Below are positions 1-64,000 of a stretch of 64,000 bases of DNA, one piece after another (position 1 is the stretch's first letter; each line of letters begins with the position of its first letter). Where the stretch lies: assembly GCA_013343275.1 (NCBI GenBank), contig CP046106.1, forward strand, positions 1-64,000. The letters run 5' to 3'. A program made the position numbers and the translations under genes. This stretch comes from Candidatus Nanohaloarchaea archaeon. GTDB taxonomy: Archaea > Nanohalarchaeota > Nanosalinia > Nanosalinales > Nanosalinaceae. The notes beneath the pieces were generated by a model. That model was not told the origin of the DNA, did not search any database, and worked only from the letters and a program-made list of their open reading frames with translations.

Positions 1-125
1 CCACTGGACCCACCGTGGGAGCTTGCTGCTGCTAGACCGGCTGCGCCGGTTAGCGTTGCTCCTACGAGTAGTGCGGATGTAGCTACAGCTTTTCCGTATG
101 ATTTGAGTTTTTTGATGTCTTTCAT
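1..125 (-). CDS. Secreted, possibly S-layer-like protein (N-terminus only)
   Basis: The gene runs off the left edge, so only 41 codons are visible. It starts with a basic segment (MKDIKKLKSYGK), followed by a hydrophobic alanine/glycine-rich stretch (residues 13-35) ending in a small-residue AAAS region. This is a typical Sec signal peptide. A ribosome-binding site (AGGTGA) lies 9 nt before the ATG and supports the start. The 'GATLTGAAG' style of signal resembles archaeal S-layer glycoproteins, and the long structured leader upstream fits a highly expressed surface gene. The S-layer identity is inference; the mature domain is outside the window. Confidence 0.7.
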   Translation of the reverse strand, partial: MKDIKKLKSYGKAVATSALLVGATLTGAAGLAAASSHGGSS

Positions 126-400
126 AGTGTTGTGTCACCTAAAGAGGTGTGATGTGTTCTGCCTCACACGCGTGATATGTGTTTTTCTTTTTGTGGTGAA
201 GCGACCTGTGAGACAGAGAGGGCCGCTTCCTGTTTTTTGTTGACGGAGTTGTTTTTCTCCGCGGGATCCCGATTCCCAAAAAAATTACCTCCCGTTCAGG
301 GATGGAAGTTTGTAAAGGGGGAATCGGGGCCGAGTCCAATCACTGTCGTAATGACTCGTTCTTATCCATGTTTTATGTGAAACACCTTTTTAAATGGTTT
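126..400 (-). promoter_or_regulatory. Promoter and long structured leader of the S-layer-like gene
   Basis: On the minus strand a TATA-like ATTTAAAAA lies at about 386-395, which predicts a transcript start near 362 and a leader of about 235 nt. That is long for an archaeal mRNA. The leader holds a perfect 10-bp inverted repeat (268-277 with 319-328), a 5-bp hairpin (244-248 with 257-261), and the RBS AGGTGA just before the start codon. A 66-codon open frame inside it has no coding character and is treated as chance. Possible roles are transcript stability or translational control. Confidence 0.5.
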
Positions 401-628
401 GGAGTAAAGGCCTGTTCTAACCGTTCATGAACCGTTTTTGACTGTTCTGCCGTTCCCTGATTCAATCTAGAAGCGTGTAGAATGTAGTTGTACTGGATTG
501 AAGCATACTCAGGGCCTTTGAGAATGTGTGGGTATTATTTCGTGTTTTCTGTTCGACCGGTATCGAACAACCTTGAAAACCAGAAGTAGATTGTTTACAG
601 GCCCGGTTTTTTCTGTGAGAAAAAGTGT
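401..628. other. Non-coding stretch with a 7-bp hairpin
   Basis: No coding frame is credible here. It holds the palindrome GTTCATGAAC near 423 and a perfect 7-bp stem (550-556 with 563-569, six-base loop) located downstream of the minus-strand nucleotidyltransferase gene. The stem could be a 3' end signal, but no clear U-tract follows it. Nothing else recognised. Confidence 0.4.
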
Positions 629-922
629 TTAGGCATATTCTACCTCTTCGGTGATCCGGTCTTTGAGTGATGGCTTGATGCTTTCCTCTGTTACAAGGTC
701 TACTTCCCGGCTGAAGAGCTGTTCCAGCTTTCTTTTCAGGTCCATGTAGTTTCGGAATGTTTTCTCTCCTTCCTGGAAATTTACGACGAAATCTATGTCG
801 CTCTCCGTGTCCTGGTCTCCTCGGGCGAATGATCCGAAAAGCCCCAGTTTCTTGACTCCTAGCTCGTCAAGCACGGCCTTTTCCTCTTCCAGCTTCCGGA
901 ATATCTCTTTTTTCTCTGTCAT
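629..922 (-). CDS. MNT-type minimal nucleotidyltransferase (MntA-like antitoxin family)
   Basis: This 97-residue protein carries the polymerase-beta-like nucleotidyltransferase signature GSFARG followed by SDIDFVV (residues about 30-47). A further acidic residue in VDLV (about 75) completes the usual metal triad. Small MNT proteins are generally partners of HepT HEPN toxins, which they AMPylate. No HepT-like gene is adjacent on either side, so this looks like an orphan antitoxin or a solitary enzyme. The gene upstream (978-1208) also resembles a small antitoxin-like protein. Function beyond the fold is inference. Confidence 0.8.
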   Translation of the reverse strand: MTEKKEIFRKLEEEKAVLDELGVKKLGLFGSFARGDQDTESDIDFVVNFQEGEKTFRNYMDLKRKLEQLFSREVDLVTEESIKPSLKDRITEEVEYA

Positions 923-977
923 AAATGTCTAGTAGAAGGCCTAGAGATTAAATTTTTTGGATCCTGTAGGAAAGGCT

Positions 978-1208
978 TTATTCGTCAGGGCCTAGTTCTT
1001 TCTTGGCATCGAGAAGCATGTCCCATTTCATGTATTCTTTCTCGTCGCCTAGCTCTCCGGCTTGGAATTTTTCTCTGAATTCTTCCGAGTTCATTCCGTG
1101 TTTTTCTTCCATTTGCTGTATTTTCTGTTTTACTCGGTCGAGTTTCATCTGGGTTATTCTCTTCTCCCGTGCCACGCTTTCATCTACAGGATCTGTTTCT
1201 ACAGTCAT
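978..1208 (-). CDS. Small acidic coiled protein, antitoxin-like
   Basis: A 76-residue protein starting MTVETDPVDE, with a helical segment of alternating K/E residues and a 'KHGMNSEEFREKF' to 'GDEKEYMKWD' region. This pattern resembles small archaeal proteins found upstream of toxin genes. The frame stays open about 150 codons further upstream, but that part overlaps the next gene in another frame and has no protein-like composition, so I chose the internal ATG at 1208. No toxin partner is recognisable beside it. The assignment is a resemblance only. Confidence 0.6.
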   Translation of the reverse strand: MTVETDPVDESVAREKRITQMKLDRVKQKIQQMEEKHGMNSEEFREKFQAGELGDEKEYMKWDMLLDAKKELGPDE

Positions 1209-1270
1209 AGAATTCTTTTTGTGTTTAGAACTGTTATCTTTTTTGGTTGAATTTAGAAAGGAAAAATTGT

Positions 1271-1729
1271 TTAGCATCCTACTGCTGTGTCGGTTGGTGG
1301 CTGGCAGACTTTTCTCCATTTCATTTCTCCTTCTGCGTAGGAGATTATCAGTGTTACTCTTTCGGTAGCCTGTGGGAACTTGATTCCTGTCTGGCATCGG
1401 TAGGTTACACTGTTTTTCCAGTAGATGGTGCCGCCGAAGCAGGTAGTGTTCAGGGCTCTTGAAGGCAGCTGCTGTTTCAGTTCTTCGTGTGTGTATACCT
1501 GGTTGTCGATCCTGTACTTCAGTTCGAACTTTGAGAAGTTGGCAGCCTCGCCGTTGTTGGTCATTGTCAGGGTCAAACCGTTCTGGCCCTGGTATGCTGT
1601 CCTGACATTGATGTCGGGTTGCGGGCCCTGCCATTCCTCGTTCATACTGCTCAGGAGCACGCTGGTTCCCCATGCGGTTGTTACCAGTATGCCTATCATG
1701 AAGAAGACGAGGAAGTTGCTGTTACCCAT
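1271..1729 (-). CDS. Membrane-anchored cysteine-rich secreted protein, pilin-like paralogue 1
   Basis: 152 residues with one N-terminal hydrophobic segment (about residues 5-28) and an extracellular domain. The domain carries four cysteines in the pattern TCF ... C-TGIKFP ... C-P ... GC, with the last cysteine at the C-terminus. It is clearly related to the next gene (1776-2219): both share T-C-F, TGIKFP and the C-terminal AVGC. The N-terminal anchor followed by a beta-rich domain suggests a pilin or surface protein; disulfides C1-C2 and C3-C4 are likely. No class III signal cleavage site is obvious. Function unknown. Confidence 0.75.
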   Translation of the reverse strand: MGNSNFLVFFMIGILVTTAWGTSVLLSSMNEEWQGPQPDINVRTAYQGQNGLTLTMTNNGEAANFSKFELKYRIDNQVYTHEELKQQLPSRALNTTCFGGTIYWKNSVTYRCQTGIKFPQATERVTLIISYAEGEMKWRKVCQPPTDTAVGC

Positions 1730-1775
1730 AACACGTGATTATTGGAGAGGCCCGTTTATTACTTTTCGCAGGTTT

Positions 1776-2219
1776 TCAGCATCCTACTGCTGATGAGGTT
1801 GTCGGGTTACAGGTTTCGCTCCATTTCTGTTCTCTGTACCGTGTTACTATCTGCAGTTCTGTGTCTGCTGCTGGGAACTTGATGCCGGTTCCGCAGGTTA
1901 TCTTCTCGCCGTTCTCCCAGGTAGTGTTTGAGGTGAAGCATGTCTGGTTTCTCTTCATTTCTTCCGGTAGCTGGCTGTGACTGTAGTTCTCTCCGTTCAG
2001 AATGTATTTTATCTCAAGTTGAGATGCGTTTACTGGTTCACCTATGTTCTCCATTTCTGCTACCAGCTGGGAGTCGGCTTTGTACATTGATTCGTAGTTG
2101 ACTTCTGGCTGCGGGGCTTGTTGGTGCTGTAGTGCGATGTATACTCCTGTGACTATGGTTGAGATCAGAACCGCCAGTAGTGCTATCAGGGCCAGTGTTG
2201 TTCCCAGTTTCAGCTCCAC
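1776..2219 (-). CDS. Membrane-anchored cysteine-rich secreted protein, pilin-like paralogue 2
   Basis: 147 residues with an N-terminal transmembrane segment (about 8-30), then a domain homologous to the preceding paralogue: TCFTSN, CGTGIKFPA and the terminal CNP ... AVGC. Several N-x-S/T sequons suit an exported, possibly N-glycosylated archaeal surface protein. The two genes are in tandem 46 nt apart and point to a local duplication. I do not recognise the family by name. Confidence 0.75.
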   Translation of the reverse strand: MELKLGTTLALIALLAVLISTIVTGVYIALQHQQAPQPEVNYESMYKADSQLVAEMENIGEPVNASQLEIKYILNGENYSHSQLPEEMKRNQTCFTSNTTWENGEKITCGTGIKFPAADTELQIVTRYREQKWSETCNPTTSSAVGC

Positions 2220-2340
2220 ATTGTATATGTCCAGCCGCTGGCTTTTGTATTAAACGGAGAAAAAACTAGAAGGGATATGAGTTGGTTTTCTCTCTTTGAG
2301 CCCGAGTCTGCCTCTACTACGTTTATCTCTGCTTAAAGCC

Positions 2341-3057
2341 CTATCTTGGGCTACTTGGTCTCTGGGATCCTTGACCTCCAGAAGTGCTATTCTGATCTGT
2401 CTGTGTAGTGCCGTCGGTTGTCTGGTTCTGGCGGTCTCCCTGCTGCGGCTGACTGGTCGTAGTGTTCTGCCCTGTCCTCCCGTTTTCTGTCATGTTGGAT
2501 GGAGGGTTTTGAGGGCTTGTCTGATTGGTTTTTCCTCTGTTACCTGGAGCTGAAGTTCTGTTCTCTGGGCCGCCTCTCATGCTCTTGTTTCCTCCATTCG
2601 GGATCGGGATTTGCTGTGGTACTTTTTTCTGTATGTTTTGCATCGCTGTTTCTATCCCTTTCATTGCTTCTTCAGGTACTTCCTGTTTTACCTGCCCCAG
2701 AATCTGTAGGGCTTTGCTTGTACCGTCAGGCTCGGTAATATTCGTCTTGTTTGCCAGATCGCTCAGATGTTTCAAGGCCTTTTGAGCTCCTTTGGTATTA
2801 TTTTTCTCTGCTGCTGCTAGTGCTTCGGATGCTCTCTCAGCTGCAACGTCCTGAGCCTTCTTTAGACCAACTTTCATTCCTATACTGTCCCATGCAGTGT
2901 CTAGGCCGTAGAATGCAGAGCCTGGACCTATTAGACCGGGATTAGGCTTTACCTGTGTCTGGTTGGCCTGAGTAGTATTTGTTGAATTTTCCTGTGCTGA
3001 GACAGGTGCTGCGAAGAATGCTAATGCAAGCGCTGCGGCAAGCAGTTTAGCTTTCAT
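2341..3057 (-). CDS. Secreted DUF5667-like protein with Asn/Thr/Gln-rich tail
   Basis: About 238 residues from the ATG at 3057; a start seven codons earlier is possible but gives a less typical signal peptide. A Sec signal (MKAKLLAAALALAFF ... VSAQ) is followed by a short linker and a helical region with PGSAFYGLD and KKAQDVAAERASEALAAA, the pattern of DUF5667 domains. From about residue 145 the protein is low-complexity, rich in N, Q, T, S and G with many N-x-T sequons, probably a glycosylated stalk. Such proteins lie outside the membrane in archaea; their role is unknown. Confidence 0.7.
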   Translation of the reverse strand: MKAKLLAAALALAFFAAPVSAQENSTNTTQANQTQVKPNPGLIGPGSAFYGLDTAWDSIGMKVGLKKAQDVAAERASEALAAAEKNNTKGAQKALKHLSDLANKTNITEPDGTSKALQILGQVKQEVPEEAMKGIETAMQNIQKKVPQQIPIPNGGNKSMRGGPENRTSAPGNRGKTNQTSPQNPPSNMTENGRTGQNTTTSQPQQGDRQNQTTDGTTQTDQNSTSGGQGSQRPSSPR

Positions 3058-3165
3058 AAGGTACTCTTTATGTCTCAATACTAAAAAGATGTCTGTAATT
3101 TTGCCTATTTAAACTCGGGATTAATGCCGAGGAAAAATATAATCCCTCCCCTAAAAGTGCGGTTA

Positions 3166-3248
<83 letters not shown>

Positions 3249-3320
3249 AGTAAAAACTTAGATCTAGGAGGGAATAATCAGTTCCCCTGTTGGAGAAGTT
3301 AGGCTGAAGAGTTTAATACC

Positions 3321-3800
3321 TCATATTTCAGCTGCGGTCTGGAATCCTTCAGCGTTTTCCGGTTCCTCGTACCATTCGTTCTGTTCAAGCATCTCCTGCT
3401 TTAAGTCAGTGAAACCGTTCTGATCCATTACTTTGCTCAGTGCTTTGAACTGTTTCTCCAGTTTCTCCTGTCTCTGAACTATGCTGGCTGCGGAACGGTA
3501 GGCATGGATATATTGATCGATTCCGGGTTCGACGCCGTGATCTTCTGCTACCGATTCAGGTCTTGCTTCACCTGTAAGAATGCTTTTTACAGTGTCTTCG
3601 TAGTTCAGGAACTGTGTTTCTGCGTTTCGAGCCGCTCTTTCCGCTTCGATATATCTGTTTATCAGTTTTTCTTCGTAGAAGTCTTGGTATTCCTGGTCTC
3701 CGGCCAGTTCTCCGATTATTTCGTCGCTGTGCAGATCTAGAACTGCTTCTGCTTTGTCAAGTCTGTCCTGTGCGTGTCGAAGTGTCTGAGGCAGTGTCAG
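3321..3800 (-). CDS. Unknown helical protein with a non-ATG start
   Basis: A clearly protein-like, acidic, helix-rich frame of about 159 residues (for example LDKAEAVLDLHSDEI, RYIEAERAARNAETQ) ends at 3321. Between the in-frame TAG of the upstream gene (3816-3818) and residue about 125 there is no ATG, GTG or TTG. The best initiator is CTG at 3798-3800, preceded by AGAGGG. The first internal ATG (3428) would leave only about 35 residues. Options are CTG initiation, a sequence error, or readthrough of the TAG that would fuse it to the upstream two-helix membrane protein. No known domain recognised. Confidence 0.6.
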   Translation of the reverse strand: MTLPQTLRHAQDRLDKAEAVLDLHSDEIIGELAGDQEYQDFYEEKLINRYIEAERAARNAETQFLNYEDTVKSILTGEARPESVAEDHGVEPGIDQYIHAYRSAASIVQRQEKLEKQFKALSKVMDQNGFTDLKQEMLEQNEWYEEPENAEGFQTAAEI

Positions 3801-3815
3801 AGTTTTTAACCCTCT

Positions 3816-3995
3816 CTATGTTTTGGCGTACAGTGCTGATAGTGTTCCTGAGAAGAATGCTGCTAGGCCTACCATTGCGAGTGTCCATTCTATGGTTATT
3901 TCCTGCCAGAGTACCCATGATGCGTATGTTGTGGTCAGGGCGATCACGGCGCTTATTGCGCCGAACGCTACAGGAATATCTGTGTAATCGGTCAT
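3816..3995 (-). CDS. Small two-helix membrane protein
   Basis: 59 residues from the ATG at 3995. There are two hydrophobic segments (about residues 9-28 and 33-54) separated by a short polar turn (WQEITIEW). It lies directly upstream of the non-ATG gene at 3321-3800 and in the same reading frame, separated only by its TAG stop. It may be the membrane anchor of a two-gene unit. Family not recognised. Confidence 0.6.
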   Translation of the reverse strand: MTDYTDIPVAFGAISAVIALTTTYASWVLWQEITIEWTLAMVGLAAFFSGTLSALYAKT

Positions 3996-4067
3996 AAATT
4001 GGAGTTTTCGTGCCAGAATATAAACTTTGTGTCTTGAAAACGGAAAATTAAGGAAGGAAAAATGTGT

Positions 4068-4625
4068 TTAGACTGGTTGTTCGTCTGTGATTTCGTCCAG
4101 TGTCTCTACTACCTGGTTGACTTCGTAGACTGCTTCGGTTGCTGAGGCCGGGTCGTTGTACTGTGCTGTTACCATCATCCCGTTGTCTATGTGGGATACT
4201 GTTACGTTCATGTCTTCGTTTCCTTTCTCCAGCAGTGTTTCTACCTGATCTGACTCCAGCTGTGCGATTACAGGTACTTCCTCTGCGTATTCGTCGTTTG
4301 CACGGAACTCGTAAGTGGCTTCGAAGCTGTCCTCCGAGAAGCTTTCGTCCACTAGGCTTCCTGTTACGGCCGGTGCTCTCTCCTCTTCTTCCTCGTAATG
4401 TTCCAGTGGGAAATGTACTCTGTCGGCCTCTACTCCAGGGCCTGGAATCTCCGGTTGAGGTGCTTCCGGCATGTATCCGTCTTCCTCGCTGTATTCTGTA
4501 GGGCTTGCTTCGTCTTCGAATGTTCTTGCTGCGAGGTGGTTGTCGGATTCAAGTTCCTGGTCCTCGATATCGAGTTGTTCGGTTTGACGCTGTAGTTCTT
4601 CATCGCCTCTAAGGAGTCTATCCAT
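4068..4625 (-). CDS. Hypothetical acidic protein
   Basis: 185 residues, very acidic, without transmembrane segments or cysteines. The N-terminal half (to about residue 75) is low-complexity and probably disordered, rich in E, D, P and Q. The C-terminal half has alternating beta-like stretches (NVTVSHIDNGMMVTAQY) that could form a small folded domain. It follows rpoD in the same direction after about 105 nt, where many archaea have rpl18e. It shows no similarity to rpl18e. Confidence 0.6.
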   Translation of the reverse strand: MDRLLRGDEELQRQTEQLDIEDQELESDNHLAARTFEDEASPTEYSEEDGYMPEAPQPEIPGPGVEADRVHFPLEHYEEEEERAPAVTGSLVDESFSEDSFEATYEFRANDEYAEEVPVIAQLESDQVETLLEKGNEDMNVTVSHIDNGMMVTAQYNDPASATEAVYEVNQVVETLDEITDEQPV

Positions 4626-4731
4626 GACTAGAAATGTTGGAGCCGCTGATTTTTAACTCTTGCCCGTAGTCAGGGCCTGAAGGTAGAAAGGAAAATGGTT
4701 GAGAAATGTATATGTTTTCCGGTGTCTCAGC

Positions 4732-5301
4732 TTAAAGTTCTTCTGCTGAGGCCTTGGCGTCTTCCAGCTCGTTCTGTACTGTCTGGATTGCCTGCTGCAG
4801 AAGTTCTTCGTTGCTGTATCCGGATGTGGATTCGATTCTGAACTCGAACTCTCCGTCGTCTACTATTTCGTATCCTACTGTTCCGCCCTGATGTTTGGCG
4901 TGTTCTCTGCCTGTGCCGAGTACGGCCTTGGCTTCCAGTTCAATGTCCTGGTCTTCTTTCAGTTCAACGATCAGTGCGTCGTGTACAGGTTCTGCTTCTT
5001 CGTTGTCTGTCTGGATGTCTTCTGCTGTTACGTTAGTGGGGCCTTCCTGCTGTAGTGCGAGGTGTAGTTCGTCTTCTTCGTCGAACTTCTGTGGGATGGT
5101 CCATGGGATCTGGCCGATACGGTTTGCCAGCATTTCGTCGAAGAGTCCTGATTCGTTCTTGACTACGTCGATGTGTTTGACGGCGAGTGTTGGTACTCGG
5201 GCCATCATTGCTCTTCTTAGTGAGTTTGCTACTGCTTCGTTTGAGTCTTCCAGTTTGACTGTTAGAACTTCGTTCTCTTCTTCGACTTTTTCCAGTTTCA
5301 T
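4732..5301 (-). CDS. rpoD: RNA polymerase subunit D (Rpo3)
   Basis: The alpha-like assembly subunit, which forms a platform with subunit L. The N-terminal part contains SNEAVANSLRRAMMARVPTL, the conserved alpha-family segment, and RIGQIPW. At 189 residues (start ATG 5301, with GAGG 8 nt upstream) it is short. It lacks the cysteines of the Fe-S domain found in many archaeal D subunits. It is the last gene of the rps13-rps4-rps11-rpoD operon, 78 nt after rps11. A start five codons upstream is less likely. Confidence 0.93.
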   Translation of the reverse strand: MKLEKVEEENEVLTVKLEDSNEAVANSLRRAMMARVPTLAVKHIDVVKNESGLFDEMLANRIGQIPWTIPQKFDEEDELHLALQQEGPTNVTAEDIQTDNEEAEPVHDALIVELKEDQDIELEAKAVLGTGREHAKHQGGTVGYEIVDDGEFEFRIESTSGYSNEELLQQAIQTVQNELEDAKASAEEL

Positions 5302-5379
5302 GATGTTGCCTCGCAAAGGGGGTTCGTTTTGGTTATGTAGAAAATGTGGGGTATAAGTGGTTTAGATTGAGAGGAGAGT

Positions 5380-5763
5380 TTATACTCTGCGGCCTCTCTT
5401 TCCGCCTTTTTCTCTGCAGCCGTCGTGCGGTACAGGTGTTACGTCTTCGATGTTTCCGACGTCTAGTTCGGATCTGGAGATTGCACGGATTGCTGGCTGT
5501 GCTCCTTTACCTGGCATCTTCATCTTCTGTCCTCCAGGTGCTCTTACCTGGATGTCGACTTCTTCAAGTCCTTTCTCCATTGATTCCTCTACTGCCTGTT
5601 TGGCTGCTTTCATTGCTGGGAACGGACTGCCCTGTAGTCGGCCTTTGTCCGTTACCATTCCTGCAGAGATCCTCGAGATTGTCTCTGCTCCTGTAGCATC
5701 TGTTACGTGGATGATTGTGTTGTTGAAGCTTGAGTAAATGTTTACGATACCTTTCTTAGTCAT
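5380..5763 (-). CDS. rps11: 30S ribosomal protein uS11
   Basis: 127 residues. Family features are the N-terminal [18 protein letters not shown] and the C-terminal [19 protein letters not shown] tail that contacts the mRNA exit region of the 30S platform. Its start codon overlaps the rps4 stop by 4 nt, indicating translational coupling. Confidence 0.97.
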
Positions 5764-6320
5764 TGTTCTTCACCTTCTTCCTGTTCTTCTGATTCTTCTG
5801 TGTCTTCGGTTTCCTCTTCAGCTTCTTCAGTTTCTGTTTCTGTCTCTTCTTCCTGTGTTGGTTCCGGAAGCTTTACTTCTACTTCTTTCTCCTCTTCCTG
5901 TGTAAGCATGTAGCCAGGAACGTTCACTTTCTGACCGTCTACAAAGACGTGGCCGTGGTTCACTAGCTGACGTGCTTCTTTAGCTGTGTCGGAGTATCCT
6001 CTTCTGTTGACTGCTGACTGCAGTCTTCTGTCAAGGATGTCTGTTACGTTAAGTGTTAGTATTTCTTCAAGGCCTCCGTCTTCCCGGATAAGTCCAAGTC
6101 TGTTGGCTTTTCCGATGATCTCTTTTCTTCTTTCCTCGTCGTCTGAGGATGCAAGTTTACGGGCCTCTCTTCTGAATGCTCTTAGTTCGCTCTGAGCTTT
6201 GTAGATTTCTCTCTTGTTCTTGAGACCGTATTCTTCCATTAGCTGGTCTTCTTCCTGAATTCTTTCTTCGCTCCAGCCTTCGCTTGGAGTCTCGTACTGT
6301 TTTGTTAGCTTCTTAACCAT
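5760..6320 (-). CDS. rps4: 30S ribosomal protein uS4 with acidic C-terminal tail
   Basis: 186 residues. The core contains the S4 RNA-binding domain ([19 protein letters not shown], then [18 protein letters not shown]). From about residue 145 the protein continues into a tail of roughly 40 residues made almost only of E, T, Q and D. That tail is unusual for a ribosomal protein and suits a salt-in cytoplasm. The gene lies between rps13 (6-nt gap) and rps11 (4-nt overlap). Confidence 0.96.
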
Positions 6321-6326
6321 TGTTTA

Positions 6327-6803
6327 TCACTCTTCGTCGCCGGACGGTTCTGCTTCGTCCTGGATACGTGCTCTTGATACACCGATTTTACCGCCGGATC
6401 TGAACGAGGACTTCGTCTTCTGTCCACGTACGGGTAGTCCGATCTCGTGTCTCCAACCTTTGTAGGAATCGATCTCTTTCAGACGTCTGATATCGAACTC
6501 TTTCTTAAGTTCAAGATCTGATTCGATCAGATGCATGTTGTCTCCTTCGTCTCTGTCCTTCCTCCTGTTCAGAAGCCATTCCGGAAGGTCAAGACTGTCA
6601 GGATTCTTCAACTTCTCCTCAACTTCATCGATAGATTCATCGTCCATGTCGCCTATCTTCTTATCTTCCAGACCCATCTCTTCGGCAACAGCGTTAGCGT
6701 ATGTGCTACCGACTCCTTTTAGGCCTGTCAAGGCTTTATCTACTGTTTTCGTACCATCGATTCCGGTTCTTGCAATCCTTACAATCTCTTTGGTTTCTGA
6801 CAT
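6327..6803 (-). CDS. rps13: 30S ribosomal protein uS13
   Basis: 158 residues from the ATG at 6803. Helix-two-turn-helix GLKGVGSTYANAVAEEMG, then the C-terminal RGQKTKSSFRSGGKIGVSRA that contacts the anticodon region of the 30S head. The ATG at 6803 was preferred over an upstream start (6818) because the TATA box at 6836-6843 places the transcript start about 10 nt before it. First gene of its operon. Confidence 0.95.
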   Translation of the reverse strand: MSETKEIVRIARTGIDGTKTVDKALTGLKGVGSTYANAVAEEMGLEDKKIGDMDDESIDEVEEKLKNPDSLDLPEWLLNRRKDRDEGDNMHLIESDLELKKEFDIRRLKEIDSYKGWRHEIGLPVRGQKTKSSFRSGGKIGVSRARIQDEAEPSGDEE

Positions 6804-6835
6804 GTTTACCCGTACCAAGCAAATCCACTTTAAGT

Positions 6836-6843
6836 TTTATAAA
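6836..6843 (-). promoter_or_regulatory. TATA box of the rps13-rps4-rps11-rpoD operon
   Basis: TTTATAAA on the minus strand, 33 nt before the rps13 ATG. With the usual 25-27 nt spacing the mRNA would carry a leader of only about 10 nt. Confidence 0.6.
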
Positions 6844-6915
6844 CATATGATCGGAGGGGCCTGACCTGCACTGAAAAGGTCAAAGCCGCTCCCCGCTCAA
6901 AAAAGATCTCTCTTC

Positions 6916-7203
6916 TCAGCGCTCTTCTGTCTTCTTGATAAGATGCCATCCGAAGTCTGTCTGGACTGGATCGGATACTTCTCCTACATCCATTTCGAAG
7001 GCCTTGCGTTCGAAAGGCTTCACCATGTCACCTCTCTCGAAGAAACCTAGGTCGCCGCCGTTGTCACGTGAAGGGCCTTCAGATTTCTCCCGGGCTAGAT
7101 CTGCGAACGATTTATCGTCGTCTCTCTCCAGCTCCAGCTTGATCTGTTTAGCATGCTCTTCGTTGTCAACAAGTATGTGTGATGCACGTACTTCCTTTGC
7201 CAT
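6916..7203 (-). CDS. Parvulin-type peptidyl-prolyl isomerase
   Basis: 95 residues, a minimal single-domain parvulin. Diagnostic segments are VRASHILV, FADLAREKSEGPS, NGGDLGFFERGDMVKPFE and the C-terminal TDFGWHLIK, which carries the second active-site histidine region. There is no signal peptide, so it acts in the cytoplasm, probably in protein folding. The start MAKEVRA (7203) was chosen over one seven codons upstream because it matches the family N-terminus. Confidence 0.93.
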   Translation of the reverse strand: MAKEVRASHILVDNEEHAKQIKLELERDDDKSFADLAREKSEGPSRDNGGDLGFFERGDMVKPFERKAFEMDVGEVSDPVQTDFGWHLIKKTEER

Positions 7204-7243
7204 ACTTCCTGATTGTAGTTTCAAAGTTAAAAACCAGTAATAT

Positions 7244-8239
7244 CTACTGGAACTCGTCGTAGTGCTCGATGTAGATAGTCAGCAACGACTTCGCAACACC
7301 GAACAGTACAGGACCTACAAACACTCCGATAGGTCCGAACACTCCGATACCACCAATCACTCCCAGGATAATGAACAGCGGATGCAGGTCAGCACTTTCA
7401 TCCACTAGGAAAGGCCTGAGGAAGTTATCGACGGAACTGACAACCGCTGCGCCGTAGCCAAGCAGGAACCCACCAGCGTACACCTGACCGTTCAAAACCA
7501 TGTAGAGCCCTGCAGGGACCCAGATCAGTGCAGTGCCGACTAGAGGGATAAGCCCGAACACCATCATCAGGAAAGTCCAGAAAACGATATTCGAGAAACC
7601 TGCCAGGAAGAGGCCTATACCTGCTACAAGACCGGAGACTGCGGCCGTAATAACGTGGCCCTTTATCACTGTCCGTGTCGTCCTGGCTGTCTTGCTGTAA
7701 AGCTCCTCCTGCAAGCCTGTCGGCATCAAATCCAGTTTCTTGGACCATTCAACCAGGCCTCTACCTTCCTTCAAAAGGTAGTACTGGGTGAAAAGCAGTA
7801 GCGAAAGACCTATCAGGAAGTTGCTGGCCATATCAGCTATCTGAGAGGTACTGGAGAGAACAGTACTACCGATGGTCTTCATCGATGACTCCAGTCTCTC
7901 TTCCAGGTGAACTTCCTGGCCTATCAGTTCGGTCAGCTTCCGGTCAACGACATCCAGACTGATGTTCCCGCTCTCGATAGATCTAACTATATCGCTGGCG
8001 TCGTTCGCAACAGCACCGGCAACCAGCAGGAGCGGTAGAACAGCCATCAAAACAGTGAAAACCATAAGCAGAGCAGATGAACGGTTGCTGTACTGATCAA
8101 TCCAGTTCTTCAACGGGTGAAGCATAAAGGCCAGTATACCGCCTGTCAAGAGATAGCCCAGGAAAGGAGAAATCATCATGAAACAGAGAACTCCTACCAG
8201 GCCCATGGCTAGAAACAGAAATGCTTTTTTGCGGTTCAC
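7244..8239 (-). CDS. AI-2E family (PerM-like) membrane transporter
   Basis: 331 residues from a GTG start at 8239 (reads NRKKAFLFLAMGL next). The frame stays open further upstream, but that part overlaps the divergent gene at 8331. Hydrophobic segments at both ends and a central soluble region are typical, as is the C-terminal DNFLRPFLV followed by LHPLFIILGVIGGI and GPIGVFVGPV, the AI-2E family signature. The substrate cannot be told; the family includes Na+/H+ antiporters and exporters. Confidence 0.88.
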   Translation of the reverse strand: MNRKKAFLFLAMGLVGVLCFMMISPFLGYLLTGGILAFMLHPLKNWIDQYSNRSSALLMVFTVLMAVLPLLLVAGAVANDASDIVRSIESGNISLDVVDRKLTELIGQEVHLEERLESSMKTIGSTVLSSTSQIADMASNFLIGLSLLLFTQYYLLKEGRGLVEWSKKLDLMPTGLQEELYSKTARTTRTVIKGHVITAAVSGLVAGIGLFLAGFSNIVFWTFLMMVFGLIPLVGTALIWVPAGLYMVLNGQVYAGGFLLGYGAAVVSSVDNFLRPFLVDESADLHPLFIILGVIGGIGVFGPIGVFVGPVLFGVAKSLLTIYIEHYDEFQ

Positions 8240-8330
8240 AAATTGGTTAATTGAACTTGAAATGTAAAAAGCCCTATTGCCTAGGAGGGGATTAAGACAT
8301 ATTAAATAACTAGAAACAGAGTAGATTAAC

Positions 8331-9221
8331 ATGTCCTGGCTAGCCTGGGTCTTAGCCTCCGCAATCCTGTACTCTGTAGTAGAGCTCTTTGACAAGTTTG
8401 TTACCGACCACGAAATCAAAAACTACCAGATAGCCTCCATAATGTGCGGAATACCTATCTACCTGTTCTTCATGGCCTACGGACTGATCTCAGGATCGCC
8501 ATTAATACCGGTTACTGTAGCAGGTGTCTCAGTACTTCTTGGATCGCTCTACACCTTCAGCCTCTTCTCCTACTACACAGGCCTAAGCGAGGAAGACGTC
8601 ACAAGGTTCATACCAACACTATCACTCAATACCGTCATCGTGGTTATACTATCCTTTATGATCCTAGGAGAGTCCTACGACCTCGTAACCTACGCAGGGA
8701 TCGCATCCGTAGTTGTAGGAACACTTCTCATATCAATAGAAAACCCACGTAAAACCCTAAGAAACTTCCAATCAACACGCGCACTACACCTAGGCCTAAT
8801 AACAGCATTTATAGGAGCAGTATCAAGCATAGTGCTTAAAGTACTCACAAACACAGCTGCACTAGAATCAATACTGTTCTGGGAAGGAATAGGAGGCATA
8901 ATCTCCATCATCCCTCTAATATACGTAAACAGGACAGAATTTACGCTGGAAGACCTCAACGGCTACCGAGACCTCACCATCATCGGCTTCCTAACCTCAA
9001 CAGCCTACCTAGCTTTCGCCAAATCAATAACCCTAGGCCCGGTATCCCTAACATCAACACTGCTCAAGATAAACTCAATCTTCATCTTCTTCGGCGCCAC
9101 AATCATATCCCGACTCCATCCGGAAATAATCCACGAAGAACTCGACACCAGAATACTAGCTCAAAAAATAATCTCCATACTACTGATAATCGCAGGAGTA
9201 GCCGCAATCAAACTAATATAA
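8331..9221 (+). CDS. EamA/DMT-superfamily transporter
   Basis: 296 residues, about ten hydrophobic helices arranged as two five-helix repeats (EamA domains at about 1-135 and 150-296). The repeats share the pattern LSEEDVTRFIPTLSLNTVIVVILSFMILGE and ITLGPVSLTSTLLKINSIFIFFGA. It is divergently transcribed from the AI-2E gene. Substrate unknown (drug/metabolite, amino acid or sugar). Unlike its neighbours it uses many ATA and CTA codons and the plus strand. Confidence 0.85.
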   Translation: MSWLAWVLASAILYSVVELFDKFVTDHEIKNYQIASIMCGIPIYLFFMAYGLISGSPLIPVTVAGVSVLLGSLYTFSLFSYYTGLSEEDVTRFIPTLSLNTVIVVILSFMILGESYDLVTYAGIASVVVGTLLISIENPRKTLRNFQSTRALHLGLITAFIGAVSSIVLKVLTNTAALESILFWEGIGGIISIIPLIYVNRTEFTLEDLNGYRDLTIIGFLTSTAYLAFAKSITLGPVSLTSTLLKINSIFIFFGATIISRLHPEIIHEELDTRILAQKIISILLIIAGVAAIKLI

Positions 9222-9254
9222 CAGACAGCAGTTACAGGTAGAGAAAAAGAAGTT

Positions 9255-9359
9255 TAGTCCCCCCAGGATTCGAACCTGGGTCACCGGCTCCAAAGGCCGA
9301 TATGATTTGCCTACCTTAACATAGCTGTTAAAGGTATTTGACCACTACACCAGGGGACT
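9255..9359 (-). tRNA. tRNA-Gln (anticodon UUG) with a 31-nt intron in the D arm
   Basis: Acceptor AGTCCCC/GGGGACT, discriminator A, T arm CCAGG-TTCGAAT-CCTGG, anticodon stem TCGGC/GCCGG with loop CTTTGGA (UUG). The D loop is interrupted: GTGGTC, about 31 nt able to fold as TACC...GGTA, then AAATCAT. Removing it leaves a normal 74-nt tRNA. The repeated AAA at both junctions makes the exact splice points ambiguous. tRNA-Gln(CUG) at 11528-11629 has an intron at the same place, and both genes share the upstream sequence TTCATACAGACAGTA and a TTTTTAAGA promoter element. Confidence 0.88.
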
Positions 9360-9418
9360 ATACTGTCTGTATGAAAGAAGGTAGATTCTACTCTTAAAAA
9401 TGTAGTTTGTGTACTTGG

Positions 9419-10381
9419 TTAGCTTTCTGGTTTTTCAGCGTAGAAGTCGTACTGGTTGAATATTCCTTTCTTTCCTGCGATGTACTGGTATCGGCCTGTT
9501 GTCAGAAGATTTCTGAGCTGGTTGTATCTTTTTGCGGAGTGTCTGTAGCTTTCTTTCTCTACGCCCAGTATTTTCGAGGCGGCCTTGTGTCGTGCTTCTG
9601 CTATGAGAAGTCTTAGATCGACGTAGGGTGTTGTCAGTACTGAGGCTCTGTGCAGGTATTTTGATGTAGGGCCTATTTTGTCCATAAGAGGTTCTACCTG
9701 TATGTTTTTGAAACCGGCCTGTTTCAGGTATCTTTCGAAGTTTTCTCTGTAGGCCATGTAGTCTACTCCCCAACCCTTGTGCATTTTGTTGGCGACCTCC
9801 ATGTCTTCTTCGGAGAACTCTTCTGTCCGGAAGCCATCGGATATCACGATTCGGCCTCCGGGGTTGATTTTGTTGAATATCTGCTCTGTTAATTTTTCCT
9901 CGTTTTCTGAGTAGCACTGGCTTTCTACTGCGAAGTAGACGTCGAAGTCTTCTAGGGGAAGGTTGTCGAAGTCTCCTTCGATGAACTCTGTCTTGTCCTC
10001 TACTCCGGCTTCTTCTGCGTTCTCCCTGGCTTTCTCTATTAGGTCGCTGTCTATATCTAGGCCTATTACCTTTTCTGCATCCGTATTTCTGGCTAACCAG
10101 ATCGTGTTGCCTCCTCTGCCACATCCGGAATCGACTACGGTTTCTCCTTCCTGTATATCTGCTTTTTCTGCAAGTGCTTCTACACGGTGTACTACGGAGT
10201 TCCTTATTTCGTTGAGGGAGGTAAGGCCTGTCAGTGATAGAATTTTCTCCTTTAGATTTCTCTCGTACTGAGAGTGATCGCCGTAGTGCATCATTCCGTG
10301 GCTTGCTGAGCCCATCCATCGATCATAGTCTGCGGAGTTGAGATCGAAATGCTGTTTTACTTCCTTATCTTCTTCCGGCAT
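9419..10381 (-). CDS. Class I SAM-dependent small-molecule methyltransferase
   Basis: 320 residues. Motif I is VVDSGCGRGGNTIWLA, motif II VIGLDID, then EGDFDNLPLEDFDVYFAVESQCY and the post-III segment INPGGRIVISDGFR. The N-terminal HYGDHS and the C-terminal half resemble sarcosine/tocopherol/sterol C- and O-methyltransferases (UbiE/Gcd14-like core with alpha cap). The substrate is unknown; lipid, quinone or osmolyte methylation are possible. Stands alone between two tRNA-Gln genes and a membrane-anchored protein. Confidence 0.85.
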   Translation of the reverse strand: MPEEDKEVKQHFDLNSADYDRWMGSASHGMMHYGDHSQYERNLKEKILSLTGLTSLNEIRNSVVHRVEALAEKADIQEGETVVDSGCGRGGNTIWLARNTDAEKVIGLDIDSDLIEKARENAEEAGVEDKTEFIEGDFDNLPLEDFDVYFAVESQCYSENEEKLTEQIFNKINPGGRIVISDGFRTEEFSEEDMEVANKMHKGWGVDYMAYRENFERYLKQAGFKNIQVEPLMDKIGPTSKYLHRASVLTTPYVDLRLLIAEARHKAASKILGVEKESYRHSAKRYNQLRNLLTTGRYQYIAGKKGIFNQYDFYAEKPES

Positions 10382-10496
10382 CAGGTAAGATTTATGTGGA
10401 TCTGCTTAAAGAATTACTTCGGAGAGAGGAGTGGTGGTTTTACTCCAGAGGACGGATGTTTCTTCTTGATGTTATATCTGGATGGCTGATTATCTC

Positions 10497-11426
10497 TTAT
10501 CGGCAGGTTTCTACGTAGGTGATAGTTGAGGGTGCAGGGTATTTGAACTCTGACGCTCTGAATACTGCTTCTGTTCTGTTGAAGCCTTCTAGCCGGATTT
10601 TCAGTTTTTCGTATGTAAGCTGATATCCTTTTTTCTCTACTTGTTTTTCTGCAATTTTTTCGTTGTTGACGTATACGTTTACTTGTAGTGTCTCTTTTCC
10701 GGTAGGCCAGTAGAGGTCAATCCAGTCCTGTATTTCTTCTCCTGAAACTTTAACTCCTACTTTTCTTTCGTTGTTCCCTGTCCACAGTACGCCTACTCTT
10801 CCGCTTGGCTTGGTTCTTAGCCATTTATGGGGTTCTTCTGCAGCTATTTCTGGGATCAAGGTTACTTCTCCAGGTGAATTAAATTTCTTTAGTATAGATC
10901 TTTTCTCCTCTAGACTAAGGTCCTCAAAGCTCTTATTTGGTAGTTTTAAACTGTTTTCTAGATTTGATTTAACGTAGCTGTATCTGTTTCTGAAGACCGT
11001 CTGTGGTAGAGGCGATATTACTTCTCCGTCGTACATGTTTTTCCCGAAAACTGATACGTAGCTCTGTTCTCTTTCTAGGTTGTATTTAGATAGGATGCTG
11101 TTTACCTTCTCTAGCGTTATGTTGCCCTTGAATATGAATGCATTGCTGACAGGAATGCTGTACCTATCTCGAGATGACTCTCCGAGCGCTACCACCTGTA
11201 TATTTGGACCTGCTGCTACCTGTATTTCTGCAAACTCCTCGCTGGTATAGCTGAATGTCTCGCCAGGGGCTACTATCTGTTTGTATCCTAAAGTAAGCTG
11301 GCCTGTATTATTGCATGTCTTGTATCCGGTATACTGCTGCGTTGCACTGCTTATGAGAAGTTGAGCTATGAAAAGGCCTACAAGAAGAGTTCCTCCAATT
11401 ATCCCGAAAACCCGTAGTTTGCCCAT
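10497..11426 (-). CDS. Membrane-anchored secreted protein of unknown function
   Basis: 309 residues with a single N-terminal transmembrane segment (about 6-28). A large extracytoplasmic part follows, rich in beta-like sequence (QIVAPGETFSYTSEEFAEIQVAAG), with several N-x-S/T sequons and two cysteines, near residue 38 and at the penultimate position. No catalytic motif is evident. Base and codon use match the neighbours except for fewer AGGCCT sites. Confidence 0.65.
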   Translation of the reverse strand: MGKLRVFGIIGGTLLVGLFIAQLLISSATQQYTGYKTCNNTGQLTLGYKQIVAPGETFSYTSEEFAEIQVAAGPNIQVVALGESSRDRYSIPVSNAFIFKGNITLEKVNSILSKYNLEREQSYVSVFGKNMYDGEVISPLPQTVFRNRYSYVKSNLENSLKLPNKSFEDLSLEEKRSILKKFNSPGEVTLIPEIAAEEPHKWLRTKPSGRVGVLWTGNNERKVGVKVSGEEIQDWIDLYWPTGKETLQVNVYVNNEKIAEKQVEKKGYQLTYEKLKIRLEGFNRTEAVFRASEFKYPAPSTITYVETCR

Positions 11427-11527
11427 TATTAAGATTGTCTTTCTTAACGTTGCTTAAAAATATTCCTTCAAAATCTTACTGATTCTAATGAGTCTCCATA
11501 ACTAGTCATATGAAGAAAAAAGAAGTT

Positions 11528-11629
11528 TAGTCCCCGCAGGATTCGAACCTGCGTCGAGAGGGCCAGGGCCTCTCATGATTTGCCACTCCGAGCAGTGCTC
11601 AAGAGTTTTGACCACTACACCAGGGGACT
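11528..11629 (-). tRNA. tRNA-Gln (anticodon CUG) with a 28-nt D-arm intron and C33
   Basis: Same acceptor (AGTCCCC/GGGGACT, A73) and D-arm exon sequences as tRNA-Gln(UUG). The anticodon stem is AGAGG/CCTCT with loop CCCTGGC, which reads CUG. Position 33 is C instead of the nearly universal U. A 28-nt insertion (ACTC...GAGT hairpin) sits in the D loop at the position seen in the other tRNA-Gln, and removal gives a 74-nt tRNA. A TTTTTAAGA promoter element overlaps the stop codon of the LAGLIDADG gene upstream. Confidence 0.85.
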
Positions 11630-11664
11630 GTACTGTCTGTATGAAGTAAAGTGAAAGGTAATTC

Positions 11665-12504
11665 TTAAAAACTGAACTGGGAGCTTTTGAGAGGTGCAAC
11701 GGTAGATACGAATTTCTTTACCTCTTTTTGATCGGCTATCTGAGCTGTGTTCTTGCCGCCGCTGGAGGTTTCTATGTCTATCTGGGAGCACATGTTTCTG
11801 AAATCCTGTAGCAGAGGTTGGGAGTGGTTCTTGAACTGGATTATTATGCGTTCGTCATGGCTTTGTTGGTATATTGTTCCATCGGTATCTATTAGGCCTC
11901 TGAGACATCTCTCCTGGAATTTTTCTTCCTCTTTTATCCATGATGGTACGCTAACCTGGTTTTCGATCTTGTCTCCTGTTTGCAGCCCTAGCTCTTCCAA
12001 GGCTTCGATGGCTTCTTTCGAATGTACTATTATCTGGGCTGCGAGACTGCTCTCTAACTCGTGTGTTGAGGGTTCTTCACCTGTAACTTTCTGTATTAAG
12101 TCCTGTACGTGTCTCTGCAAACTGTTTTCATTTCTGTGTAATGTGATAGCTAAACGGTTTGCGGAGATGTATCTGTCCTCTCGTTTACAGTTAGTGCTCT
12201 GAAGATATCCGTCGCCAAGAATTATGCCGATTAACTCTGCAGTGTCTTCATCTTTCTCCAGATCTATCTCTTCTTTCTTGCCTTTTCCATCGATATACTC
12301 TATCTCTACAGCTTCTAGATCTTCATCGTATATTTCCTGTAGCTTCTGAAATGTAGACTGTTCCATGGAATGGCCTTTGTACCTAAAGTTCCTGAAATCA
12401 GATCCAATTACTTCTTCTATATCGTCCAAAGTATAGCCTTTCTCTTTAAGGTTATCTTGAATCTGTGCTAACTCATCCTGGCTGACCTTGACTCTCTTAT
12501 CCAT
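11665..12504 (-). CDS. Stand-alone LAGLIDADG homing endonuclease-like protein
   Basis: 279 residues. Two LAGLIDADG-type helices are visible: TAELIGIILGDGYL (about residue 88) and CLRGLIDTDGTIY (about 195), each ending in the catalytic acidic residue. So it is a monomeric two-motif enzyme. The first 60 residues look like a helical DNA-binding extension. It is coupled to the DtxR-like gene by a TAATG overlap and ends 36 nt before the intron-bearing tRNA-Gln(CUG). It is not inside an intron or intein, so it is either a free-standing endonuclease or a domesticated regulator. Confidence 0.85.
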   Translation of the reverse strand: MDKRVKVSQDELAQIQDNLKEKGYTLDDIEEVIGSDFRNFRYKGHSMEQSTFQKLQEIYDEDLEAVEIEYIDGKGKKEEIDLEKDEDTAELIGIILGDGYLQSTNCKREDRYISANRLAITLHRNENSLQRHVQDLIQKVTGEEPSTHELESSLAAQIIVHSKEAIEALEELGLQTGDKIENQVSVPSWIKEEEKFQERCLRGLIDTDGTIYQQSHDERIIIQFKNHSQPLLQDFRNMCSQIDIETSSGGKNTAQIADQKEVKKFVSTVAPLKSSQFSF

Positions 12505-12854
12505 TATCCTTGATATTCTTCCTCTATTTTTTCTACTGCGTTCATGGAGATGCTGTGTTCTACGGTGTCGGCTTCTTTTTCTGGTTCTTCCAGGCCTAGG
12601 TCTTTGAAGAATTTTGTGAGTGTGTCGTATTTTTTCTTGATTCTTTCTGCTTCTTCTTTGCCCATGGGGCTTAGTGTGAGTTCTTTGTAGGGGGCTCGGC
12701 AGATCAGTTTCTGGTCTTCGAGTTTCTTGATGGTCTCTGATACTGATGCGTTGGATACTCCGAGTTCTTCTGCTAGCTCTCCGGTGGTTGTGCCTTTCTC
12801 CCCTTCTTCTGTAAGTTTGTAGATTGCCCGGAGGTAGTTCTGTTTAGCTGTCAT
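12504..12854 (-). CDS. DtxR/MntR-like metal-dependent transcription regulator
   Basis: 116 residues from the ATG at 12854. The winged-helix part (TAKQNYLRAIYKLTEEG, TTTGELAEELGVSNASVSETIKKLEDQKLI) is typical of the family. The second domain carries the metal/dimer segment (DTVEHSISMNAVEKIEEE) with E and H ligands. The SH3-like third domain is absent, as in MntR. The open frame extends upstream over the antiporter gene, but without protein-like sequence. Its position in an operon with a CPA2 antiporter and a CBS protein suggests ion-linked control. Confidence 0.88.
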   Translation of the reverse strand: MTAKQNYLRAIYKLTEEGEKGTTTGELAEELGVSNASVSETIKKLEDQKLICRAPYKELTLSPMGKEEAERIKKKYDTLTKFFKDLGLEEPEKEADTVEHSISMNAVEKIEEEYQG

Positions 12855-12886
12855 AATAAAGAAGGAAAGGGGAAATAAGTGATAAG

Positions 12887-14044
12887 TTACCTGCGGTCGA
12901 TGACTGCGTACAGGATGACTATCGAGAGTGTGGAGAGCAGGACTGCCGGTGCGAACATCTGCAGGATCTCTGGGCCGAACAGGCCTAGGTCCTTTCCGAT
13001 CAGCAGTACGACAAGTGTTTCTATGTCGAGGCTGATGAGTGATGCTGCGATCTTGGATGGGTTTTCCATTCCGTGGATCTTCGGTATTAGGTAGCCGATT
13101 CCTAGTTTGACACCTGTTGATAGTGCGAACAGGAATGTTGCTGCTTCTATGTTGGCTATTATGCTGTCTACGTGAAGGCCTAGTCCGAACCATGCGAAGA
13201 AAATCGGGATGAATAGCCCCATTCCTATTGCCTGGATTTTCTCCTGGAAGGCCCGTGATTCGGAGAATTCGCTTCTTGATACGATGATTCCTGCGAAGAA
13301 TGCTCCGAGTACTGTGGATAGGCCGATGGTTTCTGACAGGTAGCTGAGGCCGAGCAGTAGTGCGAATGTGATTGCGAACTGGGCCTCTGCTTCTTCGAAC
13401 ATGAGGATATAGTCGTCGATTCTGTGTATGAATTCGTGGAGTATGTAGAATACGAGCCCAAATCCGAGGATACCTCCGAGTCTAAGCAGTACGCTTTCTC
13501 CTGTGGAGAATATCAGTACGAGACCTGTTAGTGCGAGGAGGCCTGCTGTTACGTTGATTACTGCTGATTTGATCGTGTATTTCCCTGTTTCCTGTCTGAG
13601 GAGGCCTCTGCTCATCATAATTTTTGAGGGAACTCCTATGTCTACTACGGCGTATGCAAGCGCCAAGAATACGAACTGCTGGACTGTGGAGTACGGTAGG
13701 AACTGGCTGCCGACGAAGTACAGTGCTGCGAATATTATTGCGAACCCTCCGATCAGGACTCCTAGGCCGAGCTGTAGGCCTTTCCTGTGGCGGAATATGT
13801 CGGCGGCGTTCTCCTCTCTGAGCCCTGCCTGGAACAGTACGAGTGATGCTCCGATGGTGGCGAAGGCCTTTACTGCGCCAGGCTCCATTACGTGTAGGAA
13901 TGATGGTCCTAGCAGTAGTCCGGCTGTTATGTACCCTAGTATTGATTCAAGTCCTGCTCTCTCGAATAGCTCTCCGAGAAGGAAGGAGCTCATCAGGAGT
14001 ACGCCTACGTCGAAAAGTGCTGCTGTCGCCAGGCCTCCTGCCAT
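12887..14044 (-). CDS. CPA2-family cation/H+ antiporter (KefB/NapA-like), transport domain only
   Basis: 385 residues, 11-13 hydrophobic helices, including GYITAGLLLGPS near the start and FGLGLH in the C-terminal half. There is no C-terminal TrkA-N domain, so it consists of the membrane part alone. It starts one base after the stop of the CBS-domain gene. CBS domains bind adenine nucleotides and may act as a separate regulatory subunit. Likely role: Na+ or K+ exchange for H+ in a salt-in cell. Confidence 0.9.
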   Translation of the reverse strand: MAGGLATAALFDVGVLLMSSFLLGELFERAGLESILGYITAGLLLGPSFLHVMEPGAVKAFATIGASLVLFQAGLREENAADIFRHRKGLQLGLGVLIGGFAIIFAALYFVGSQFLPYSTVQQFVFLALAYAVVDIGVPSKIMMSRGLLRQETGKYTIKSAVINVTAGLLALTGLVLIFSTGESVLLRLGGILGFGLVFYILHEFIHRIDDYILMFEEAEAQFAITFALLLGLSYLSETIGLSTVLGAFFAGIIVSRSEFSESRAFQEKIQAIGMGLFIPIFFAWFGLGLHVDSIIANIEAATFLFALSTGVKLGIGYLIPKIHGMENPSKIAASLISLDIETLVVLLIGKDLGLFGPEILQMFAPAVLLSTLSIVILYAVIDRR

Positions 14045-14045
14045 A

Positions 14046-14465
14046 TCAGTCTCCCCTCCTGAAGTTTTCTATTAGTGCGTCTTCGTGTACGATGCCTATG
14101 ATTTCGCCCTCTTCCTCTACTGGAAGAGATCTTACGTCTTCACGGTTCATGAGGAATGCAAGTTCTCCGATCTCTTCGTCAGGTTCTACGGTGACTTCAT
14201 GCCTGTTCATGAGGTCCTCTGCGGTATCTGGTACGTAGCTCTGGTCGAAGGAGATTCCTAGAAGCCCTATAACTGATTCCTCATCAAGCTTCTCCTCCGG
14301 GATCATAGCCTTCAGGAGGCTGTTCTCATGTATCTCTCCAACTACTTCGTCGTCCTTTTTCACCATCAAAGTATTCTCGCTTCCCTGAAACTCGCTGACA
14401 ACATCGTCTATAGATGCATCATGTTCTACGAAATCAGGGTCTTCCATAAGTTCTCTGGCCTTCAT
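14046..14465 (-). CDS. CBS-domain pair protein
   Basis: 139 residues with two CBS motifs. The first starts at ARELMEDPDFVEHDASIDDVV; the second starts at AEDLMNRHEVTVEPDEEIGEL, followed by SLPVEEEGEIIGIVHEDALI. It is the first gene of a CBS-antiporter-DtxR-LAGLIDADG operon and lies directly against the antiporter. A nucleotide-sensing regulator of the antiporter is the most economical reading. Confidence 0.85.
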   Translation of the reverse strand: MKARELMEDPDFVEHDASIDDVVSEFQGSENTLMVKKDDEVVGEIHENSLLKAMIPEEKLDEESVIGLLGISFDQSYVPDTAEDLMNRHEVTVEPDEEIGELAFLMNREDVRSLPVEEEGEIIGIVHEDALIENFRRGD

Positions 14466-14507
14466 ACAGTTGAGAAATAGTAGAGGCCTGAATAAAAAAG
14501 ATTACAT

Positions 14508-15011
14508 CTAGAGGCCCCGTATCAGGTATGTTCTCTCCGGATGCTCAGGGTCTTTTACATCTAAATCCTGGAAGCCGTGTTTCAGGTACAGGCCCATAGC
14601 TTTCTTCGCCTTCGGATTCGTCCGCAGAAGAAGCTTATCGTACCTTCGTGAGGCCCTCTCAATAACTTCTTCCAGAAGAGCTGTACCGGCTCTGTTATGC
14701 TGTGCCTCAGGGCTGACACCTAACTCATCAAGGTATAAGGTGTCTTCAGTAACCTGTTTCCGGAACTGTTCATCACTAGGATAGGGATGTTTTCTCTCGT
14801 CTACGTCGAAGGCCAGCGCATAACCTACCACGCTACCCTCTATCTCTGCTACCAGAAAGATGGAATCTCGGTCCAGTTTACCATCTATATCGCTGTATTC
14901 CTCTCCGGGAGTCATGTCTCTCCAGTACTGTTCGCTGCTCCAGACCTTGCTGCCGATAGTAGCAACATCCAGCTCATCAGTAGGCCTGAACTCCCTGACA
15001 TCAACCTGCAT
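14508..15011 (-). CDS. GNAT-family N-acetyltransferase
   Basis: 167 residues with the GNAT fold: SIFLVAEIEGSVVGYALAF (beta 4), LYLDELGVSPEAQHNRAGTALLEEVI (acetyl-CoA loop, Q-x-x-x-G-x variant) and KKAMGLYLKHGFQDLDV (motif B). The substrate is not predictable; RimI-like protein acetylation or amine acetylation are both possible. Transcribed towards the CBS gene, 42 nt away. Confidence 0.85.
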   Translation of the reverse strand: MQVDVREFRPTDELDVATIGSKVWSSEQYWRDMTPGEEYSDIDGKLDRDSIFLVAEIEGSVVGYALAFDVDERKHPYPSDEQFRKQVTEDTLYLDELGVSPEAQHNRAGTALLEEVIERASRRYDKLLLRTNPKAKKAMGLYLKHGFQDLDVKDPEHPERTYLIRGL

Positions 15012-15073
15012 ATAGGAAAATTTAGTTATCTGAGAATATTAACTTTGGTTCGAACCTTTTGGAAAGGTTCGCT

Positions 15074-15160
15074 CGCCGGAGCTGGGATTTGAACCCAGGA
15101 GGGAGCAGATGTCCCACCGGTTCTCAAGACCGGCACCTTTAGCCACTCAGTCACTCCGGC
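15074..15160 (-). tRNA. tRNA-Ser (anticodon UGA)
   Basis: Type II tRNA, 87 nt. Acceptor GCCGGAG/CTCCGGC, discriminator G as usual for Ser, anticodon loop CTTGAGA giving UGA, a long variable arm, and a T arm with TTCAAAT. No intron, CCA not encoded. The 125 nt between it and rps10 hold no gene. Confidence 0.95.
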
Positions 15161-15285
15161 ACGATTGGTTACGCTCAATCGATACGCAATAAGCCATTCG
15201 AAAGGAAGGGCGTTTATGAGCGTGTAGAAAAGATAGTCTGTAGAATCTTTAAATTAGGAAAGGGTAGAGAGGTAAAAGAGAATTT

Positions 15286-15594
15286 TTAGTCTTTGATCTC
15301 GATTTCGATGTCTACGCCTTCTGGTACGTGGACACGCATGACCTGTCTCAAAGCTCTTTCTGATTCCATTACGTCTAGAAGTCTTTTGTGGACATGCATT
15401 TCGTAGCGTTCGATAGTCGAAGATCCTTCTCCGTCAGGAGCTTTCCTGGTGGTGATCTTCATGTTGTTGGTCGGTAGAGGTACAGGGCCTGAAACTTCTG
15501 CGTCGTACTCCTCTCCGATCTCTAGTATTTCATCGGCTAGCTCATCTACCTTCTCTTTTTCGGTACTTCTTAGTTTTACTCGGGCCTTCTGCAT
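15286..15594 (-). CDS. rps10: 30S ribosomal protein uS10
   Basis: 102 residues. Family features: KARVKLRSTE at the start, SGPVPLPTN in the middle, and YEMHVHKRLLDVM in the loop that contacts the 30S head. In most archaea rps10 follows the EF-1alpha gene directly; here two accessory genes (membrane GT-C-like protein and a small unknown) lie between them. Confidence 0.96.
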   Translation of the reverse strand: MQKARVKLRSTEKEKVDELADEILEIGEEYDAEVSGPVPLPTNNMKITTRKAPDGEGSSTIERYEMHVHKRLLDVMESERALRQVMRVHVPEGVDIEIEIKD

Positions 15595-15629
15595 ATAAAC
15601 ACCTCTCGAAGTTAAAACTTATAAATGGT

Positions 15630-16913
15630 TTAGGAGATGCCTTCCTGCTCAGAAAACAGGGTATAGAAGACATCGCTATCGAGTTCGGAGGCATTGTACT
15701 GGGCGTAAGGATTCATGATCCTGTTCTCTCCAGAGGCCAGAGTAACCCATGTATCAACACCTTCAGCAGGAACAACGATCTTGTCGCCGACCTTGCTCCT
15801 TGCATCAATCAGGTCCTGGAACTGTTCCTCGCTGACAGCTCTTGGAGCTCCGGAACCTATACTGGCCTGGGCGAAGAAGCTTGCTGCTATGAATATCGCT
15901 GCCAGGACAGTGAAGGCCTTGCGAAGTTCCTCCATATCGGTACTGGAGTATATGGATGCTGTGTAGAATCCGGCCAGTAATGGTAGTGCGAACTGTATCA
16001 TTCCTCCGAAGGGAATAGGTGCTCCGAGGTAGTAGAGAACTGCTCCTGTCAGGCTCCCTGCCGAGAAAATGTCGATAGTTCTATACTTCTCTCTGCTCAG
16101 GCCTATGCCCGCAATTACAATTACTGGGCTGATTGACGGGTAGAATTTCTCGAAGCTTGTGGTTATGTAGCTTCCTATGCTTGAGGTTGCGAAGAAAGCG
16201 ATGTAGTTAGGAAGCATGACTGCAAGTGCGAGGCCTGGTATCTTCCAGTCTAACTGTTTTCTCTCCAGTATGGTGTCAAACAGAGGCATACCGATTATGA
16301 AAGCTCCGAAAACCCAATGGGTCAGTACTGAAGCAAGTCCTGCAAAGATGTATCCTGCAAGATATTTTCTCTCCCTGTTTCTCCGGTAGAGTCTGTAGAG
16401 GCTGAAAGATGCTATCCCGAAGATGAACGCTGTTGCGAAAGACCAGAAACCCATCAACTGAGAGTGAAGTAAAGGTATCGACGCCCCGGCTATACCTGCT
16501 CCTAACAGGCTGGCTTCCCTGCCGAGCTTGTATGATCGTGAGAGTAGATAGGTAGCTGGAACTGCCAGACTGTATATCAGAGATACTGAAATTATTGTTG
16601 CGAGGCCTGTGGGCAGGAAAAGCATGAAGCCTGCTATGAATACGTGGAGAAACGGCGGGTAGTAGAACGTCTTCGAGTTCCTATCGATAACTGGGAGGCC
16701 TTGCACCATCTCCGAGTTACCCTGTATGTGCCACCAGGGTTGCATCAAGCTGTCCAGATCGCCTCTGGAAACGTCCAGAGCGGTCGAAGTATGGTAACTG
16801 GTGTCAACCCATCCGGGAGGTACAGTAGAAGCACTAAATACTGGAAAGGCCTTTACTGCAAAAACAGTAACAGTCAGCAAAGTGAGAACAAGTAAGGCCT
16901 TATCTCTCTTCAT
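15630..16913 (-). CDS. Polytopic membrane protein, GT-C glycosyltransferase-like
   Basis: 427 residues, about nine to ten hydrophobic helices. An extracytoplasmic loop after helix 1 holds acidic residues (WVDTSYHTSTALDVSRGDLD), and there is a motif YYPPFLH. Early luminal loops with acidic residues and a soluble C-terminal region (about 345-427) are typical of GT-C enzymes that use lipid-linked sugars, but no AglB signature (WWDYG) is present. The function is therefore tentative. Located between rps10 and the EF-1alpha gene. Confidence 0.6.
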   Translation of the reverse strand: MKRDKALLVLTLLTVTVFAVKAFPVFSASTVPPGWVDTSYHTSTALDVSRGDLDSLMQPWWHIQGNSEMVQGLPVIDRNSKTFYYPPFLHVFIAGFMLFLPTGLATIISVSLIYSLAVPATYLLSRSYKLGREASLLGAGIAGASIPLLHSQLMGFWSFATAFIFGIASFSLYRLYRRNRERKYLAGYIFAGLASVLTHWVFGAFIIGMPLFDTILERKQLDWKIPGLALAVMLPNYIAFFATSSIGSYITTSFEKFYPSISPVIVIAGIGLSREKYRTIDIFSAGSLTGAVLYYLGAPIPFGGMIQFALPLLAGFYTASIYSSTDMEELRKAFTVLAAIFIAASFFAQASIGSGAPRAVSEEQFQDLIDARSKVGDKIVVPAEGVDTWVTLASGENRIMNPYAQYNASELDSDVFYTLFSEQEGIS

Positions 16914-16927
16914 AGGTGTAGAATAAG

Positions 16928-17311
16928 TTACTCACGTTTTTCAATATCGTACTCGCCTTCGTCAAGAGGAACGTTTTGGACGGCCTCCGGATCTTCCTCA
17001 TTAAGTTCTTCATCTAGATAGGATTCTTTGAGGTCTTCGTCCATCATCTCCTCTACTTCTTCTTCAGCCAGTCCGTCAAATAGTCTATATTCTTCTCTTG
17101 ATGCCAGCTCTGTGCTTACGTTGTGTGAGAAGTTTCCGAATGCGAAGGATAGAGCTCCCAGACCTATGCTGCCGTTTGAAAGTGCGGCTCCTGCACCGGC
17201 CAGTCCTGCTACAGTTCCTGTCTTGGCGGCTTCCCCGGCGTAGTCAAAGTCTTCTATAGTATCTGCTACGTATTCTACGGCCTGGCGTTCTTTCTCTCCG
17301 AAAAGACTCAT
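16928..17311 (-). CDS. Hypothetical protein with a central hydrophobic segment
   Basis: 127 residues. A glycine/alanine-rich hydrophobic stretch (about residues 30-62: TGTVAGLAGAGAALSNGS, then LGALSFAFGNF) could be a membrane hairpin. The C-terminal half is strongly acidic (LAEEEVEEMMDEDLKE). It lies between EF-1alpha and the GT-C-like gene in the same direction. Not recognised. Confidence 0.55.
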   Translation of the reverse strand: MSLFGEKERQAVEYVADTIEDFDYAGEAAKTGTVAGLAGAGAALSNGSIGLGALSFAFGNFSHNVSTELASREEYRLFDGLAEEEVEEMMDEDLKESYLDEELNEEDPEAVQNVPLDEGEYDIEKRE

Positions 17312-17421
17312 AACTGTCTGTTGTTACCTAATGGTTAAAATCTTTCTGGTTGGATAGAATGGTTCTCGAGTTGAGTTTACTGGAAAGTAAGAGAATTGGA
17401 TTAGAAAAAGAGATATGGGGT

Positions 17422-17471
17422 GCATGCCGTTAGGCATGCTCCGAGATGGTGAAACTCTCTAGTTGAGTTTC
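17422..17471 (-). promoter_or_regulatory. Tandem hairpins immediately after the EF-1alpha gene
   Basis: Reading the minus strand, a perfect 7-bp hairpin (17465-17471 with 17451-17457) begins on the last base of the stop codon. After an 11-12 nt linker comes a second perfect 7-bp hairpin (GCATGCC, loop of four, GGCATGC; 17422-17439). The geometry matches the double hairpins at 22.9, 26.7, 52.9 and 53.2 kb. It may be a 3' end or stability element. Confidence 0.55.
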
Positions 17472-18757
17472 TACTCCTTCTCGTTGACTTTTAGAGCCTG
17501 TCCAGCTCCTACTGTCTGTCCCATGTCTCTGATTGCGAATCGTGCGAGCTGTGGGATTTCGTCGTTTTCTTCGATGACGAGTGGCTGCTGTGGTGTGATT
17601 TCAACCTTTGCTGCCTGTCCCTGCTTGATGTAGTCTGGGTCTTCTTCGATTGTCTCTCCTGTCTTTGGGTTCATGGTGGACTTGATGTCCGTGAATGTGC
17701 ATGAAACCTGTGCTGTGTTGACGTGGAATACTGGTGTGTATCCTTCGGAGATGACGTTAGGGTGGTTGAGGACGATGACCTGAGCTTCAAAGCTGTCAAC
17801 AACTGTTGGTGGGTTGTCGGCTGGTCCTGCGACGTCTCCTTTCTTGACGTCGGATTCTCCGACTCCTCTTGTGTTCCATCCAATGTTGTCTCCTGGGTGA
17901 GCTTCTTCTACTTCTTCGTGGTGCATTTCGATGGTCTTGACTTCTCCACCGATGTTCTTGTTCAGTCTTGTGGATGCAGGTTCGAACTTGATACTGTCTC
18001 CACCTTCGATGTCTCCAGTTTCAACTCTTCCTACTGTAACTGCTCCAATTCCTGAAATGTTGTATACGTCCTGGATAGGGATTCTTAGTGGTAGGTCTCC
18101 AGGCTTTTCAGGTTCTTCAAGGTCGTCTAGAGCTTCGAGTAGGGAAGGTCCGTCGTACCATCCCATTTCGTCGGAAGGCTCTGTTACGCCTTCTCCTTCG
18201 AATGCGGAGATAGGTACGAAGTCGATCTCAGATGTGTCATATCCTACGCCCTGAAGCATCTCGGAAACTTCGTCCTTGATGTCTTCGAATGCGTCTTCCT
18301 CGTAGTCTTCAAGATCCATCTTGTTGACTGAAACGACTAGCTGGTCGATTCCCAGTGTCTTTGCGAGGTAAGCGTGCTCCTTTGTCTGAGGCTGAATTCC
18401 GTCGTCTGCTGCGACTGTTAGAACTCCAGCGTCAGCCTGAGAAGCTCCTGTGATCATGTTTTTAATGAAGTCTCTGTGGCCAGGTGCGTCGATGATTGTG
18501 AAGTGATAATTATCTGAATCGAATTCCTGGTGAGCGAGGTCGATTGTAACTCCTCTTTCTCTCTCCTCTTCTAGAGAGTCCATTGCGAATGCGAATCCGA
18601 AGGACTCTTTTCCTGCTTCTTCAGCAGCTTCTTCGAGCTTTCTCATTTCTTCTTCTGGTAGGTTTTCGGTATCCCATAGAAGTCTTCCAATAGAGGTTGA
18701 CTTTCCGTGGTCTACGTGTCCGATGAATACTAGATTAACGTGTGGTTTATCTGCCAT
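17471..18757 (-). CDS. tuf: Translation elongation factor EF-1alpha
   Basis: 428 residues, full length. GTPase motifs are GHVDHGKST (G1), RGVTIDLAH (G2), [12 protein letters not shown] (G3), NKMD (G4) and a C-terminal beta-barrel pair with HVNTAQVSC. It delivers aminoacyl-tRNA to the ribosome. RBS AGGTGA and a TTTTTAAAG promoter element (about 18809-18818) lie in the 154-nt gap to EF-2, so it is probably also transcribed on its own. I saw no AGGCCT in this gene, unlike its surroundings. Confidence 0.98.
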
Positions 18758-18911
18758 TTGGTGGTCACCTATTGATGCGTATAATTCAGAATTACTCTGT
18801 TAAACTTTAAAAAGGGTGTGTGGTCCACAGCAGCAAAGGCCTTTGAAAAAGTAAACGTCTGGAAATTAGAGAAAAGAGAGGAAAATGTAGAGGTGAAGGT
18901 GGAAGAGGCCT

Positions 18912-21104
18912 TTATTCCTCTTCGAGTGTTGGCATTTCTTCCTTCATACCTTTTCTTTCTCTGATCTCCATGATCTTCTCTTCCTGTAGGTTCATTGGTA
19001 GTGGTTCGAAGACCATGTCCTTTGGATTGAAGAATCCTTTTCCGTTTGTTGCGGACTTGAGTGCGGCCTCGAATCCGAACATTTCTTCTACAGGGAGTTT
19101 ACATGTGAGCATGGTGGAGTCTCCTTCTTCCTCCATGTCCTGTACGTCTCCTCTTCTGTTGGAGACTTCTGTCATTGCGTCTCCCATCTTGTCTGTAGGT
19201 GTGTCGATTCTGAGGATTCTGACAGGTTCGATCAGTCTTGGTGAGGACTGCAGGAAGCCTCTTCTGAGCGCATCCTTTGTGGCCGGGATCATCTGTGATG
19301 GGCCTCTGTGGATTGCGTCTTCGTGCAGGCTTGCGTCGTGAAGGCTGACTTTCAGACCAATTACTGGTTCGTTAGCTAGTGGGCCTTCGTCTGTGAATTC
19401 GTGGAATGCGTCTACCAGGTATTCCTGGATTTCACGCAGGTTCTTGATACCTCTTGATTCGTTGATGAAGATGTTCTCTTCGTGGACGTCGATTACGCTG
19501 TCTGCTTCGTCTTTGTCCATTCCTGCTTCGATAAGTGCTTCCTTGATTTCGTGCTGTTCGTCGGCCTGCATCTTTACCTCTTCGTAGTCCTCTTTGAGGA
19601 ACTTTCTGACTGATTCGTCTAGAGGTTCTACTGAGATCTCCAGTTTGTTGTGCCGGTTTGGTGATTTTCCTTCGACTACCGGGCTCTCGTCCTCGATTCC
19701 TTCTCTGAATACTACGATCGGTTCGGATACGTTGATGTCGATGCCTTTTTCTTCAAGGTATCTTTCGATCTTGGCCTCGATGTGTAGTTCTCCGAGTCCG
19801 GAGACCAGTGTTTCTCCTGTTTCTTCGTCGATGTCGACCTTGATTGTGTTGTCTTCTTTCGCACGTTTTCTGAGTGCTTCGATCAGCTTTGGAAGGTCGG
19901 ATGTCTTCTTAGGTTCGATGGATTTTGTAACTACAGGTTCGAAGACGTGTTCGATCTGCTCGAATGGTGTGAGGTCTTCGGCTTCTCCCTTTCTTACGAA
20001 TGTTTCTCCTGTGGAGAAGTCTGGGCCTGTGATTGCTACAATGTTTCCGTTTGGAACGCTGTCAACTGTAAGCTTTCTTGGACCGGAGTAAATTCCGACC
20101 TGCTGTGCTCTTTCAGTCTTCTGGCTTCCAATTCCGTATAGTTCGTCTCCTTCTTTTACGGTTCCAGAGTAGATTCTTGCTGTGACGATTGTTCCTGCGT
20201 GTTCGTCGTCTTCTACGTTTGTGACGACTCCTACGAGATTTCCTTCTTCGTCGTGCTCCATCATGTCCTGGCCTACTTCGGATTCTACGTCGCCAGGCCA
20301 TACTGCTGGAATTCTCCATTCTGCTGCTTCCTGTGGGTTGACTAGGTGGTCTACTACCATGTCCAGTACGACTTCTTCGATCGGTGCGTCTGCTCGGAGG
20401 CCTTCGTGGTCTCCTTCGTTTACTCTGTCGATTACGTCGCCGAATGTGATTCCGGTTTCCTGCATGTAAGGCATGGAGATAGCCCAGTTCTTCAGTGCGG
20501 ATCCGAATGCTACTGTTCCGTCCTGTACGCTCATTTCCCATTCTTTGGCTGTTTCTTCGTCTGCGTACTTTCTGAGTGCTGCGTTTACTCCTCTGATGAT
20601 TTCTGTGAATCTTTCCTGCATCTCTTCAGGTGTGAGCTGCATCTCTTCGATCAGTCGGTCGACCTTGTTGATGAACAGTACCGGCTTGACGCCTTCTTTC
20701 AGTGCCTGTTCCATAACTGTCTCTGTCTGAGGCATTACGCCGTCGACTGCGTCGACGAGAACTACTACTCCGTCGACTGCACGCATGGCTCGTGTAACGT
20801 CTCCTCCGAAGTCAACGTGCCCTGGTGTGTCGATCAGGTTGATCAGGTAATCGTCGTCATTGTATTCGTGGACCATCGAGATGTTTGCAGAATAGATAGT
20901 AATACCTCTCTCTGCTTCCTGCTCGTCGAAGTCCATAAATCTCTGGTCTCCAGCCAGCTTATCAGATATCATGCCGGCTCGGGCCAGAAGGTTGTCTGTT
21001 AGTGTTGTTTTACCGTGGTCGATGTGTGCTGCGATAGCAATGTTCCTGATGTGCTCAGGATCATTAACTACCTCTTTAATTGCGTCAAGCTCTTTATCGG
21101 ACAT
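18912..21104 (-). CDS. fusA: Translation elongation factor EF-2
   Basis: 730 residues, normal length. G1 [16 protein letters not shown]2 RGITIYSANIS, G3 DTPGHVDFGG and G4 NKVDR are all present. Domain IV contains HEDAIHRGPSQMIPA, whose histidine (in IHRGP) is the residue converted to diphthamide. It catalyses translocation. The last diphthamide step is carried out by Dph6, a domain found fused to asparagine synthase at 35992-37950. Confidence 0.98.
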   Translation of the reverse strand: MSDKELDAIKEVVNDPEHIRNIAIAAHIDHGKTTLTDNLLARAGMISDKLAGDQRFMDFDEQEAERGITIYSANISMVHEYNDDDYLINLIDTPGHVDFGGDVTRAMRAVDGVVVLVDAVDGVMPQTETVMEQALKEGVKPVLFINKVDRLIEEMQLTPEEMQERFTEIIRGVNAALRKYADEETAKEWEMSVQDGTVAFGSALKNWAISMPYMQETGITFGDVIDRVNEGDHEGLRADAPIEEVVLDMVVDHLVNPQEAAEWRIPAVWPGDVESEVGQDMMEHDEEGNLVGVVTNVEDDEHAGTIVTARIYSGTVKEGDELYGIGSQKTERAQQVGIYSGPRKLTVDSVPNGNIVAITGPDFSTGETFVRKGEAEDLTPFEQIEHVFEPVVTKSIEPKKTSDLPKLIEALRKRAKEDNTIKVDIDEETGETLVSGLGELHIEAKIERYLEEKGIDINVSEPIVVFREGIEDESPVVEGKSPNRHNKLEISVEPLDESVRKFLKEDYEEVKMQADEQHEIKEALIEAGMDKDEADSVIDVHEENIFINESRGIKNLREIQEYLVDAFHEFTDEGPLANEPVIGLKVSLHDASLHEDAIHRGPSQMIPATKDALRRGFLQSSPRLIEPVRILRIDTPTDKMGDAMTEVSNRRGDVQDMEEEGDSTMLTCKLPVEEMFGFEAALKSATNGKGFFNPKDMVFEPLPMNLQEEKIMEIRERKGMKEEMPTLEEE

Positions 21105-21209
21105 ATTTCAATTTTCACCGTTGATTATAGTAGAGAAAGCACTTGCAATTTTTAAAAATGGATCGAGAAACACAGCAGATTTAACGCCTCAGCAGAAATA
21201 ATTCTCAAC

Positions 21210-21842
21210 ATGAAGTACGATGCAGTAATCTTCGACCTTGACGGAACGCTACTACAGTCAACATCCGAAGATCTCTCCTGGCTTGAGAGAGCAGTGGAAA
21301 GAGCACTGGAGAAACAAGGCCTCCAGACACCGGATTCGCGACTGATGGAGCTTTCTGGTATCAGAGGCTCGGAGAAGTTTACTGAGGCCTGTCGCAAAGT
21401 TGGTGCGGAGCCTGAAAATTTGTGGCCTGTGGTAGAAGGTGAGAGGATGGAAGGCAAGAAAGAACTGATAGAGTCCGGCCGGTTAGAACTGAAGGACGGC
21501 GCTGAGGAACTTCTCAGGTTTCTCCATAATCAAGATATCAGGGCCTCGGTTATTAGCAACTCTCCTGATCTAACTGTAGAGATGGTGGTCGAAGAGTTCG
21601 ATCTGAAGTCCTACCTGCATTACTACAGGGGTATCACTACTTTTGAGGACCTCGCACATAGAAAGCCTGACCCTGTACATATTGATTATGCTTTAGCCGA
21701 ACTTCACTGCAGTAACCCGGTCTATGTTGGAGACTCTGAAAGTGATGAAGAGGCCTCTATCAGGGAAGGCATAGATGATTTGATTCTTGGCAAGGATATA
21801 GACGGTCTTTCACAGGTTAAGGCCCTAGATAGGTTAGAATGA
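21210..21842 (+). CDS. HAD-superfamily phosphatase (phosphoglycolate phosphatase-like)
   Basis: 210 residues. Motif I DLDGTLLQS with both catalytic aspartates, a helical cap (about 18-85), motif II VISNSPD, motif III lysine in HRKPDP, and motif IV GDSESDEEAS. Possible substrates are phosphoglycolate or sugar phosphates. A TATA-like GATTTAACG lies about 25 nt before the ATG, so the mRNA is probably leaderless. Its 3' end overlaps the convergent Zn-ribbon gene by 26 nt. Confidence 0.9.
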   Translation: MKYDAVIFDLDGTLLQSTSEDLSWLERAVERALEKQGLQTPDSRLMELSGIRGSEKFTEACRKVGAEPENLWPVVEGERMEGKKELIESGRLELKDGAEELLRFLHNQDIRASVISNSPDLTVEMVVEEFDLKSYLHYYRGITTFEDLAHRKPDPVHIDYALAELHCSNPVYVGDSESDEEASIREGIDDLILGKDIDGLSQVKALDRLE

Positions 21843-22155
21843 AGTAGAGCGCTGCTATGATAAGGAACGGAATGGTAATGTACTGCAGTATGCCTATTTC
21901 ACCCTCTCCTAAGTCGGTGTCTATCTTCTCCTGTTTTACAGGTTCAAATTCGATGTCTTCCAGTTCTTCCTCCTGTTTTTCTGGATCTCCGGACGGCATA
22001 GGCCCTCGGTAGTCGCATTCGTTACATTTCCACTTGTTCAGGTTGGCTATCAGTTCACCTAGCTGATTGGTGTGGCTGGTGTCGAACTCGACGTTGGTCG
22101 ATCCGCAGTTGGGACAGAATCGCTTGTTAGGCACTATCGAAAATTTAGTTTTCAA
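21817..22155 (-). CDS. Zinc-ribbon membrane protein
   Basis: 112 residues. An N-terminal zinc ribbon (CPNCGS ... CNECDYRG) is followed by an acidic linker and one C-terminal transmembrane segment (about 90-109), so the ribbon is probably cytoplasmic. Located between rps7 and EF-2 in the superoperon, same direction. Function unknown. Confidence 0.7.
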   Translation of the reverse strand: MKTKFSIVPNKRFCPNCGSTNVEFDTSHTNQLGELIANLNKWKCNECDYRGPMPSGDPEKQEEELEDIEFEPVKQEKIDTDLGEGEIGILQYITIPFLIIAALYFILTYLGP

Positions 22156-22233
22156 ACGTTAAATTTGGAAGGAAGAAGTTGTCAAAAGTAATAGGGAAGA
22201 AGTGAAAAGTGGGTTGGAAGAGAAAAGAGGGGC

Positions 22234-22860
22234 TTATCGGGCGCCTTCTGCTTCTCTTTCTCTTCTTTCTTTTTCTCTGACTGCTCTGACGTCGTCGTCT
22301 CCGTTTGCTGCGCCGATGATTTCCTGGGCGAGTGTTTCGACGGCGTCTTCTGAGGATGCGAGTCTTTTCTCGTATGATCCCTGTGAGAGAAGTCTTAGGG
22401 CCATGTCTACTCTTCTCTGCGGTGAGACGAGTACTGCTTTTCTGGCTCGTACTCCTCCTCTCTGGTATGTGACTACTTCTTCTACTGGTGCGGAGTTCTC
22501 GATTGCGTCGACTAGAATCTGGAATGGGTTCTCTCCGGTTTCTTCTTCGATTATTTCGAAGGCGTCTTCGATTATGTTCCAGAGTTTTTCGCTCTTTCCG
22601 ACGTTAATGCCGGAAGTAATGTAGTGCTTGTTGGATCTGTGTCCTGCAACGTAGAGGTGGTTGAGAAGTCTTTCAGCGATAGGTACGTCGGCCTTGTAGA
22701 ACTGTTTCTCGCTGTGTCTTCCTTTAGATCGTGGTGCGAGAATGTTTTCCAGGCTGATGTATCTTACGAGGCCTTCGTCTGAGATTTCTGCTTCGGATGC
22801 GTCCCATCGTCCGAACATCTTTATTTCGTCGTCTAGGTCTAGTGTTGCTGCGTCTGTCAT
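22234..22860 (-). CDS. rps7: 30S ribosomal protein uS7
   Basis: 208 residues from the ATG at 22860. A TTG two codons upstream is possible but would lie inside the hairpin. Family signatures are KQFYKADVPIAERLLNHLYVAG, NPFQILVDAIENSAPVEEV and RRVDMALRLLSQG. The upstream hairpin at 22865-22887 pairs the Shine-Dalgarno GGTGA with TCACC, so translation may be controlled by RNA folding or depend on translation of the 18-codon ORF in front. Confidence 0.96.
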   Translation of the reverse strand: MTDAATLDLDDEIKMFGRWDASEAEISDEGLVRYISLENILAPRSKGRHSEKQFYKADVPIAERLLNHLYVAGHRSNKHYITSGINVGKSEKLWNIIEDAFEIIEEETGENPFQILVDAIENSAPVEEVVTYQRGGVRARKAVLVSPQRRVDMALRLLSQGSYEKRLASSEDAVETLAQEIIGAANGDDDVRAVREKERREREAEGAR

Positions 22861-22862
22861 GA

Positions 22863-22919
22863 TCAAAATTCACCTGTGGTGAATTTTCGTGATTCCATAA
22901 AATCTTTGATTTTAGTCAT
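22863..22919 (-). promoter_or_regulatory. Double-hairpin spacer A with an 18-codon ORF (rps12-rps7)
   Basis: Exactly 57 nt form an open frame (MTKIKDFMESRKFTTGEF) from an ATG just after the rps12 stop to a TGA two bases before the rps7 ATG. The same bases form two perfect hairpins: TAAAATC/GATTTTA with an AAA loop, and a 10-bp stem AAAATTCACC/GGTGAATTTT with a 3-nt loop (22865-22887). The second stem sequesters the rps7 RBS. Equivalent elements lie at 52911-52967 and 53168-53224. Confidence 0.65.
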
Positions 22920-22923
22920 TTTA

Positions 22924-23346
22924 TCACCGTGTTGGTTTCTGCTTGTTTCCTGCGACGAGTTCTTCTAGGCTTACGCCGTTTACCTTGATTACTTTGTATC
23001 GTACTGTTGGAATGTCTCCCTTAGGCCCGGAGTCTGCTCCACCGATACCTTCAATCAGTACTTCGTCGTGCTCGTCGATGTGATCGATCGCTCCGTCTCC
23101 TGGAACGAAAGCTGTCAACTGTTTTCCGTTTTTAAGTAGCTGTACACGGACACATTTACGTAGTGCGGAGTTAGGCTGCTTTGCCTCGATAATACGTTTT
23201 TCTAGTACAATTCCTCTTCCCTGAGGTGAACCCTCTAGAGGGTCGGCCTGTTCCTTCAGGTTAAGCATTCTTCTCTTGTAATCTTTATCGCTCCAGCGGT
23301 ACTGCTGTCTCTTTTTCCGCATCTTCCGTGCGTTGTATAAACCCAT
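22924..23346 (-). CDS. rps12: 30S ribosomal protein uS12
   Basis: 140 residues. Contains the decoding-centre loop [16 protein letters not shown] and [21 protein letters not shown]; the family's C-terminal [11 protein letters not shown] is present. It is separated from rps7 only by the double-hairpin spacer. Upstream, where nusA is usual, an ABC1 kinase and a GT2-GtrA gene are inserted. Confidence 0.97.
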
Positions 23347-23428
23347 ATCCTATATCCCGGCACTAAACTTTTTATACCGTAGGCAAAAAGGGAGGTGGAT
23401 TTAGTCTCGCACAGGAGTAAAAGGCGAG

Positions 23429-24988
23429 TTATTTATTGGTGTGGAACAGGTATGCTGCAAATAACATTTCTAGTGCACCGAGCGCTATCAGCTCTTTCCG
23501 GCCCTGTGTAAGGAGGAATGCGGAGGATATGATGAGGCCTGCTTCAAGTGTTCTGCTGTCGTTCTGCTGGTTCTCTACATGTACTTCTGTTTCTTTCTGT
23601 TCTGTGAGTTCGTTCAGTTTGGACGGTAGTTCTGTTATCAGATCCCGGTTCTCTACTATGTCAAGTGATAGTTCCTCCATCAGTTTCTCCGGCTGGAAGT
23701 CATCTCGCAAGATCTGCTTGATCGTGTCCCTGAACTCGTCGTTTATCTCGTACTCAGGAGCTACTGCCATACCGATCCCTTCCATTGTTACCATGCTCTT
23801 ACCCATTAGGACGAGTGACTGCGGCATGATGACTCCGTGACGGGAGGCCTGTATGGTCATATCCAGGAACTGTCCTGTGAAGCTGACTTCTTCCAGGTTG
23901 GCGTTCTGGATCAACAGTATTTTCTCCTCAAGTTCGGCCTTCAGTGCTTCTTCATCGGCGTCGTCCTGTACATGTCCCATCCGTTTCAGATCTTCGAAGG
24001 CCTTGTCTACATCCTCTCTGAGAGAATGCAGTATCATCAGAGCCATGTTTTCTCTAGTGTCCTTGCTGAGGTTGCCCATCATCCCGAAGTCGATCATGAT
24101 GAGTGTGCCGTCTTCCCGCACCAGGAAGTTTGAAGGGTGAGGATCTGCATGGAAGAAGCCATCTCTCAGTATCTGCTTGAGGCTTGAACGGATGGCTGTG
24201 CCAGCAAGTTTCTCGTTATCGATTTCCATGTTCTTCAGGGCCTCGGTGTCGCTGCTCTTCACTCCGTCAACATACTCCATTACCATGGCTTTCTCCGTCG
24301 TCATCTCTGTGTATATATCAGGTATCTTGATATTGTCCTCATCGGAGAGGTTCTCTGCAAGCAGTTCGCCGTTGCGGGCCTCTTTCTTTAAGTTAAGCTC
24401 CTGACGTGTCCATCTTGAGAACTCTTTGACGGCTCTAAGAAGCTGGATGTCTTCCAGGAAACTTGAGTTTTTCACTCCTCTGTGCGCCAGGAACTCCAGT
24501 ATCTCCAGATCTCTGCTTACCTCTTCCTTTATACCAGGTCTACGTATCTTTACAACTACATCGCTACCATCTTCCAGAGTGGCCCTGTGAACCTGTGCAA
24601 TTGATGCTGCTGCAATATGTTCCTCTTCAAAGTTCTCGAACTTTTCCAGTCCTATCTCCTCGTCAACTATTTCCCTGGCTTTCTCGGAGTCGAATCCCGG
24701 CACATCGTCCTGAAGTTTCTGAAGTTCTTCTGTATATTCCTCGGGAACTATGTCAGGCCTTTCTGCCATGATCTGTCCGAACTTGATGAATGTAGGACCT
24801 AGCTGTTCGAATGTTTCACGCAGTCTTTCCGGTGGAGGAACTTTTTTCCGTGAGAATTTCTTTGTTATAGGTACTCTGTCAAGCATGTCTATTTCGTCCA
24901 GAAATATACCTAGGCCTTGTTCCGCCATTATGGTTATTATTTCGTCGAATCTTTCGACGTCTTCCACCTTGTTTTCTAGAAGGCCCAT
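23429..24988 (-). CDS. ABC1/UbiB-family atypical kinase
   Basis: 519 residues. Motifs: the KxGQ helix region TFIKFGQIMAERPDIVP, the Ala-rich nucleotide loop AAASIAQVHRA, a catalytic lysine in VVVKIRRPG, the catalytic loop DGFFHADPHPSNFLV and the metal site IDFGMMG. The C-terminus has hydrophobic segments (AGLIISSAFLLTQ, LEMLFAAYLF) that anchor it in the membrane. UbiB-type proteins act in isoprenoid-lipid or quinone metabolism. Its place within the ribosomal operon, between GT2-GtrA and rps12, is atypical. Confidence 0.93.
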   Translation of the reverse strand: MGLLENKVEDVERFDEIITIMAEQGLGIFLDEIDMLDRVPITKKFSRKKVPPPERLRETFEQLGPTFIKFGQIMAERPDIVPEEYTEELQKLQDDVPGFDSEKAREIVDEEIGLEKFENFEEEHIAAASIAQVHRATLEDGSDVVVKIRRPGIKEEVSRDLEILEFLAHRGVKNSSFLEDIQLLRAVKEFSRWTRQELNLKKEARNGELLAENLSDEDNIKIPDIYTEMTTEKAMVMEYVDGVKSSDTEALKNMEIDNEKLAGTAIRSSLKQILRDGFFHADPHPSNFLVREDGTLIMIDFGMMGNLSKDTRENMALMILHSLREDVDKAFEDLKRMGHVQDDADEEALKAELEEKILLIQNANLEEVSFTGQFLDMTIQASRHGVIMPQSLVLMGKSMVTMEGIGMAVAPEYEINDEFRDTIKQILRDDFQPEKLMEELSLDIVENRDLITELPSKLNELTEQKETEVHVENQQNDSRTLEAGLIISSAFLLTQGRKELIALGALEMLFAAYLFHTNK

Positions 24989-25023
24989 ACTTCCTGTTTG
25001 TTTAACTGGGTAAAAAAGATACG

Positions 25024-26118
25024 TTATTCTGGCTGGAATGCTACTTTTTCCGAGCCTGTGAAGTTCCAGATGAATCCTCCTATGATGGCGAGAAGGTTGG
25101 ACAGTAGTTCTGGCTGGCCTAGCATTCCTATCGTCAGGAAGAGTATGGCTTGGTATATCAGGAATCCTCCTATGCTGACTGAGTTAAACTTGAGGTATTT
25201 CTCTTTGATGTTGTCCGAGGGCTTGTTGAATGTGACAAGCCAGTTCCAGAAAAAGTTCCACTGTACTGCGCCTGCGAATGCAAGTGTCCCTGAAAGCAGG
25301 TAGTGCAGGCCTTGTGACTGTGTTGATGCGAATATCGCCATGTTAATCAGTGTTCCGGAGGCTCCGACTGCTGCGAACTCTCCGAACCTTATGGCCTTTC
25401 GCGGGTCCACGTATCTGTCTATGTCGTGGTGCTTGAGCCGGCATTCTGCTGCGTGTTCCAGGAACTTGATGTAGTGCTGTAGGCCTAGTTTGCTTTCTCC
25501 TTTCTCTCTTTCCTCGAATCTGTAGCCTACCTCCTCTACTTTTTCTGGTCTTACCTGTGCTAGGACTTCGAGAAGTATCTTGTATCCGTGTGGTGATAGT
25601 TTTTCTGGTTGCAGCCTGTCTTTTTTGACTGCGAAGAACCCGCTGACAGGGTCGGAGGATTTGCGGGCCTCCGGCACTATTATCTTGGATAGACGTATTG
25701 CACCTTTGCTGACTGTTCTGCGGAACTTGGTCCATCCGTTGATCCCGCCCTCATCCTGGTAACGTGTTCCTACTGCTACTGGTGATTTATCTGTAACTTT
25801 TTCTGCTAGCTGAGGGACTTTTTCCGGTGGGTGCTGCAGGTCGGCATCCATGACAACTATTTTCTCTCCCTGGGCCTGTCTAAATCCCTCTACCACGCTT
25901 TTGGCGAGTCCTGGATCTGTCTCTCGTAGAATTGCCTTTACGTTTCTATCTGTTTCGTTCTGGATCCGCTGGGCCTCCTGGTATGTTCCGTCTGGGCTGT
26001 TATCATCGACTACGAGTATTTCGTGGTCGAGTTCTGTGAGGGCCTTTGAAAGTCGCTGTGTGAGCTCTTCGAGGTTCTCTTTCTCGTTGTAGGTTGGTAT
26101 TACTACTGTTAGATCTAT
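25024..26118 (-). CDS. GT2 glycosyltransferase fused to GtrA membrane domain, apparent AUA start
   Basis: 364 residues. The GT-A domain (about 1-220) shows LTVVIPTYNEKENLEEL, EILVVDDNSPDGTY and the DADLQHPPE metal motif, as in dolichyl-phosphate mannose synthases. A C-terminal GtrA domain with four helices follows (about 235-355). From the preceding in-frame stop to the conserved N-terminus there is no ATG, GTG or TTG. The sequence AGGTGG, six bases, then ATA (26118) fits an AUA initiator. A GTG at codon 75 would delete the active site. Probably transfers sugar to polyprenyl phosphate for envelope glycosylation. Confidence 0.85.
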   Translation of the reverse strand: MDLTVVIPTYNEKENLEELTQRLSKALTELDHEILVVDDNSPDGTYQEAQRIQNETDRNVKAILRETDPGLAKSVVEGFRQAQGEKIVVMDADLQHPPEKVPQLAEKVTDKSPVAVGTRYQDEGGINGWTKFRRTVSKGAIRLSKIIVPEARKSSDPVSGFFAVKKDRLQPEKLSPHGYKILLEVLAQVRPEKVEEVGYRFEEREKGESKLGLQHYIKFLEHAAECRLKHHDIDRYVDPRKAIRFGEFAAVGASGTLINMAIFASTQSQGLHYLLSGTLAFAGAVQWNFFWNWLVTFNKPSDNIKEKYLKFNSVSIGGFLIYQAILFLTIGMLGQPELLSNLLAIIGGFIWNFTGSEKVAFQPE

Positions 26119-26211
26119 CTTGGCCCACCTAGAATTGTTTGGGAAATAGCTGGATTTAAGCCTGTTTCCCGGAGGAAGTTCTGTAGAGTGTCAGAAGTAG
26201 AGTTTATGTGG

Positions 26212-26634
26212 TTATACTACTTTGACTTCGTCGACTCCGTGAGTTCTTGCTAGAATCTCTCTGATGGAGTCGATCTTCTGGCCGTCCTTTCCTACTACTC
26301 GGCCTTTCTTGTCGTTAGGTACGTCGATCTCTACTGTTTTCTGTCCGTCCTCTTCCTTGATGTCTACTCCTCTGAGGTCGGTTGGAACCAGGTTGTTGAT
26401 GAACTTGCCTAGGTTGTCGCTGTATTCGTAAATTTTGATTTCTTTCCCTAGCTGGTTCTGTACCTTCTGAACTACTTTTCCTCCTTTTCCGATAGCCATC
26501 CCTGCTTTGCCTTCTGGTACGACAAAGTAGGCTTCATCCTCTTTGATAATTGCGTGACGTGCTTCTACGTCGGTGATTGATTCAAAGAGGTTTATCGTGC
26601 GGATCATTTCTGTGTCGTAAGTTGCTGTAGCCAT
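26212..26634 (-). CDS. nusA: NusA-like KH-domain protein
   Basis: 140 residues, the short archaeal form with two KH domains: GKAGMAIGKGGKVVQKVQNQLG (first GxxG) and KKGRVVGKDGQKIDSIREIL (second). It lies after rpoA'' as in most archaea and is thought to bind nascent RNA in transcription termination or antitermination. A TTTTTATAAAGG element about 60 nt upstream gives it an own promoter in addition to readthrough from rpoA''. Confidence 0.95.
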   Translation of the reverse strand: MATATYDTEMIRTINLFESITDVEARHAIIKEDEAYFVVPEGKAGMAIGKGGKVVQKVQNQLGKEIKIYEYSDNLGKFINNLVPTDLRGVDIKEEDGQKTVEIDVPNDKKGRVVGKDGQKIDSIREILARTHGVDEVKVV

Positions 26635-26726
26635 ATTATCTCCTTAGAAAAATGTTTTGTCGTGATGTCTGTAGTAATTAAAACAATCCTAGTTTTTATA
26701 AAGGGAATGGAGTTTGAGGGGAGTTA

Positions 26727-26776
26727 GAAAACACAATCCTGTGTTTTCTGCTACTCCGAAAATCTTCGATTTTCAT
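26727..26776 (-). promoter_or_regulatory. Double-hairpin element B (rpoA''-nusA)
   Basis: Just after the rpoA'' stop, the minus strand has ATG followed by hairpin GAAAATC/GATTTTC (3-nt loop; 26758-26774), a 9-nt linker starting with GGA, and an 8-bp hairpin GAAAACAC/GTGTTTTC with a 6-nt loop (26727-26748). The ATG opens a 26-codon frame, but unlike the other copies it does not end at the next gene. Same sequence plan as elements A, C and D. Confidence 0.6.
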
Positions 26777-26779
26777 CGT

Positions 26780-27898
26780 TTATTCCTCGTCTTCTCCGAA
26801 TCCTGGTTTGAGGTCTACGGTGCCTGTACCGACTGGTACTGGCTGACCTACTATCAGGTTTTCGACGACTCCTTCAAGCTCGTCGGTTTCTCCTGCAAGT
26901 GTTCCTTCACGCAGGTGTTTCTTGGTTTCCTCGAATACTGAACGTGCGAGGATTGAGTCCTTGTCTCCGACGATTCCGTAACGTGTGGTTCCTTTGAGGT
27001 CGCCCTTACGTGTCATCATATCTGCGAGCAGCATGATGTGGCGGTCGTCGACTCCGATACCCTGTGCGGAAAGTGTCTGGTTGGTTTCCTCGATAATACG
27101 GTATCTGAGGGCCTCGACTCCGAGAACTCTCAGTACTTCCCAGAGGTCGTTACTGATGGTTCGTGTTTCATCTACTTCCTTGATCTTCAGGGTTTTACGC
27201 AGTGCTGTGCCTGCTGTCTGCAGCTGCCATTCTCCGTCTTCCTCATTGATAACAACCTGTTCAACACCTTTGATTCCCTTGATACGGGCCTCTTCTGTAT
27301 CGTTCTTCAGGTCTTTGACGTCTCTGAGGTCGTAGTCGTCTTCCGTGGATTCGAGGACAAGCGTTCCGTCTTCGTAGGTTACTTTGGCCTTCTTTACTGA
27401 TTCTTTGATTCTTGACTTGACGTCGTCTCTGTCTACGTCGTAGTCTTCGAGTAGTGCTTCGTTCAGCTCGTATTCGACACGTAGCTGCATGATGTCGATT
27501 GTGTCCTGTTTCACCAGGTCGTCGAATGTTATTTCACGAAGTTTACGTGCTACACGTTTTGCGTCTTCCTCGTTGTTGTAGTCTTCATGGAGGTAGACGT
27601 TCATGGATGGTGTGTCAGGTTCTCTTCTTGCGTCTACGATCTCGATCAGACGTGGAAGTCCTGCTGTCAGGTTAACCTGTGCTCCTCCTGCCTGGTGGTA
27701 TGTCTCCATAGTCAGCTGTGTTGCTGGCTCGGAGAGTGACTGTGCAGCTACGATACCGATGGCTTCACCGGGTTCGTACTGCATGTTCTCGTAGCGTTCC
27801 TTGATTTTCTCGTGTTCTTCGTCGGTGAGCTCTGTAGATTTCAGTCTTGGTGGGAGCTCTTTTGCTCTTTCTTTCCAGTTAAGTTCTTGTTCGCTCAT
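26780..27898 (-). CDS. rpoA2: RNA polymerase subunit A'' (Rpo1C)
   Basis: 372 residues from the ATG at 27898. Contains the trigger-loop and bridge-helix distal part: EPGEAIGIVAAQSLSEPATQLTMETYHQAG, GLPRLIEIVDARR, and the C-terminal LADMMTRKGDLKGTTRYGIVG. Its start overlaps the end of A' by a few bases. Normal length for the split archaeal subunit. Confidence 0.97.
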   Translation of the reverse strand: MSEQELNWKERAKELPPRLKSTELTDEEHEKIKERYENMQYEPGEAIGIVAAQSLSEPATQLTMETYHQAGGAQVNLTAGLPRLIEIVDARREPDTPSMNVYLHEDYNNEEDAKRVARKLREITFDDLVKQDTIDIMQLRVEYELNEALLEDYDVDRDDVKSRIKESVKKAKVTYEDGTLVLESTEDDYDLRDVKDLKNDTEEARIKGIKGVEQVVINEEDGEWQLQTAGTALRKTLKIKEVDETRTISNDLWEVLRVLGVEALRYRIIEETNQTLSAQGIGVDDRHIMLLADMMTRKGDLKGTTRYGIVGDKDSILARSVFEETKKHLREGTLAGETDELEGVVENLIVGQPVPVGTGTVDLKPGFGEDEE

Positions 27899-27903
27899 CT
27901 TGA

Positions 27904-30378
27904 TCACCTCGTTTCAATGTCTGTAGAGATAAGGCCTCTATCAGATTTCTGTGGGTCAACTCCGTCTTCTCCAGCTCTGAACTGGACGATGTCTCCCTGT
28001 GCGTTACGGACTGACTGGTCGTCTTTGACCTTCAAGTCCTGCAGGGAGTTTGAGACACGTCTGTACATGTATCCGGATGTCTTTGTACGGAGTGACTTGT
28101 CCATCAGTGCCTTTCTCTGAGACATCTGGTGGAAGAACATCTCTACTTCGTCAAGGCCTCCCAGGATTGAAGATCCTACGAAACCTCTTGATTTCGGACT
28201 TAGCTCGCCCTTCTTGAAGTGGGATGTTGTTCTGTCCTTGTATCCTCTGTTGATTCTCTGATCTCTGACCGAGTTCTGGCCTAGCAGACCTGCCATTGTT
28301 GTAACGTTCTGTAGGGAGCCTCTTGCTCCTGAGTCTGCCATGACGTAGGCCGAGGAGTCGTCGTCGATCTCGTCTCTTACAAGATCTCCGATATCTGTGA
28401 ATACCTCGTTGAGAGTCTTTGTTACTCTGATCTCTCTGGTTTCCTCGACAGTCTTCCCTGTGATGGATTCCATCTGACCTTTCTCGTACTCTTTGATGAT
28501 TTCTTCTGTGTCCTCTACTGTCTCGTCGACGAGATCTCTGATCTTCTGTGTTGTCTCGTCCGGTACTTCAAGGTCGTCAAGACCGATGGAGAATCCTCTC
28601 TGTGTCAGGAAGATTGCTCCTACTCTTGAGACACGGTTGAGGAACTCTGCAACTTTGTCTGAACCGTATTCGATTGAAAGCTGCTGGATGATTTCTCCTC
28701 CGTAGTCTCCGAGTGCGTCCTCGTCCAGTACTCCCTCGACTAGTTCTCCGTCTTCGATGATTACTGTGTTGTCATCGTCTTCGTTGATTGTGAGAGAGAT
28801 GTCGTCTGGGATGAAGATTGAGACTATTTCACGGCCTGAGATCTCTTCCTTGTCTGGAAGTTCTTTCTCGTATTCGTTGGCCTCAGCGAGAAGGTTGAAT
28901 GCTCTTTCTCTGCTGAGTGTTCTGTCAGGCTGTGTCAGTAGGTATAGTCCGGACACGTAGTCCTGAAGCATACCCACGATCGGTCCTCCCATCTTCGGGG
29001 ACTTGATGTGTTCCTGTACTTTCATCAGTTCGTCGGCTTCTGCACGGGCCTCTTCTGTCTGTGGTACGTGCAGGTTCATCTCGTCTCCGTCGAAGTCTGC
29101 GTTGTATGGTGCACATACGTTCAGGTTAAGCCTGAATGTTCTGTGCGGCAGTACTTTGACTTCGTGTGCCATGATCGACATTCTGTGCAGGGATGGCTGA
29201 CGGTTGAATAGTACTGTGTCTCCGTCTTTCAGATGTCTCTCGACCTTCCATCCTTCTCCAGGTTCGATCGCTTCTTTAAGTTCTTCCAGGTTTTCTTCAG
29301 TAATTCTTCTTCGTGATCCATCAGGCTGGTATACGTAGTTTGCGCCTGGATGTGTGTCAGGCCCGTTTTCAAGCCATCCTTCGACTTTATCCCAGTTACG
29401 TTCTGTAACTTTCTCCGGGATAGATAGCTTCTTCGCTACCATGAACGGTACTCCGACTTCGTTGATCCCAATATTCGGGTCCGGGGAGATTACTGTTCTT
29501 GCGGAGAAGTTGACACGTTTACCGATAAGGTTCTGCCTGAAACGGCCTTGCTTGCCCTGTACACGCTCCATAACGGATTTCAGTGATCTGCCGGAACGGT
29601 GTCTTGCAGGTGGAACGCTGCTCATGTCGTTGTAGAACATTGTTGCAACGTGGTACTGCAGTAGTTCCCACAGGTCGTCGATAATGAAGTCAGGAGCCTC
29701 GATCTCTATATTGTTCTGAAGCCTCTTGTTGATCCTGATGATGTCGACCATCTTGTGTGTGATGTCGTCCTCAGATCTCTCTCCTGTTTCCAGTGTGATT
29801 GAAGGCCTCATTGTTACCGGTGGTACCGGGATGTGTGTTAGTATAAGGTCTTCAGGCCTTGCTCCTTCCATTCCGAGATCTGCTGCGATATCGTCAGGGA
29901 TCTTGGATAGTCTTTCCCGGATTTCGTCAGGCTTGATTTCCTCTCCGTCGATCTTGAATGTGTATGGCTTGTCTAGATCGACTTCTGGTACTTCTTCGCC
30001 TGTTTCAGGATCTTCTTTCATCCTGTTGCTTTTACGCAGGTTCTTGTCCAGGTCTTTGGCCAGGCAGGTTACGTTTCCGTTTTCGTTGACGTGTGTGAAA
30101 CGCAGTAGGTTCCTGATCTGCTTGGCGTACATTACGTGTGCTACTGGCTTGGAGAGTGTGATGATTCCGAAGTGACCTTTACATTCACGGATTTTTCCTC
30201 CGCATGTCTGGCAGGTCATTCCGGGATCGATGACTCCGAGCGCTGGATCCATTACTCCGTCCTCGACAGGGTATCCGTCTGCGTCGTAGACTTCTGCCTG
30301 ATCGATTTCTTTTACTGCGAGTTTCTGAAGTTTTTCTGCGCTCATGATTCCAAAGTCGATGCTTTCAATATCTTTCAT
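27904..30378 (-). CDS. rpoA1: RNA polymerase subunit A' (Rpo1N)
   Basis: 824 residues. The catalytic loop NADFDGDEMNLHVPQ coordinates the active-site Mg2+; RQPSLHRMSIM and the clamp zinc site CQTCGGKIRECKGHFG are intact. The second zinc site near residue 100-130, usually CxxC, is degenerate (only TCLAKD remains, the rest replaced by acidic residues). It is slightly shorter than typical A' (about 870-890). Confidence 0.98.
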   Translation of the reverse strand: MKDIESIDFGIMSAEKLQKLAVKEIDQAEVYDADGYPVEDGVMDPALGVIDPGMTCQTCGGKIRECKGHFGIITLSKPVAHVMYAKQIRNLLRFTHVNENGNVTCLAKDLDKNLRKSNRMKEDPETGEEVPEVDLDKPYTFKIDGEEIKPDEIRERLSKIPDDIAADLGMEGARPEDLILTHIPVPPVTMRPSITLETGERSEDDITHKMVDIIRINKRLQNNIEIEAPDFIIDDLWELLQYHVATMFYNDMSSVPPARHRSGRSLKSVMERVQGKQGRFRQNLIGKRVNFSARTVISPDPNIGINEVGVPFMVAKKLSIPEKVTERNWDKVEGWLENGPDTHPGANYVYQPDGSRRRITEENLEELKEAIEPGEGWKVERHLKDGDTVLFNRQPSLHRMSIMAHEVKVLPHRTFRLNLNVCAPYNADFDGDEMNLHVPQTEEARAEADELMKVQEHIKSPKMGGPIVGMLQDYVSGLYLLTQPDRTLSRERAFNLLAEANEYEKELPDKEEISGREIVSIFIPDDISLTINEDDDNTVIIEDGELVEGVLDEDALGDYGGEIIQQLSIEYGSDKVAEFLNRVSRVGAIFLTQRGFSIGLDDLEVPDETTQKIRDLVDETVEDTEEIIKEYEKGQMESITGKTVEETREIRVTKTLNEVFTDIGDLVRDEIDDDSSAYVMADSGARGSLQNVTTMAGLLGQNSVRDQRINRGYKDRTTSHFKKGELSPKSRGFVGSSILGGLDEVEMFFHQMSQRKALMDKSLRTKTSGYMYRRVSNSLQDLKVKDDQSVRNAQGDIVQFRAGEDGVDPQKSDRGLISTDIETR

Positions 30379-30390
30379 GAATGATCACCT

Positions 30391-32193
30391 CTACTCCTCG
30401 TCCTCCAGTTCAAGCGTTGTATCCATCATCATGGATTTCAGCTCGTTCATCAGTAGCAGGAATGCGTGAGGTATCTCGGTTTCATCGAGTTCGCCGGTAT
30501 CACAGTTTGGACAGTACTCTGTGTTCTCGGTCTTGTCCTCAATAGCTATCTCTCCACAGTTCTCACAAACTTTGATCTCTGTGGAGTCAGCTCCGAACCT
30601 CTCCTTCAGGAGAAGCGAGGCTCCGTGGCCTACGAAGACATCCTTTTCCATCTCTCCTAGGCGGAGTCCTCCTTCCTGGGAACGGCCTTCTGTAGGCTGC
30701 TTGGTTAGAAGGGTGACAGGACCTCTGCTTCTTGCGTGGACCTTGTCTCCGACCATGTGGCTTAGCTTGAGATAGTATGCCGGGCCTATCATGATCTCTG
30801 ATTCCATTTCCTCTCCTGTGAGGCCGTTGTACATGGTTTCTTTTCCTGTTGATTCGAATCCTAGTTCTTCCAGCATTTCTTTTACTTCTTCTTTGGATTC
30901 GTTGTGGTATGCTGTTCCGTCAACAGCTTCTCCTCTCATTGCTCCTGCTTTTCCAGCCATTATCTCGATCAGCTGTGCTACTGTCATACGGCTTGGGATA
31001 GCGTGTGTTGAGAGAATGATATCTGGTGTGATTCCCTGCTTGGTGAAAGGCATGTTGACCTCTGGTACGGTCATTCCGATGACTCCTTTCTGTCCGTGTC
31101 TTGTTGCGAACTTGTCTCCTAGCTCAGGGATTCTGTACTCTCTCATCTTCATCTTGATGAGTTTGTCGCCGTCGCTGGTCTCTGAGACCATGACTTTGTC
31201 GACTTTACCCTGTTCTCCGTGTCTTACGGTCAGGGATGTCTCTCTTCTGTCTGCCAGTCCCATCTGTACCTCTTCCCCGCCTCCGGATCCAAGGAACTTT
31301 GGAGGACTGGTTTTCCCGACAAGTACGTCGTCGGAGTCGACTTCTGTTTCTGGGTTGGCGATTCCGTCCTCGTCTAGATGTGTGTAGACTTCTTCTCTAC
31401 GGTATCCACGAACGTCTTTGTCAGGGATTCCGATCTCGTCCTGCTGTCCTCCCCAGAATCTCTGGGCCTCTGTCTGATAGGTTCTCATGTAGGTGGATCG
31501 GGCTACTCCTCTGTCGATGGAGTCCTGGTTCATGATGACTGCGTCCTCGATGTTGTATCCGTCAAAGGATGCGAGGGCAACAACCATGTTCTGTCCGATC
31601 GGGTGGTCTCCTACCAGTGTATCATAAGTATTTGTATCAACGATAGGCTGCTGAGGATAAGTGAGAACGTTGGCCTGTGTGTCAAATCTCTGGTGGAACT
31701 CTCGTGCTGGCATTCCGAGTCCCTGGCCTGCCATCTTTGCACCGAAGTTCACACGGTCTCCTCTGTTATGCTCAGGGTAGACTGTCAGAGAGGCAGAAAC
31801 TCCGTTGATAATCTCTGGATCGAGCTCCATGTGTGTATGCTCCTCGGTAACTTCGTCCTCCGCAAGAGCAACGTAAGCATTTTCTTCCTCTTCTGCGTCG
31901 AGGTGCTCAAGAACTCCTTCCTCTTCCAGATCTTCAATAGAGATCTCTCCCTCCTTGAGGTCTTCAAGCTGTTCGTCGGTCAGCTTTGGCTCTCCGTCCT
32001 CTACAATAACTAGAGGTCTGAGAACTCTTCCGGAGTCAGTGTTGATTCTTACTTCGTCTCTGTCTTCAGCGTAGTAAATGCTGACTTCCTGATCTATCTC
32101 ACCACTTCTTCTCTTCTCCTTCAGCTGTTCAAGTGCTTCTTCAGGTGAATCTGCGTCACCAAGGATTTCTCCGTCAAGGAATACCTTGGTCAT
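30391..32193 (-). CDS. rpoB1: RNA polymerase subunit B' (Rpo2C)
   Basis: 600 residues. The hybrid-binding segment GDKFATRHGQKGVIG, VNMPFTKQGITPDIILSTHAIPSRMT and the C-terminal zinc site CENCGEIAIED ... CPNCD are all present. Separated from B'' by a 25-codon ORF that touches both genes; the RBS GAGGTGG of this gene lies in the end of that ORF. Confidence 0.98.
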   Translation of the reverse strand: MTKVFLDGEILGDADSPEEALEQLKEKRRSGEIDQEVSIYYAEDRDEVRINTDSGRVLRPLVIVEDGEPKLTDEQLEDLKEGEISIEDLEEEGVLEHLDAEEEENAYVALAEDEVTEEHTHMELDPEIINGVSASLTVYPEHNRGDRVNFGAKMAGQGLGMPAREFHQRFDTQANVLTYPQQPIVDTNTYDTLVGDHPIGQNMVVALASFDGYNIEDAVIMNQDSIDRGVARSTYMRTYQTEAQRFWGGQQDEIGIPDKDVRGYRREEVYTHLDEDGIANPETEVDSDDVLVGKTSPPKFLGSGGGEEVQMGLADRRETSLTVRHGEQGKVDKVMVSETSDGDKLIKMKMREYRIPELGDKFATRHGQKGVIGMTVPEVNMPFTKQGITPDIILSTHAIPSRMTVAQLIEIMAGKAGAMRGEAVDGTAYHNESKEEVKEMLEELGFESTGKETMYNGLTGEEMESEIMIGPAYYLKLSHMVGDKVHARSRGPVTLLTKQPTEGRSQEGGLRLGEMEKDVFVGHGASLLLKERFGADSTEIKVCENCGEIAIEDKTENTEYCPNCDTGELDETEIPHAFLLLMNELKSMMMDTTLELEDEE

Positions 32194-32271
32194 TTAGGCC
32201 CACCTCTTGAAGCTTGTTTTTGCGGCTTTTGCCTTTTCAACAAGTTTTTCACGAATTCGCATAGTATCCAT
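32194..32271 (-). CDS. 25-codon basic ORF bridging rpoB'' and rpoB'
   Basis: Starts at an ATG overlapping the rpoB'' stop (TAATG) and ends with TAA directly before the rpoB' ATG. The peptide begins MDTMRIREKLVEKAKAAK and ends in FKRWA. It is basic and amphipathic, the opposite of the acidic proteome. It may only serve to carry ribosomes across the gap; the rpoB' RBS is inside it. Partial stems (CTTGTT/AACAAG enclosing GGC/GCC) exist. Whether the peptide has a function is unknown. Confidence 0.5.
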   Translation of the reverse strand: MDTMRIREKLVEKAKAAKTSFKRWA

Positions 32272-33731
32272 TATTGATTCACTTCAATTCCGGTTTCCTG
32301 AAGCTTTGCCTTCAGAGAGTTCTTCTCCATGTCGTTCAAGCCGGTAGAAACGTTAGCGGACATAGCAAGATGCGTACGCAGTCCGATGTTCATACCTTCC
32401 GGTGTCTTGATAGGACAGACACGACCCCACTGCGTAGGATGCAGGTCACGGGCCTCAAAGTGCTGTCTGTCGCTTGACAGTGGAGAAACAATGTTTCTCA
32501 AGTGCGATAAGGTTTTGATACGGTTATTTCTTTCCAGTGACTGGCATACTCCTGTACGTCCTCCGACCCAGTTACCTGTTGCCATAGCTCCCATAATCTG
32601 TTTGCTGAGAGTATCTGCAACAACTGTTGACTGGAGTGAAGGTAGTCGGCCTCTCTTAGCGGACTTCTGGAAGTTGTACTTCATACGTGCAACCAGACCC
32701 CATTTGCCCAGGAATACTGATCTGAACTGCATCTCCAGAAGCTCTCCTGCCAGGTTCAAACGCTTGTTTGCGTAGTGGTCGATATCGTCTTCCTTGATAT
32801 CTCCTTTTCCAAGCGCAATAGTATTTCTGATCATGTTTGCCAGAAGCTCGGCCTTTTCGTCACGAGCCTCTTCCTCCTGTCCAAGATGTGGAAGCAGGTA
32901 ATCGTCCAGAATGCTGGTAACTCTTTCCTCAACGTCGTTAGTAACTCCTGCACGGTTAGCGATGTACTCGAAGGCCTCTGCCTGGTCTGAGGCATCTACT
33001 TCGTAAAGGTTCAGGTAGATGTCGGAAGCGTATTCGTCTCCGATAAGCTCGACGATCTCCTTGTCGGTCTCGTAACCGAGAGCTCTGATTAGAGCGATTG
33101 CTGGCGTATTCTTTACGTTCGCGAAACTGATCTCGACAATATCGTCATCTCTCTCAAGGATATGTCTCTGAACGTATCCTTCGTTCTCGGAGTTGATTCT
33201 GCATGTCTGCTCTCCGTCGTCTTCCTGGTAGATCGGCTTGTTATTCGCCATCTCCTCCATGGAGATGATAGTCTTCTCGGAACCGTTGATGATGAAGTAT
33301 CCTCCTGGATCCTTTGGATCTTCTCCTGCTTCACGCAGCTCCTCTTCGTCCATGTCTGAGGTCCAGCATAGATCGGAACCAACCATTACCGGGATCTCTC
33401 CGATGGTAACTTCCTCGGATTCCTGCTGGATGCCCTCGAAGATCGGAGTCATTGTTACTTTGATTTCTGAAGAGTAGGTGAGATCTCTCATACGGGCCTC
33501 TTTAGGTGTGATCTGCCGTACGGATCCGTCGGCTTCGTTGATCTTAGGCCTCTCGATCTCTACGTCGACGATCTTAATTACGAGGTCCTCTCCATCAGGT
33601 AGTTCCGGTTCGATGGATCCGACTTCGTTGAGAATGTTCTGAATTCTTTCGTCGACAAAGCGGTTGTATGATTCTATCTGGTGTTTAACAAGGTTTCTAT
33701 CGATCAGCTGCTCCAGGAATTGTTCATTCAT
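32271..33731 (-). CDS. rpoB2: RNA polymerase subunit B'' (Rpo2N)
   Basis: 486 residues. N-terminal protrusion and lobe, with YFIINGSEKTIISMEEMANN, NFQKSAKRGRLPSLQSTVVADTLSK, TGVCQSLERNN and the fork-loop region HPTQWGRVCPIKTPEGMNIGL near the C-terminus, the usual split point. It follows rpoH by 3 nt. Confidence 0.98.
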   Translation of the reverse strand: MNEQFLEQLIDRNLVKHQIESYNRFVDERIQNILNEVGSIEPELPDGEDLVIKIVDVEIERPKINEADGSVRQITPKEARMRDLTYSSEIKVTMTPIFEGIQQESEEVTIGEIPVMVGSDLCWTSDMDEEELREAGEDPKDPGGYFIINGSEKTIISMEEMANNKPIYQEDDGEQTCRINSENEGYVQRHILERDDDIVEISFANVKNTPAIALIRALGYETDKEIVELIGDEYASDIYLNLYEVDASDQAEAFEYIANRAGVTNDVEERVTSILDDYLLPHLGQEEEARDEKAELLANMIRNTIALGKGDIKEDDIDHYANKRLNLAGELLEMQFRSVFLGKWGLVARMKYNFQKSAKRGRLPSLQSTVVADTLSKQIMGAMATGNWVGGRTGVCQSLERNNRIKTLSHLRNIVSPLSSDRQHFEARDLHPTQWGRVCPIKTPEGMNIGLRTHLAMSANVSTGLNDMEKNSLKAKLQETGIEVNQ

Positions 33732-33734
33732 TGA

Positions 33735-33974
33735 TTATCGACTCTCAATAACTTCTCTGTAGTAGGTGGTTTCTCCAGCGGTAGGAGATTCTCTGACAAT
33801 CTCGATCACGTCACCAACTTCCGGATCAAGGCCTTTGATCGCAGCATCAGTACGCTCGATCTTAGGTAACTGTTCTTTTGTAGTATCGTATTTTTCAAGA
33901 AGCTCTTCAACTTCGTCTTCGTTCATTTTTCTGTGTTCCGGAACCGCCACGTGGTCAGTAACATCCATTGCCAT
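33735..33974 (-). CDS. rpoH: RNA polymerase subunit H (Rpo5)
   Basis: 79 residues (ATG 33974; a second ATG two codons on is equally possible). The conserved VPEHRKMNEDEVEELLEKY and LPKIERTDAAIKGLDPEVGDVIEIVRES identify the jaw subunit H. It is the first gene of the RNAP operon. The TATA box GTATTTAAAG lies at 34031-34040, predicting a leader of about 35 nt. Confidence 0.95.
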   Translation of the reverse strand: MAMDVTDHVAVPEHRKMNEDEVEELLEKYDTTKEQLPKIERTDAAIKGLDPEVGDVIEIVRESPTAGETTYYREVIESR

Positions 33975-34030
33975 GATTGATTGCACACCGCCTAGAAATA
34001 GTCTTAGACAAATACAAGTCCTCAGGTAAA

Positions 34031-34040
34031 CTTTAAATAC
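34031..34040 (-). promoter_or_regulatory. TATA box of the rpoH-B''-B'-A'-A'' operon
   Basis: GTATTTAAAG on the minus strand, about 57-66 nt before the rpoH ATG. A second A/T element (CTATAAAG) lies near 34062-34070 and could be an alternative promoter. Confidence 0.5.
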
Positions 34041-34085
34041 CGTGGGGCAGACGGCGAAACACCTATAAAGACCCTGCGCAAATAC

Positions 34086-34751
34086 TCAGAAATTAACTTT
34101 CGAATTCTTCCTCATACTCGAAAACCCTTCTCCGACAACTACATGATCCAGAACCTCTACTCCAAGGCCTTCTCCCAACTCAACGATTTCTTCGGTGGTC
34201 CTCACGTCCTGTTCGGTTGCAGAGGCCTCTCCTGAAGGGTGGTTGTGCGTGAGGATCATTGCTGAAGCATTGCAGTTCATGGCTTCCTGGAAGATATCTC
34301 TGGTATCGAAACCTACTTCGCTGATACCTCCGTCAAACTCTTTCTCCCTCAGCAGTTCGTTGCCGGAGTTCAGGTAGAAAACTCTGAGAACCTCCGACTC
34401 CATAAACCTCATATCGTCTGTACGGGCCTCTACATCGCTTAAACTTTCTATTTTATCCCTTTCCTCTTTCTTCAGTCTTCTGGCCAGCTCTCCGACAGCT
34501 ATCAACTGTCCTGCCTTAACCCGTGAAACACCTTCAAACTTTTTCATCTCGTCCGGTTCTCTGTCAGCTATCTCATCCAGAGAGTACTCTTTGAGGATCT
34601 CAGAACTCAGCTCCTTCACGTTTTTACCCTGCGTCCCTGTACGCAGAACTATCGACAGAAGCTCTACATCGGAAAGATTCTTCACGCCGAGATCTTCCAG
34701 CTTTTCCCTAGGCCTCTCGCTCTCCGGCAGATCCTCTATACGGTAGTCCAT
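34086..34751 (-). CDS. radC: RadC-family JAB/MPN-domain protein
   Basis: 221 residues. N-terminal helix-hairpin-helix region (FEGVSRVKAGQLIAVGEL) and a C-terminal JAMM metalloprotease-like domain with HNHPSGEASATEQD. The H-x-H ... D metal ligands are all present. Despite the name, the role of RadC in repair is uncertain. It is divergent from nucS, a DNA mismatch endonuclease. Confidence 0.93.
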   Translation of the reverse strand: MDYRIEDLPESERPREKLEDLGVKNLSDVELLSIVLRTGTQGKNVKELSSEILKEYSLDEIADREPDEMKKFEGVSRVKAGQLIAVGELARRLKKEERDKIESLSDVEARTDDMRFMESEVLRVFYLNSGNELLREKEFDGGISEVGFDTRDIFQEAMNCNASAMILTHNHPSGEASATEQDVRTTEEIVELGEGLGVEVLDHVVVGEGFSSMRKNSKVNF

Positions 34752-34832
34752 GATTTGTACAAAAAATATTCTCCAGCGATTTATAGGCCTGGCCTGGAAA
34801 CTGTAAAAATCTTTCCTGCCTAAAGCAGTGGT

Positions 34833-35621
34833 ATGGAAGAGATACTCAAAAATCCGGATATCGAAAAGGCCAGAGAAGTTCTCTCAGAATACCTCTCTAG
34901 AGAGTACACTGTCCAGATAAACGGCCTCTGCTCCGTCAACTATCAGGGCAGAGCCAAGTCCAAGCTTGACAGGGGAGAAAGACTGGTAATCAAGAAGCAG
35001 GACTCCGCAGTACTTGTACACGGACCTGAGAACTACCAGCCGAAGAACTGGCAGCCTGAAGTAGACTCCTACTCGGTTGAAGTCGATGAGGAGAACCGAC
35101 ACTTGATTCTGGAGGCCAAGAGAAACAGTCCGGAGGAGATAGTTGAGGTAAGGTTCGAGGAGATCGACCTACTGACTGTAGACCAGCTAGTCGATAAATC
35201 CGAGCTCAAGATCGCAGGCCACGAAGTAGATATACATGAATCAATAGAGGAAGAGCCTGAGATCGTGGAAGAAGGCCTTAAAGTCATTGAAAGAGAGCGA
35301 GAAACCCCTGCAGGATTCATAGATGTTTTCGCACGTGACGAAGAGAATAACTATGTTGTAATCGAGGTGAAGAGAAATCCGGACTATAACACTGTTCTGC
35401 AGCTGCAGAGATATGTCGATGAGATCGATGAAGAGTTCCAGGGTAAGGTTCGGGGCATACTTGTCGCACCGAAGATGACGGACAAAGTCCTTGACTATCT
35501 TGAAGACAGAGATCTCGAGTTTGTAGAGGTTGAGATGGCTGACGTAATCAACTCCTACGATGCTATAGATAACTCACAGAAAGGCCTATCCGACTTCTCC
35601 GCTGACTACAGTACCGATTAA
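34833..35621 (+). CDS. nucS: NucS/EndoMS mismatch endonuclease
   Basis: 262 residues. The N-terminal dimerisation domain contains INGLCSVNYQGRA. The C-terminal RecB-like nuclease domain has ETPAGFIDVFARD, then VVIEVKRN with the D and E-x-K catalytic residues. In archaea this enzyme cuts both strands at mismatches and replaces MutS/MutL. Plus-strand; 3' end overlaps the small convergent gene by 4 nt. Confidence 0.95.
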   Translation: MEEILKNPDIEKAREVLSEYLSREYTVQINGLCSVNYQGRAKSKLDRGERLVIKKQDSAVLVHGPENYQPKNWQPEVDSYSVEVDEENRHLILEAKRNSPEEIVEVRFEEIDLLTVDQLVDKSELKIAGHEVDIHESIEEEPEIVEEGLKVIERERETPAGFIDVFARDEENNYVVIEVKRNPDYNTVLQLQRYVDEIDEEFQGKVRGILVAPKMTDKVLDYLEDRDLEFVEVEMADVINSYDAIDNSQKGLSDFSADYSTD

Positions 35622-35896
35622 TGCCTCCTGTCTTTTCTGGCCTGTTCATCAGCCTCTAGCTGGAGATCAATTTTCTCAACTATATCTTCATACATCTCCT
35701 CGCCAAAAAGCACCTCTACCTCGTCCTGAGTATTTCTTCTGTCAATACTGACGCTGACACTGTTATCGTCGAAAGGATGGTCGTCGTAATGGTTTGTGGT
35801 GTATCTTAGTGCATAGTCAAAGCCTGAAAATGCAATTTCTGTTAGGTCTGCGGTATCTGGAACGTCACGATGGTAAGTATCAAGACTGAAGGCCAT
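35618..35896 (-). CDS. Hypothetical acidic small protein
   Basis: 92 residues, acidic, no membrane segment or cysteines. Starts MAFSLDTYHRDVPD and ends in a basic RKDRRH tail. Beta-rich middle (SVSVSIDRRNTQDEVEVLFG). An AT-rich palindrome (35907-35922) overlaps its likely promoter. Not recognised. Confidence 0.6.
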   Translation of the reverse strand: MAFSLDTYHRDVPDTADLTEIAFSGFDYALRYTTNHYDDHPFDDNSVSVSIDRRNTQDEVEVLFGEEMYEDIVEKIDLQLEADEQARKDRRH

Positions 35897-35906
35897 GGAT
35901 AGATTT

Positions 35907-35922
35907 AATTACTGCAGTAATT
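35907..35922. promoter_or_regulatory. 16-bp perfect palindrome, possible operator
   Basis: AATTACTGCAGTAATT is a perfect palindrome 11 bp before the start of the gene at 35618-35896. It covers a TAATTAAAT-like TATA element. A dimeric repressor bound there would block that promoter, and perhaps affect the divergent asparagine synthase-Dph6 gene 70 bp away. Operator function is inference. Confidence 0.45.
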
Positions 35923-35991
35923 CTTTTCTAATTATCTTTCAGCCCTCTAGAATATGTAGACTCAAAAATCTTCACTGACAACAGAACTCAT

Positions 35992-37950
35992 ATGTGTGGT
36001 ATAACAGGAGCTCCTAGAAAAGGAACAGTAAAAGCCTTGAACAAGCACCTCAATCATAGAGGCAGCTCCTGCGACGCAGTACAGACAGAGAACTACTCAA
36101 TAGGCCATTACCTCCACTCGGTAGTCGGAGAACTCCAGCAACCTATCAAAAATGAAGGACTGCTGACAGCAAACTGCGAAATATACAACTGGAAAGAGAT
36201 AAATGAAAAATATTGCTGGAAAACGGAAAATGATGCAGAAACACTGCTCAAGCTACTGGAAGAAAAAGGCCTTCAAGGTCTTGAAGAAATTGACGGAATA
36301 TACGCATTCGCCTATATCAAAGATAATGAACTAATTCTGGCACGGGATATTCTAGGTGTAAACCCGATCTGGTATACAGAGAAAGATGAGGAGTTTGCCT
36401 TTGCATCGGAGAAACAGGCTCTGGAAAAAGAAGGTCTTGAATGCCGGGAACTGCACCCGAGGCAGATACTGAAATATGATTTGGAAACAGGTGAGAGAAG
36501 CTTTGAACAGAGAGAATTCTTTGAAATCGACGTGGATGAGAATCTAGAAATAGAACAAGCAGCTGAAGAAATCAAGGAAAAATTTCTGGAGGCAGTTGAG
36601 AAAAGAGTGCCTGAAGGGGATGTAGGCCTTCTGTTTTCAGGAGGTGTTGATTCCACCTTGATTGCTGCGGCGTTACAGAAATTAGGTAAAGATTTCACGG
36701 CCTATACTGCTGGGATACAGCACGGAAATGTTGATGCTCCGCGGGACATGGACTGGGCTCAGGAAGTAGCTGAAGATATGGATATAGAACTTGAGTCCTA
36801 TGAAGCGGAACTTGAGGAGGTTGAGGAAACTCTGCCGAAACTCGTTGACTGGATATCAAGCACCTCTGTCGTGAAAAACGGCGTAGCACTGCCATTCCAT
36901 TTCGCCCTGAAGAACAGTAAAGAAAAAGAGCAAGTCATAATGTCAGGCCTTGGTTCGGAACAGCTTTACGCAGGATACCACCGTCAGCAAGGTTATCTGA
37001 ACAAGGAATGTCTTTCAGGCCTTAGATCAATTTTTGAACGAGATCTCTACCGTGACAACGTGATCAGCTTCAGGAACGGCCGTGAGATCAGGTTACCATT
37101 CCTTGATCATGATCTAATCGAGCATGCGTTGACTATACCTGAAGACTACAAGGTGAAAGATGAATACAGAAAATATGTGCTTAGAAGGGCTGCTGAAAAG
37201 CTAGGAGTGCCAGAAAAAGTCGCCTGGAGAGGTAAGACTGCAGCTCAGTACGGCAGCAACTTCGACAAGGCGATAGACAAGCTCTCCAGAAATAAGGACT
37301 TTGATCACAAACAGGAGTACCTTAACTCCCTGCGCAGTGAGCCGAATAACAGGATCGCAGCCCTTACTTCGGGAGGGAAAGATTCTAATGCTGCACTTTA
37401 CAGGGTACAGAGAAGGAATAACGAGATTTCCTGCCTGTTGACTCTGAGATCCGAAAATAAGGATAGCTACATGTTTGACTCGAAGAAATCTAGAGGACAC
37501 CTGGAGGAACAGGCGGAGAAACTAGGCATACCGTTACTTGCTCAGGAGACGGAGGGCGAGAAAGAGACAGAACTGGAAGACCTGAGAAAAGGCCTGGAAA
37601 AAGCCAGAGAAAGCTATAATGTTGAAGGAGTTGTTGCCGGAGCACTAGCCTCTACCTATCAGCGGGATAGAGTGGATAAAGTGGCAGAAGAAGTAGGGCT
37701 TAAAGTTTTCACTCCGCTCTGGCAGGAGGACCAGGCCCGTTACATGAGGTGGCTGATTAGGGAAGGTTTTGAGGTTGAGATTACAAGTGTAGCTACCAGA
37801 GGCCTCGATGAAAACTGGGAAGGTACAGTCCTAGATCAGGATAATATCGATGAGCTGCTGAATCTGGCTGAGGAATACAGGTTTAACGCTGCAGGAGAAG
37901 GAGGAGAGTACGAGACCCGTGTCGTAGGCTTTCCGGATTCCTTGACATAG
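35992..37950 (+). CDS. Asparagine synthase-like (glutamine-hydrolysing) protein fused to Dph6 diphthine-ammonia ligase
   Basis: 652 residues. Residues 1 to about 170 form a class II glutamine amidotransferase with the N-terminal nucleophile Cys2 (MCGITG) and NHRG. About 190-440 is an asparagine-synthase ATP pyrophosphatase (LLFSGGVDSTL, MSGLGSEQLYAGY). About 445-652 is a second PP-loop domain of Dph6 type (ALTSGGKDSNAALY, VVAGALASTYQRDRVDKV, AGEGGEYETRVV). Dph6 amidates diphthine on EF-2 with free ammonia; the fused amidotransferase could supply ammonia from glutamine. The target histidine is present in EF-2 (18912-21104). Confidence 0.9.
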   Translation: MCGITGAPRKGTVKALNKHLNHRGSSCDAVQTENYSIGHYLHSVVGELQQPIKNEGLLTANCEIYNWKEINEKYCWKTENDAETLLKLLEEKGLQGLEEIDGIYAFAYIKDNELILARDILGVNPIWYTEKDEEFAFASEKQALEKEGLECRELHPRQILKYDLETGERSFEQREFFEIDVDENLEIEQAAEEIKEKFLEAVEKRVPEGDVGLLFSGGVDSTLIAAALQKLGKDFTAYTAGIQHGNVDAPRDMDWAQEVAEDMDIELESYEAELEEVEETLPKLVDWISSTSVVKNGVALPFHFALKNSKEKEQVIMSGLGSEQLYAGYHRQQGYLNKECLSGLRSIFERDLYRDNVISFRNGREIRLPFLDHDLIEHALTIPEDYKVKDEYRKYVLRRAAEKLGVPEKVAWRGKTAAQYGSNFDKAIDKLSRNKDFDHKQEYLNSLRSEPNNRIAALTSGGKDSNAALYRVQRRNNEISCLLTLRSENKDSYMFDSKKSRGHLEEQAEKLGIPLLAQETEGEKETELEDLRKGLEKARESYNVEGVVAGALASTYQRDRVDKVAEEVGLKVFTPLWQEDQARYMRWLIREGFEVEITSVATRGLDENWEGTVLDQDNIDELLNLAEEYRFNAAGEGGEYETRVVGFPDSLT

Positions 37951-38040
37951 TATTTCTATTTAAGCATGTCTTCTGCGGCCCTAGAGATATTGCTTACCTA
38001 GGCTGTCAAAATATCAGTTTTTGGTTTATTAACTCCAGAT

Positions 38041-38517
38041 TTAGAGGATATAGGTCAGTGCGTAGGCGAGCAGCACTGATCCTGTCAGCATGGCCTGTAC
38101 GAAAGCTGATCCCAGGACGCCGATAGTTGCATATACTGCTGCCTTGGCTCCGTTACTTTCATCGCCGTGAATCATGTACTCTCTGATGAATACTGTAGCC
38201 GAAACTGCTAACGCCAGGCCTATAGGGCCTCCAAGGAAGATAAACCCTATCAGGCCTGTGACTGCGGCCGCCATACTGGTTTTTCTGGATGCACCTCCAT
38301 ACTTAGCTGCTACTGCACCAGCAAACCAGTCTACAAGCAGTGCAAAACCGGAAGTAAATAATCCGAAAACAGTGAAGATTAGGCTTGGGTCATCTGCCCT
38401 GAAAAAGTAGATAAGAACTGCTGCAAGTGAGAAAACAGCTCCAGGCATCATAGGGACAATGCTTCCGACAACTCCTACTATGAGAAGGCCAATGATCAGT
38501 AGAGAGATTGCGTCCAT
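38041..38517 (-). CDS. DUF456 membrane protein
   Basis: 158 residues, four to five hydrophobic helices with glycine-rich turns: VVGSIVPMMPGAVFSLAAVLIYFF, then DWFAGAVAAKYGGASR and GLIGFIFLGGPIGLALA. This matches the DUF456 family of bacterial and archaeal membrane proteins. Function unknown. Confidence 0.8.
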   Translation of the reverse strand: MDAISLLIIGLLIVGVVGSIVPMMPGAVFSLAAVLIYFFRADDPSLIFTVFGLFTSGFALLVDWFAGAVAAKYGGASRKTSMAAAVTGLIGFIFLGGPIGLALAVSATVFIREYMIHGDESNGAKAAVYATIGVLGSAFVQAMLTGSVLLAYALTYIL

Positions 38518-38666
38518 AGGGGTTCTTTTGTTGAGAAGATCTTATTTGTCTGGAGTTTTTCTAACTGTCTTCTGTTTTCGAGTGAACAAAAGCCTTTCGA
38601 AATTGGGCTGTAGAGATAGAGACCGGTCTCAAAGAGTTTATCACTGTGCTATTGGAAACTGTGTCT

Positions 38667-39689
38667 ATGTCGGAGCAGGAGAGCTCGGAGCAGCCGAGCG
38701 ATAAGATGCGTGAAAGGATAGATGAGAGCACGTGGAAGCTCTGGGTTTTGATGGAGGCCAACCGCTGGACAGTCGCAGCTGCTCTAGTCTTTACAGTGTT
38801 CGTGTCGATGGTTTTGATCGGTACAGCCGATCCAAGTCCGCTTCAGCACTCGATGGAGGTGTCTGACCCGGCTGAAACGCTTTTCCAGGGATTTCTTACA
38901 ACTATAATAACTGGAGTGACTCTGGTAGTTACTTTGAACCAGCTAGTTCTGTCACAGGAGCTTGGACCGGTAGGAGACCAGAAGGAAAGAATGAAAGAGG
39001 CCATGCAGTTCCGTGAAGATGTGGAAAATGTAATCGAAGAAGTTGTAAGCCCTCAACAGCCCTCCAAATTTTTGAAGTCTCTGCTCGATCAAGTGGAGAA
39101 ACAGTCGGAAGAACTTGAGAGCGCAGTAGGCGATCAAAGCGATGAAATCCACGAATACATCGCTGAATTAAAGAAAAACGCAGGTCAGGTCAGTAAAAGT
39201 TTGGAAAGCTCCGAGTTCGGCAATTTCACGCTTCTATCCGCAGTACTAAACTTCAACTATTCATGGAAAATAGCGCAGACACGCAGAATAAAGAAAGAAC
39301 ATGGGGAAAAACTTGGAGAAGACGTTACTCAAGGCCTGGAAGACCTGGAGGAAACACTCAAACTGTTTGGACCTGCCCGCGAGCACTTCAAAACACTTTA
39401 CTTCCAGTGGGAGCTTGTCAATCTCTCAAGAACAATGCTGTACACAGCACTCCCCGCACTTATCGTTGCAGCATCCATGATAGTATTCTACGATCCGACG
39501 GCAGTATCAGGATATACTCTAGGCCTCAGCAATGATGTGATTCTTGTCAGCATGGCTACAGCAGTCTCAGTCACGCCTTTCATGCTACTGCTCTCCTACA
39601 TCCTCAGAATCGCAACAGTTGCCAAAAGAACGCTGTCCATAGGGCCTTTCGTCTTAAGAGACGAAGACAGAAACACTCAGATCTCCTGA
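38667..39689 (+). CDS. Membrane protein of a haloarchaea-type family with central coiled coil
   Basis: About 340 residues from MSEQES (38667; an earlier in-frame start at 38646 looks less likely). Two N-terminal helices (about 40-60 and 82-104) flank a GTADPSP motif and end in LNQLVLSQELGPVGDQ. A long charged, helical cytoplasmic region follows (about 110-235), then two C-terminal helices. I recall similar proteins from haloarchaea; the role is unknown. Its presence suits a halophile. Confidence 0.7.
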   Translation: MSEQESSEQPSDKMRERIDESTWKLWVLMEANRWTVAAALVFTVFVSMVLIGTADPSPLQHSMEVSDPAETLFQGFLTTIITGVTLVVTLNQLVLSQELGPVGDQKERMKEAMQFREDVENVIEEVVSPQQPSKFLKSLLDQVEKQSEELESAVGDQSDEIHEYIAELKKNAGQVSKSLESSEFGNFTLLSAVLNFNYSWKIAQTRRIKKEHGEKLGEDVTQGLEDLEETLKLFGPAREHFKTLYFQWELVNLSRTMLYTALPALIVAASMIVFYDPTAVSGYTLGLSNDVILVSMATAVSVTPFMLLLSYILRIATVAKRTLSIGPFVLRDEDRNTQIS

Positions 39690-39761
39690 AAGAGTGGTTC
39701 TCCGAAGACATTTCTTTTCCCCCCCGTTATACAGAAAAAGATCGCTGGAACAAGTACAGGT

Positions 39762-40277
39762 ATGAATACAGTAGTCCTGGGCGGGGGATGCTTCTGGTGC
39801 ACAGAAGCCGCATTCAAAGAACTAGACGGGGTCAAAGAAGTAACATCGGGATACGCAGGAGGCCACACGGAAAACCCAACCTATCGAGAAGTATGCACCG
39901 GAGATACAGGCCACGCAGAAGTCATCAAAGTAGAATACGATGAAGAAAAAATCGGCCTCAGAAAACTGCTGGAGTTCCTCTTCCGAATCCATGACCCCAC
40001 CACCGAAGACCGCCAAGGCCCCGACATCGGTAGCCAGTACCGCTCAATAATACTTTTTGATTCAGAAGAACAGAAACAGGCCGTAGAAGAATTTATCGAG
40101 GAGAAAAGCCCTGAATACAAAGAAAAAATAGTTACCGAAGTCAAAAAACTGGAGAAGTTCTGGCCCGCAGAGGAGAAACATCAGGACTACTTCGAGAAAA
40201 ATCCGAACGACGCATACTGCACAATGCACGCAGGCCCGAAAGTAGAGAAAGCTAAGGGGTTTGGAGACGAGAGATAG
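39762..40277 (+). CDS. msrA: Peptide methionine-S-sulfoxide reductase MsrA
   Basis: 171 residues. Active site GGGCFWCTEAAF, then TSGYAGGHTENPTYREVCTGDTGHAEVIKVEYD and the DPTTEDRQGPDIGSQYRS segment typical of the family. The resolving cysteine is probably in DAYCTMH near the C-terminus. Cytoplasmic (no signal). Repairs oxidised methionine. Confidence 0.96.
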   Translation: MNTVVLGGGCFWCTEAAFKELDGVKEVTSGYAGGHTENPTYREVCTGDTGHAEVIKVEYDEEKIGLRKLLEFLFRIHDPTTEDRQGPDIGSQYRSIILFDSEEQKQAVEEFIEEKSPEYKEKIVTEVKKLEKFWPAEEKHQDYFEKNPNDAYCTMHAGPKVEKAKGFGDER

Positions 40278-40299
40278 ATTATACACCGAGGTTTAGATA

Positions 40300-40383
40300 G
40301 GTGTACAGTTTGAGCTCCTGAATTTTGACATCAATAAGTTCTGAAAGTTTTCGTCTTTAAATATCTCTTACGGACTGTACACC
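40300..40383. repeat. Inverted repeat upstream of the tRNA-Lys-proximal gene
   Basis: GGTGTACAG (40300-40308) and CTGTACACC (40375-40383) are perfect 9-bp inverted copies 66 bp apart. The left copy also pairs with ACACC at 40283. Related direct sequences (TTAGATAGGTGTAC, TTAGATGTAC) flank both. Could be a regulatory site, or an edge of a small inserted segment next to tRNA-Lys. No transposase is present. Confidence 0.4.
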
Positions 40384-40443
40384 AACTAAGGCTTAGATGT
40401 ACTGAAAAAGATAGAGTCAGAAGACAAACTTGGTTGAGACAAG

Positions 40444-40899
40444 ATGATCTTTGTATCAAAACTTCTAAATCCTGCATCTGCGCTTGCAAAAGTATTAGAC
40501 TGGTTTTATCTAGATCCGAAGGCTAAAATATCTGAGATTGAAGTTGAACTGAGGGAAATAGAGGATTCTGAAAAGAAAGTTTTCCACTTCAAAATAAAGA
40601 ACAGCTTCAGAAGAGTAAAAAATTGTACTGTATGGGTCGAGAGCGAAGGACGGAACGGTATTTACGGTAAGAAAAATATAGGCTCCTTGAAGCCATTTGA
40701 GCTTTTCGAAGCTGACGCATGTAGGGTCAGAGAAGAGAAAGTTCAAAATCTCACTTTCAAATTTGAAGTCGATGGATATCCTCAGGAAGAAAAATTTCTC
40801 TATGACTTTCTGAAAGCCGCTGAAGGTGGATTAAGCTTGATCAAACTTAGCTTGAAAGTTTGGGCCAGACGGGATTTGAACCCGCGACCACTTGGTTAA
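40444..40899 (+). CDS. Hypothetical protein of atypical composition running into tRNA-Lys
   Basis: 151 residues, nearly neutral and rich in lysine and phenylalanine, unlike the acidic neighbours; no AGGCCT site. The segment VFHFKIKNSFRRVKNCTVWVE suggests a beta-sandwich fold. The last 13 codons are read through the 3' end of the tRNA-Lys gene on the other strand, so the reading frame probably lost its own stop. Could be a recently acquired gene inserted at the tRNA. Not recognised. Confidence 0.5.
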   Translation: MIFVSKLLNPASALAKVLDWFYLDPKAKISEIEVELREIEDSEKKVFHFKIKNSFRRVKNCTVWVESEGRNGIYGKKNIGSLKPFELFEADACRVREEKVQNLTFKFEVDGYPQEEKFLYDFLKAAEGGLSLIKLSLKVWARRDLNPRPLG

Positions 40900-40934
40900 G
40901 AGCCAAGCGCTCTGCCAGACTGAGCTACCGGCCC
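40861..40934 (-). tRNA. tRNA-Lys (anticodon CUU)
   Basis: 74 nt. Acceptor GGGCCGG/CTGGCCC, discriminator A, D arm GCTC/GAGC, anticodon loop CTCTTAA (CUU), T arm GCGGG-TTCAAAT-CCCGT. No intron. The 3' half overlaps the end of the convergent plus-strand ORF. Confidence 0.95.
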
Positions 40935-40974
40935 ATTAGGAGTATGTTGTGGTAAGGTCGGTTGGTTCAGATGA

Positions 40975-41008
40975 GAAGCATAGTTGCTTCGTGCTGAGCT
41001 ACCGGCCC
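40975..41008 (-). pseudogene. Truncated duplicate of the tRNA-Lys 5' end plus hairpin
   Basis: Positions 40994-41008 repeat exactly the first 15 nt of tRNA-Lys (GGGCCGGTAGCTCAG). Instead of a tRNA body there follows a perfect 6-bp hairpin GAAGCA-ACTA-TGCTTC (40975-40990). The upstream TTCATACAGACTGAC resembles the promoter-proximal sequence of both tRNA-Gln genes, so the fragment, not the intact tRNA, now sits next to the promoter. Probably a decayed partial duplication that becomes leader RNA of tRNA-Lys. Confidence 0.55.
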
Positions 41009-41115
41009 GTCAGTCTGTATGAATTATTCAGGTGGAAAATCTTTATAGTAGATATGCTGTGTAAGGGTTTGTGGTTTAAGCTTTCGGCCCTAATTATAGT
41101 GATGCGCAGTAGAAA

Positions 41116-41520
41116 ATGATCGGAAATTTTTCTGACGACTTTGGCGATCTATACGTTTTCTTTGACGAAGGCGAAGTTGAAAACCTTGAATCCGGACCTG
41201 TAACTGGTACTGTTGTTGATGCTGACAGTCCTGATCTTAGCGCAGGTAGTATTGAGGTTGTTTACGAGCCTGACCTTCAGTGCTCCAGGCCGCTGGCCGG
41301 TAGAGAAAATGAGGAAGGTTCCGTAGGCGAGTTTCAGGTTGTTGTAGGTGAGAATACCTACAATGATTTGTTGGATGGTGAGGCCTACAGCAGTCCTGCA
41401 GGAGACTACCAGAGTCTTCCAAGCGATGCAGATATACGTATGATGCCGCCTGGTGAAACAGGAGATCTAGACTACCTTCTGGAAGAGCTGGATGAACTGA
41501 AGGAAAACTACATCAAATGA
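41116..41520 (+). CDS. Hypothetical acidic protein
   Basis: 134 residues, acidic, no membrane segment. Starts MIGNFSDDFGDLYVFFDEGEVE and contains beta-rich stretches (GSIEVVYEPDLQCS). The end forms an acidic helix (YLLEELDELKENY). The 3' end overlaps the convergent endonuclease V gene by 8 nt. Not recognised. Confidence 0.55.
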   Translation: MIGNFSDDFGDLYVFFDEGEVENLESGPVTGTVVDADSPDLSAGSIEVVYEPDLQCSRPLAGRENEEGSVGEFQVVVGENTYNDLLDGEAYSSPAGDYQSLPSDADIRMMPPGETGDLDYLLEELDELKENYIK

Positions 41521-42244
41521 CTTCTTTCTTAACTTCGTCAACGTACTTGTCGGCCTCGTAGGTAGGTCTCGGCAGCTTGTAGTCTCCAGCAAACTGTAAT
41601 GCTATCTCTGCAGCAGTCTCCTCTCCGAGTCTGTGACCGGGGCTCACGTATACTGGGTTAATACCGTACGAGGAGCTGTACTGTTTGGTCTGAACTGCGT
41701 AACCTATAACACCATTGTAAGTCTCAACTCTGTCGTCAGCCTTAATAGCTACTTTTTCTCCTTTATCCAGCTCGCTGATATCGGATACAGGATCTCCGCA
41801 GAGAAGGTTCTTTGCAATACCTAGAGCAGGAATATCAAATATGACTCCTATATGGGTAGCGATACCGGCCTCACGGAAATGTATTCTCCCGCTACCATCC
41901 AGAATCAACAGATCGGGTTCAGCCTCCAGCTTTTCCAGTACAGATACTATGGAGTGGCCTTCCCTGAATGCCAGTAGGCCTGGAATGTAGGGTAGAGGTG
42001 TTTCCTCCAGAACATACTCTTTCTCGATGACCTCTCCATCTCTGAGCACTACAGCGCCGCTCAGAATCTGGTCGTCAAGAAAGGCCTGATCGATACCTAC
42101 TACGGTCTTCTCCTCTATATCTTCTGGCTGGAAATCTATCTGGTTATGGAATACTGCTTTCTCAGCGATCTCTCGCTGTAACTGATTCATTTCCTCTGTT
42201 TCAAGGCCTTCTTCTGGTATAAATTTCGGGTTGACTGGTTCCAT
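41513..42244 (-). CDS. nfi: Endonuclease V
   Basis: 243 residues. Catalytic features: GIDQAF (first Asp), the PYIPGLLAFRE motif with the conserved Glu, and LLILDGSGRIHFREAGIATHIGV (second Asp); YVSPGHRLG near the C-terminus carries the conserved His. It cleaves DNA 3' to deoxyinosine, or inosine-containing RNA. The usual 'HPR' after the second Asp reads HFRE, a minor deviation. Confidence 0.93.
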   Translation of the reverse strand: MEPVNPKFIPEEGLETEEMNQLQREIAEKAVFHNQIDFQPEDIEEKTVVGIDQAFLDDQILSGAVVLRDGEVIEKEYVLEETPLPYIPGLLAFREGHSIVSVLEKLEAEPDLLILDGSGRIHFREAGIATHIGVIFDIPALGIAKNLLCGDPVSDISELDKGEKVAIKADDRVETYNGVIGYAVQTKQYSSSYGINPVYVSPGHRLGEETAAEIALQFAGDYKLPRPTYEADKYVDEVKKEVI

Positions 42245-42280
42245 AGGAAAATAAGAGAAAGGAAAATGTTTAGAATGAAC

Positions 42281-42820
42281 TTATTGCTGGGTTGGTTCCT
42301 GTTGCTGTTGCGGGTTCTGTCGCTGGCCCTGCTGTGGCTGAGAATTCTGTTCTGGATGCTCTGTGACTACTACTGTTCCTGCAAGTCTGTCGAAAAGTCT
42401 CTGTCTTCTGTCGCTTGCAGCCATAGAGATGAGCGCTACTATGTAGAAGAATGTTACATAGACATACGTTATTCCAGGGATGTTTCTTACTAGGGCTGCG
42501 CCTTTTGTTACTTGATCTCCGTTCTCTTTGACTACTTTTATTCCCATAAGCCTTTTTCCAAGCGTTTGGCCGTCCCAGTATCCTTCGAGCAGGAATCCGT
42601 AACCTACTAGTGAGAAGATACCAATAATTACTCCTACTCCTGCGAAGGCTGATGCAATTTCGCTTTCGGCTCCGCCAGCAGCAGTACCTACTAGCGTAAA
42701 GCCAAATAGGACTACAAAGAAGAGGGTTAACGTAGCAAATACATCTACAATTTGGGCTACAACTCTCTTTCCAATTACATCAGTATCTTGTCGGGTAGGT
42801 TCTCGATTATAACCTTCCAT
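42281..42820 (-). CDS. RDD-family membrane protein with Gln-rich tail
   Basis: 179 residues. The RDD pattern is KRVVAQIVDVFA at the start of the first helix, a second and third helix (about 60-80, 120-140), and DRRQRLFDRLAGTVVV after the last. The C-terminal 25 residues are almost only Q, N and P. Some RDD proteins are Na+/H+ antiporters in halophiles, but most are of unknown function. Confidence 0.8.
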   Translation of the reverse strand: MEGYNREPTRQDTDVIGKRVVAQIVDVFATLTLFFVVLFGFTLVGTAAGGAESEIASAFAGVGVIIGIFSLVGYGFLLEGYWDGQTLGKRLMGIKVVKENGDQVTKGAALVRNIPGITYVYVTFFYIVALISMAASDRRQRLFDRLAGTVVVTEHPEQNSQPQQGQRQNPQQQQEPTQQ

Positions 42821-42882
42821 ACGTTCGTTGTAGCTTCTATAATTAAAAAATTGCAGGATAACTAGGAGAGGAAAAGAAGGAT

Positions 42883-43437
42883 TTATTCTTTGAGCTCGGT
42901 CTTTCTGATCTCGAGCTCTCGGAATGGGTAGATCTTGTTGGCCTTCTCTCTCATGTCCTCCTGTACGTTGTCGAGGAAGATGTTCTCCATGAACTCCTCG
43001 TAGCTCTGTTCGGAAGCTTTCTCGTCGAGGATATCTGAGAGTTCTTTTCTGACGGCCTTAAGTGTCTCGGAGGAAGTCTTCTTCAGTGTTGCTCCGATAA
43101 CCTTTACTCTAACAGTTCTACCATCCTTCGTGGTTGTGTCGTGGACTAGATCCATTCTGTCGGATCTTTTCCTGATCATTCGGGATACGAATTCGGAAGA
43201 ACATTCCATTCCGTCAATCTCTGTGAAGGCCTTGTTGCCTTCAACTTCTGTAACCTTCAGGGTTACATCTACGTAGTATTTGCTTGTTTCTTCCATCATT
43301 TCGTTCAGGCCTTCCTTTACTGTTCGGCCGACAACCTGCGATTGTTTCTCCGCCGGTGTCTCTCCTACTTCGTCGACACTGAAAATGTCTGGCGCCTGAA
43401 TCTCGTACCAGTTTTTCTGAATAACAGCCTTAGCCAT
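42883..43437 (-). CDS. rps3ae: 30S ribosomal protein eS1 (S3Ae)
   Basis: 184 residues. N-terminal WYEIQAPDIFS, central EGLNEMMEETSKYYVDVTLKV and C-terminal DIYPFRELEIRKTE-type ending (NKIYPFRELEIRKTE) define the archaeal/eukaryotic family. Leaderless: the TATA box at 43460-43467 is 23 nt from the ATG and seems to be shared with the divergent protease-like gene. Confidence 0.94.
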   Translation of the reverse strand: MAKAVIQKNWYEIQAPDIFSVDEVGETPAEKQSQVVGRTVKEGLNEMMEETSKYYVDVTLKVTEVEGNKAFTEIDGMECSSEFVSRMIRKRSDRMDLVHDTTTKDGRTVRVKVIGATLKKTSSETLKAVRKELSDILDEKASEQSYEEFMENIFLDNVQEDMREKANKIYPFRELEIRKTELKE

Positions 43438-43459
43438 ACCAAGAACTCAAACTCAAAAC

Positions 43460-43467
43460 TTTATAAA
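43460..43467. promoter_or_regulatory. Palindromic TATA box shared by two divergent leaderless genes
   Basis: TTTATAAA lies 23 nt from the rps3ae ATG (43437) on one side and 24 nt from the ATG at 43491 on the other. Archaeal TATA boxes sit about 25 nt upstream of the transcript start. A single TBP site could therefore launch leaderless mRNAs both ways. Confidence 0.6.
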
Positions 43468-43490
43468 CGGTATGTCTTCCCTTGTGTAGT

Positions 43491-44222
43491 ATGGACTTAG
43501 AGTTCTACAATGAGGAAAAGCATGACTATTTCCTTGACACATTTACAGACTATTCGAGAGAGCCTACGGAGGAGGAAGAGGAGTTTTTCCGGCCTGAACT
43601 TGAACAAATCGTTGAAGACATTTCTGAGGTAACAGGTCAATCTGATGATTTCAAGCTGTACTATGCGATGACTGATGAAGATGCTCTTGATGATGACCTT
43701 CCGATTAACAGGTATGTTCATGGTTTCTCCTTCGCAGAGTGGATGGAAGGATTTGACAGAGATGTAGTCATGATTCGTGCGGTAAATGACAGAGAGGACT
43801 GGAGGCCGTGCCTGGTCAATATGCTGGCCCATGAAATGGCTCATCAAGAATACTATTCGAAGAATAAAACGGCACCATACACTAATCTGCAAAATCTTGT
43901 CTTTGAAGGCCATGCTATGAACAGGGCTGAACAGGTAGCGGAGGAGCTTGATCTGGAATGGAGCCCTCATTACCGTTCGGAAGAGCCGCCTGAAATTGAT
44001 TCAGGTGCAATAATTCAGGTCCTGGATAAGAACAGGAATCAGGGCTCGGAAGATATATTCAGCAACGGCGGCGAATTATGTGAACAGGCTGAAGGGTACC
44101 AGATAGCATACCTCACGGTAGACTATCTTGTTAATGAGAAAGATATTGGGCTTGGCGAGCTGCCGGGAGAAGAGAGTTTGAGGGAAGAAGTTGAAGAGGC
44201 CTTGACAGAGGTTCTAAACTAG
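43491..44222 (+). CDS. Predicted zinc-dependent protease (HExxH, DUF2268-like)
   Basis: 243 residues from ATG 43491. Zincin motif MLAHEMAHQEYY (H-E-x-x-H) at about residue 117, followed by FEGHAMNRAEQ with a downstream Glu that may be the third ligand. No signal peptide or membrane segment, so cytoplasmic. DUF2268-like assignment is by overall pattern only. Ends convergently with the RecJ-like gene (9-nt overlap). Confidence 0.7.
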   Translation: MDLEFYNEEKHDYFLDTFTDYSREPTEEEEEFFRPELEQIVEDISEVTGQSDDFKLYYAMTDEDALDDDLPINRYVHGFSFAEWMEGFDRDVVMIRAVNDREDWRPCLVNMLAHEMAHQEYYSKNKTAPYTNLQNLVFEGHAMNRAEQVAEELDLEWSPHYRSEEPPEIDSGAIIQVLDKNRNQGSEDIFSNGGELCEQAEGYQIAYLTVDYLVNEKDIGLGELPGEESLREEVEEALTEVLN

Positions 44223-45581
44223 GGCCTCTATTTCCTCGTTCAGTCTCTCAATGAAATTCTCTTTCTCGCTTTCTGGGATCATTGCTCCTGCTGCGATGTT
44301 GTGGCCTCCTCCCTCTCCGTCGATTTCTTCGCAGATTGCTTCGATTACTTCTCCGAGGTTGAGGCCTGCTTCTACTGCTTCTTTTGATGCTCGGGAGGAT
44401 ACTTTCATCTTGTCCTTATCGGATTCTGCGATCCCCATGACGACTGGTGAGTTGAACAGGCCATTGCTCATTGTGATGGTGGTGACGGTTCCGATGAAGT
44501 CGTCTTCGATATTGTCTTTTCCATCGATTACGCCTATAGTGTCTTCATATACCACTTCGTCATCTTCCTTGTTGTTTTCGACGTAGCGAAGCGATGAGGA
44601 GATTTTACGTCCGTATTTTGTCGATATCTTATCTGCCAGCTCGAGGTCGTTCTCCAGAAGTATTTTGACTCCTTTCTTCGGCTGGCCTAGGCGGCCACAT
44701 GCGTTGATTACTGTTGAGAACTCGTCGATCTCGTAGCCGTTGTCCAGAGTGTAGATGTCATTGAGAAGCTCTTGAACAGGGAAGCCACGCCGGATCATGG
44801 CGTTAATCAGTTTTTTCTCCTCTTCTTCATCTAGGTCGGATAGTGTGCGGAAGTCTCCATTTTCTCTGATGTCTAGGCCTGCGGATTTCACTAGCTGGAT
44901 TGCTCCGGACTCGTTGTTGGATACTCCTTCCAGATGAGGATCCGTGGTATACATCAGGGACTTCTGCAGTGGTTTAGTGGAGCGACCGTAGAGATCGAGG
45001 CCCTTCCTTTTCTCTACGTGTCCTTTCTCTATTGCTTCTTCTGCCAGATCCTGGTTGAGCCCCATAAACTCTCCTTCCTGCTTCTGTACGTCTCCTGTAG
45101 CTCCAATCAATGCATATTTAACAAGATCGTCGTTCTCTTCGTCGACTGCCTTCGCAAGGAGATAGGTCATTCCTGCTGCGGAGATGGCTTCTCCTCCGTC
45201 GTGGCCGAGGAAGTGCGGGTTCATATGGATGAATCGTTCGCCGTCACCTTCGATCTGTGGTTCGTGGTGATCTGATACAATTACGTCTTTGTCGGTTTCG
45301 TCAATTATGTATTCTTTCAGGAACTTTGACTGGCCGGATCCTATGTCTACGAACAGCAGAAGGCCTTCGTCTTCTTCTGCGATCCTTTCTACGTCTTCTT
45401 CGTATAGCTGTCTGAGTATTTCGTATTCGAAGTCTTTTCCGAGCCTTTCGAGCATCTGATGTGCTACTGCTGTGGCGTTGATACCATCGGCGTCGTACTG
45501 GCCGATTAACCGGATTTTACCTTCGTAATCTCTGATCTTCTCTGCAGCTGGCTGGGCTGCGTCTAGAATGTCTTGAACCAT
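44214..45581 (-). CDS. RecJ-like DHH/DHHA1 single-strand nuclease (GAN-like)
   Basis: 455 residues. DHH domain motifs QYDADGINATA (I), LLLFVDIGS (II) and VSDHHEP (III), and the C-terminal DHHA1 motif GGGHNIAAGA. In archaea such proteins associate with the GINS-MCM helicase or act as 5'-3' exonucleases. The position between rps15 and rps3ae is conserved in many archaea. The catalytic residues are intact. Confidence 0.93.
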   Translation of the reverse strand: MVQDILDAAQPAAEKIRDYEGKIRLIGQYDADGINATAVAHQMLERLGKDFEYEILRQLYEEDVERIAEEDEGLLLFVDIGSGQSKFLKEYIIDETDKDVIVSDHHEPQIEGDGERFIHMNPHFLGHDGGEAISAAGMTYLLAKAVDEENDDLVKYALIGATGDVQKQEGEFMGLNQDLAEEAIEKGHVEKRKGLDLYGRSTKPLQKSLMYTTDPHLEGVSNNESGAIQLVKSAGLDIRENGDFRTLSDLDEEEEKKLINAMIRRGFPVQELLNDIYTLDNGYEIDEFSTVINACGRLGQPKKGVKILLENDLELADKISTKYGRKISSSLRYVENNKEDDEVVYEDTIGVIDGKDNIEDDFIGTVTTITMSNGLFNSPVVMGIAESDKDKMKVSSRASKEAVEAGLNLGEVIEAICEEIDGEGGGHNIAAGAMIPESEKENFIERLNEEIEALV

Positions 45582-45659
45582 GTATTTTCAGTTCAGTTAG
45601 AATCTCTTTTATCCTTTATGCAGATGGAGAAATTAGAAAGAAATAGGTAGGTGGGGAAA

Positions 45660-46100
45660 TTACCGTTCTTCACGTTCGTACTCCCAGTCGTCGTCAATCC
45701 GGCCTTCATCTCTGTAGTAGGAAGCCAGTCTTCTGATCTTGGCCTCTACAAGACTCAACCTTCTATCGGCGTCTTCATCCTTCTGGTTGTCCTCGAGATG
45801 GTCCTGAATGTTTTCGGCCTTCTCGACCAGGTTGTTCAGATCCTCAGGTAGTTCATCCTGAGCATCGTTCTCCTCAAGGATTGTAGTAATCTTCTTACCT
45901 GTAACTGTCTTGACATCAGGAATTCCGTACTCGTCTCTGAGCTTCATTCCGATCTGTGAAGGATCATTACCTTCTTCCTTCAGCTTAACGACGAGCTCTT
46001 CAACTTCGTCCTCATCGTAGTCAAGCCAGTCAGGCTGTTTCTTGTCTACAGGGTTTGAACTTCCTGAACTTCCACGTGAACTCTTGTGCATTCTGCTCAT
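45660..46100 (-). CDS. rps15: 30S ribosomal protein uS15
   Basis: 146 residues from ATG 46100. The N-terminal MSRMHKSSRGSSGS is the archaeal form, followed by PDWLDYDEDEVEELVVKL, IPDVKTVTGKKIT and the C-terminal RRLSLVEAKIRRLASYYRDEG that binds 16S helices 20/22. A further ATG three codons on and an earlier start at 46127 are less likely. A TTTTAAAATA promoter element lies at about 46171-46180. Confidence 0.95.
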   Translation of the reverse strand: MSRMHKSSRGSSGSSNPVDKKQPDWLDYDEDEVEELVVKLKEEGNDPSQIGMKLRDEYGIPDVKTVTGKKITTILEENDAQDELPEDLNNLVEKAENIQDHLEDNQKDEDADRRLSLVEAKIRRLASYYRDEGRIDDDWEYEREER

Positions 46101-46218
46101 AATTTTATCACATACCGATCCGGTCAAGCACCAAAGCTTTCCCGGTCTCTAAAACAAACACTGACTGGAAATTATTTTAAAACAGGGTCTAGTTATAACG
46201 GGCTCAAGGGAAAATTGT

Positions 46219-46743
46219 TCAACAGCTCCATAATCCTTTCTCTTTTCTTTTCGCCTGTTTCTCCTGCCTGAGATAGATGCCTTCCCTGGAGAACTTGCCT
46301 GTATACACTCTTGCCAGGCCTTTCTCTACAAGCAAACGGTTTACAGAACTGTTATCTTCGTATACATAGGCCAGCAGTCTTCCGTACTCTCCACGTCTGT
46401 CTGCTGAGCTATCGGTTCTGTACTTTATCTGGCTGTCAAGCTTCTGCTCTAGGAACTCTGCTGCTCTCTCACCGTAACTCTCAAGGCATCTCCTGTTGGA
46501 GAAAGTATCTCTGAGGCCGAATTCCTGAGGAGTATTTGCTGAATTAGTTTCTGGTGCATCAACGCCCAGCAATCGGATAGTGATTTCCTGGCCTCCGCTC
46601 TCTACATCGATGGTGTCGCCGTCCACTACCTCTATCAGCGTGGCGTTACTCTTGACAGGTTCTGGTTCGGCCTGATATGCTGTGGCGGTGATAACTGCCA
46701 GAAAAAGTATTCCAAATACTTCGGGAGACAGTAGCTTTCTCAT
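46219..46743 (-). CDS. Secreted or membrane-anchored staphylococcal nuclease-like protein
   Basis: 174 residues. N-terminal hydrophobic anchor/signal (about 6-24), then the SNase fold: EVVDGDTIDV, IRLLGVDAPETN, RRGEYGRLLAYVY (catalytic R and E) and VEKGLARVY. It would degrade extracellular DNA or RNA, useful for nucleotide scavenging by a reduced-genome organism. It follows bud32 by 7 nt. Confidence 0.92.
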   Translation of the reverse strand: MRKLLSPEVFGILFLAVITATAYQAEPEPVKSNATLIEVVDGDTIDVESGGQEITIRLLGVDAPETNSANTPQEFGLRDTFSNRRCLESYGERAAEFLEQKLDSQIKYRTDSSADRRGEYGRLLAYVYEDNSSVNRLLVEKGLARVYTGKFSREGIYLRQEKQAKRKEKGLWSC

Positions 46744-46750
46744 AGATTTT

Positions 46751-47323
46751 TTACTTGTAGCGGCCTCTCCTTTCCACTTCCTTCAGCTGTTCTAGGACTT
46801 TATCTGCTTCGCTGTACTTTCTGTAGCCTTCTACAAATTTCTCCCAGGCCTCTTCAGCTACTTCCGGGTGTGAGCTGTTCAGAACCTGTTTCAGCAGGTG
46901 TATATCGACGGCTTTGTCCTCGACTCTGTCTGAGTGGAACGCCAGGCCGAAATCTATAATGTAGATGTAGTCGTTGCTGACTGCGTTGCTGGTGGTTAGG
47001 TCTCCGTGGACTATATCTGTGTCGTGGAGTAGTGCAACGTTCTCTCCAAGCGATTTCATCTTCTCTACATCTTCTTCAAGTACTTCTTTCAGCTGCAGGC
47101 CTTCAATCCTCTGCATCTTGATGACTGAGTCTTCCTGATCGAGGATTTCCGGAACATTTACTCCGTGCTTCTTGGCTTTCTTCATTATCCGGGCCTCTGT
47201 CTTCGTTCTCTCTGTCCTGATCTTGCTGTCAAGTTCCGGATGCCTGTACTTCTTCGGCTCTCTGGTCTTCACTACTCTGTCATCGGTTATTTCTATTACG
47301 GCCTCAGCTCCTCTGAAACTCAT
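46751..47323 (-). CDS. bud32: KEOPS kinase/ATPase Bud32
   Basis: 190 residues, the minimal kinase fold: GAEAVIEI, K in VVKTREPKKYRHPELD, HGDLTTSNAV and DFGLAFHS. Works with Kae1 (51243-52220) in tRNA t6A synthesis. In many archaea kae1 and bud32 are adjacent or fused; here they are separated by sua5 and two antiporter genes. Confidence 0.96.
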   Translation of the reverse strand: MSFRGAEAVIEITDDRVVKTREPKKYRHPELDSKIRTERTKTEARIMKKAKKHGVNVPEILDQEDSVIKMQRIEGLQLKEVLEEDVEKMKSLGENVALLHDTDIVHGDLTTSNAVSNDYIYIIDFGLAFHSDRVEDKAVDIHLLKQVLNSSHPEVAEEAWEKFVEGYRKYSEADKVLEQLKEVERRGRYK

Positions 47324-47351
47324 ACTGTGTTACTGGTGTGTTCACTCTTTT

Positions 47352-48977
47352 TTATCCTTCATCCGACTGCAGGTATCTTCTGAGTTCCAGCATGTTCTTC
47401 CTGCGCAGCTCCTCCTTGTAGTTCCTGTTCTCCATAATCCCCTCTATATGGTCTGCCAGCAGCTCGGCCCCGGTCATGTCCGGAATATTAACGTAGACAA
47501 CATTCAATGACTTCAGCAGCTCCTTGGTCTCTTCGACGCTTTCTGAACGTAGAATTCGGTCGGCATCGGTTTCCAGGCCTACTATTTTTTCTGAGGCCTT
47601 TCGCAGTGGTATAGTTGATATTATCAGTTTGGCCTTGTCTGCCCTGGCTTTTTTCCATGTCTCATCCTCCATTATATCGCTGAAAATGTAGTTGTCTCCT
47701 CTGTCATGCAGTTCCTCTACTTTCTCTGGGTCGTTCTCAAGTACAACGAACTGCTGTTCCTCTTCCTTCAGTTTGTCAGCCAGTCTTTTACCCTGTGTAT
47801 CGTATCCTACCAGTATCACATGTTTTTCCAGTGCGCCGTCTACATGAGTTCTTATGGTGTCTTCTGCATCCGGAAGCAGGTCATGCCTCGACATGAAGCT
47901 GTAGATATCTTCTTTGTGTCTCTGGGTGTATGATGAGATCAGCATGCTTGTTGTAGCTGTCAGGATAATGGCCTGGAAAAGAGCGTCATCCATTATACCT
48001 ACCAGGTGTGTCTGGATTGCGATTATCAGCGAGAGCTCGCTTACCTGGTCGATACTCATCCCGGTGAGGTACGAGGTTCTCTTGTTGTGGCCCTGCATGA
48101 TCAGAGATGTTATCACCATGTAAGGCTTGAATACCGAGGTTATTGCAAGAAGCAGGGCTGAGATCAGCAGTATCCGAGAGTTAGGGAAGGTGATTAATGC
48201 ACCTAGAGATACGAAGAAGATGGCTGAGAAGAAGTCTTTCAGCGATCCTGTGGTGTCAAGTATTTCGATGTTGTAAGGGTATTTCGATACTGCGAATCCT
48301 GCGGCAAAGCTTCCTGCAGCTATGGAAATGTCCAGGTACTGCGCTATCCCGATGAATCCGGAGAGAATACTTATGGAGAAGAGCATCATTAGCTCTCTTG
48401 AACCTTCTGTTAGCCTGGTCAGCTGGTCGAAGAGGTACTGGCGGAAGACTACTGCGCCGAGAATCATGGAAAGGCCATAGTACAGGTTCTGAGGTATGTT
48501 GGTGAGCATTGTTTCTGTGCTGCCGAGCGCTATAAGTATCAGTACAGCGATAACGTCCTGTGTCAGGTGTATGGACTCTGCCAGTCGGCCGTGTGTAAGA
48601 TTAATGTGTATCTCCCTGTCCAGCAGATCCAGGCCTACCAGTGTAGAGCTCAGTACTGCGGCCAGCATGAAGAGGATGCTGTTCAGAAGGTTGAATCCGA
48701 AAAGGTAATGCCCTAGAGCAAGGCTGAAACCACCGATTACTGCTATCTGGACTGCGCCTGCTATCTGGCTCTCCCGGGCTACAGAGGTAAGTCTTTCGGG
48801 ATCCATTTTCACTCCGAAGATGAAAACCAGGAAGGACAGGCCTATCTGCACGAAGGAAAGCATCTCCTGCTGGGGGAAGAACCTTCCTACCAACACTCCT
48901 GCAAGTATGTAAGCGGGTATAGCAGGGTGATCGAAGTAGTCCATAACAAGCAGTATTGCTGAGGAAGCTACGAACAC
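47352..48977 (-). CDS. CPA2-family K+/H+ antiporter with TrkA-N domain, start uncertain
   Basis: At least 541 residues from a GTG at 48977. About 12 helices (YILAGVLVGRF, AVLSSTLVGLDLL, FAVSKYP, FVSLGALI) are followed by a RCK/TrkA-N domain from about residue 405 (VILVGYDTQGKRLADKLK) and a C-terminal acidic tail. With GTG the first helix is about 10 residues shorter than in the neighbouring paralogue. An in-frame AUC at 49005-49007, six bases after a strong RBS (GAGGTGA), would restore it. Likely K+ or Na+ efflux controlled by nucleotide binding. Confidence 0.88.
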   Translation of the reverse strand: MFVASSAILLVMDYFDHPAIPAYILAGVLVGRFFPQQEMLSFVQIGLSFLVFIFGVKMDPERLTSVARESQIAGAVQIAVIGGFSLALGHYLFGFNLLNSILFMLAAVLSSTLVGLDLLDREIHINLTHGRLAESIHLTQDVIAVLILIALGSTETMLTNIPQNLYYGLSMILGAVVFRQYLFDQLTRLTEGSRELMMLFSISILSGFIGIAQYLDISIAAGSFAAGFAVSKYPYNIEILDTTGSLKDFFSAIFFVSLGALITFPNSRILLISALLLAITSVFKPYMVITSLIMQGHNKRTSYLTGMSIDQVSELSLIIAIQTHLVGIMDDALFQAIILTATTSMLISSYTQRHKEDIYSFMSRHDLLPDAEDTIRTHVDGALEKHVILVGYDTQGKRLADKLKEEEQQFVVLENDPEKVEELHDRGDNYIFSDIMEDETWKKARADKAKLIISTIPLRKASEKIVGLETDADRILRSESVEETKELLKSLNVVYVNIPDMTGAELLADHIEGIMENRNYKEELRRKNMLELRRYLQSDEG

Positions 48978-48994
48978 TGCTGTCAGAATATTTA

Positions 48995-50668
48995 TCAGTT
49001 CTGAGATAGGTTATCACCTCTTATCTTTTCTAATTCGGCCTCTACCTCTTCTTCAAACAGTTCTTCATCCTCCAGGTAGAGTTCCAGGTACTCGCTGAGC
49101 CTGTTACCTGTTAATAGGTTCTTTACGATTACATAGTCTGCGCCTCTATCGTACAGGTCTACAGCGTGTTCGATGTCATCTGCTTTTACGATTGCTACCG
49201 ATTCCCTCTTTTTTTCCTCTAGTATGCGGTCGTTCACTGCTTTTTCAGGTGAGACACTGATTACAAAGTCTGCTTTTCCTAGCCTTGCAGCTTCACGGAT
49301 CTCGCCATGCTTGAAATCTCCGTAAATATACTCGTAGTTTGACCGAGAAAGCTCTGCTGTATTACTTGAGTCCCTATCTATCACAAGAACGTCGTACTCC
49401 TCCTCAAGTTTCTTGCATGCTCCTCTGGCAACTTCGTCGTATCCGACAACTACAACGTGGCCTTCAAGGCTTTCTACTTCTATATCTTTCTTCTCCTCTC
49501 CTTCAAACTCCTCGAGTATGTGGTCGAACTTCTTATGGATCTCATCCTTGAAACGGATCATGTAGGCCGAGCTCCCCATTGTAAGTATTGTAACCATGCT
49601 GATGAAGCCGGAGACCTCCTCTGCGATAAAGCCCTGTGTGATGGCCAGGCTGATCAGTATAAGGCCGAACTCGCTGACCTGTGTCATGTTCATAGCTGTC
49701 TTGAAACTGGTTTCTGGGGTGAACTTGAACCTGTCAACAGTGAAGAAGAAAATCAGGAACTTACCTAGAACAAGAACAACTGAGGCTACAATAGCTTCGG
49801 GGAGGAACGCCTGTAGAGAACCTCCTGTAATACTGAGCCCGAAGTTAAGGAAGAATATTGCCATGAATAAGTCGGTTAGAGGTCTTACTCTTTCCTGAAG
49901 TTCTCTGCTGTAAGGTATCTGCGCAAGCCCTACGCCTGCGATGAAGGCTCCGATTTCGAGTGATAGATTGAAGTACTGGGAGAGTGAGATGAATATGAAG
50001 GCCCATGCAACTCCGTGGGTGAAGAAGGCAGGCTTGTTGCCGGATATTTTCTTCAGTATGCTTGAGAAAAGGTATTTTGAGGATAGAAGGGATACTGCTG
50101 CGATGAAGGAGATCATTACGAATATCTCTCCTAGTTTGAGAGCTATTTGGGCGGGTGAGGTGCTTTCAACTGTGAGAAGTGCAAGTATAAGTACTACGGC
50201 AATATCCTGTACCAGAAGTATCCCTATATCCAGTCTTCCGGGCAGTGTCGATGCCTCATCTAGATTGGTAAGTAGTTTGACGACGAGTGCTGTTGAACTG
50301 AACATTACTGCTGCGCCGATGAATGCTGACGTTGTTAAGCTGAATCCAAGCAGGGAGCTAATTGTGAGTCCTAGTGCGAAGGTCAGTACCATCTGTATAA
50401 CTGCGATTCCAACGGTAGGCCTCAGAACGTCTCTTACCTCATCTAGGTTGATTTCCAGGCCGATAAGGAAAAGCAGGAATACCAGGCCTAGTTCGGAGAA
50501 AAGGGCTGTCATCTCGGTCTCTGCAATAAGATCTAGTCCTACAGGCCCTACTACCAGCCCGGCGATAATATAGGCCATTACCTTCGGCTGCCGTGTCTTC
50601 TCAGCTACTATGCCTAGGACCGTGGCGATACCGATTAGAAGAGCGAGCGATTCGTAGCCTACAGCCAT
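48995..50668 (-). CDS. CPA2-family K+/H+ antiporter with TrkA-N domain
   Basis: 557 residues. Membrane part with MAYIIAGLVVGPVGL, MFSSTALVVKLL, VQDIAVVLILAL and GAFIAGVGLAQ. The RCK domain starts at about residue 405 (GHVVVVGYDEVARGACKKL). Paralogous to the next gene downstream. Together with the third antiporter at 12887 and KtrB/TrkA at 61.6 kb it indicates intensive K+/Na+ homeostasis. Confidence 0.92.
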   Translation of the reverse strand: MAVGYESLALLIGIATVLGIVAEKTRQPKVMAYIIAGLVVGPVGLDLIAETEMTALFSELGLVFLLFLIGLEINLDEVRDVLRPTVGIAVIQMVLTFALGLTISSLLGFSLTTSAFIGAAVMFSSTALVVKLLTNLDEASTLPGRLDIGILLVQDIAVVLILALLTVESTSPAQIALKLGEIFVMISFIAAVSLLSSKYLFSSILKKISGNKPAFFTHGVAWAFIFISLSQYFNLSLEIGAFIAGVGLAQIPYSRELQERVRPLTDLFMAIFFLNFGLSITGGSLQAFLPEAIVASVVLVLGKFLIFFFTVDRFKFTPETSFKTAMNMTQVSEFGLILISLAITQGFIAEEVSGFISMVTILTMGSSAYMIRFKDEIHKKFDHILEEFEGEEKKDIEVESLEGHVVVVGYDEVARGACKKLEEEYDVLVIDRDSSNTAELSRSNYEYIYGDFKHGEIREAARLGKADFVISVSPEKAVNDRILEEKKRESVAIVKADDIEHAVDLYDRGADYVIVKNLLTGNRLSEYLELYLEDEELFEEEVEAELEKIRGDNLSQN

Positions 50669-50670
50669 GT

Positions 50671-51255
50671 CTATAGAACTTTTTCGATCTCCTTCTTCTT
50701 AATAGGTCCCTCTCTGAAGACCTCTACCTCGCCATCACTAACAGCTGCAATAGTAGATGTAGGCCCGGAATCAAGCTCTCCGGCATCAATCACGTAGTCA
50801 ACTTTCTCCAGGAGTTCCTCCGAGATATCGTCGACTGAGTAAGGTGTGTCGTGGCCTGAAATATTTGCTGAGGTAGCAGTTATAGGCCCTACCTCAGAGA
50901 GCCTGTCAGCAATCTCTCCGGAAGATATTCTGAAAGCAAAATCCTCGTTCAGGTTGTCCGGAACAGTATCCTTTCTGTCAGCGATAAGTGTCAGAGGCCC
51001 TGGCATGAACTCTCTGATAACTTTTCTCTCCTCATCTGAAAGATCTGCATACTTTTCTGCAGTATCAATTGAGTCAACTATAGCTGTCAGGCCTTTGCTT
51101 CTAGGCCTTTTCTTCGCCTCATATACTTTTTCGATCGCTACCCGGTCTGTTGCATCGGCTGCTATTCCATATGCGGTTTCTGTAGGAAATACTACTATTC
51201 CACCTTCTCGGATTACTTCCTTTGCTTCTTCAACTTGTTTTTCTATATCTCCCAT
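50671..51255 (-). CDS. sua5: Threonylcarbamoyl-AMP synthase (Sua5/YrdC)
   Basis: 194 residues, YrdC domain only. VVFPTETAYGIAADA, KKRPRSKGLTAIVDS, MPGPLTLIADR and TATSANISGHDTPYSV are the family's threonine/ATP-binding segments. It makes threonylcarbamoyl-AMP, the substrate of KEOPS. Overlaps kae1 by 13 nt, so the two steps of t6A synthesis are encoded together. Confidence 0.96.
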   Translation of the reverse strand: MGDIEKQVEEAKEVIREGGIVVFPTETAYGIAADATDRVAIEKVYEAKKRPRSKGLTAIVDSIDTAEKYADLSDEERKVIREFMPGPLTLIADRKDTVPDNLNEDFAFRISSGEIADRLSEVGPITATSANISGHDTPYSVDDISEELLEKVDYVIDAGELDSGPTSTIAAVSDGEVEVFREGPIKKKEIEKVL

Positions 51256-52220
51256 TCTACTTCCACCTCGTCAGGCCTCCAGTCAGGCTTTTTACCAGAG
51301 TTTTCTATACTTGTCTCTCTTCCAGCTTTTAACTCGATTAATCCCTGGTGTGCGATCATGGCTCCGTTGTCCATACAGAATTCATGCGGAGGGAAGTAAG
51401 CTTCGGCATCTCGCTGCTCGCACATAAGCTCCACCATCTCTCTAAGCCGGGAATTCATTGCTACGCCACCAGTTAAGAGGGCCTCAGTGCTGTCCTCTTG
51501 GGCCATCGCTCTTTCCAGTGCTTCGACCGCTGCCGAGTATGCGTGTTCCTGGAAGCTGTTGGCTAAAACTTCGTCATCTACTTCCCCGATTTTTCTCTCA
51601 GCCTCAGTTGTCAGGCCTGAGAAGGAGAAATCCATGCCCTTGATTGGGTAGCTCATTTCAATTATTTCGTCTGTCTCTTCTGCTAGTTTCTCGATCTCAG
51701 GTCCTCCGGGATGAGGGTATCCCAGTTTTCGGGCTAGCTTGTCGAGGGCGTTGCCGAGTGCGATGTCAAGTGTTTCTCCTACTACACGGTACCGGCCTGA
51801 TCTCAAGTCAAGTATCTGGCTGTTACCGCCGGAAATGTAGAGTGTCGTCGGGTTTTCTGCCTCCGTTGTTCTTATCCCGATCGAGATGTGGGCCAGGCAG
51901 TGGTTGACACCGATCAACGGTATATCGTATTTTTTAGATAAAGTTCTGGCCAGTACTGCTCCTACGTCAAGGCACTGAGGTATTCCAGGTCCTTGCGAGA
52001 AGGAGATAGCATCTATATCTTCTAGAGGGAAGTCTGTCTTGGCTTCGGCCTCGTTGATCTTCTCCAAAGCGTGCTGGTAGTGATGCTCTGAGGCCTTTCT
52101 TGGATGTATTCCGCCTTCTTCCGGCTCGAACATCGACTTCACGTTTGCGTGTACTTCGTCTTCGTCTACTATGCCGATGCCGAGTGTATGGGCAGTTGAC
52201 TCGATGCCTAGAACTTTCAT
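51243..52220 (-). CDS. kae1: tRNA threonylcarbamoyltransferase Kae1 (KEOPS)
   Basis: 325 residues. GIESTAHTLGIG, SQGPGIPQCL, the metal site NHCLAHISIGI, YISGGNSQIL and GGVAMNSRLREM are all present. Own promoter likely: a CTTTTAACTTT element about 25-30 nt before the ATG implies a leaderless mRNA. Follows rps27ae in the PIN-rpoE-spt4-rps24e-rps27ae-kae1 cluster. Confidence 0.97.
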   Translation of the reverse strand: MKVLGIESTAHTLGIGIVDEDEVHANVKSMFEPEEGGIHPRKASEHHYQHALEKINEAEAKTDFPLEDIDAISFSQGPGIPQCLDVGAVLARTLSKKYDIPLIGVNHCLAHISIGIRTTEAENPTTLYISGGNSQILDLRSGRYRVVGETLDIALGNALDKLARKLGYPHPGGPEIEKLAEETDEIIEMSYPIKGMDFSFSGLTTEAERKIGEVDDEVLANSFQEHAYSAAVEALERAMAQEDSTEALLTGGVAMNSRLREMVELMCEQRDAEAYFPPHEFCMDNGAMIAHQGLIELKAGRETSIENSGKKPDWRPDEVEVEWEI

Positions 52221-52296
52221 CTAGGAAAAATCTGGTTTGGAAAAGTTAAAAGTTGAGAGGTAGAACTTGGGAAAATTGATATGTAGAAATGAGGGG

Positions 52297-52314
52297 TAAG
52301 GCCTTGATGCCTTA
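52297..52314 (-). promoter_or_regulatory. Hairpin that contains the rps27ae stop codon
   Basis: On the minus strand TAAGGC-ATCAAG-GCCTTA is a perfect 6-bp stem whose first bases are the rps27ae stop codon. It resembles the hairpin that starts on the EF-1alpha stop codon. May terminate or stabilise the upstream operon before the kae1 promoter. Confidence 0.45.
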
Positions 52315-52461
52315 CTGGTGTTTGGTGTAGCCGCACTTGCCGCAGCTTTTACGGTCGTCGTGCTCTGCGAGGAATGAACCGCATCTTGGGCATTTTTCCC
52401 CGTTGTGGGTTCCGTCTTCACTGTATTTTTCGTGGATGGCTACTGTCTCGTGTTTTGCCAT
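52312..52461 (-). CDS. rps27ae: 30S ribosomal protein eS31 (S27ae)
   Basis: 49 residues with four zinc-ligand cysteines (CPRCGS and CGKCGY). Start ATG 52461, 14 nt after rps24e. Binds zinc and sits on the 30S head. Position and order are as in other archaea. Confidence 0.95.
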
Positions 52462-52475
52462 TTAATTAGTCACCT

Positions 52476-52910
52476 TTATTTCTGGCTCTCAAGCCAGTCG
52501 ATTAACGTTGTACGGTTTTTGTTGTCTTTCTCTGCTTCCATCGCAGCGTCCCAGTCGACCTCTTCCATGTCTTGAAGTGCGTCTTTGGCGTCCGTGATGG
52601 TTCCTGAGACTGCTTCTCTGTAGTCTTCAGTTACCTCTACTTCTTCCTCTTCTAGGGCTTCTTTCTCAAGTTCTTCATCGTAGTCGAAGTCTTCAAGGAC
52701 TTTGAGTGTTGCCTTTGATTTCTGGCTTCCGAAACCTGTGTAGATAGATTCTACTTCGATGCTTTCGGTTTCGATACCGTTTTCTGCTGCAACGCGCGAT
52801 TTTACGTCTTCTTCGCTCGGTGTAGCCTCGCCTTCATGGTTGAGACTTACTTCTACTTCTCTCCTGTCTAGGAGAGGGTTTTCTCTTACTGCTGTGATGT
52901 TTGCTTCCAT
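52476..52910 (-). CDS. rps24e: 30S ribosomal protein eS24 with C-terminal extension
   Basis: 144 residues. Core: NPLLDRREVEVSLNHEGEATPS, IETESIEVESIYTGFGSQKSKATLKVL. Archaeal S24e is usually about 100 residues; here an acidic C-terminal extension of about 40 residues (from about 100) follows. Its ATG directly follows the TGA of the 18-codon spacer ORF. Confidence 0.93.
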   Translation of the reverse strand: MEANITAVRENPLLDRREVEVSLNHEGEATPSEEDVKSRVAAENGIETESIEVESIYTGFGSQKSKATLKVLEDFDYDEELEKEALEEEEVEVTEDYREAVSGTITDAKDALQDMEEVDWDAAMEAEKDNKNRTTLIDWLESQK

Positions 52911-52967
52911 TCAAAAATCGCCCCCGCGATTTTCTTCTTGTCCAGAAATTCTTTGAATTTCGTACAT
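52911..52967 (-). promoter_or_regulatory. Double-hairpin spacer C with an 18-codon ORF (spt4-rps24e)
   Basis: 57 nt, open as MYEIQRISGQEENRGGDF, with the TGA abutting the rps24e ATG (TGAATG). Hairpin 1 is GAAATTC/GAATTTC with a 3-nt loop (52945-52961). Hairpin 2 is AAAATCGC/GCGATTTT with a 4-nt loop (52914-52933) that presents GGGG, the likely RBS of rps24e. Aligned to spacer D: MYE-QR-SGQ-EN is shared. Confidence 0.65.
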
Positions 52968-52979
52968 AGTATTCACGTT

Positions 52980-53168
52980 TTATTTGACTCTTATTGCGTA
53001 TTTTCCTGGAGTGTTAATTTCCAGTTTCTCTGCGATTTCAGAATCTTCGGGATCGTAGATAACTACTAGTCCGCTCCAAGAATCGGATAGATCGTTGTTC
53101 TTGCATACAGGGCATTCTTGGGCATCTTCTACAATACGGTTACAGTTTTTACATGCTTTTTCAGCCAT
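52980..53168 (-). CDS. spt4: Transcription elongation factor Spt4
   Basis: 62 residues with two zinc pairs (CKNCNR and CPVCKN) and the conserved SWSGLVVIYDPEDSEIAEKL. Partner of Spt5, not in this window. Its ATG overlaps the TAA of the preceding spacer ORF. Confidence 0.96.
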   Translation of the reverse strand: MAEKACKNCNRIVEDAQECPVCKNNDLSDSWSGLVVIYDPEDSEIAEKLEINTPGKYAIRVK

Positions 53169-53224
53169 TAGAAAACCACCTTATGGTTTTCGGCCTGTCC
53201 AGAAAATCTTTGATTTTCGTACAT
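53168..53224 (-). promoter_or_regulatory. Double-hairpin spacer D with an 18-codon ORF (rpoE-spt4)
   Basis: 57 nt, open as MYENQRFSGQAENHKVVF and overlapping both neighbours by TAATG. Hairpin 1 is GAAAATC/GATTTTC with a 3-nt loop (53202-53218); a linker TGGACAGGCC follows; hairpin 2 is GAAAACCA/TGGTTTTC with a 5-nt loop (53171-53191) that exposes AAGG, the likely spt4 RBS. Closest in sequence to spacer C, in structure to A and B. Confidence 0.68.
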
Positions 53225-53802
53225 TATTCTTCACCTTCTTCCTCTTCTTCGGTCTCTTCCTGCTCTTCTTCGTACTGTTCGATCCATTCTTCTTTTCCGA
53301 GGCCTGGCTGTCTCATTGTCAGATTGATCTTGTTGGTGTCTTCCTTTCCTAGTGAGACTGCGATTATTCGGGCTGTGACGACATCTCCTGTTTCAAGTGT
53401 GAACTGGTTCTCTTCTGAGACCAGCATGTTGTTCTCCTCGTCGTGGTTGACGTACTCGTCCATTACCTGAGATACGTGGCATAGGCCGTCGAAAGGCCCG
53501 ATTCTGATAAATGCTCCGAAGCTTGTTACGTCTACTACTTCTCCGAATACAACTTCGTGGAGCTCTGGTTCGTATACAAGTGCTGAGTATTCTACATCGT
53601 AGTGTACTCCTGCGTCCTCTGGCTCGATTTCTCCTCCTTCAACGGAGTTTACTTCCTCGATTGCGAGGACTACTCCTACTTCAGGACTGATATCTCCTTC
53701 TGTTTCTGCTTTAAGGCCTTCTGTGACGCTTTCCTTTACGTTCTCTCCCAGATGCTCTGGGGGAACTCTTACTGATTCTTGTATTGTTTTTCTTTTGTAC
53801 AT
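53224..53802 (-). CDS. rpoE: RNA polymerase subunit E' (Rpo7)
   Basis: 192 residues from MYKRKT (53802). N-terminal RNP domain with TIQESVRVPPEHLGENV; C-terminal S1/OB domain GEVVDVTSFGAFIRIGPFDGLCHVSQVMDEY, ending in a polyglutamate tail. The stalk subunit that pairs with Rpo4 (not seen here). Confidence 0.96.
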   Translation of the reverse strand: MYKRKTIQESVRVPPEHLGENVKESVTEGLKAETEGDISPEVGVVLAIEEVNSVEGGEIEPEDAGVHYDVEYSALVYEPELHEVVFGEVVDVTSFGAFIRIGPFDGLCHVSQVMDEYVNHDEENNMLVSEENQFTLETGDVVTARIIAVSLGKEDTNKINLTMRQPGLGKEEWIEQYEEEQEETEEEEEGEE

Positions 53803-53905
53803 TTGAGACACTACCTCCATTCAGAGGAAAGGGAAGTCTGGAAGGGTATAAGCCCCTTCTTAATCTTCTACCTCTGTGGAACATTTAACAGGTTGACGAC
53901 AATTT

Positions 53906-54289
53906 TTAAAACCCTACCGAGGAACGGTTTAGAACCTCCAAATGCGTCCCGCTACGGATAATGATTACCTCACGGCCTCTATCTAGAAGTCGCTCTTTCA
54001 GCTCCTTGTCGTTAGTTGCAACTACAAACTCATCGCTGACATCAACTATCAAGTCATCTACCTCTCCGTTGCCATGAGTTTCCAGCACTTCAATATCCTT
54101 TTTCTCTATCAGTTGCTCTGCCAGATCTCCATACTTGCCCCCTTCTATACTTTTGGCCTCCTCTACTGCGTCGTCAAGGGTATAGAGTTCGTGGAGAGGA
54201 TAGAGCCGTTCTATCTCATCGAATATATCGAACGAATGCTGGAAAGGTGCTACCAGAAAATTGGTGTCCAGCAGGATTTTATCTGTCAT
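53906..54289 (-). CDS. PIN-domain protein (Fcf1/Utp24-like)
   Basis: 127 residues. PIN acidic residues in LLDTNFLVAP, in DDAVEEA and in VDDLIVDVSDEFVVATNDKELKERL. Archaeal Fcf1-like PIN proteins are encoded between aIF2gamma and rpoE and are thought to cut pre-rRNA. Here it keeps its place next to rpoE, but a five-gene insertion separates it from aIF2gamma. The leaderless start is 23 nt from a TATA-like element at 54312-54319. Confidence 0.87.
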   Translation of the reverse strand: MTDKILLDTNFLVAPFQHSFDIFDEIERLYPLHELYTLDDAVEEAKSIEGGKYGDLAEQLIEKKDIEVLETHGNGEVDDLIVDVSDEFVVATNDKELKERLLDRGREVIIIRSGTHLEVLNRSSVGF

Positions 54290-54311
54290 AGGTTATTCTT
54301 CTTTCGTTAAC

Positions 54312-54319
54312 TCTAAAAC
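54312..54319. promoter_or_regulatory. TATA-like element between two divergent leaderless genes
   Basis: TCTAAAAC (GTTTTAGA on the other strand) is 23 nt from the PIN-gene ATG (54289) and 25 nt from the ATP-grasp ATG (54344). This is the same geometry as at 43460-43467. Confidence 0.45.
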
Positions 54320-54343
54320 TGTGGCCTGATCTACCTTTGGTAT

Positions 54344-55261
54344 ATGAAGACTATTGGAGTTCTCTGGGATGAAGAAGTTACCTGGGATGGAGAAAAACCT
54401 TTCGATGGCCAGTCAAATGAAGCCTACGGATATTTTTCTGAAAGGGCTGAAGATAAGGATGTGAGGCTTGTTCAGGCCCAGTATCACTGGTATGATGATG
54501 GATCTCTGTCTCAGGGCTGGGTTTACGAGGAAGGTTCTTGGCAGAAAGTGGAGGATGTCGAGCTCGATGGGGTATTCGATAAGTTCCACTTTGATGAGGA
54601 TACAAAGGCTCTCAAGCAGGAGATTAGTGAGACTATAGGAATCCTGAATAATCCGGAGCTGGAGGAGCTTTGCAAGGATAAACTCCTAACTTATGAGCGG
54701 TTTCCTGAGAAGATGCCGGAGACAAGGATTTTCTCCGATGACAATGCTCAGGAAATGCTGGAGGAGTACGGCAAGATTGTCCTGAAGCCTCGTTACGCTT
54801 TCGGTGGCAAAGGTATTCATATTGTAGCGAGCGAAGAGGAAATACCTGAAATAGAAGATGATTACATCATTCAGGAGTTTATTGACAGCAGCGGAGGCAT
54901 CGAAGGCATAGTTGAAGAAACGCATGACCTAAGAGGCATAGTAGTAAACGGTGAACTAGAGGCAGGTTATGTCAGATACAGCGACGGCGAGATAAGTAAC
55001 GTGGCGCAGGGAGGCTCACAGGATGCAGTTAGTCCGGAAGAATTCCCTGAGAAGGCTCTGGATCTCATTGAGTCTGTTAACGACGAACTAGAGTTCAGAC
55101 CGTGTCTTTTCTCCGTCGACCTTTTCTTCGATGGAGAAGGAAACCCTTGGATAGTTGAGCTGAACTCGAAGCCTGGAATAGGTTTCTACGGTGATGAAGA
55201 AATGAAGAAGCAGCTTGTGCCGGTGATGGATGGTCTTGTAGAGGCTTTCAAACAGCTCTAG
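54344..55261 (+). CDS. ATP-grasp ligase (YheC/RimK-like)
   Basis: 305 residues. ATP-grasp features: phosphate-binding loop IVLKPRYAFGGKGIHIV, an adenine-site region YIIQEFIDS, and the metal site PWIVELNSKPGIGF (E-x-N). The N-terminal 120 residues form the pre-ATP domain. It should join a carboxylate to an amine. It converges with the GCS2 gene (4-nt overlap of the ends) and so belongs to the amidoligase cluster by position, not by operon. Confidence 0.88.
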   Translation: MKTIGVLWDEEVTWDGEKPFDGQSNEAYGYFSERAEDKDVRLVQAQYHWYDDGSLSQGWVYEEGSWQKVEDVELDGVFDKFHFDEDTKALKQEISETIGILNNPELEELCKDKLLTYERFPEKMPETRIFSDDNAQEMLEEYGKIVLKPRYAFGGKGIHIVASEEEIPEIEDDYIIQEFIDSSGGIEGIVEETHDLRGIVVNGELEAGYVRYSDGEISNVAQGGSQDAVSPEEFPEKALDLIESVNDELEFRPCLFSVDLFFDGEGNPWIVELNSKPGIGFYGDEEMKKQLVPVMDGLVEAFKQL

Positions 55262-56289
55262 TTTATCATTTCTTTTGCTTCTTCTAGGTCTTCGGTCAGT
55301 CTCTCGGCAATATTCAATCTTATTTCCTTTGCTTTCTCTCTACTGACTTCTTCAGGTATATCCAGGTTCTGTGAGACAGGTGAGAATTCTGAAGGGTTAA
55401 TGCCCATTTCCTTGATGTATTCTCTGACTTCTTCTGACTCAAGGCCTTCCTTTATCGCTTTTTCTGATGCATTTTTCACTTTCTGGAACTCTGGCAGTTC
55501 TGATCTCTTCTTTTTCTGTACTATCGGTTTGACAGCTTTCACGATTTTGATTACCTCGGTAAGAAGTGTTGTATCAGGGGCCCGCCATTCAACTGTTGGG
55601 TAGTCTTCCCTCAGTTTTACCGGGGTCCAGACCGAGTTCTCCGGTTGGAAGAATCTTTCAAATCTTTCTGTTTCTATGCCTTTCTGCTCTGCCTTGTTCT
55701 CGAATTCTTCGAAAAGTTCCTCTCTTTTTTCACGCCACTCCGTGATTGAATCCATGTATGGCCAGAGCTCTCTCTGTTCGGGGAACGCTCCGCAGGCTTT
55801 GTGCCTGTAAATTTTGTTTCTGCATCCGTCCGCCAGGTGCTTTCTCTGGTATCTCGGCGATGAGTTCGTCAGTGCAGAGAGCGGATCCATGGCTGTCAAG
55901 GTGTTGAGCTGTCTGAGAGAGTCCTCTTTTTCAAAATGGATGTGGAGGCCAGCAGTCCTGCCAGCATGTTTTACTTCAGGCCCTATGACTTCCTGCTCTA
56001 TCTGGAATCTCTCGGATTCGTATACTTCGACCTCTCCGGAGTTTAGAGGTGTTCCAAGGGGTACTATTCTTTTGCCATCTTTTTTGGCTAGCTCTACAAG
56101 TATCTCTGTTTTTGATATGGCCTCTTTCAGAAGTTCATCCATGTCTTCGTGCGGTTCTGTCTGTATTTCTATCATTGACCGTGAGAATTCCTGTGATGCA
56201 AAGTAAACTCTTTCTGCTACTGGCTTGGCGTAATCAAGTTCTCCTTCCTCGTCTATGACCCAGAACTCCAGTTCGAGGCCTGCTTTCAA
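55258..56289 (-). CDS. GCS2-family glutamate-cysteine ligase-like enzyme
   Basis: 343 residues. GLELEFWVID (metal Glu pair) at the start, GLHIHFEKED (His pair) in the middle and TVEWRAPDTT (substrate Arg) in the second half are the carboxylate-amine ligase signature (YbdK/EgtA/haloarchaeal GshA group). Likely makes a gamma-glutamyl amide, possibly gamma-glutamylcysteine, the thiol of haloarchaea. It overlaps the RimK-like gene upstream by 4 nt (ATGA), so they are co-translated. Confidence 0.88.
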   Translation of the reverse strand: MKAGLELEFWVIDEEGELDYAKPVAERVYFASQEFSRSMIEIQTEPHEDMDELLKEAISKTEILVELAKKDGKRIVPLGTPLNSGEVEVYESERFQIEQEVIGPEVKHAGRTAGLHIHFEKEDSLRQLNTLTAMDPLSALTNSSPRYQRKHLADGCRNKIYRHKACGAFPEQRELWPYMDSITEWREKREELFEEFENKAEQKGIETERFERFFQPENSVWTPVKLREDYPTVEWRAPDTTLLTEVIKIVKAVKPIVQKKKRSELPEFQKVKNASEKAIKEGLESEEVREYIKEMGINPSEFSPVSQNLDIPEEVSREKAKEIRLNIAERLTEDLEEAKEMIN

Positions 56290-57170
56290 CTCTGATTCGC
56301 CTCCTTCATCGCTCTCTCGTGCATTCTCTCGACAAGTCTGAGAATAATGTTTTCGCCTACAGTTTCGTTAATTGCTCTGTAGAGGCCGAATGCACTGTTC
56401 AGCTCCAGTACGTAAACGCCGTCGTCGGTCTCTATTACGTCTACTCCGGCTATATCGAATCCTGTTGCTCTTACTGCTGTGAGCGCTGCCTGTTTCATTT
56501 CTGGTGTTAGGTCGGCTTCTTTTCTCTCACCACCTTCTGCTACGTTTGACCGCCATTCGTCTCCGCTGCTGGATCTCTGATATGCGTATACGTCTTCCCC
56601 CATTACAATTACTCGTGTGTCTGTTCCTCCGTGCTCCTGGTACTCCTGCAAACAGATATCCTGTTCAAAGGATTTCATCGTGTCCATTACGGGCTTTAGC
56701 TCGTTTTCCGAGCTTGCTCTCATCACTCCCTGTCCTCCGGCTCCTTCAATAGTCTTCATGATGATCGGATACCCGAGTTTCTCCGCGGCCTCTACTGCTG
56801 TCTCGGGAGAGATCGTGTAGAAGCTGTCCGGCACATTTACTCCGTTTTCTGCCAGTATCTTCATACTGTAGAACTTGTTGTTGGAGTAGGAGAAGGACTC
56901 GTCTTCGGCCTGTGTCACGACTCCGGCCTTGTTGAGAACCTCTACCAGGTGTTCGGAGAAGAGTGCGTCCTGATCGTTGGTTCTTACATACGCTGCGTCG
57001 AACTCTGTCAGATCTGTATCTTTGTAGAGTACTTTACTCCCTTCTTCACTGTGTATAAGCTTGAGGCCATCTACCGGGGCTGCAAGAACAGAGTCGAATA
57101 TTTCTTCGGCCTCCTCTATTATCAGCTGGTGTGTGGTAGATACTTCGCCATAGATTATTGCCAGTTTCAT
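56286..57170 (-). CDS. RimK-like ATP-grasp ligase
   Basis: 294 residues. Pre-ATP part with FDAAYVRTNDQDAL, then IIMKTIEGAGGQGVM (ATP loop), CLQEYQEHGGTDTRVIVMG, AYQRSS ... NVAEGGE and YVLELNSAFGLYRA (metal E-x-N). All match RimK/LysX-type ligases, which add amino acids such as glutamate to a carboxylate. It starts four bases after the degenerate ATP-grasp gene ends. Confidence 0.9.
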   Translation of the reverse strand: MKLAIIYGEVSTTHQLIIEEAEEIFDSVLAAPVDGLKLIHSEEGSKVLYKDTDLTEFDAAYVRTNDQDALFSEHLVEVLNKAGVVTQAEDESFSYSNNKFYSMKILAENGVNVPDSFYTISPETAVEAAEKLGYPIIMKTIEGAGGQGVMRASSENELKPVMDTMKSFEQDICLQEYQEHGGTDTRVIVMGEDVYAYQRSSSGDEWRSNVAEGGERKEADLTPEMKQAALTAVRATGFDIAGVDVIETDDGVYVLELNSAFGLYRAINETVGENIILRLVERMHERAMKEANQS

Positions 57171-57174
57171 TTTC

Positions 57175-57993
57175 TTAGGCCTCTTCTCCCTGTTTTATAG
57201 TATCTGCTATGATTTTGTACACGTCTTTCCCGGAGATTTCTGCATATGTATCTAGATCAGGGTTCGGGTTTACATCGATTACCTGTTCGTCTCTTATCAG
57301 TACTTCTGCGGTCTGAGTTCCAAGCGACTTTTTTGCATCCAGCACAAGGTCCTCTATGCTGTTTGGTATATTCGAGTACCTTAGATTGTCCTCACCGATC
57401 TCCCAGTCCTCAGAGGTGTCTTCAAGCGAGACCACTTCCTCTCCCGCGACAAGACAGCGGTATTTCGTGCCTTTCGAGAATTCGTGGAAAAGAATAACGT
57501 TCTCCCCGTACTCCGTTCCTTCAGTGAAACCCCCAATCTCTTCAACAGTGTCTATCTTCTTCTCCTCTGATAGCTCAAACCCTTCGAATTTTCTGGCTAC
57601 TAGAGGCCCTTTCAGATAGTTCTCGAGATTTCGGGCAGATTTTTCATCGGCTACAACTGCTGTCTTCGGAGCAGATACGTTTTTCTCGTGCAGAACGCTG
57701 TATAGATAGTTTTTCTTCGACATTGCGAAAAAGGAGGTTGAGGAGTAGTTTACCGGTATTCCTTTCTCCTCGATAGTCTCAAGCAGAACTCTTCCGAAAA
57801 CTGCATTTTTTTCAGGAATATTTGCATAGACAGCATCGAAGTTCTCTACAGGCGCTCCACCTATCTTTACATCTGAATTATTGTCTCTCACCTCTGGAGC
57901 TACCTCCTCGATACTTGCCGTCTCCACTTCTTCAAAATGCTGGTTTAACTCCTGTGTAGCGTCTTCTTCGTCAGTTATCTTCAGTAGTTTCAT
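57175..57993 (-). CDS. Divergent (probably inactive) ATP-grasp protein
   Basis: 272 residues with the overall RimK layout (FDAVYANIPEKNAVFGRVLLE, STSFFAMSKKNYLYSVL, VIDVNPNPDLDTYAE). The ATP loop is missing its lysine-glycine signature (LVARKFEGFEL) and the usual E-x-N is DVNPN. It overlaps the MscS-peptidase gene by 23 nt. A catalytically weak partner subunit of the next ligase is plausible. Confidence 0.7.
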   Translation of the reverse strand: MKLLKITDEEDATQELNQHFEEVETASIEEVAPEVRDNNSDVKIGGAPVENFDAVYANIPEKNAVFGRVLLETIEEKGIPVNYSSTSFFAMSKKNYLYSVLHEKNVSAPKTAVVADEKSARNLENYLKGPLVARKFEGFELSEEKKIDTVEEIGGFTEGTEYGENVILFHEFSKGTKYRCLVAGEEVVSLEDTSEDWEIGEDNLRYSNIPNSIEDLVLDAKKSLGTQTAEVLIRDEQVIDVNPNPDLDTYAEISGKDVYKIIADTIKQGEEA

Positions 57994-59530
57994 TGTTGTC
58001 CTCCCCCTGTTTCGAATCCGGCATCCAGATCCGTGTCAACTTCTCACTTGAACCCCATTTCTCCATATACTCCTCCATTGATGGTGGTGTGGAGTTCTTC
58101 AAAATACGGCCCTGTCGCAGAATCTTTCTCAGTCGAGCCTCTAATGTCTTCGACAGCTCGTCGTAGTAGCTCTTGTCTGCGTAGATCAGGTCGTTCTTGA
58201 TCCTCCAGTGTGCTGTTGTTCCTTTTGGTGCGACCACGATGTATCCTCTCTTGTGGCCGAACTCTGCCATGGCTTCTTTCAACTGTTCTTTGTTGACATA
58301 GTACACTCCTCCGTTGGTCCCGCTTGGATCAAGAATCAGTATTTCATCGCCCTCTACTCCTACTGATAGTACGAAGTGGCCTGCAGTGGCTTCTGGGAAT
58401 ATCTCTGGCTTGTAGAAGTTTGGCACGATCAGTGCGCCGTCGTTGAACCAGGCCTTGAATTCGTCGTCTAGATCAGTTATCTTGTCGTAGCCAATCCAGG
58501 CCGTCTTCACTTCGTTGTTAGTAAGTTCTTCTACTGAGTCCATAAGCTCTTCTTCATCGGCGCCTTCACCTTCCTCTACGTTTGCTTTCTCTCCGATCTC
58601 CTTCTGGTCGTGTTTGTATCCAAAGACTTCAAGCGCCATCTCCATTGATGCAGGACCGCAGTATGATGGGTCCTGTGCTACAAAGTAGCTTGTTATTTCC
58701 TCCAGAGTGTCGAGGTCGCTACGTGTCCTCTTGAACTTGAGGTTTGAGTCCATTATCTGGCTGTTAGGAGCCAGTACTGTGAAACCTGAGTTGGTGTCGA
58801 CTGTTGTGCTGAATAGCGAGACATCTTTGATCTCTCCCGTCTCGTCGTCGATCTTGACTTCCTCTCCAGGCCTTACAATCCTCGAGTTCTTGAGGTATAC
58901 TCCTGCCGCAAAGTTCTCGAACAGGTCTTTGAAGCCGTAGAACAGCAGGCCTGCGATAAGGAATGCTACGGCCCATGATGATGCTGTTACCAGTTCATTG
59001 ATCGTGCTCTGTGCGATCCCTAGCTGTCCGAGCACTATCTGCAGCAGTACCAGGTAGAGGAAGCCTTTGATCAGCGCTGAAACCGCCTTGAATGCGTTGA
59101 CCGATAGGCCTGCTTCCCGGAAGTAGCTCCTTACTCCTACTGTTTTCAGGAAGTCCTCGATGAATCTGGTGAATACGTTTATTGCGATGACTCCAAGGAT
59201 TGCTACAAGTATCCCTGTCAGTATTTCAGGAATGTACGTCGTGGTCTGCGCTATTATAGTATCTGTTAACGATGAATTCAGGTAGAAAAGTGCTGCGGTG
59301 ATTACTGCGCCGTCAAGCAGGTAGGAAATGTACTGCAGTCTCTGTCTTTTCTGCTCAACGTCTTTTTTGGTGGCCTCATCGTTTCTGAGTATCCACAGCC
59401 GGTTGTACATCATGTTGAAGCTCTTGACCGCTAGGTGGCCTAATACCAAAATCAGAAGTGTTACGGCTACTCTGATGCTTGTGTTGCTTGACATGATGAA
59501 AGCTAGTGCAGAATCTAGAATACCGGCCAT
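57971..59530 (-). CDS. MscS-type channel fused to a C39-like cysteine peptidase domain
   Basis: 519 residues. About five helices (residues 15-215) end in the MscS pore/beta region: FENFAAGVYLKNSRIVRPGEEVKI, TVDTNSGFTVLAPNSQIMDS. At about 285-425 a papain-like C39 domain follows, with Cys in DPSYCGPASMEMAL, His in AGHFVLSVGV and Asp in LILDPSG. A polar tail ends the protein. So a tension-gated channel carries a soluble peptidase domain, presumably on the cytoplasmic side. It has its own promoter (TTTATATAAC) and RBS AGGAG. First gene of the ligase operon. Confidence 0.85.
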   Translation of the reverse strand: MAGILDSALAFIMSSNTSIRVAVTLLILVLGHLAVKSFNMMYNRLWILRNDEATKKDVEQKRQRLQYISYLLDGAVITAALFYLNSSLTDTIIAQTTTYIPEILTGILVAILGVIAINVFTRFIEDFLKTVGVRSYFREAGLSVNAFKAVSALIKGFLYLVLLQIVLGQLGIAQSTINELVTASSWAVAFLIAGLLFYGFKDLFENFAAGVYLKNSRIVRPGEEVKIDDETGEIKDVSLFSTTVDTNSGFTVLAPNSQIMDSNLKFKRTRSDLDTLEEITSYFVAQDPSYCGPASMEMALEVFGYKHDQKEIGEKANVEEGEGADEEELMDSVEELTNNEVKTAWIGYDKITDLDDEFKAWFNDGALIVPNFYKPEIFPEATAGHFVLSVGVEGDEILILDPSGTNGGVYYVNKEQLKEAMAEFGHKRGYIVVAPKGTTAHWRIKNDLIYADKSYYDELSKTLEARLRKILRQGRILKNSTPPSMEEYMEKWGSSEKLTRIWMPDSKQGEDNNETTEDN

Positions 59531-59570
59531 AACTACCTACTCCTAAAAGCTGTTATATAAACTCTTTCTT

Positions 59571-60761
59571 TTATTCCTTATCGATGATTTTTCCATAGCC
59601 GATAAGTCGCCATCTGGACCCTATTTGACGGGAAATAGCGATTCTGTCGTCTTCCTCGGCGCAGATAGGGACTTTCAGATCAAGTTTAACCTTCTTCCCG
59701 GCCTGCGTTACAATGCCTGCAGACTTCGAAGTTCCTGCGTTAAGCATCAATGGCTCGTTCTCCTTGATATTTTCGATCTCCTTCTCCTGCTCGGAACCAA
59801 CGGCTCGATCCATAAGGTTGACCTCTACGGTGATGTTCTCGGTCGTCTCTGGAAGAGTACCTTCTTCGCCCAGAATATTGCCTGAAAGACCGTCGGACTT
59901 AGCCATCGAAGGATCAAGATCTGTCTCGATTGCTAGAAGACCTCCTGGAGTCCCTTTCTCTACAGGCTGTCCTCCATGCATAATGCTTTTGATCTCAGTC
60001 TCTACCGTTCTCCATTCTTCGTCCTGATTGATTCCGGGACTGAGTTCGACTTTGTCACCGACCTCAAGCTCCCCTTCAACCAGTGAACCGCCTACTACCC
60101 CACCATGGAGGTCTTCGGGGCTTGTCCCTGGCTTGTTGATATCGAAGCTTCTGGCGACAAGCATCTTGCCGTCGGCCTCGAGATCTCTTTCAGGAGTAGG
60201 AATTTCCTCGTCGATTGCTTCAAGAAGTGCATCGATATTGATCTCCTGCTGAGCGCTGATAGGGATTACAGGGGCGTCTTCAGCTACTGAGCCCTCTACA
60301 AACTCCTGGATCTGTTCGTAGTTCTCACGGGCCTCTTCCTCTGAAACCAGATCGATCTTGTTCTGTACAATTACAATATTTTCTACTCCGATGATATCGA
60401 GCGCTGCAAGGTGTTCCCGGGTCTGAGGCTGAGGACATTCCTCATTGGCTGCGATAACTAGAATTGCACCGTCCATAATTGCAGCTCCGGAAAGAACGTT
60501 TGCCATCAGTGTTTCGTGGCCTGGAGCATCTACGAGAGAAACAGTTCTCTCTTCTTCGCCATTACTTTTTACATTCAGTTCGCCGTCTTCGTCTCTGTAG
60601 TATGTGATATCGGCGTATCCGATCTTGATAGTGATTCCTTTCTTCAGTTCTTCGCTGTGTTCATCAGTCCATTTTCCGGAAAGAGCTCTAGTTAAAGTAG
60701 TTTTTCCGTGGTCTACGTGACCTACAAGACCGATGTTAACTTCAGGTATTTGATCGCTCAT
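59571..60761 (-). CDS. eif2g: Translation initiation factor aIF2 subunit gamma
   Basis: 396 residues. [46 protein letters not shown] and QNKIDLV are the GTPase motifs; two beta-barrels follow. The zinc knuckle (two CxxC pairs before G3) of most archaeal/eukaryal gamma subunits is gone: between [13 protein letters not shown] and VSLVDAPGH there is no cysteine. Binds initiator tRNA with the alpha and beta subunits, which are not in this window. Confidence 0.96.
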
Positions 60762-61074
60762 ATACTAAATCATCCTCGGAAACAGTTATAGTTCTCCCGC
60801 CAATTTCGACATCATAGTTTATCTGGCTCTGAGGAGAAAGACTGGTAAAGAAGTTTTCGAAAGGCCTAGTGTCGGTGACTACTACCTCTTCTTCGTTGTA
60901 CTGCTCTTTATCTCCTATGTATCTGGCAGTATCGCCTATCTCGTAATCCAGAAATAGTGCAGATTCTAGGCCGTCCTTTATTCCTATCTGATCGAAGAAG
61001 GCATCGGCCTTGTGGCCTTTATCCTCGATCTCGGAAAGTGCTGCATCAAGGTAGTACTCTGTGACTAGGCCCAT
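60742..61074 (-). CDS. Hypothetical protein between S6e and aIF2gamma
   Basis: 110 residues, acidic. Overlaps the aIF2gamma start by 20 nt and follows rps6e by 6 nt, so it is translationally coupled to both. Helical N-terminus ([20 protein letters not shown]) and a beta-like C-terminus ([20 protein letters not shown]). Not recognised; in most archaea rps6e and aIF2gamma are adjacent. Confidence 0.6.
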
Positions 61075-61080
61075 CTGGAT

Positions 61081-61458
61081 TTACTCTTCCTCTTCGTCTC
61101 CTTCAAGGATTTCCTCTACTGACTTGCTGCCTTCTTCAACTACTGTTGTGTTCAGCTGCTCGATCTGTCTTGAAACTGTTCTTCCCCGGACAGATTTTCT
61201 TTCTTTGGTTCCTTCTTCCTGTTTCTTTATCCCGGAACCGTCTTCGATTAGAACTCTCTGTCTTTCGGAGCCTTCGATGCTTTTTCTCATCGGGAAGCCT
61301 GCTTTGTCGGATCCTCCTGTAATCTTCAGAGTATATCCTGGAACATCGACTAGGCCTCCATCGATTTCGTCTCCGACCTCTTTTCCGATTAGCTGAGAAC
61401 TGTCTTCTACTTCGGTTTGAAATGTTTCGCCGTCTTTAGTACCAATTGTAACTTTCAT
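61081..61458 (-). CDS. rps6e: 30S ribosomal protein eS6
   Basis: 125 residues from MKVTIGT (61458; four codons of alternative N-terminus precede it). Contains LIGKEVGDEIDGGLVDVPGY, KITGGSDKAGFPMRKS and the RKSVRGRTVS segment of the family; ends in an acidic tail. Confidence 0.95.
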   Translation of the reverse strand: MKVTIGTKDGETFQTEVEDSSQLIGKEVGDEIDGGLVDVPGYTLKITGGSDKAGFPMRKSIEGSERQRVLIEDGSGIKKQEEGTKERKSVRGRTVSRQIEQLNTTVVEEGSKSVEEILEGDEEEE

Positions 61459-61631
61459 TGATTGTTTCACCTGCTCAGTCCATTCGCACCGGCGTAAAGG
61501 CCGTTGCTGTTAACGCCACTTCTGATGGAAGGACGATAGTTTCCGAGCAAGAACTATTTAGGCAGAAACTTTTTTGAATCCAAAAACCTTTGACCCTGAG
61601 TTTTTATTCAACTAAAACCCTAACCAGTGAT

Positions 61632-63056
61632 ATGAGGGCCTCAGTAATCTCCCAGATAATAGGAAGGTTTCTACAGGTCTTCGCTGTGGTGATTGCAGCT
61701 CCTGTAGCGGTTGCGATGTACTATGGGGAGGCCACAGTACAGTCATTTCTCTTCGCATCTGCATCTGCAATGGTTGTAGGAATGTTTCTCTCATATGTAG
61801 GTTCTTCTAGTGAGCCTACTACTTCTGAAGCTCTCTACGCTACAGTAATGGGTTGGTTTATAGCAGTGTTTGTCGGTGCAATACCGCTCCTGGGGTATAT
61901 GACAATGATGAATGCCGTATTTGAGGCTACGGCGGGCCTAACTACTACTGGGATTTCCATGTTGCTGGCGCCTGAGGTGTTACCTAAATCTATCCTTTTC
62001 TGGAGGGCGTTCATGCAGTGGGTAGGAGGTCTTGGAATACTTACTTTCTTCATAGCAGTCATCCGTGAATCCGGAGGTATCTCCAGAAGGCTTTTCTCTG
62101 CAGAGGCCCATAAGACAGATCCTGGGAGCATAAGACCGTCTCTAAAGAAATCGATAATAGAGCTCTGGAGGGTATATGGATTCCTCACTATGCTGATAAT
62201 AGGTATATATATAGGCCTTGGAATGTCGGTATTCAACTCATTCGCCCACGCATTTACTGCAATATCTACGGGCGGCTTCTCGACTGTAGGAGCCAGCATG
62301 GCAGCCTTCTCAGCACAGGTTCAGGCAGCAACAGTACTGTTCATGTTTGTAGGAGGAGTCAACTTCGTTCTGCTGTACAGATTTCTGAGAGCAGATGTCA
62401 GGCCTCTATGGGAGAACTCCGAGTTCAAACTCTACACACTAATCTTCCTCGTCATAACAGGAATAATGGGGATCGAACTCCTCGGCAAGGGAATGGCTCC
62501 GGCCTCCGCACTTCTTAACTCCTCCTTCACCTCCGCTTCAGTGCTATCATCCACAGGCTTTGCTACAGTAGGAGTTACATCTCTCTCGGTAGCACTCCAG
62601 GCCCTTTTCCTCGGAGGAATGTTTGTAGGAGGTTCTCTGGGATCTACCGCAGGAGGTATAAAGATCTTCCGGCTGAAAGCAATGTTTGAACTGGTTAAAA
62701 CTCGTGTAAAGGGTTATTCTCTGCCAGAAACTGCTATAAATGAGGCCAAGATCGATGGAGAGATACTTTCGGGCTCTGTGGTTAGAACTATCTCGGTACT
62801 GTTCTTTGTATGGATATCAGTCATATTTGTTGCTACTCTGGGCGTGCTGGCTGTGGAGGACGTAAGCTTCATGGCTGCTCTCTCTGGAACTATCTCTGCA
62901 GCAGGTAACATGGGTCCTGTGTACATGGCTGGTGAGAATATGGTCGCACTGTCGCCTGTAACTAAAAGCATCTGGGTGGTCGTCATGCTTGCGGGCAGAT
63001 TGGAGATGCTTCCTTTGCTTGCATTATTTAATAAGAGAATTCTCAAAAACAAGTAG
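61632..63056 (+). CDS. ktrB: KtrB/TrkH-type potassium transporter, membrane subunit
   Basis: 474 residues from the ATG at 61632 (an upstream TTG at 61590 is less likely since a TTTTTATT box sits about 30 nt before the ATG). Four pore repeats carry the selectivity-filter loops TTTGIS, STGGFSTVGA, SSTGFATVGV and AGNMGP. About 10-11 helices. Takes up K+ driven by Na+ or H+. It is followed by trkA after a 2-nt gap. Confidence 0.93.
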   Translation: MRASVISQIIGRFLQVFAVVIAAPVAVAMYYGEATVQSFLFASASAMVVGMFLSYVGSSSEPTTSEALYATVMGWFIAVFVGAIPLLGYMTMMNAVFEATAGLTTTGISMLLAPEVLPKSILFWRAFMQWVGGLGILTFFIAVIRESGGISRRLFSAEAHKTDPGSIRPSLKKSIIELWRVYGFLTMLIIGIYIGLGMSVFNSFAHAFTAISTGGFSTVGASMAAFSAQVQAATVLFMFVGGVNFVLLYRFLRADVRPLWENSEFKLYTLIFLVITGIMGIELLGKGMAPASALLNSSFTSASVLSSTGFATVGVTSLSVALQALFLGGMFVGGSLGSTAGGIKIFRLKAMFELVKTRVKGYSLPETAINEAKIDGEILSGSVVRTISVLFFVWISVIFVATLGVLAVEDVSFMAALSGTISAAGNMGPVYMAGENMVALSPVTKSIWVVVMLAGRLEMLPLLALFNKRILKNK

Positions 63057-63058
63057 AG

Positions 63059-63718
63059 ATGTACGTAGTCATAGCTGGAATCAACACTCTGTCGAAAAGA
63101 CTGGTCGAAAGACTGGAAGGAAGACACGATATAGTAGCAATAGACGCAGACGAAGACAAATGCGAAAGACTCTACTCTTCGTCAGGTGCAACAGTCATAA
63201 ATAAGGCTCCGACCACGTTATCCGCACTGGAAGATGCAGGTATTACACAGGCCGATGTACTTATATCTACATTGAAAGACGACAACCAGAACATGGTCGT
63301 ATGCTCTCTAGGCAAAAAGTATGGTGTGCCAAAAGTCGTTTCGAAACTGGAAGACGAAGAATACTTTGAAGCATTCCAGATAATCGGTGCAGAAACAATA
63401 GGCGACACAGATATACTTCTATCCGAGTTCCTATCATCTGTAGAACATCCCTACCTCGTCAAACTTGCAAACCTGTCTAACGACAGGGAGATACTGAAAG
63501 CCTCCATCAGAGAGGACTCTAGTCTCGCAGGATCAACGGTGAAGGAAATGAAGAGCATGAAACACTTCCCTGTGGACTTCCAGCTTACATCAATAGTGAA
63601 GCCGGAAGACACGCTGAAGGCACAGCAAGATATTGAGCTGGAGGAAGAGGACCAGCTCGTGCTTATAGGCCCTGAGGATAAAAAAGAAAAGCTAGATAAG
63701 TTCTTCCAGGACCAGTAA
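63059..63718 (+). CDS. trkA: TrkA/KtrA regulatory RCK protein
   Basis: 219 residues. TrkA-N domain VVIAGINTLSKRLVERLE with the nucleotide loop (AGINT replacing GxGxxG), ADVLISTLKDDNQNMVVCSLGKKYG, and a C-terminal TrkA-C domain from about 135. Gates KtrB by NAD(H)/ATP binding. In an operon with ktrB and a basic peptide gene. Confidence 0.93.
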   Translation: MYVVIAGINTLSKRLVERLEGRHDIVAIDADEDKCERLYSSSGATVINKAPTTLSALEDAGITQADVLISTLKDDNQNMVVCSLGKKYGVPKVVSKLEDEEYFEAFQIIGAETIGDTDILLSEFLSSVEHPYLVKLANLSNDREILKASIREDSSLAGSTVKEMKSMKHFPVDFQLTSIVKPEDTLKAQQDIELEEEDQLVLIGPEDKKEKLDKFFQDQ

Positions 63719-63723
63719 TTGAT

Positions 63724-63864
63724 ATGAAACTACGAGACAAGCTGAAGAAAGCAGTCAAGAAGAAAGCCTGGAATACAGGTAAGAAGGCCGGAAAGAGCTA
63801 CCTGAAATACAAAGCTGTTTCCTACGGCTGGAAAAAGCTTAGGAAGAAAGTTAAGAAGAATTAA
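63724..63864 (+). CDS. Very basic 46-residue peptide downstream of trkA
   Basis: The ATG lies 5 nt after the trkA stop. About half of the residues are lysine or arginine (MKLRDKLKKAVKKKAWN at the start, KKLRKKVKKN at the end), with a hydrophobic/aromatic middle (YLKYKAVSYGW). The acidic background makes this exceptional. It could be an amphipathic membrane peptide, a nucleic-acid-binding peptide or a KtrB accessory. It has regular codon use, so I think it is real; function unknown. Confidence 0.6.
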   Translation: MKLRDKLKKAVKKKAWNTGKKAGKSYLKYKAVSYGWKKLRKKVKKN

Positions 63865-64000
63865 AGAATTTCAACTATTTCCCCAACTTCCTTATTCGCA
63901 CGGTAAAGCTTGGCAGGCCTATGCGACACATTTTCCTCTCGTTCACCGGTCTCTTCAACTAATTCGTGTTTATGGATCTTCTTCCGGAAGTTCCTCTTAT
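63861..64000 (-). CDS. C-terminus of a Nudix/winged-helix (NrtR-like) protein
   Basis: Only the last 46 codons are in the window. The sequence RNFRKKIHKHELVEETGE followed by SHRPAKLYR matches the C-terminal winged helix of NrtR-type Nudix proteins, which bind ADP-ribose and repress NAD genes. Its stop overlaps the end of the convergent basic peptide gene. The Nudix domain lies beyond the right edge. Confidence 0.7.
   Translation of the reverse strand, partial: KRNFRKKIHKHELVEETGEREENVSHRPAKLYRANKEVGEIVEIL

What the first reader, a model, noticed from the sequence alone, without database searches (positions are those of the whole stretch)
53168..53224. 18-codon ORF built from two hairpins, exactly filling the rpoE-spt4 gap
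The 57-nt gap is an open frame overlapping both neighbours as TAATG and is at the same time two perfect hairpins (7 bp with AAA loop; 8 bp with an RBS-bearing loop). The sequence plan (ATG, GAAAATC-AAA-GATTTTC, TGGA linker, GAAAA...TTTTC, stop) recurs at 52911, 22863 and, less completely, at 26727. A ribosome translating the ORF would open both stems and reach the next start. I know of no named element like this; it could be a translated coupling or attenuation device.
Basis: partly seen in the sequence, partly recalled or inferred. Interest (0 to 1): 0.82.

Follow-up and report, generated by a model that had tools for sequence, protein, structure and literature searches.

The report
Hairpin inserts bridged by relay mini-genes
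In salt-loving nano-sized archaea (Nanohaloarchaea) a short double-hairpin DNA element sits between genes of operons that make ribosomes and RNA polymerase, and nearly every such copy is built as a tiny gene of about 18 codons that touches both neighbours, so that ribosomes could pass from one gene to the next across the insert.

Summary
The rpoE-spt4 gap holds an 18-codon ORF (53168-53224, minus strand) sharing TAATG with both neighbours and made of two perfect hairpins. It belongs to a dispersed double-hairpin family found in 14 of 19 genomes of the window's nanohaloarchaeal family. Among 76 copies between co-directed genes, 65 carry a 14-29 codon ORF ending at the next start codon (28.2 +/- 3.7 expected when 5' and 3' halves are swapped between copies). 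Stem 1 is read in all three frames: hairpins and openness are conserved, the peptide is not. 75 of 76 operon copies carry a Shine-Dalgarno motif at hairpin 2; copies elsewhere almost never do (3 of 64 strands). In the sister species the rpoE/spt4, L23/L2, L14/L24, L5/S14 and S5/L30 junctions are empty and touch or overlap. Best reading: a palindromic repeat at coupled stop-start junctions, kept where it acts as a translated relay preserving termination-reinitiation. It works like mycobacterial MIRUs; homology to them was not tested. Hairpins covary equally in non-operon copies and are missing at some junctions that keep a relay ORF, so an RNA-regulatory role is not shown. I found no expression data.

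The parts
53168..53224 (-). relay ORF MYENQRFSGQAENHKVVF* between rpoE and spt4, TAATG overlap at both ends
53202..53218 (-). hairpin 1: GAAAATC-AAA-GATTTTC
53171..53191 (-). hairpin 2: GAAAACCA-TAAGG-TGGTTTTC, holding the AAGGTGG Shine-Dalgarno motif of spt4
53224..53820 (-). upstream gene rpoE (S1 + Rpb7-N domains)
52980..53168 (-). downstream gene spt4
52911..52967 (-). second relay ORF MYEIQRISGQEENRGGDF* between spt4 and S24e, TGA directly before ATG; hairpins GAAATTC/GAATTTC and AAAATCGC/GCGATTTT
52476..52910 (-). ribosomal protein S24e gene
22863..22919 (-). third relay ORF MTKIKDFMESRKFTTGEF* between S12 and S7, stem read in another frame, stop 2 nt before the S7 ATG
26722..26777 (-). 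double hairpin between rpoA2 and a NusA-like gene; not a relay (ORF 26696-26776 ends 61 nt before the gene, no GGTG)

Best explanation
The feature is a copy of a lineage-specific, dispersed double-palindrome element, about 50-57 nt, of nanohaloarchaea. At the stop/start junction of two translationally coupled genes such an insert would break coupling, because reinitiation in a haloarchaeon fails over gaps of about 20 nt. It is therefore retained (or shaped) only as a relay minicistron. The upstream gene's tail, which at empty sites carries the Shine-Dalgarno of the downstream gene, delivers ribosomes to the ATG in front of hairpin 1; these read about 18 codons through both hairpins, open hairpin 2 and so free the Shine-Dalgarno inside it, and stop on or next to the next start codon, where the downstream gene is (re)initiated. 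Shown by sequence: dispersal, empty sites in the sister species, open frames, overlaps at the ends, an operon-specific Shine-Dalgarno motif, use of three frames. Inferred: insertion as a mobile element, translation of the ORF, opening of the Shine-Dalgarno, reinitiation. The peptide itself most likely has no function.
For: 65 of 76 copies between co-directed ORFs hold a frame that starts before stem 1 and stops -2..+4 nt from the next start, against 28.2 +/- 3.7 (max 40 of 2000) when 5' contexts are swapped among real copies. Stem 1 lies in all three phases, 23/12/30. SD-like motif at the 3' end in 75/76 operon copies versus 3/64 strands of non-operon copies; 16S ends GGATCACCTCC. Sister species G001 lacks the copy at rpoE/spt4 and at four of the five filled S10/spc junctions, where the genes overlap or lie 0-4 nt apart. 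Relay ORFs without the hairpin pair at L22/S3 in G010 and G003 and at spt4/S24e in L160 and L164. Distance dependence of reinitiation: PMC10666635.
Against: No ribosome or RNA data. 11 of 76 copies fail the test (some have multi-hairpin forms with longer ORFs, some look frame-broken: G013:9581, G004:477478). Operon copies were found with models trained on operon copies that include the downstream start, so the SD and end context are partly selected for; the open frame and upstream start are not. No transposase or clean target duplication was found, so mobility is inferred from dispersal and empty sites only. Copies related by descent are not independent, so the swap-null deviation overstates significance.
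Confidence: 0.72

Rival explanations
1. RNA regulatory device: the two hairpins are selected as an attenuator or translational switch that sets the stoichiometry of neighbouring gene products, with the ORF as its sensor.
For: Compensatory changes in both stems at orthologous junctions; the Shine-Dalgarno lies partly in the 3' arm of hairpin 2 in 46 of 47 GGTG copies; many copies lie in ribosomal and RNA polymerase operons.
Against: Equal covariation in copies outside operons; very few G-U pairs, about 1-1.5% of cells; the sister species lacks most copies; junctions with relay ORFs but no hairpin pair; no single regulon.
Confidence: 0.13
2. Selfish palindromic repeat only: open frames and overlaps are by-products of its AT-rich, stop-poor sequence and of short intergenic space.
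For: Copies outside operons exist; single frames are open over the element in 67% of cases there.
Against: 65/76 against 28.2 in the swap null, with start, frame and stop in register; SD motif almost confined to operon copies.
Confidence: 0.07
3. The ORFs encode a functional small peptide family.
For: Phase-0 copies share M-x-E-n-Q-R-f-S-G.
Against: The same hairpins are read in all three frames, giving unrelated peptides (MYENQRFSG.., MKIADF.., MRKSKIFS..); amino acids change together with compensatory stem changes.
Confidence: 0.02
4. RNA processing element: the hairpins are cut (RNase or splicing-endonuclease type) to separate the cistrons.
For: Some non-operon copies lie in or beside tRNA 3' sequence and one near a 16S 5' end.
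Against: Cutting would not need an open frame with stop/start overlaps or a Shine-Dalgarno; no bulge-helix-bulge was noticed, but it was not tested systematically.
Confidence: 0.06

Closest known systems
MIRU, mycobacterial interspersed repetitive units (Supply et al. 1997, as described in PMC12548453)
   Same: Short dispersed repeat, apparently mobile, at start codons, with an ORF inside it whose end is coupled to the next gene; thought to let the insert sit with little effect on expression
   Different: Archaeal; built of two hairpins with a Shine-Dalgarno in the second; overlaps of 0, 1 and 4 nt instead of a fixed -4; all three frames used. Sequence homology not tested
Translational coupling by termination-reinitiation at overlapping genes (PMC6728339, PMC10666635)
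   Same: Stop/start overlaps of 1 or 4 nt, Shine-Dalgarno in the tail of the upstream ORF
   Different: Here a third, peptide-irrelevant ORF stands between two genes and overlaps both; coupling not measured
Bicistronic design leaders used in synthetic biology (PMC5995908 abstract; detail from general knowledge)
   Same: Short first cistron carrying the Shine-Dalgarno of the second and ending on its start
   Different: Natural, inside operons, made of palindromes and dispersed in the genome
Rickettsia palindromic elements (RPE; PMC10969869)
   Same: Palindromic repeats kept in frame with the host's coding sequence
   Different: RPEs lie inside genes, are about 150 bp and encode a conserved peptide; these lie between genes and use three frames
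REP/BIME repeats and RAYT transposases (PMC3733652 abstract)
   Same: Paired small palindromes in intergenic DNA
   Different: No Y1 transposase in any of the 19 genomes; operon copies are open frames

Membership tests
MIRU | dispersed short repeat with an ORF coupled to the downstream gene at its start codon | tested here: met
[quoted passage not shown]
   stop-end minus start: +1 in 24, +4 in 21, 0 in 16, -1/-2 in 4 copies
MIRU | sequence homology to mycobacterial MIRU | not tested
   no MIRU sequence was fetched
Termination-reinitiation coupling | overlap or very short distance between stop and next start | tested here: met
   65 of 76 at the downstream end; upstream distance -4 to +22 nt in 50 of 55
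Termination-reinitiation coupling | translation of the downstream gene depends on translation of the upstream ORF | not testable with these tools
   needs a reporter or ribosome profiling
REP/RAYT | Y1-type (RAYT) transposase in the genome | tested here: not met
   PF01797: 0 of 19 genomes, positive controls found
Rickettsia palindromic element | insertion inside a gene, in frame, with a conserved peptide | tested here: not met
   between genes, three phases
Known structured RNA (Rfam) | match at gathering threshold | tested here: not met
   only tRNAs in the window
Attenuator or riboswitch | alternative, mutually exclusive structures tied to a signal | not tested
   only single-state folds were computed

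The most novel reading that the evidence does not exclude
A new class of archaeal element that adds translated hairpin relay modules (one, two or several hairpins in a single open frame) to coupled junctions, and that the host uses to tune how many ribosomes pass from one cistron to the next in ribosomal and RNA polymerase operons.
Probability: 0.15. Interest if true: 0.82.

Novelty: new variant of a known kind. Interest (0 to 1): 0.63.

Why it matters
It gives natural filled and empty sites, in the same operon of sister species, for testing whether ribosomes cross inserts by termination-reinitiation in archaea, and whether a hairpin that hides the Shine-Dalgarno blocks or tunes that passage. 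It suggests that a coupling-preserving intergenic repeat like MIRU arose also in archaea, in some of the most constrained operons. For annotation it explains dozens of ORFs of about 14-35 codons between ribosomal and other genes of nanohaloarchaea.

Tried and rejected
Chance: rejected by shuffles, models and the swap null. Conserved peptide: rejected by the three frames. REP/RAYT mobility: no Y1 transposase. Known Rfam RNA: none. Carriage by viruses: two exact patterns gave no hit in viral contigs, a narrow test. tRNA intron: followed only far enough to see that the tRNA-associated copy in L118 lies in a 3' tRNA fragment behind an intact tRNA-Pro and that ARAGORN finds no tRNA around the copy in L122. 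My first openness null (structure-preserving shuffle) was too lenient, because real copies are stop-poor in every frame; I replaced it by the swap null. Alignment A3 held one manually shortened sequence and was not used. No paper in the held library describes the element.

Full report
WHAT IS THERE. The minus-strand stretch 53168-53224 is an 18-codon ORF (MYENQRFSGQAENHKVVF*) whose ATG shares TAATG with the rpoE stop and whose TAA shares TAATG with the spt4 start. It consists of a 7-bp hairpin with loop AAA, a TGGACAGGCC linker and an 8-bp hairpin with the AAGGTG ribosome-binding motif in loop and 3' arm. Similar double hairpins lie at 52911-52967 (spt4/S24e), 22863-22919 (S12/S7) and 26722-26777 (rpoA2/NusA-like). 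The last has the hairpins but not the relay property.

FAMILY. A covariance model from four copies (the three relay copies of the window and the L22/S3 copy at 802118) finds 35 places in the own genome at E up to 10, 22 of them at E <= 0.01. A second model from 32 copies finds matches at E <= 0.05 in 14 of 19 genomes of the same taxonomic family. In the other nine genomes of the phylum there are two weak hits. Named relatives are Nanohaloarchaea, for example SG9 (contig length 1,118,574, as G003) and isolate NHA25 (1,027,595, as G009). Only 150 candidates per genome were scored, so counts are lower bounds.

STRUCTURE. The stems show many compensatory changes: 6 of 16 pairs changed on both sides at the orthologous L22/S3 junction of six genomes, with 97.8% of cells paired and 0 of 500 shuffles as high on pairing or covariation score; 5 of 16 at spt4/S24e in five genomes; 13 of 15 across 32 copies. 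The alignments were fitted to the model and lean towards it; those were aligned by sequence alone. Non-operon copies covary equally (many of these sites are counted on both strands), and G-U pairs are rare, about 1-1.5% of cells. I therefore read the covariation as a property of the dispersed palindrome, possibly kept at DNA level (template-switch mutation at imperfect palindromes is described in PMC7202029, abstract), and not as proof of an RNA function.

OPERON COPIES ARE RELAYS. I classed hits by mechanical ORFs: 76 lie between co-directed ORFs. In 65 a start codon in front of stem 1 opens a frame that runs through both hairpins and stops -2 to +4 nt from the next start. Swapping the 5' contexts among real copies gives 28.2 +/- 3.7, maximum 40 in 2000 trials; with ATG starts only, 61 against 23.4 +/- 3.7. 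Stem 1 is read in all three phases (23/12/30), with peptides such as MYENQRFSG, MRKSKIFS and MKIADF. The 3' end carries a Shine-Dalgarno-like motif in 75 of 76 operon copies but in 3 of 64 strands of 32 non-operon copies; the genome's 16S ends in GGATCACCTCC. Of 55 relays examined, 45 have an SD-like motif before their own start, and 50 start within -4 to +22 nt of the upstream stop. Copies related by descent are not independent, so these deviations should be read as strong, not as exact probabilities.

EMPTY SITES. In the S10/spc ribosomal operon the window genome carries copies at L23/L2, L22/S3, L14/L24, L5/S14 and S5/L30. The same-genus genome G001 carries only L22/S3; its other four junctions have gaps of 0-4 nt or overlap by 4 nt. 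Gene names at some of these junctions come from operon order and N-terminal sequence, not from a profile search. Other genera carry other combinations: G003 at L4/L23, L14/L24, S4e/L5 and L5/S14; G009 at S4e/L5 and S5/L30; G010 at L23/L2. At rpoE/spt4 the same-genus genome has GGTGAAGAATAGTGGCC where the window genome has GGTGAAGAATAATG-element-TTTTCTAATGGCT: the Shine-Dalgarno in the tail of rpoE now precedes the relay ATG, and the element supplies a new one for spt4. Insertion, with loss or repeated insertion, explains the pattern; the alternative, many independent losses of an ancestral element, is not excluded for single junctions.

HAIRPINS CAN BE MISSING WHERE THE ORF IS PRESENT. At L22/S3, G010 has MRKSEVVSVIHTQGENQ*-TAATG and G003 has MNEIKSSRRNSQMNHIAKGEVQ*-TAATG without the pair of perfect hairpins. 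At spt4/S24e two named relatives have MNSFKDKVNADGGEK*-TAATG and MQKDNRGDF*-ATG. This suggests that the relay is what the operon needs and the hairpins are what the element brings. That these short ORFs derive from decayed elements is inference.

MECHANISM. Reinitiation in Haloferax volcanii falls to 40-60% of native at gaps of 13-14 nt or is reduced by 60%, and is abolished at about 22 nt (PMC10666635). An insert of 50 nt would uncouple the neighbours, hide the new Shine-Dalgarno in a stem and leave untranslated RNA open to polarity, probably by FttA in archaea (PMC12548453). A relay ORF removes all three problems. Translation, opening of hairpin 2 and reinitiation are inferred, not shown.

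RELATION TO KNOWN SYSTEMS. The closest in logic are the MIRUs of mycobacteria, described as apparently mobile repeats that insert at start codons with an ORF coupled to the gene at -4 nt spacing (PMC12548453, citing Supply et al. 1997). The present family works like a MIRU but is archaeal, hairpin-based and not bound to the -4 overlap; sequence homology was not tested. It is not a REP/RAYT system on the evidence here (no Y1 transposase) and not an RPE (between genes, three frames). I found no paper in the held library that describes it; subscription papers are largely missing from that library.

VERDICT. The coupling idea is supported by comparative sequence. The attenuation idea, and the claim that no such element is named, are not.

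Noticed in passing
window 52476-52910 (S24e) and L042 1550-2614 (S3): Both ribosomal proteins end in the same C-terminal extension of about 45 residues (..VSGTI[ST]DAKDA[IL]..ME..D..A...AEK.NKNRTT[FL]IDWLESQ); Pfam covers only the S24e core. A shared tail on two ribosomal proteins is unusual.
   Followed up: no
L118 697-751, L122 743-797, L138 678-731: Non-operon copies are embedded in sequence like a tRNA T-loop/3' end (TTCAAATCC-element-TTCGAATCC-GGG..); in L118 behind an intact tRNA-Pro. Suggests insertion at, or capture of, tRNA 3' ends.
   Followed up: partly
L089 (G001:734661-734715), L101 (G003 rpoE/spt4 and spt4/S24e): Modular relays with three or more hairpins in one open frame of 34-35 codons, e.g. 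MVETLRVSGIKGLLGLLQPRNLKGFGLAKTHGGEF*.
   Followed up: partly
L044 / G000:676572-676623: Direct repeat GG(T/C)GATTTCGAGTGAT flanks the copy: the upstream gene's end looks like an element tail, a possible target duplication or an older copy fused to the gene.
   Followed up: no
L065 / G000:867672-867725: A 16-codon relay-like ORF (MKIKDFPVYLHTEGEK*, TAATG) with only the first hairpin, between genes that look like topoisomerase VI B and A.
   Followed up: partly
L120 678-735 (G006): A copy of the element lies just outside sequence that looks like the 5' end of 16S rRNA.
   Followed up: no
window 11528-11629: A tRNA match of 102 nt, long enough to suggest an intron.
   Followed up: no
window 17422-17471: An unrelated pair of perfect hairpins (GCATGC-CGTTAG.. 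and GAAACTC-TCTAGTT-GAGTTTC), not matched by the model.
   Followed up: no
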